Assembly (NCBI GenBank): GCA_007125415.1
Contig: SLDH01000251.1
Location: forward strand, 1 to 19,775
Direction: 5' to 3'
DNA length: 19,775 bases
Source of the DNA: Roseovarius sp.
Lineage (GTDB): Bacteria > Pseudomonadota > Alphaproteobacteria > Rhodobacterales > Rhodobacteraceae
Shown here: in pieces, positions 1 to 19,775 of the stretch
Numbering within the stretch: position 1 is the stretch's first letter
How the letters are laid out: each line of letters opens with the position of its first letter
Translations under genes and position numbers: made by a program
The notes under the pieces: model-generated
The model's database searches: none
The model's input: only the letters and a program-made list of their open reading frames with translations
Told to the model about the DNA's origin: nothing

Positions 1-1877
<1,877 letters not shown>

Positions 1878-2120
1878 CCGGGGCGCTCCACCACGCTCGA
1901 TCAATCGTTGCAAGAGACAATCCGACATTGTGGTGAAGAGACGGTTAAGCGGTGCCTGCGTGCCCTGAATGCGCTTTCCTTGAAAAGACCCTATCGCGCC
2001 GGTTTCAGCAGGCAGCCCGGGCAAGGAACACCCTACGCCCAGCTCCATGCACCGACCGGCCTGGCCCATGACAGAGGCCTTGCCACACCTCGCGCCGCAT
2101 GGCACGATATTTCTCAAACG

Positions 2121-2126
2121 AGGAGG
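2121..2126 (+). promoter_or_regulatory. Shine-Dalgarno AGGAGG deciding the alpha-2-macroglobulin start
   Basis: A perfect AGGAGG lies 8 nt before ATG 2135-2137. The next in-frame ATG upstream (2099) has no such site and would put 12 charged or polar residues in front of the signal peptide, so 2135 is preferred. The 257-nt divergent region between this gene and the kinase gene (1878-2134) shows no clear promoter to my reading. Confidence 0.7.
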
Positions 2127-2134
2127 CCGCCATC

Positions 2135-5100
2135 ATGCTCCGTCATTTTCCCACAGTGATCCTAATGTCGTTCTTTGCCACGCAGGCCCTGGCCGAGAGC
2201 CCGGTGCCGGACCGCCGGCAGGTGATCACCTCGGATATCGACTTCTACGGCTCGGACCTGCAGCCGCTCTTCGACACCACCCGCGAGGCCTGCGAGGCGG
2301 CCTGTCTGGGCAACCCCGCCTGCATGGCCTATACGTTCAACACACGCTCCAGTGCCTGTTTCCCCAAATCCGCGGTAACCGAACGCAGGCCCTTTGATGG
2401 CGCAATCTCGGCCGAAATACTGGCCACGGAGCCTTCGGTGCTGGCCAATGCGGATGCGCGGCGAACCGAGCTCGACTTTCTGGGTGACAGCGATATCGCC
2501 CGGGCGACCGGCCTTGCCCGCGACATCTCGCGGCGTCATCCCGGCGGTCAATATACCGCCGAGGCGCTGCTTGAGGCTGCCACCGCACGCACCCGCGCGC
2601 AGGACTGGCTGAACGCGATGCGCTGGACCGGTGCGCTGGCCGCTCTGACCGATGCGTCCGGGGATTGGGCCGAATATGCACGTCTTTCCGCCGCGATCCG
2701 CAGCGAAAATGGCGCGGAACAGCGCCGCCTCAACGCGCAGGCCCTTGACGCTTCGGTCAACGCATATCTGCGCGCCGCGACCGCGCCGGAGCGCGTGAAT
2801 GCCCTGCTGGTCATGGCCCCCGCGCTGGAGGACGCGCGCCGCGGCCGGGACATGCTTCATGCCCTCAGGCTGGCCGAAAGCATCCAGCCCCGGGCCGATG
2901 TCATGGCAGCGCTGGAACAGGCCATCCCGAAATATGGCTTCCGCCTCATCGGCCACCGCGCGGAGAACGAAGCGGAAGCCCCACGGATCTGTGCGGAGTT
3001 CTCCGAGCCGCTGATCAAGGCCGGGCAGGACTATGCGCCCTTTGTGCGCGTCCCCGATGGCGGCTTGGCGGTGGAGGCGCGCGACAGTCAGATCTGCGTG
3101 GACGGCGTCCGCCACGGCGCGCGCTACACCATCACCTTTCGCGCCGGTTTGCCCGCAGCCAGTGGCGAGACACTGATCCGAGATACAGAGATCACGCTCT
3201 ATGTGCGCGACCGCGCCCCGAAGGTGAGCTTTGCGGGGCGCGCCTATGTGCTGCCCAAGGCGGCGGATGCGGCGCTGCCCATCGAAACGGTCAATCTCGA
3301 CACGGTCGAGCTGGTGTTGCGCCGGGTGAGTGATCGCAACCTGATGCGCACCCTGCAAACGGGCTATTTCGGACGGCCTCTGAGCCAGTACCAGCTTGAC
3401 GATTTCTCCAACGAGATCGCCGAGGAGGTCTGGCGCGGCACGGGCGATGTCGCCAACGAGCTGAACCAGACCATGACCACAAGACTGCCGCTGGGCGATG
3501 TTCTGACGGATCAGGAACCGGGGCTCTATGCGCTCACCGCCCGGATAGAGGGGCTCAGCCTCTATGAAGATCCGGGGGCCACGCAGTGGTTCGTGCTGAG
3601 CGATCTGGGCCTGACCACGCTCAAGGGCACGGATGGTCTGCATGTCTTCGTTCGCGGCCTCGGCGATGCAGCCGCGCTGGAAGGCGTGAAGCTGACCTTG
3701 CTGAGCCGCGCCAACCGGGAGCTGGCAATCGCCGAAACCGATGCCGAGGGGCATGCTCTTTTCGCGCCGGGCCTTGTCCGCGGCACCGGAGCATCCGCAC
3801 CGGCGCTGGTGTTGGCGGAGGCGGGTGATGAGGATATGACCTTCCTGTCGCTCACGGACCCTGCCTTCGATCTGTCGGATCGCGGTGTCGAGGGGCGGGA
3901 GGCGGCGCCACCCGTCGATGTCTTTCTGAGCACCGACCGGGGTGCCTATCGCGCAGGCGAGGTGATCCACGCGGCAGCCCTCGCGCGGGACAGCCTGGCA
4001 GAGGCGATCCCCGGCCTGCCGCTGACCGCGATCCTGATGCGCCCCGACGGTGTGGAATATTCCCGTCACCTCTCCACAAAAGACGCGGCCGGCGGCCATG
4101 TCTTTGCCCTGCCCATCGGTAATTCCGCCCCGCGCGGCAGTTGGCGGCTTGCCATCAAGGCCGATCTTGACGCGCCGCCGCTGGCCAGCAGGCAGGTGCT
4201 TGTCGAAGATTTTCTGCCCGAGCGGATCGATTTCCGGATGTCGCTGCCGGATGGCCCGATCCGCCCCGGTGACACGGCCCCCATCAGCGTGGAAGCGCGC
4301 TATCTCTTCGGTGCGCCCGGGGCCGGGCTGCAGGTCAGCGGCACGGCAAAGCTGGAACCTCTGCGCCGGCTCGAGGGCTTTCCCGGCTATGTCTTCGGCC
4401 GCCATGACGAATATGTCCCGAGCCCCACGGCCTATGCCGATGGCGGGCGGACCGATGCCGATGGTCAGCTTCTTCTGCCCATAACCCTGCCCGAGGCCGA
4501 ACAGCAGGACCGCCCCTATGAGGCGCAGATCACCCTTTCGGTGCGCGAAGGCTCCGGCCGCCCGGTTGAACGCCAGATCACCCGCGCACTGGCCCCCTCG
4601 GGTGACATGATCGGGATCAGACCCGATTTCGACGGGACGCTGCCCGAAGGCGCGCAGGCCCGTTTCGATGTGATCGGCATCAACACCGAGCTTGCGCCCA
4701 CGCCCATGAATATCCGCTGGAGCGTCAACCGTGTCGAGACGCGCTACCAATGGTATCAGCAATATGGCAACTGGTATTGGGAACCCGTCACCTCGCGCAG
4801 CCGTGTCGCCACCGGCACCGCCGAACTGACCGGCGAACCGCTGAGCATCGCCGCCCCCGTGGACTGGGGCAATTACGAGTTGGAAGTGGAGCGGATCGAC
4901 GGCGCTTACGTAGCTGCTTCCACCGGCTTTCAGGCCGGGTGGTACGCACCCGCCGATGCCTCGCGCACACCCGACAAGCTTGAGTTGTCGCTCGATCGGG
5001 AGGATTACCGAAGCGGCGAGACGGCGCATCTGCGCATCGTGCCGCGTCATGCGGGCACAGCGCTCATCACCGTCATGTCCAACCGGGTAATCGACATGCA

Positions 5101-7561
5101 GGCCGTCGAGGTGACGGAAGGCGAGAACCTGATCCCGCTTGCGGTCACAGAGGCCTGGGGGGCAGGGGCTTACGTGAGCGCACAGGTCATCCGCCCGATG
5201 GATGTGGCGGCAGGCCAGAGCCCGGCGCGCGCCCTGGGTCTTGCCTATGCAAGGATCGATCCGGGCACGAGGCAACTCAGTGTCGAGATCGATGCACCGG
5301 ACCTGACCGCGCCGCGCAAGCCACTCGATACGGTGGTCAGCGTGGACGGTCTGGCCGAGGGTGAAACGGGCTATGTCACCCTCGCCGCCGTTGATCTCGG
5401 CATTCTCAACCTCACCGGCTTCGAAAGCCCCGATCCATCGGCGCATTATTTCGGCCAGCGCCGCCTCGGCGTGGAGATCCGCGATCTGTACGGGCGGCTC
5501 ATCGATGGCATGACCGGCGCGCAGGGCCAGGTCCGCTCGGGCGGCGATCTCGGGTCAAGCCGCGACCGGCTGTCACCGCCCCCGACCGAGGAACTGGTGG
5601 CCTTCTTCACCGGTCCGGTCGAACTGGCCTCCGACGGCACGGCGCAGGCGCGCTTCGATCTGCCTGATTTCAACGGCACCGTGCGCCTGATGGCCATGGC
5701 ATGGTCACCCCGCGCCGTGGGTCAGGCCGCCCGCGACGTGGTGGTGCGCGATCCGGTCGTGGTGACGGCAACACTGCCGCGCTTTCTCGCCCCCGGTGAC
5801 ACGAGCGAATTGCTGCTTGAAATCGTCCATGCCGAAGGGCCGGCGGGGCGGATCGGCCTTGATGTGAGCGCAACGGGCCTCACCCTGAGCGAACCGGCGC
5901 CCAGCGGCTTCGATCTGGCAGAAGGCGAGACGCATGTCATCAGGCTGCCTGTCACCGCGGGTGACACCGGCGATCACGCCTTGCGCGTCGCCCTCACCAC
6001 ACCCGACGGTCAGCAACTGACGAAAGCCCTCACGCTGGGCGTGCGCGCCAATGATCCGCCCACCTCGCGGACAAGGCGGCTCACCCTCGCACCGGGCGAG
6101 GCACTCAGCCTCGATGACAACATCTTCGCCGGGCTTCGGGACGGCACCGCGTTCATCTCGGCCGGGCCGCTCTCGAAGCTGGATGCGCCCGGCCTGCTCA
6201 GCGCGCTCGACCGCTATCCCTATGGCTGCACCGAGCAGGTAACCTCGCAGGCACTGCCGCTGCTCTATCATGAGCAGGTGGCAGAGGCGCTGGGGCTGGG
6301 GAGCGCGGCGCGGGTGTCGCAGCGCATCGACGAAGCCATCGCGCAGGTGCTGACCCGGCAGGCGAGCAATGGCAGCTTCGGCCTCTGGCAGGCGGGATCG
6401 GGCGATTTCTGGCTTGATGCCTATGTGTCGGACTTTCTGTCCCGCGCCCGCGACAAGGGCCATGCGGTGCCGGATCAGGCCTTCGCCATGGCCATGGACA
6501 ACCTGCGCAACCGGGTGAATTACGCCCCCGATTTCGACGAGGGCGGCGAGGATATCGCCTATGCGCTCCTCGTACTGGCCCGGGAAGGGGCTGCGCGCAT
6601 GGGCGATCTGCGCTATTACGCCGATGTGAAGGCCGAAGCCTTCGCCACACCGCTGGCCGCCGCGCAACTGGGTGCCGCATTGGCCGCCTATGGCGATCAG
6701 ACCCGAGCCGACCGGATGTTCACGCAGGCGATGCGGGTGATCGACGCAGCGCCCACCGCCGATGAACCCCCGCTCTGGCGGGTGGATTACGGCACGCGCT
6801 ACCGCGACCGGGCGGGCGTTCTGGCCCTCGCAGCCGAGGCGGGCAGCGCCGTGGTGAACACCACGTCGCTGGCCGATACGCTCACCTTGCCGGGGCCGCA
6901 TATGTCACCGCAGGAACAATCGGCGGCTCTGATGGCGGTGGCCGCCCTGATGGCGGACGAGGGCGCGCGCACCCTCACGCTCGACGGCGCGGCGGTCTCG
7001 GGACCATTCGTGCATCGCTTCGACCAGCGGGGGCTGCGCAGCCATGAGATCGCCAACACATCCGGCGCGCCGCTGGATGTCACGCTGACCACCCAGGGGA
7101 TTCCGCAAGTGCCCGAGGCGGCCGGCGGCTATGGCTACAGCCTTTCGCGCAGCTATTACGACATGGAGGGCACACCCGTGGACATCGCCACCGTCAGCAC
7201 GGGCACGCGCCTTGTCACCGTGCTGCGCATCACCCCTTTCGAGGGCGGCGAGGCGCGCCTGATGATCGATGATCCGTTGCCGGCGGGGCTGGAGATCGAC
7301 AATCCGAACCTGTTGCGCAGTGGCGATATCCGCGCGCTGGACTGGCTGAACACGGCGGAGGCCGAATATAGCGAGGCACGGTCCGATCGCTTCCTTGCGG
7401 CGGTGGACTGGCGCTCGGATCAGAGCTTTGATCTGGCCTATATCGTGCGCGCCGTGGCGCCGGGGCGCTATCACCACCCCGCCGCAATTGTGGAGGATAT
7501 GTATCGCCCCGCCTACCGCGCCTGGACCGATACCGGCCAGATGCAGGTGACACCGCAATAG
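2135..7561 (+). CDS. Periplasmic alpha-2-macroglobulin family protein with N-terminal PAN/Apple domain
   Basis: Bacterial alpha-2-macroglobulins are thought to trap foreign proteases in the periplasm through a reactive thioester, protecting the cell during envelope damage. The 1808-residue product starts with a Sec signal peptide (MLRHFPTVILMSFFATQALA, then Glu-Ser). There is no lipobox Cys, so it should be soluble in the periplasm, unlike the lipoprotein YfhM of E. coli. A Cys-rich PAN/Apple-like domain follows (about residues 30-95), then a helical repeat-like region, many beta-sandwich macroglobulin domains, the A2M signature region near residue 1150 (SPPPTEELVAFFTGPV) and the thioester domain. 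The thioester motif is YPYGCTEQ with Cys1365 (codon 6227-6229) and the essential Gln, so cross-linking ability looks intact. The stop codon is 10 nt before pbpC, the classical partner in many proteobacteria, implying one operon and a joint role in cell-wall repair and defence. Confidence 0.95.
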   Translation: MLRHFPTVILMSFFATQALAESPVPDRRQVITSDIDFYGSDLQPLFDTTREACEAACLGNPACMAYTFNTRSSACFPKSAVTERRPFDGAISAEILATEPSVLANADARRTELDFLGDSDIARATGLARDISRRHPGGQYTAEALLEAATARTRAQDWLNAMRWTGALAALTDASGDWAEYARLSAAIRSENGAEQRRLNAQALDASVNAYLRAATAPERVNALLVMAPALEDARRGRDMLHALRLAESIQPRADVMAALEQAIPKYGFRLIGHRAENEAEAPRICAEFSEPLIKAGQDYAPFVRVPDGGLAVEARDSQICVDGVRHGARYTITFRAGLPAASGETLIRDTEITLYVRDRAPKVSFAGRAYVLPKAADAALPIETVNLDTVELVLRRVSDRNLMRTLQTGYFGRPLSQYQLDDFSNEIAEEVWRGTGDVANELNQTMTTRLPLGDVLTDQEPGLYALTARIEGLSLYEDPGATQWFVLSDLGLTTLKGTDGLHVFVRGLGDAAALEGVKLTLLSRANRELAIAETDAEGHALFAPGLVRGTGASAPALVLAEAGDEDMTFLSLTDPAFDLSDRGVEGREAAPPVDVFLSTDRGAYRAGEVIHAAALARDSLAEAIPGLPLTAILMRPDGVEYSRHLSTKDAAGGHVFALPIGNSAPRGSWRLAIKADLDAPPLASRQVLVEDFLPERIDFRMSLPDGPIRPGDTAPISVEARYLFGAPGAGLQVSGTAKLEPLRRLEGFPGYVFGRHDEYVPSPTAYADGGRTDADGQLLLPITLPEAEQQDRPYEAQITLSVREGSGRPVERQITRALAPSGDMIGIRPDFDGTLPEGAQARFDVIGINTELAPTPMNIRWSVNRVETRYQWYQQYGNWYWEPVTSRSRVATGTAELTGEPLSIAAPVDWGNYELEVERIDGAYVAASTGFQAGWYAPADASRTPDKLELSLDREDYRSGETAHLRIVPRHAGTALITVMSNRVIDMQAVEVTEGENLIPLAVTEAWGAGAYVSAQVIRPMDVAAGQSPARALGLAYARIDPGTRQLSVEIDAPDLTAPRKPLDTVVSVDGLAEGETGYVTLAAVDLGILNLTGFESPDPSAHYFGQRRLGVEIRDLYGRLIDGMTGAQGQVRSGGDLGSSRDRLSPPPTEELVAFFTGPVELASDGTAQARFDLPDFNGTVRLMAMAWSPRAVGQAARDVVVRDPVVVTATLPRFLAPGDTSELLLEIVHAEGPAGRIGLDVSATGLTLSEPAPSGFDLAEGETHVIRLPVTAGDTGDHALRVALTTPDGQQLTKALTLGVRANDPPTSRTRRLTLAPGEALSLDDNIFAGLRDGTAFISAGPLSKLDAPGLLSALDRYPYGCTEQVTSQALPLLYHEQVAEALGLGSAARVSQRIDEAIAQVLTRQASNGSFGLWQAGSGDFWLDAYVSDFLSRARDKGHAVPDQAFAMAMDNLRNRVNYAPDFDEGGEDIAYALLVLAREGAARMGDLRYYADVKAEAFATPLAAAQLGAALAAYGDQTRADRMFTQAMRVIDAAPTADEPPLWRVDYGTRYRDRAGVLALAAEAGSAVVNTTSLADTLTLPGPHMSPQEQSAALMAVAALMADEGARTLTLDGAAVSGPFVHRFDQRGLRSHEIANTSGAPLDVTLTTQGIPQVPEAAGGYGYSLSRSYYDMEGTPVDIATVSTGTRLVTVLRITPFEGGEARLMIDDPLPAGLEIDNPNLLRSGDIRALDWLNTAEAEYSEARSDRFLAAVDWRSDQSFDLAYIVRAVAPGRYHHPAAIVEDMYRPAYRAWTDTGQMQVTPQ

Positions 7562-7571
7562 GCCCCCGGCG

Positions 7572-9614
7572 ATGCGCGCGCATCACTGGCTGCTCTGCCT
7601 GGTCGGCCTGCTCTTCCTGACGGGCCTTGCGCGCGACCGTTTCGATGCCTGGGTCGACGCCACGAACCTTCCGCCGCTACTCTCGGAGCAATCCATCGAG
7701 ATGCGCGACCGGGAGGGGGCGCTGCTCAGGGTCTACACCGTGGCCGATGGGCGCTGGCGGATGGGCGTGCGCCCCGATCAGGTGGATGCGGGCTTTCTCG
7801 ACATGCTCATCGCCTATGAGGACCGGCGCTTTCACCGCCATGCCGGGGTGGACCCGCTGGCGCTCTTGCGGGCAGGAGTTCAGATGGTCCGATACGGGCA
7901 GGTGGTATCGGGTGCCTCGACCCTCACGATGCAGGTGGCCCGCCTGCTGGAGGAAAGCGGCACAGGACAGATCGACGGCAAACTGCGCCAGATGCGCGTG
8001 GCGCTGGCGCTGGAGCGGCATCTGAGCAAGGAACAGATCCTCGAACTTTACCTGACCCATGCGCCCTATGGCGGCAATCTCGAAGGGGTTCGCGCGGCAG
8101 CGCTGGCATGGTTCGGAAAGGAGCCCACACGCCTGACCCCGGCGGAGGCAGCCCTTCTCGTGGCCTTGCCGCAATCGCCCGAGACACGCCGCCCCGACCG
8201 ACATCATGCAAGAGCGACGGATGCGCGCGAACGCGTCCTGCAGCGCATGCGGCACGCAGGCGTGCTGAGCGATGAGGAAGCGCGCGCCGCCCTCTCCGAG
8301 CCGGTGCCAGCCGCGCGCCGCCCCTTCCCGGCACTGGCGCCGCATCTTGGGGATCTTCTGCGCGCAGAGAGGCCCAGGCAACTCCGCCATGACCTGACGC
8401 TGGACGCGGGTTTGCAGGCGCGGCTCGAGGCGCTGGCGACGACCTCCCTCAGCCGCCTGCCCGAAGAGCTTTCCATCGCCATCGTCGTGGCCGATCACGG
8501 GACCGGTGAGGTGCTGGGCAGCGTCGGCTCAGGCAGCTATGGCACGGCCCGCGCCACGCAGGGATTTGTGGACATGACGCGGGCCAAGCGCTCCCCGGGC
8601 TCCACCCTCAAGCCTCTGGTCTATGCCATCGGGTTTGACCGCGGGCTTGCGCACCCGCAAACGGTGATCAATGATCGGCCTGTCGCCTTCGAGGGCTATG
8701 CACCACAGAATTTCGACGGTGCTTTCCGGGGTGAATTGCCCGTAGCCGAGGCGCTGCGCCTGTCGCTCAACATCCCCGTGGTGCTGCTCCTGAACGAGAT
8801 CGGCCCGGCCCATCTGATGAGCGTGATGCGCCGCGCCGGAGCCGAGCCGCAACTGCCCGGCGATCAGGCGGGGCTGGCTGTGGCGCTGGGCGGTGTCGGC
8901 GTGTCGCTCAACGAACTGGTGCAGCTTTACGCCATGCTGGCCCAGGGCGGGCAGGCGCGCGCCCTGCACTGGCAGGCCGGAGAGGGCACGTCTCCCGGTT
9001 CAGAGGTGCTGGGGCGCGCAGCCGCCTGGCATGTGGGCGATATTCTTGCCTCGCTCGCCCCGCCGCAGGGTGCGCCCGAGTGGCGGCTGGCCTACAAGAC
9101 CGGCACCTCCTACGGGTATCGCGATGCCTGGGCTGTGGGGTATGACGGACGGCATGTCGCCGGCGTCTGGGTCGGGCGGCCCGATGGCACGCCGGTCCCG
9201 GGAGCTTTCGGCGGCGATTTTGCCGCGCCGATCCTCTTCGAGGCGTTCCAGCGCCTCAAGCCGCAGGCTGATCCGCTGGGGCCGCCCCCGCCCGAAACAT
9301 TGATCCTGACCATCGCCGAGTTGCCGCGACCGCTCCAGCGTTTCATCGGGCGCAATGCGCTCTTCGAGGCCCCTTCGGACGCACCGAAGCTGATCTTCCC
9401 GCCTGACGGCGCGGTCCTGCAAGCGGCGGACAGCCTTCCGGTGAAACTGCGTGATGGCAAACCGCCTTTCACATGGCTGGCCAATGGTGTGCCTGTGCGG
9501 CTGGGCGAATACCGGCGCGAGACAACCCTTCCAGCACCCGGCGCGGGGTTTTCCGATCTTGCCGTGATCGACGCGCAGGGGCGCACCGCGCGCGTCACCG
9601 TGCAGATTCGATAG
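7572..9614 (+). CDS. pbpC: Penicillin-binding protein 1C (bifunctional class A PBP)
   Basis: Bifunctional peptidoglycan synthase anchored in the inner membrane: the glycosyltransferase 51 domain polymerises lipid II and the transpeptidase domain cross-links peptides. The 680-residue product has one N-terminal membrane segment (about residues 5-18). The GT51 domain has the catalytic Glu83 in YEDRRFHRHAGVD and the motif GASTLTMQ. The penicillin-binding motifs are Ser344-Thr-Leu-Lys347, Ser398-Leu-Asn400 and Lys509-Thr-Gly. The C-terminal 90 residues (from about SLPVKLRDGKPPFTWLANG) fit the BiPBP_C domain that marks PBP1C. All catalytic residues are present and the length is normal for alphaproteobacteria. 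The ATG lies 10 nt after the alpha-2-macroglobulin stop with only a weak ribosome site, so translation is probably coupled to it. Confidence 0.95.
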   Translation: MRAHHWLLCLVGLLFLTGLARDRFDAWVDATNLPPLLSEQSIEMRDREGALLRVYTVADGRWRMGVRPDQVDAGFLDMLIAYEDRRFHRHAGVDPLALLRAGVQMVRYGQVVSGASTLTMQVARLLEESGTGQIDGKLRQMRVALALERHLSKEQILELYLTHAPYGGNLEGVRAAALAWFGKEPTRLTPAEAALLVALPQSPETRRPDRHHARATDARERVLQRMRHAGVLSDEEARAALSEPVPAARRPFPALAPHLGDLLRAERPRQLRHDLTLDAGLQARLEALATTSLSRLPEELSIAIVVADHGTGEVLGSVGSGSYGTARATQGFVDMTRAKRSPGSTLKPLVYAIGFDRGLAHPQTVINDRPVAFEGYAPQNFDGAFRGELPVAEALRLSLNIPVVLLLNEIGPAHLMSVMRRAGAEPQLPGDQAGLAVALGGVGVSLNELVQLYAMLAQGGQARALHWQAGEGTSPGSEVLGRAAAWHVGDILASLAPPQGAPEWRLAYKTGTSYGYRDAWAVGYDGRHVAGVWVGRPDGTPVPGAFGGDFAAPILFEAFQRLKPQADPLGPPPPETLILTIAELPRPLQRFIGRNALFEAPSDAPKLIFPPDGAVLQAADSLPVKLRDGKPPFTWLANGVPVRLGEYRRETTLPAPGAGFSDLAVIDAQGRTARVTVQIR

Positions 9615-9709
9615 AGTGTCAGCTGATCAGGGCGGATCAATCGAAACCCCCCTTCATGCCTCGGCTTGAATGACGCAATGATGGCGACGGCCGACCGAGG
9701 CGGGAAGCG

Positions 9710-9740
9710 AAGCGCCCGCCATGTGGGCAGGCGGGCGCTT
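9710..9740 (+). terminator. Perfect 11-bp hairpin, probable terminator of the A2M-pbpC operon
   Basis: Arms AAGCGCCCGCC (9710-9720) and GGCGGGCGCTT (9730-9740) are perfectly complementary with a 9-nt loop. It lies 95 nt after the pbpC stop. The following bases (GTCTCC) are only weakly T-rich, so it is not a textbook rho-independent terminator, and it may instead stabilise the mRNA 3' end. Confidence 0.45.
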
Positions 9741-9782
9741 GTCTCCATGATCTTCACTGCTCCTGCTCTCTTGCTGGAGCGT

Positions 9783-9814
9783 GCTTCGGGCCGGGTGGCC
9801 ACCCGGCGCGAAGC
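9783..9814. repeat. Long palindrome (18-bp perfect core inside a 32-nt imperfect repeat)
   Basis: The core GCCGGGTGGCCACCCGGC (9790-9807) is a perfect palindrome. After one mismatch on each side it continues with GCTTCG (9783-9788) against CGAAGC (9809-9814). It lies about 145 nt before the DUF1523 start and 50 to 80 nt before a possible promoter. It may be an operator for a dimeric regulator, a transcript-end hairpin, or a dispersed palindromic repeat; the sequence alone does not decide. Confidence 0.5.
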
Positions 9815-9864
9815 GGGGTCGCGCGCGATACGGGGCTGTCCACTGGCCGGCGCTGCCTGTTCTG

Positions 9865-9893
9865 TTGCGTTTCCGGCGCTCAGGCTTGATAAA
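9865..9893 (+). promoter_or_regulatory. Weak sigma-70-like promoter candidate for the DUF1523 gene
   Basis: TTGCGT (9865-9870), a 17-nt spacer and GATAAA (9888-9893) give a partial match to -35 and -10 boxes, about 65 nt before the start codon. Match quality is modest. Confidence 0.25.
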
Positions 9894-9959
9894 CCGAAAG
9901 AGGGATGACCGGCGCGCTGATCGTGCCATTGTCGGACCGCGCAAGAAAGGGAACGGGTC

Positions 9960-10523
9960 ATGTTCTATGTCAAATGGGGATTCTGGGGGGTGTTCTGGAT
10001 ACTCCTTCTGTCGTTTCTGCACTACACCCTGCCCCGCTACGATGTCGTCCGGATCACCGACACCTACGAACAACGGATAGATTTCGGTGAAAACGCGATA
10101 TTCTGGGCCAACGCGGGAACCGGGCATGCGGATGGCAGGACCAACAGGGATGTATTCTTCATCCAGAGCGTGCGTCCCAATGACCGGGTGATGGTGTATC
10201 GCAATGAAGATACCGGCTGGGGCTGGCCCCCCTATTTCAAGTTCAACACCTCGAACCTTCAGGCGCGCGCGGCTGATCTGCGCTCGACATCCGCGGCACC
10301 GACATGGGTGGCAATCAAGCGCTATGGCTGGCGCAACGAATTCCTGTCGATCTATCCCAATGCCATCTCGGTAAGACGGGTCGACAGCCCGGATGAACGG
10401 ATGATCAGCTGGGTCAGCATCGCGATCCTGATCTTTCTGGCCGCCTTGTTCTGGGGCATATATGTGCGTTGGAAACGCTTCTGGGCGAACAGGAACAAGC
10501 CTGTTTCCGACGAATGGTCCTGA
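9960..10523 (+). CDS. DUF1523 family membrane protein
   Basis: Function unknown. The 187-residue product resembles DUF1523 proteins, which I know mainly from Rhodobacterales, including the recalled stretches FLHYTLPRYDVVRITDTYE, DRVMVYRNEDTGWGWPPYFK and YGWRNEFLSIYPNA. It has a membrane segment at each end (about residues 4-23 and 150-168), and the roughly 125 residues between are polar and aromatic, probably a single folded domain. The positive C-terminal tail (RWKRFWANRNK) after the second segment suggests both termini are cytoplasmic and the domain periplasmic. AAGGGA lies 8 nt before the ATG. The gene stands alone downstream of a palindrome-rich gap and converges on soeC with only 4 nt between stop codons. 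Confidence 0.85.
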   Translation: MFYVKWGFWGVFWILLLSFLHYTLPRYDVVRITDTYEQRIDFGENAIFWANAGTGHADGRTNRDVFFIQSVRPNDRVMVYRNEDTGWGWPPYFKFNTSNLQARAADLRSTSAAPTWVAIKRYGWRNEFLSIYPNAISVRRVDSPDERMISWVSIAILIFLAALFWGIYVRWKRFWANRNKPVSDEWS

Positions 10524-10527
10524 GGGT

Positions 10528-11400
10528 TCAACGCTTGCCGTAATAGAGCCCGACCACATGCTCGGCCTCGGCAAAGAAAAGCCACCGCGAGGCGGCAATG
10601 CCGGTCGCATGGCTGATCACCGCCAGAAGGCCCAGCAGATGGCTGAACGGCACAAGCAGCAGGATGATCGGGAGGACATAGCCCAGCCCGAGCGCGATCC
10701 CCCGCAGGCGCAGGCTGTGCTTGCGCCCCACCACATGGACAAACTCGCGCAGGAGATAGTTGCTTCCGGTATGCGGTGGCTCGAACGCGCGGACCGCGCC
10801 GATATCACCCAGACCGGTGGCGCTTGCCATGTCCGTGCCGCTGGCGGCGAAGGCGCCGTCGCCTCTGAGCCACCACAGCACCTGAAGGACACCCGCCAGC
10901 GGCAACAGCGCGAGCGCAAAACTCACCTGCCCGGCAAGCAAGGCCCCGCCAGCGAGGCTGATCGCCAGAAAGAGCGCCGGGGTGAGCGCCGTGTGCCAGC
11001 GCGGCACTGTCCTGAGTTGCGCATAGATCATCGAGGTGGTGAAGACGACGCCCAGCGCGCCGAGCGCGCCCAGCCAGCCCGGGAGCGTCCAGCTTGCCGC
11101 GAAGAAGACCGCGCCCAGCGCGTAAAGCCCCATCAGGCAGAGCGCCGCAACTGATACGACCGCTTCGCGGCTGAGCCATGAGCTGCGCCACTGTGTAAAG
11201 GCCTTCAGCGCGCGCTCGGGGTGGCCCAGATGAAAGGTGGATGCGACAAGCCCGCCCACCGCCAGCCCGAAGGCGATGGCGAAGAAGGCGAAGGCTGTCC
11301 AGCCGGTCACGGCGGGCAGGCCCAGCCCGAGCCAGAAGAGCAGACCGAAGCCAAGCCCCGACAGGGTGGTGAAGATAATGACCGACGGGGCCGGGTGCAT
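10528..11400 (-). CDS. soeC: SoeC-type membrane anchor subunit (DmsC family) of sulfite dehydrogenase
   Basis: Integral membrane subunit that would anchor SoeAB to the inner face of the cytoplasmic membrane and pass electrons to quinone. The 290-residue protein has about eight hydrophobic helices (for example near residues 7-28, 32-54, 80-101, 107-125, 140-158, 160-177, 235-253 and 255-272). It carries the DmsC-family signature HLGHPERALKAF followed by SWLSREA (residues 57-80). No heme-binding or Fe-S motif is evident, as usual for this family. The ATG shares one base with the soeB stop (TGATG), so translation is coupled. Assignment to SoeC rather than DmsC rests on the companion subunits. 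Confidence 0.85.
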   Translation of the reverse strand: MHPAPSVIIFTTLSGLGFGLLFWLGLGLPAVTGWTAFAFFAIAFGLAVGGLVASTFHLGHPERALKAFTQWRSSWLSREAVVSVAALCLMGLYALGAVFFAASWTLPGWLGALGALGVVFTTSMIYAQLRTVPRWHTALTPALFLAISLAGGALLAGQVSFALALLPLAGVLQVLWWLRGDGAFAASGTDMASATGLGDIGAVRAFEPPHTGSNYLLREFVHVVGRKHSLRLRGIALGLGYVLPIILLLVPFSHLLGLLAVISHATGIAASRWLFFAEAEHVVGLYYGKR

Positions 11401-12185
11401 CAGCGCGTCTCGGAATCGGAGGCAGACCCGGCGCCACCCGGCAGGCGATCCAGCGCCTTGTCGAGCCAGCCCAGAAAGCCGCCGGCATCTTCGATCACCG
11501 GATCGAGGCGCGGGGCGTGCATGCCGGTTGTGCCCAGCTCATCCTTCTGGCGCGGGGGCAGGTATTTGTTGACCGGTTTGGTGCCCTGTTCGGGCATCAG
11601 ATCGACCCCGCCACGCTCGGCCACCAACTGGCTCACGGCGCTGTCGGGATCGCCCAGGTCGCCGAAATGCCGCGCGCCTGCGGGGCAGGTGCGCACGCAG
11701 ACGGGCTCGCGGTCGATCTCGGGGAGGTTTTCATTGTAGATGCGGTCCACGCAGAGGGTGCATTTCTTCATCACCCCTTCGGCATGGTCCATCTCGCGCG
11801 CGCCATAAGGGCAGGCCCAGGCGCAAAGCCCGCAACCGATGCAATGGCTTTCATTGACGAGCACGATCCCGTCTTCCGCACGCTTGTAGCTGGCCCCCGT
11901 GGGGCAGACCGTGACGCAGGGTGCATCCTCGCAATGCAGGCAGGATTTGGGGAAATGGACAAGCTGCGCCGCACCCGCTTCGGGCTGGATCTCGTAGGAA
12001 TGCACGCGGTTGAGAAAGGTGCCGCTGGGGCTTGCGCCCCAAGCGTCCTGATCCGAAAGCGGCGCGCCGTAATTCTCGGTGTTCCAGCCCTTGCAGGAAA
12101 TGACGCAGGCATGGCAGCCCACACAGGTGTCAAGATCGATCACGAGGCCGAGCTTCTTGTCTGTGGTTTCAGGCAAGGTTGTCAT
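11400..12185 (-). CDS. soeB: SoeB-type iron-sulfur subunit of sulfite dehydrogenase (DmsB/PsrB family)
   Basis: Electron-transfer subunit linking the molybdenum centre of SoeA to the membrane subunit. The 261-residue protein has 16 cysteines in four ferredoxin-like groups: Cys21/24/27/31, Cys82/85/90/94, Cys115/118/121/125 and Cys142/145/163/167, enough for four [4Fe-4S] clusters. No signal peptide is present. The start at 12183-12185 (MTTLPETTDKK) is chosen because GGGAG lies 8 nt upstream and the conserved part begins directly after it. An in-frame ATG further upstream (12308) would overlap soeA and encode low-complexity sequence. A 94-nt spacer containing two hairpins separates it from soeA, while it overlaps soeC by one base. 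Confidence 0.92.
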   Translation of the reverse strand: MTTLPETTDKKLGLVIDLDTCVGCHACVISCKGWNTENYGAPLSDQDAWGASPSGTFLNRVHSYEIQPEAGAAQLVHFPKSCLHCEDAPCVTVCPTGASYKRAEDGIVLVNESHCIGCGLCAWACPYGAREMDHAEGVMKKCTLCVDRIYNENLPEIDREPVCVRTCPAGARHFGDLGDPDSAVSQLVAERGGVDLMPEQGTKPVNKYLPPRQKDELGTTGMHAPRLDPVIEDAGGFLGWLDKALDRLPGGAGSASDSETR

Positions 12186-12193
12186 GGGCGCAT

Positions 12194-12198
12194 CTCCC
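12194..12198 (-). promoter_or_regulatory. Ribosome binding site of soeB
   Basis: GGGAG on the minus strand, 8 nt before the ATG at 12185, supports the short form of soeB over the upstream in-frame ATG. Confidence 0.6.
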
Positions 12199-12212
12199 TT
12201 CTTGCATGTAGA

Positions 12213-12245
12213 GGGGGCGCTGCCCCCATTGCCGCAAGCGGCAAT
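12213..12245 (-). promoter_or_regulatory. Tandem hairpins in the soeA-soeB intercistronic spacer
   Basis: Read in the operon direction, the first hairpin is ATTGCCGCTTGCGGCAAT (12245-12228): a 7-bp stem closed by a CUUG tetraloop. It is followed immediately by GGGGGC, loop AGC and GCCCCC (12227-12213). No T-run follows on this strand, so termination is not expected. The pair may protect or process the mRNA and set different SoeA and SoeB levels. A T-run does follow on the opposite strand (12256-12260), so antisense termination is an alternative. Confidence 0.5.
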
Positions 12246-12279
12246 TCCCCCGGGGTTTTTCTGCCAAGAAGAAGCGGGG

Positions 12280-15108
12280 TCATTTGCCGACCTTCCAGGC
12301 AAGATCACCCGGCGCCTCGCCTACGGCAGAGTCGATTGGCGGGAAGGCGGGTTGTGATTCCGGTGGGGGGGCGGACTTTTCGATCTTCACGCGCAGGTCG
12401 AACCATGCGGCCTGACCGGTGATCGGGTCACTGTTGGCCCAGCGCAGGCCGTCACCACGGGGGGGCAGAAGCTCGTGAATGAGGTGGTTGAGCAGAAAGC
12501 CGCGGGTGGCCTCCGGGGCGTCTTCGCTGAGCGCCCAGGCACCCTTGCGCTTGCCGATGGCATTCCATGTCCAGACCGTGTTTTCGTTGAGCGCGGCCAT
12601 ATGGGCCACGGGTACGGTGATGGTGCCGTGCGCCGAGGTCACGCGCGCCCAGTCGCCTTCGCGCAGGTCATGCGCCTGCATCAGCCTTGTGGGCAGGTAG
12701 AGCGGGTTGTGCCCGTGGATCTGGCGGAGCCAGGCGTTCTGCGTGCCCCAGGAATGATACATGGCCATGGGGCGCTGGGTGAGCGCGTGAACGGGGAATT
12801 CCTGCGCGTCCACATGGCTGTCTTCAAACGGGGGATACCAGACCGGCAGCGGGTCCATCGTGGCCCTGATCTGCGCGCGCAGATGATCCGGGGGCTGGCG
12901 CTCACCATGGCCTTCGGCGGCGAGCTGGAACCGGCGCAGGGGCTCGACATAGAGATCGAAGAGATAGGGCTGGGGGCTGTCATAGAGGCCCGTCTCCACC
13001 GCCCAGGCCTGATAGCCCATGTTCCAGGGTTTCATGTAGACGCAGGTTTCGGGGATGTGTTTCACACAGAAGCCGCCATTGGCGATGTACTGTTCGAGCT
13101 GTGCCGGGTTAGGCGCGCCGCGGCCATGGGCGGGCCCCGCCTCACCCTGTCGCCAGCCGGCGAGCGGGCCGATGCCGGGCTTGCGCTCGTGATTGACGAT
13201 GTAATCGGCGTAGTCGGTATATTTCGGGCGGCCATCCTCATTCGTGAAGCCGGGCAGGCGCAGCTTGTTGGCCAATTGGATGAGCACGGTCTGAAAGCCG
13301 CGCACATCGCGGTCAGGCTCGACCACGGGCCAGCGGATCGCATCGGCGGCGGCATCGGCCTCGCAAATGGGACGGTCGAGCAGGCTGATGCAATCATGGC
13401 GCTCCAGATAGGTCGTGTCGGGCAGAACGAGATCGGCATAGGCCACCATCTCGGAGCTGTAGGCATCCGAATAGATGATCCGCGGGATCACATACTCGCC
13501 GCTTTCATCCTTGTCGGTCAGCATCTCCATCACGCCGCGCGTGTTCATCGAGGAATTCCACGACATGTTGGCCATGTACATGAAAAGCGTATCGATGCGG
13601 TACGGATCGCCCGCATGGGCATTGGAGATCACCATATGCATCAGCCCATGCGCAGACATCGGGTTTTCCCATGTGAAGGCCTTGTCGATGCGCGCGGGCG
13701 TGCCATCCTCGCGCAGGGCGAGATCATCGGGCCCGTGCACGAAGCCCAGATGCGGGCCGTCGAGCGGCTTGCCCGGGGTCACCTTGCAATGCGGGGTGGG
13801 GTGGATGCCCGAGGGTTTGGGATAGGGGGGCTTGAAGCGAAAGCCCCCGGGCACCTCGACACTGCCGAGAAGGATCTGCAGCATGTGCAGCGCGCGGCAG
13901 GTCTGGAACCCGTTGGAATGAGCACTGATCCCGCGCATGGCATGGAAGCTGACCGGGCGACCCGTCATGCTCTGATGCGTCTCGCCGCGAAAATCCGTCC
14001 ATTCCCGCGCCAGCGTGATCTCTTCTTCGAAGGCGACACGGGCAAGCTCGGCGGCGATGGCGCGAATTTTACCGGGCGCCACCCCGCAGCGTTCGGCCAC
14101 CGCTTCGGGGGCGTATTGCGCATCGAGATAGCGCTCGGCCAGAAGATGCATGACCGGGCGATGGGTGACGCCGCCCGCGGTATGGGTGGCGTGCAGATCG
14201 GGGCGCACGCCCGGCTGGTCAAAAGGTGCCAGATCACCGGTTGCGCGATCGATCACCAGCGCCTTGCCCGCCGCATCGCGCATCAAGAGCCCGTATTCGG
14301 GCGAGCCTGCATCGCCATTCACCAGCACCGGCGCGTTTGTGTAGCGCGCCAGATAATCAAGATCGATCTTGCCGGCACGCAGGAGTTCATGCACCAGCGC
14401 GAGGATGAAAAGCCCGTCGGTTCCCGGCGTGATCCCGACCCAGTCATCCGCCACGGCGTTGTAGCCTGAGCGGATCGGGTTCACCCCGATCACCTTCGCG
14501 CCGCGCGCCTTGAGCCGGCCGATACCCATCTTGATCGGGTTGCTGTCATGATCCTCGGCCACGCCGAACAGCATGAAGAGCCTGGTATGCTCCCAGTCGG
14601 GCTGGCCGAACTCCCAGAAGGCGCCACCCATCGTGTAGATGCCCGCAGCCGCCATGTTGACCGAGCAGAACCCGCCATGGGCGGCGTAGTTCGGCGTACC
14701 GAAATTCTGCGCCCAGAAGCTGGTGAAGCTTTGTGACTGGTCGCGCCCGGTGAAGAAGGCCAGCTTTTCGGGCGCGTCGCGCCGCAGCGGTTCGAGCCAG
14801 CTTGTGGCGATCTCGAGCGCCTCGTCCCAGCCGATTTCCTCGAACTTCCCCGAACCGCGCGGGCCCACCCGCTTCAGCGGCGCGCGCAGGCGCGAGGGGG
14901 CATTGACCTGCATGATGCCCGCCGAGCCCTTGGCGCAGAGCACACCGCGATTGACCGGATGATCGCGGTTGCCCTCGATATAGGCGACCTTGCCCTCCTT
15001 CATGTGCACGTCGATACCGCAGCGGCAGGCGCACATGTAGCAGGTGGTCTTGCGGATTTCGTCGGATACGTGCGGGGAGGTGTCGAGCTTGGGTTGCTGA
15101 AGGGTCAT
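12280..15108 (-). CDS. soeA: SoeA-type molybdopterin catalytic subunit of cytoplasmic sulfite dehydrogenase (quinone)
   Basis: Molybdenum bis-MGD enzyme of the DMSO reductase superfamily, predicted to oxidise sulfite to sulfate in the cytoplasm, for instance sulfite released from taurine or other sulfonates. The 942-residue protein begins with an Fe-S motif Cys23-x2-Cys26-x3-Cys30 and Cys58 for one [4Fe-4S] cluster. The likely Mo ligand is Cys148 in HGGFCSVNMAAAG; Cys at this site fits the PsrA/SoeA branch, not the Ser of DmsA. No twin-arginine signal precedes the Fe-S motif, which argues for a cytoplasmic location as in characterised SoeABC and against periplasmic DMSO or polysulfide reductase. 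AAGGAAG lies about 4 nt before the ATG. First gene of a three-gene operon and divergent from rppH. Another substrate within the superfamily cannot be excluded. Confidence 0.9.
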   Translation of the reverse strand: MTLQQPKLDTSPHVSDEIRKTTCYMCACRCGIDVHMKEGKVAYIEGNRDHPVNRGVLCAKGSAGIMQVNAPSRLRAPLKRVGPRGSGKFEEIGWDEALEIATSWLEPLRRDAPEKLAFFTGRDQSQSFTSFWAQNFGTPNYAAHGGFCSVNMAAAGIYTMGGAFWEFGQPDWEHTRLFMLFGVAEDHDSNPIKMGIGRLKARGAKVIGVNPIRSGYNAVADDWVGITPGTDGLFILALVHELLRAGKIDLDYLARYTNAPVLVNGDAGSPEYGLLMRDAAGKALVIDRATGDLAPFDQPGVRPDLHATHTAGGVTHRPVMHLLAERYLDAQYAPEAVAERCGVAPGKIRAIAAELARVAFEEEITLAREWTDFRGETHQSMTGRPVSFHAMRGISAHSNGFQTCRALHMLQILLGSVEVPGGFRFKPPYPKPSGIHPTPHCKVTPGKPLDGPHLGFVHGPDDLALREDGTPARIDKAFTWENPMSAHGLMHMVISNAHAGDPYRIDTLFMYMANMSWNSSMNTRGVMEMLTDKDESGEYVIPRIIYSDAYSSEMVAYADLVLPDTTYLERHDCISLLDRPICEADAAADAIRWPVVEPDRDVRGFQTVLIQLANKLRLPGFTNEDGRPKYTDYADYIVNHERKPGIGPLAGWRQGEAGPAHGRGAPNPAQLEQYIANGGFCVKHIPETCVYMKPWNMGYQAWAVETGLYDSPQPYLFDLYVEPLRRFQLAAEGHGERQPPDHLRAQIRATMDPLPVWYPPFEDSHVDAQEFPVHALTQRPMAMYHSWGTQNAWLRQIHGHNPLYLPTRLMQAHDLREGDWARVTSAHGTITVPVAHMAALNENTVWTWNAIGKRKGAWALSEDAPEATRGFLLNHLIHELLPPRGDGLRWANSDPITGQAAWFDLRVKIEKSAPPPESQPAFPPIDSAVGEAPGDLAWKVGK

Positions 15109-15172
15109 CAGGCTTCCTTGTTCCTCCTCGGGCGCGCTGCGCCTGTCCGGTGTGCCTCGCCTCCAAGGCCGC

Positions 15173-15178
15173 TGTCAA
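15173..15178 (-). promoter_or_regulatory. Possible -35 box for the soe operon
   Basis: A consensus TTGACA occurs on the minus strand about 65 nt before the soeA start. No good -10 box is found at the expected distance (the bases there read GCACAC), so this is weak. Confidence 0.2.
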
Positions 15179-15209
15179 TCGCGCGATCCGTCACTTTCAT
15201 ACCTAGGCG

Positions 15210-15235
15210 AGGTCGCACGTCATCGCGACTTTTTT
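15210..15235 (+). terminator. Hairpin with T6 tail in the soeA-rppH divergent region
   Basis: Arms GGTCGC (15211-15216) and GCGACT (15225-15230, including a G-U pair) enclose an 8-nt loop and run into six Ts (15230-15235). This is a fair rho-independent terminator on the plus strand. It lies about 160 nt upstream of rppH, so it would either stop antisense transcripts leaving soeA or act as a leader terminator for rppH. Confidence 0.4.
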
Positions 15236-15373
15236 CTTCGCTCTTCGGGAAATTCAAGATGTTTTTCCCAAGTTGGAAGGCTTTTCACCGATGAGGTTCT
15301 TCGTTCAATTCAGGCAGGGCTTTCGTTCGGGCTCAATCTGCTTGACCCCGGGGCGCGATCGTCTCATCAGGAC

Positions 15374-15379
15374 AGGAGG
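15374..15379 (+). promoter_or_regulatory. Shine-Dalgarno AGGAGG upstream of rppH
   Basis: A perfect AGGAGG lies 13 nt before ATG 15393, rather far but the best site near the start of the conserved protein. GGAAGG before ATG 15291 is a competing site for a longer product. Confidence 0.45.
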
Positions 15380-15392
15380 CAGTATCGAGCAG

Positions 15393-15878
15393 ATGATGAC
15401 CCCCGAAGAGATCGCAAAACTCCCCTATCGTCGCTGTGCCGGCGTGATGCTGGTGAATGCAGAGGGCCATGTCTTTGCCGGTCAGCGGATCGACTATCAG
15501 GCCGAAGCCTGGCAGATGCCCCAGGGCGGCATCGACCCGGGAGAAGCGCCCCGCGAGGCCGCCTTGCGCGAATTGCGCGAAGAGACCGGCGTGCCTGCCT
15601 CGCTTGTGCAGATCGAGGCGGAGACGGCGGGTTGGATCCCCTATGATCTGCCCCATGATCTGGTGCCTAAACTCTGGAAAGGGCGCTATCGCGGGCAGGA
15701 GCAGAAATGGTTTCTGATGCGCTTTCAGGGCACCGATGCGGATGTGAACATCGGCACCGAGACCCCGGAGTTTTCCCGATGGTGCTGGCTACCCCCCGAT
15801 CAGCTTGTGGCGCGCATCGTGCCGTTCAAGCGGCAGGTTTATGCCCGCATCCTCGATGAATTCGGCGATTACCTGTGA
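15393..15878 (+). CDS. rppH: RNA pyrophosphohydrolase (Nudix hydrolase)
   Basis: Removes pyrophosphate from triphosphorylated mRNA 5' ends, starting RNase E-type decay; cytoplasmic. The 161-residue product matches family length (about 160). The Nudix box is complete: GGIDPGE followed by REL-REETGV, fitting G-x5-E-x7-R-E-U-x-E-E-x-G-U. The N-terminal YRRCAGVML and the WQMPQGGID stretch are typical of RppH. Two adjacent ATGs (15393, 15396) precede the conserved [12 protein letters not shown]. The frame stays open upstream to 15273, but the added residues look unrelated to the family. The gene is divergent from soeA and followed by an 8-bp hairpin 40 nt downstream. Nudix relatives acting on diadenosine polyphosphates are a remote alternative. 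Confidence 0.92.
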
Positions 15879-15918
15879 TGCGGGCCGTCATGCCGTCGGT
15901 TGCCATACGCGTCACCTC

Positions 15919-15944
15919 GCAGACAGCGTCGCTTTCCTGTCTGC
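15919..15944 (+). terminator. 8-bp perfect hairpin after rppH
   Basis: GCAGACAG (15919-15926) and CTGTCTGC (15937-15944) flank a 10-nt loop, 40 nt after the rppH stop. No T-run follows, so it may be a rho-independent terminator of weak form or an mRNA 3'-end stabiliser. Confidence 0.35.
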
Positions 15945-16145
15945 CGTCGCAATCAATTCGGATCCCATGGCGCATTTTCTTGGTCGAATTTACCGGCAGG
16001 ACTTGTTTCGTATGTCAAGAAACCTGCCTTGATCTGCCCGATAGAGCCACGCGACACAAGACTCAGGATTGCGGATCGACTGGTGCAACGCCTTTGGGAG
16101 GCTGGTGAAAACTGCCTAACTCCTGTCTCCAGGCGCCTTGAGCCG

Positions 16146-16235
16146 GAAAACTGTTCCGCGACAGGCTTGCTCCTCCGTCTCGCCCGGGCGGCGCCCTGCT
16201 CTTGGCGTAGAAGCAGAGGGGCAAGAACAGTTTTC
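16146..16235 (+). ncRNA. Candidate small structured RNA (90 nt, 11-bp outer stem, T-rich tail)
   Basis: GAAAACTGTTC (16146-16156) is the exact reverse complement of GAACAGTTTTC (16225-16235). Inside it, CTTGCTCCTC (16166-16175) pairs with GAGGGGCAAG (16216-16225) at nine positions plus a G-U pair, and a GC-rich head fills the middle. GTCG and five Ts (16240-16244) follow, as at a rho-independent 3' end. Strand is inferred from this tail. A short transposon-derived element with 11-bp terminal repeats is an alternative, but I see no target duplication. No promoter was recognised. Confidence 0.35.
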
Positions 16236-16306
16236 GTCGTTTTTGCAGCCATTGTTCATTTTTCAGCGGCCTGTTTGGTGGAATCTTCCGAGCGAATTGG
16301 GAAGTT

Positions 16307-16328
16307 GCATTGCTGTTTCAGCACATGC
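16307..16328. terminator. Imperfect hairpin downstream of the glutamine amidotransferase gene
   Basis: GCATTGCTG (16307-16315) and CAGCACATGC (16319-16328) can pair around a TTT loop with a one-base bulge, 25 nt past the stop codon of the minus-strand gene. No T-run follows on either strand, so the assignment is tentative. Confidence 0.25.
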
Positions 16329-16352
16329 TGCCCCGGCCCCTGATCCGCCGCC

Positions 16353-17096
16353 TCAGCCCCCCGCCGAGCCGCCGTAGCGCTGCACGAAATTCTGCAAAAT
16401 CCGCTCGGGCGCATGCACATCGGCTGCGCGGCACATGGCGATGAGATCATCCGCCGTCTCGGGCGGGAAATAGCCCTTGTGCCGGTAGATCCTGATCCGT
16501 GTCTCGAAACCTTGCGCATCGGCCTCGGGATGAAACTGTGTGGCATAGACATGGCGTCCGTGGCGCACCATCTGAAAGGGGCAGGCGGGCGAGGCCACCA
16601 GATGCGTGCACCCGTCGGGCAGGGCCTGAAGCGCCTCCTTGTGGCCCACGAATGCGGTGAAGCGCTCCGGCACGCCCTGAAGCAGCGGATCGGGGGCAAC
16701 GATCTCACAGGCGGCGGTGCCCACCGGCTCGCCATAGGCGCGCTTGCTTACATCGCCACCCAGATGCTTGCCCAGAATGCCGATACCATAACAGCAGCCC
16801 AGAAATGGAAAATCCCGCGCGGTGATCTCGGGCATGAGCGACAGGACGGCGGCCTCGATCCGGGCCTCCATCGCTGTCTTTTCATCCGCGCTGTCGGAGA
16901 CACAGCCCGGCCCGCCACCGACGATGACGCCCGCGTGATCGTCAAGCGAGAGATCCGCGGGGAGGGCCTGCTGATCAAGGCGGATGCGATGCGCCCGGTC
17001 AGACGGCAAGCCGCCTTTCTGCAGAAGGGCTTCGAATTCATTGTCCGACGCCTCCGTCTCGGGGCGCAATTGCAGGACGAGAAAGGGCTTTGACAT
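16353..17096 (-). CDS. Class I glutamine amidotransferase (GMP synthase-like)
   Basis: Stand-alone glutaminase-type domain of 247 residues. The nucleophile elbow is GCCYG within FLGCCYGIGILGKHLGG, and the His-x-Glu pair is in YATQFHPEAD, so the Cys-His-Glu triad is intact. An N-terminal GGGPGCVSD stretch fits the fold. Such proteins are usually annotated as GMP synthase-like amidotransferases. Without a fused synthetase domain or a neighbouring partner enzyme the acceptor cannot be named; gamma-glutamyl hydrolase activity is also possible. The ATG at 17094-17096 (MSKPFLVLQLRPE) starts the conserved sequence. The frame is open further upstream to 17720, but that part runs antisense into the next gene and is not credible. 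Divergent from the kdtA-like gene with a 137-nt spacer. Confidence 0.85.
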   Translation of the reverse strand: MSKPFLVLQLRPETEASDNEFEALLQKGGLPSDRAHRIRLDQQALPADLSLDDHAGVIVGGGPGCVSDSADEKTAMEARIEAAVLSLMPEITARDFPFLGCCYGIGILGKHLGGDVSKRAYGEPVGTAACEIVAPDPLLQGVPERFTAFVGHKEALQALPDGCTHLVASPACPFQMVRHGRHVYATQFHPEADAQGFETRIRIYRHKGYFPPETADDLIAMCRAADVHAPERILQNFVQRYGGSAGG

Positions 17097-17168
17097 GACG
17101 GGCGGGCCTTTGAAGTGATCCGCGATGTGGTTGCCTGTTTCGTCCCGCAGGTCAAGCCTCTGTTCCGC

Positions 17169-17196
17169 TTGACCACGCAGGCCAGAGGGATAGGCT
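17169..17196 (+). promoter_or_regulatory. Promoter candidate for the kdtA-like/lpxK-like operon
   Basis: TTGACC (17169-17174), a 16-nt spacer and TAGGCT (17191-17196) give a sigma-70-like arrangement 38 nt before the kdtA-like start. The -35 box is five of six to consensus, the -10 box weaker. Confidence 0.3.
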
Positions 17197-17233
17197 GCGC
17201 GCCTGACCCCTTGCCGAGGATGCCCTGTCACGC

Positions 17234-18451
17234 ATGACACGCTCGCTGAGCCTTGCCGCCTATATGGCATATGCCCGCCGCACCACGCAGCCATCGGGCG
17301 ACTTCGAGATCGGGCGGCCCGAGGGAGAGCTTGTCTGGGCACATGCCGCCGATCTCGAGCGGGCGAAGGCCCTCGTGCAGATTGCCGAACGGCTGGCGCA
17401 ACTGCGACCGGGGCTGCATATGCTTCTGACGGTTGCAGAGGGCGCAAAGACCCCCGAGCCTGCCGACGAAAGCACACTCGTCCAGCCATTGCCGGAAGAC
17501 AGGGTCGCGGCGGTGACGGCCTTTCTCGACCACTGGTCCCCCGATCTCTGCCTCTGGGCGGGGGCCGAGCTGCGGCCCGCCTTGCTGACCGGCGCCGACA
17601 AGCGCGGCATCCCGCTCTATCTGATCGACGCGACCGAAGAGCAATTCGCCCGCCCGCGATGGCGCTGGCTTCCCGATCTGTCACGATCCCTTCTGCAGCG
17701 CTTTGCCCAGGTCCAGGCACGCTCGAGGAGCGCTGCGCAAAGCCTCTGCCGCCTCGGGCTGTCCGAAGAGAACATCACCATATCGGGCCCCCTGCGCACC
17801 GAAGCGCTGCCCCGGCCCTATGATGAAGCCGCGCGCGACAAGCTTGCCCGGATCCTTCTCGGACGACCCGTCTGGCTGGCGGCATATCTGGACCCGGGTG
17901 AGTTGGACATCGTCCTCGAGGCGCGCCGGAAGGTCAGCCGCTTTGCGCATCGGCTGATGCTGGTGATCTGCCCTGAGCACCCGGACGCGAAGGACGAGAT
18001 CGCCGCCCGGTTGACAGAGGAGGGGTTGCGCTTTGCCGACTGGTCTGCCGGTGACGAGCCGTCGGAGCACTGCCAGGTGATCCTCGGCGAGCCGGAGCGG
18101 GAGCTTGGCCTGTGGTACCGGCTGGCCCCGATCTGCCTGATGGGCCAATCGCTCTTGCCGGGCATGACGGGGCGCGATCCCGATGAGCCCGCCGTCCATG
18201 GCTCAGCCATCCTCTACGGACCCAATGTGCGGACCTATCTCAAGGAATATGGCCGCTATGCCGAGATGCGCGCCGCGCGGATCGTGCGCGACCCGGAGAC
18301 CATGGCGGCCGCGGTCAGCCAGCTCATCGCGCCGGATCACGCAGCGGCCATGGCCCATGCCGCCTGGGATGTCGCCTCGCAGGCGGCCGAGGTGAATGAC
18401 CGGTTGCTCGATCTCATTCAGGACACACTCGATCTTGTGACGGCGCGCTGA
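17234..18451 (+). CDS. Divergent Kdo transferase-like protein (KdtA/WaaA N-terminal glycosyltransferase family)
   Basis: The 405-residue protein has the overall layout of 3-deoxy-D-manno-octulosonic acid transferase: an N-terminal half with LVWAHA (34-38), LRPGLHMLLTV and LDHWSPDLCLW, and a C-terminal GT-B half with RPVWLAA, LMLVICPEHPD and HGSAILYGPNV. Classical WaaA landmarks are changed at their aligned sites: His-Ser-Val-Ser-Val-Gly-Glu reads HAADLER (37-43), Glu-Thr-Glu-Leu-Trp-Pro reads GAELRP (110-115), Ser-Thr-His-x-Gly-Glu reads YLDPGE, and Gly-Gly-His-Asn-Pro-Leu-Glu reads TGRDPDE (312-318). The N-terminal membrane anchor of E. coli WaaA is not evident. Its stop overlaps the lpxK-like start (TGATG). 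It may be a clade-specific transferase with altered donor or acceptor use. Family membership is fairly sure; Kdo transferase activity is not. Confidence 0.75.
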   Translation: MTRSLSLAAYMAYARRTTQPSGDFEIGRPEGELVWAHAADLERAKALVQIAERLAQLRPGLHMLLTVAEGAKTPEPADESTLVQPLPEDRVAAVTAFLDHWSPDLCLWAGAELRPALLTGADKRGIPLYLIDATEEQFARPRWRWLPDLSRSLLQRFAQVQARSRSAAQSLCRLGLSEENITISGPLRTEALPRPYDEAARDKLARILLGRPVWLAAYLDPGELDIVLEARRKVSRFAHRLMLVICPEHPDAKDEIAARLTEEGLRFADWSAGDEPSEHCQVILGEPERELGLWYRLAPICLMGQSLLPGMTGRDPDEPAVHGSAILYGPNVRTYLKEYGRYAEMRAARIVRDPETMAAAVSQLIAPDHAAAMAHAAWDVASQAAEVNDRLLDLIQDTLDLVTAR

Positions 18452-19437
18452 TGCGGGCCCCGGCCTTCTGGTACAGACCCCCCGACCGACCGGGGATCGC
18501 CGCACGCCTGCTGACCCCGCTGGGCTGGATCACGGCGAAGCTCCGGTCTCGCCAACCATCCGAACCGGAGCCTCTGACGCTGCCCGTTCCGGTGATCTGC
18601 CTCAGGACGCTCACGCCTCGGCACAGCGGCATGGTGCCTGCTGTGATCGCACTCGTTCAACATCTTGAAAGGCTTGGGCACAGAGCCGTCGTGGCATGCA
18701 AGGCCGGGCGCATGGGGCCGGAGGAGGCCGTGGAAGTGGACCCGGCGCGGCACCGGGCGGAAGAGGTGGGCGATGATGCCATGCTTATCGCCGCCTTCAC
18801 GAAGGTCTGGGTGGCCCGCGACGCAACCAGTGCGGCCCGCTCTGCCGCGCGCGCGGGGGCCGTGGTGATCACCCTGGAAGATGGGCGCGGGCCGCGCGTG
18901 CTGTCGCCCGATATCCGCATCGTCGTGGCGGATGCGATCGAGGGGTTCGGCAATGGGCTTTGCCGGCCTGCCGGGCCATTGCGGGAGCCTGTGGCATCCG
19001 CCCTGAGTGCGGCCGATCTGCTCTTGTCCATCGGCCCCCCCAAGGCACAGAAGCTTTTCGAGGCGCATTGGGCCGGTGCCATCACGGGGCCGCATCTGCG
19101 CGGCCAGCTGGAGCCGCTTCAGACCGGCATGGACTGGCAGGGGGCGTCGCTTCTGGCCTTTACCGGGATCGGGACACCGGAAGGATTCTTTGCGAGCCTG
19201 CGCGGATTGGGCGCGACGCTCTTGCGTGCGGAGACGATGGAGGCGCATCAGCCTCTGACCCGGGCCCTGATGGCGCGGCTCGACGGAGAGGCGAGCGCGC
19301 TCGGCGCGCAACTGGTCACAACCGAAAGGGACGCCATGCGTCTGCCCCTGGAGTTTCGCCAGAAGGTCCTGACGCTGCCATTGCGACTTCGGATCGAGAA
19401 CGGTGCGCTTCTGGACCATGTGCTGGCGGAACTCTGA
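18451..19437 (+). CDS. LpxK-like protein (tetraacyldisaccharide 4'-kinase family) with lost P-loop and catalytic motif
   Basis: LpxK phosphorylates the 4' position of the lipid A disaccharide at the inner membrane using ATP. This 328-residue protein aligns along its whole length: start MRAPAFWYRPPDRP, FGNG with PAGPLREPV (166-181), LEPLQTGMDWQG, AFTGIGTPEGFFASLRGLGA and GAQLVTTERDAMRLP. The active-site motifs are replaced: the P-loop, GNLTAGGNGKTP in E. coli, is RTLTPRHSGMVP (52-63) with Met61 at the Lys site; Ser-Arg-Gly-Tyr-Gly-Gly is CKAGRMG; Asp-Asp-Gly-Phe/Leu-Gln is EDGRG (143-147); Asp-His-Gln is AHQ (265-267). Asp108 and His266 remain. The changes are codon-for-codon, not frameshifts. 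Either a pseudokinase with a new role or a second, non-ATP-binding paralogue. It is translationally coupled to the kdtA-like gene by a one-base overlap. Confidence 0.75.
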   Translation: MRAPAFWYRPPDRPGIAARLLTPLGWITAKLRSRQPSEPEPLTLPVPVICLRTLTPRHSGMVPAVIALVQHLERLGHRAVVACKAGRMGPEEAVEVDPARHRAEEVGDDAMLIAAFTKVWVARDATSAARSAARAGAVVITLEDGRGPRVLSPDIRIVVADAIEGFGNGLCRPAGPLREPVASALSAADLLLSIGPPKAQKLFEAHWAGAITGPHLRGQLEPLQTGMDWQGASLLAFTGIGTPEGFFASLRGLGATLLRAETMEAHQPLTRALMARLDGEASALGAQLVTTERDAMRLPLEFRQKVLTLPLRLRIENGALLDHVLAEL

Positions 19438-19444
19438 GAAAGGA

Positions 19445-19459
19445 GCGCGGTTTCCGCGC
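19445..19459 (+). terminator. Probable terminator hairpin of the lpxK-like gene
   Basis: GCGCGG and CCGCGC pair perfectly around a TTT loop, 8 nt after the stop codon. The tail ACAGTGTTGTCT is only partly T-rich. A second GC hairpin (19476-19492, GCGCGCC around one G) follows closely and may reinforce it. Confidence 0.45.
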
Positions 19460-19583
19460 ACAGTGTTGTCTCGGCCGCGCGCCGGGCGCGCGTCCTCGGC
19501 GCAGCATCTAGTGTTCGTCACCTGACACGAGATACCCACTGGCCGCGTCGAGCCCTTTGCGGGCGGTCGCCGATGTTTACCAT

Positions 19584-19614
19584 GGCCCGGAACAGCCGCG
19601 TAGCGGCCCGGGCC
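19584..19614. repeat. Bulged hairpin, 7 bp plus 5 bp
   Basis: GGCCCGG (19584-19590) pairs with CCGGGCC (19608-19614). After a four-base bulge (AACA) GCCGC (19595-19599) pairs with GCGGC (19603-19607) around a GTA loop. It shares 19610-19614 with the left arm of the 17-bp inverted repeat, so the two structures exclude each other. Confidence 0.5.
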
Positions 19615-19737
19615 GCGCCCGACCTCCCCCCGGGAGGGCGCCTTGCAACGGTGCCAGCAGAAATCCTGTGGCAGTTGTGGAACCATAAAGCGCCCGACAC
19701 ACAGCCTGGCGCGCCATCCCGAGGTCGGGCGCGGCCC
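19610..19737. ncRNA. Candidate structured RNA closed by a perfect 17-bp stem
   Basis: GGGCCGCGCCCGACCTC (19610-19626) is the exact reverse complement of 19721-19737. Inside, GGGA (19632-19635) can pair with TCCC (19717-19720). The central hairpin 19646-19677 pairs CAAC, TGCCA and CAG with CTG, TGGCA and GTTG around an AAATC loop with small bulges. The rod-like shape (closing stem, interior bubble, terminal hairpin) resembles 6S RNA, and ACAGCCTG near the 3' side recalls the E. coli 6S 3' region, but this is from memory and unproven. Strand and ends are undetermined; no promoter or T-rich end is obvious. Confidence 0.3.
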
Positions 19738-19775
19738 TGTGTCGTGCACAAGATCAAAGGCCGCTCCGTCCCGCA

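Follow-up and report, generated by a model that had tools for sequence, protein, structure and literature searches.

A catalytically degenerate LpxK homologue retained in Roseovarius genomes in which the early lipid A enzymes are unmatched

Why would a bacterium keep an open gene for the lipid A 4'-kinase LpxK after residues of its catalytic site have been replaced? The question is raised by an ORF in the 19,775-nucleotide stretch of Roseovarius sp. DNA that we analysed (contig SLDH01000251.1, hereafter the window). This ORF (18451-19437, forward strand) starts with ATG, remains open and codes for an LpxK-like protein of 328 amino acids, a pseudokinase candidate. Its homology to LpxK over the whole length, as originally proposed, is confirmed by the Pfam family LpxK (PF02606), which matches residues 18-325 with 179.2 bits (cut-off 27). 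The score against NCBIfam TIGR00682 (100.6 bits) also exceeds the cut-off of 91.95, so that automatic annotation would label the protein as an active LpxK. The Walker A segment RTLTPRHSGMVP (residues 52-63; 18604-18639, forward strand) is degenerate, however, both in the sequence and in the alignments; at the place of GxxGxGKT it reads PRHSGMV, with Lys replaced by Met and Thr by Val. Along the same strand the alignments put GDD in place of GDE at 18769-18777 (Aquifex D99 kept, E100 replaced by Asp), EDGRG in place of the Walker B motif DDGFQ at 18877-18891 (D138 replaced by Glu, D139 kept, Gln replaced by Gly) and AHQ in place of DHQ at 19243-19251 (D260 replaced by Ala, H261 kept). The catalytic set made up of the Walker B Asp-Asp with D99, E100 and H261 is thus broken at D138 and E100. 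Directly upstream (17234-18451, forward strand) lies a gene for a KdtA-like paralogue of predicted GT-B fold, devoid of the WaaA active-site motifs, which overlaps the start codon of the lpxK-like gene by ATGA. Elsewhere in the window (2099-9614) a gene for a bacterial alpha-2-macroglobulin precedes one of the PBP1C type, which is an ordinary pairing.

The changes were measured on a reference alignment of 54 normal LpxK rows picked from the retrieved loci (that of genome G107 included) and numbered as in Aquifex; an earlier alignment of 115 rows omitted L041, L042, L117 and L121 as well as rows of odd length. Thirteen functional positions, each invariant in all 54 rows, were followed. The window protein has lost nine of them (K51M, T52V, R72K, E100D, R119A, D138E, Q142G, D260A and K280R) and retains D99, D139, R171 and H261, whereas among the other conserved columns 20 of 81 have changed (Fisher p 0.0026), so the claim that the loss is focused on catalytic positions holds. 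The broader statement of the original prediction, that the catalytic motifs had been replaced within an intact frame, is right for these nine positions and too sweeping for the His of DHQ and the second Asp of DDG, both of which persist. A small length change had been placed at residues 83-90; the alignment instead has a gap of 7 columns around residue 136, within a loop that differs in length among normal relatives as well.

The genome to which the window belongs (G000) is a metagenome assembly of 3.09 Mb in 410 contigs, 87% complete, and it contains a single LpxK match: the search for a second lpxK elsewhere in it, suggested with the original prediction, yielded no other. The missing 13% might of course hold a normal LpxK together with the lpx genes, but the situation in the rest of this marine genus makes such an artefact scarcely credible. 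LpxK was matched in 81 of 84 Roseovarius genomes, without internal stops in any of them, and the scores are bimodal: 70 genomes lie between 309 and 347 bits, the other 11 between 61 and 261. Reading of the loci identified these 11 altered genomes as G000, G005, G018, G023, G035, G065, G071, G079, G081, G084 and G093. Their LpxKs have lost from 6 to all 13 of the functional positions, always preferentially (p 0.016 to 3e-7), and that of G084 is heavily eroded, scoring 61 bits and having changes in 38 of the 81 other conserved columns. One altered type corresponds to a named species, the LpxK of G071 being 97% identical to P0001, a Roseovarius mucosus protein that carries the annotation tetraacyldisaccharide 4'-kinase. 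Fragmentation of G000 and the low completeness of G079 (65%) are what an assembly gap has in its favour; nine of the eleven are 94-100% complete, and the same pattern is found in eight other genomes that are 96-100% complete, G071 among them, by which a gap as the cause is largely refuted.

The altered LpxKs coincide with the disappearance of the pathway that should feed them. LpxC was matched in 70 of the 84 genomes, including 69 of the 70 with a normal-scoring LpxK and none of the 11 altered ones; the 14 genomes without it are these 11, G107, and the less complete G080 and G097 (73% and 81%), in which LpxK is unmatched too. LpxB was found in 0/11 altered genomes vs 9/9 sampled normal ones, and LpxA in 0/11 vs 13/13, being unmatched in G107 as well. 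In G000 (87% complete) and the 10 further altered genomes there is, then, no match to any of the three enzymes, LpxA, LpxC and LpxB, that would supply an active LpxK with substrate. All 16 sampled normal genomes have two KdtA matches, a strong one (174-188 bits) and a weak one (66-103 bits) adjoining lpxK; only the weak one is present in G107 and in 10 of the 11 altered genomes, and G005 shows no match, since the contig ends within its copy. Judging from these gene contents and residues, the window protein is very probably a catalytically dead LpxK in a bacterium without the lipid A pathway. The original prediction had also offered the binding of a lipid A precursor as a possible role, which is contradicted, because with LpxA, LpxB and LpxC unmatched no such precursor should exist for the altered LpxK to bind.

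Could the cells still be making lipid A with Lpx enzymes that are very divergent or go unrecognised, LpxK being active through an unusual site? Part of the export machinery is there, since LptD was matched in all 21 sampled genomes, including the 11 altered ones, and the two genes upstream of lptD, those of the LptF/LptG permeases (identified in G071), occur in 19 of 20 LptD regions, the exception being G000, where the contig is cut; lptF/lptG are thus found in the 10 altered genomes with the region complete enough. The window protein also keeps D99, D139 and H261. However, LpxA, LpxB, LpxC and the canonical KdtA are unmatched even in genomes that are 99-100% complete in 3-6 contigs (G071, G035), and K51 and T52 (Aquifex numbering) are both changed in the window protein, where a single Ala change of either one lowers kcat 3000-fold according to the review PMC6286764. 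We consider it very improbable that these cells continue to make lipid A, which is presumably absent from them.

How many times did this happen? We built a species tree from seven proteins around lptD (pepA, lptF, lptG, lptD, surA, pdxA and rsmA; 3051 columns, 20 genomes, G107 left out). The altered genomes occupy four separate positions in it, each with a lipid A-positive sister and with support of 100/100: G000 with G003; G005 with G022; G065/G079/G081/G084 with G078; and G035/G018/G071/G023/G093 with G103. A single ancestral loss, with the 11 forming one clade, is rejected on this seven-gene tree (AU p 7e-56; p 4e-34 without G000). A quick tree of the KdtA-like proteins also needs four changes, and a quick LpxK tree only two, since it joins, weakly (SH-aLRT 82), the ten altered genes other than that of G000. 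We attribute this grouping to their shared fast evolution, although transfer of an altered lpxK could give the same picture. Fewer losses followed by regains of the pathway would produce the same pattern in the species tree, but separate losses are far more likely.

In the lineage of the window the early steps of lipid A synthesis and the canonical Kdo transferase would have been lost, leaving the 4'-kinase activity of LpxK superfluous, and its ATP and catalytic site would have eroded once that activity was no longer needed. Genome G107 appears to capture this order of events. It is 98% complete and without matches to LpxA, LpxC or the canonical KdtA, and its LpxK has lost none of the 13 functional residues; compared with the lipid A-positive G078 the identity is 88% for LpxK and 94% for the KdtA-like protein. 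Its gene content makes it a probable fifth, recent lipid A loss, and it looks as if the pathway went first and the kinase site later.

Is the altered LpxK, then, a relict, functionless after the loss of lipid A and slowly decaying, whose frame has stayed open through chance or through the rarity of new stops in GC-rich sequence? The intact LpxK of G107 after loss of its pathway would fit such a delay, as would the degraded gene of G084, the absence of LpxK from the probably lipid A-less relative G199 (see below) and the raised dN/dS and long branches of the altered genes. The selection estimates are not uniform. In the G018/G023/G071/G093 clade, the best measured, dN/dS of LpxK is 0.14-0.27 (YN00) or 0.21-0.27 (NG86), and that of the KdtA-like gene 0.025-0.05 (YN00) or 0.04-0.075 (NG86). 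In the G065/G079/G081/G084 clade LpxK gives 0.28-0.58 with NG86, and 0.09-0.24 with YN00 in the 4 of 6 pairs that could be computed. Close pairs of normal genomes have 0.056-0.17 (NG86) or 0.035-0.22 (YN00) for LpxK and 0.055-0.21 (NG86) for the KdtA-like gene, but the distant normal pair G015-G078 reaches 0.31 (NG86) for LpxK, so that normal and altered ranges overlap. The comparison of the window lineage with G003, a distant one that includes a normal branch, gives NG86 values of 0.32 for LpxK and 0.28 for the KdtA-like gene, and the KdtA-like protein of this lineage also sits on a long branch. From these ratios, the constraint on LpxK is weakened yet present, more clearly in one altered clade than in the other.

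The open frames point in the same direction. None of the 11 altered genes has a stop, and neutral simulations, with frameshifts uncounted, left few stop-free copies: 4/200 at d 0.76, 13/200 at d 0.36 and 35/200 at d 0.18, with 3, 6 and 17 of 200 in three further runs. We also considered, and rejected, an antisense gene holding the frame open; the window gene and that of G084 do have an antisense frame open along their full length, but such a frame is lacking in the remaining nine of the 11 altered genes. A relict is thus unlikely in view of the low stop-free counts (3 to 35 of 200), of the dN/dS of 0.14-0.27 (YN00) in the best clade, of the loss being centred on catalytic columns and of LpxA, LpxB, LpxC and the canonical KdtA being unmatched in the same genomes. 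Decay had been named as the outcome that would overturn the original prediction, and it is countered by the 11 open frames and by that clade, though less so by the NG86 values of up to 0.58 in the other. A maintained pseudokinase is accordingly the best-supported reading of the sequences at the level of the group, the window lineage itself having no close altered relative against which selection could be measured; on balance the altered LpxK is likely to be kept by selection rather than decaying.

The distribution of the changes along the protein also bears on this choice. The fraction of conserved columns still intact is 0.36-0.60 around the P-loop, 0.74-0.93 in residues 166-236 and 0.76-0.90 in residues 291-338, with intermediate values in the other regions. 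This unevenness is the pattern predicted if catalysis is lost and the scaffold kept, while the erosion of a relict should be more even, with the caveat that buried structural positions can lag in erosion too. Modelling of the fold, a check proposed at the outset, gave the two-domain LpxK fold for the window protein, so that in prediction it is retained. A phmmer search of the PDB with the single sequence found no match up to E 1, and an alignment-profile search led to LpxK 4ehw/4ehx. The next structural match to the predicted fold after LpxK is cyclic 2,3-diphosphoglycerate synthetase, and this related P-loop fold with another activity, together with the conserved fold and C-terminal half, could suggest a new enzyme with a different ligand in a remodelled pocket. 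Yet K51-T52 has been replaced variously between and even within lineages (MV, AL, TM, PL, NL, VL; G005 keeps the K), without a shared new motif at this site across the altered LpxKs, and we regard a new activity as improbable.

If not catalysis, what is the protein retained for? The altered lpxK has a constant neighbour, the KdtA-like gene, which adjoins lpxK in 12/12 Roseovarius loci with spans read and in 5/5 loci of other genera (one cut by the contig end). The flanks of the pair vary between loci, as far as automatic ORF picking, in which some gene labels are wrong, allows them to be described. In G071 (the R. mucosus type; L127:6523-7685) BLH_phosphatase and DGOK-like genes lie directly upstream and overlap into kdtA-like, a possible four-gene operon. 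The KdtA-like protein is itself a paralogue devoid of these catalytic signatures: that of the window has DLER and PEH at the columns where six canonical KdtAs (L146-L151) keep SVGE and PRH, and the WaaA active-site motifs are absent throughout the aligned KdtA-like proteins of the genus. The catalytic residues of WaaA are Gly30-Glu31 and Arg212 according to PMC6286764; their placement in SVGE and PRH is our own assignment.

The KdtA-like paralogue occurs in genomes with the lipid A pathway as well as in those without it, and the LpxK-like protein, translationally coupled to it, probably works with it. We propose that LpxK in this family also serves a structural purpose, being a scaffold at the membrane periphery or a partner of the KdtA-like protein; this role would be independent of ATP hydrolysis and outlast lipid A, and is possibly tied to the export of another lipid through the retained Lpt machinery. 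Among the functions originally put forward, that of a subunit of the KdtA-like partner is the favoured one, and possible. Taken as a whole, a lineage without lipid A that retains LpxK as a structural scaffold or partner of the KdtA-like protein is the best explanation, and a fairly likely one, within which the partnership in a lipid A-independent role is more tentative. Equally tentatively, LpxK and the KdtA paralogue may be a pair with a lipid A-independent job in Roseovarius and its relatives, LpxK having been bifunctional all along: after each loss (four by the tree, probably five with G107) the kinase site would erode sooner or later and the pair stay, perhaps for export of a replacement lipid over the Lpt bridge.

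With the LpxK of A. aeolicus (PDB 4EHY/4LKV) the window protein has in common the full-length homology, the predicted fold and the position downstream of a kdtA-type gene, as well as the LpxK scaffold motifs FGNG, PAGPLREP and GMDWQG; it differs in the replaced Walker A Lys-Thr, first Walker B Asp, R72, R119 and K280, and in a genome where the early lipid A enzymes are unmatched. Its upstream partner shares with WaaA/KdtA (PDB 2XCI, 4BFC) the predicted GT-B fold and part of the C-terminal motifs, but has no N-terminal anchor segment and no SVGE, ESELWP, NLK or PRH motifs, and the canonical KdtA is a separate protein, found in those lipid A-positive relatives that were sampled and missing from the altered genomes. 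Pseudokinases in general keep their fold, lose catalytic residues and remain under weakened but persisting selection, and the altered LpxK resembles them in all three respects. Our literature search, with most subscription journals outside its scope, found neither a described LpxK pseudokinase nor a report that Roseovarius has lost lipid A. Gram-negative bacteria that live without lipid A are known, namely lipid A-deficient Acinetobacter baumannii, conditionally lipid A-less Caulobacter and naturally lipid A-less Sphingomonas (PMC10964400). The Roseovarius case is similar in this, but differs from them in being a natural absence of genes that arose several separate times in one genus and left a remnant of LpxK. 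It is still an open question why most Gram-negatives cannot live without lipid A while a few can (PMC10964400), and for this question several natural losses in one genus, a probable recent one (G107), lipid A-positive sisters and an altered type matching the named species R. mucosus offer a replicated comparison. The repeated retention of a broken LpxK in the genus suggests a second, hidden role for the protein, and one for the KdtA paralogue too. It is also a warning that the annotation "tetraacyldisaccharide 4'-kinase", as for P0001, can occur in genomes without the lipid A synthesis genes.

How far does the association extend beyond the genus? We surveyed 395 genomes of the family, drawing one or two per genus and scoring at most five LpxK candidates per genome, so that absences weigh less here. 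Among the matches listed, LpxC is missing in six (G000, G199, G230, G307, G417 and G490). G199, a single contig from another genus rated 100% complete, has neither LpxC nor LpxK among these matches and is, by gene content, probably a lipid A-less genome without an LpxK remnant; the protein is therefore not retained in every lipid A-less relative. The reverse combination, LpxC matched and LpxK unmatched among the matches listed (with up to five candidates scored), was seen in G156, G170, G178, G195, G200, G211, G214, G236, G389 and G393. Low LpxK scores in G213, G303, G443, G471 and G474 are due to matches that are short or split, and these genomes do not enter the altered count. G307 and G417 have low-scoring LpxKs with 2 and 5 of the 13 functional residues changed, without focus on functional columns (p 0.86 and 0.087) and with the Walker A Lys-Thr kept. 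LpxC is unmatched in G230 and G490 among the matches listed, with normal-scoring LpxKs (308 and 324 bits), as it is in G107 with its intact one. Conversely, G245 (L199, L203) has LpxC, and its only LpxK match has 12 of the 13 functional residues changed, with kdtA-like still upstream, so that alteration of LpxK is not strictly tied to loss of LpxC; in Roseovarius, lipid A loss and a changed LpxK go closely together, though not without exception.
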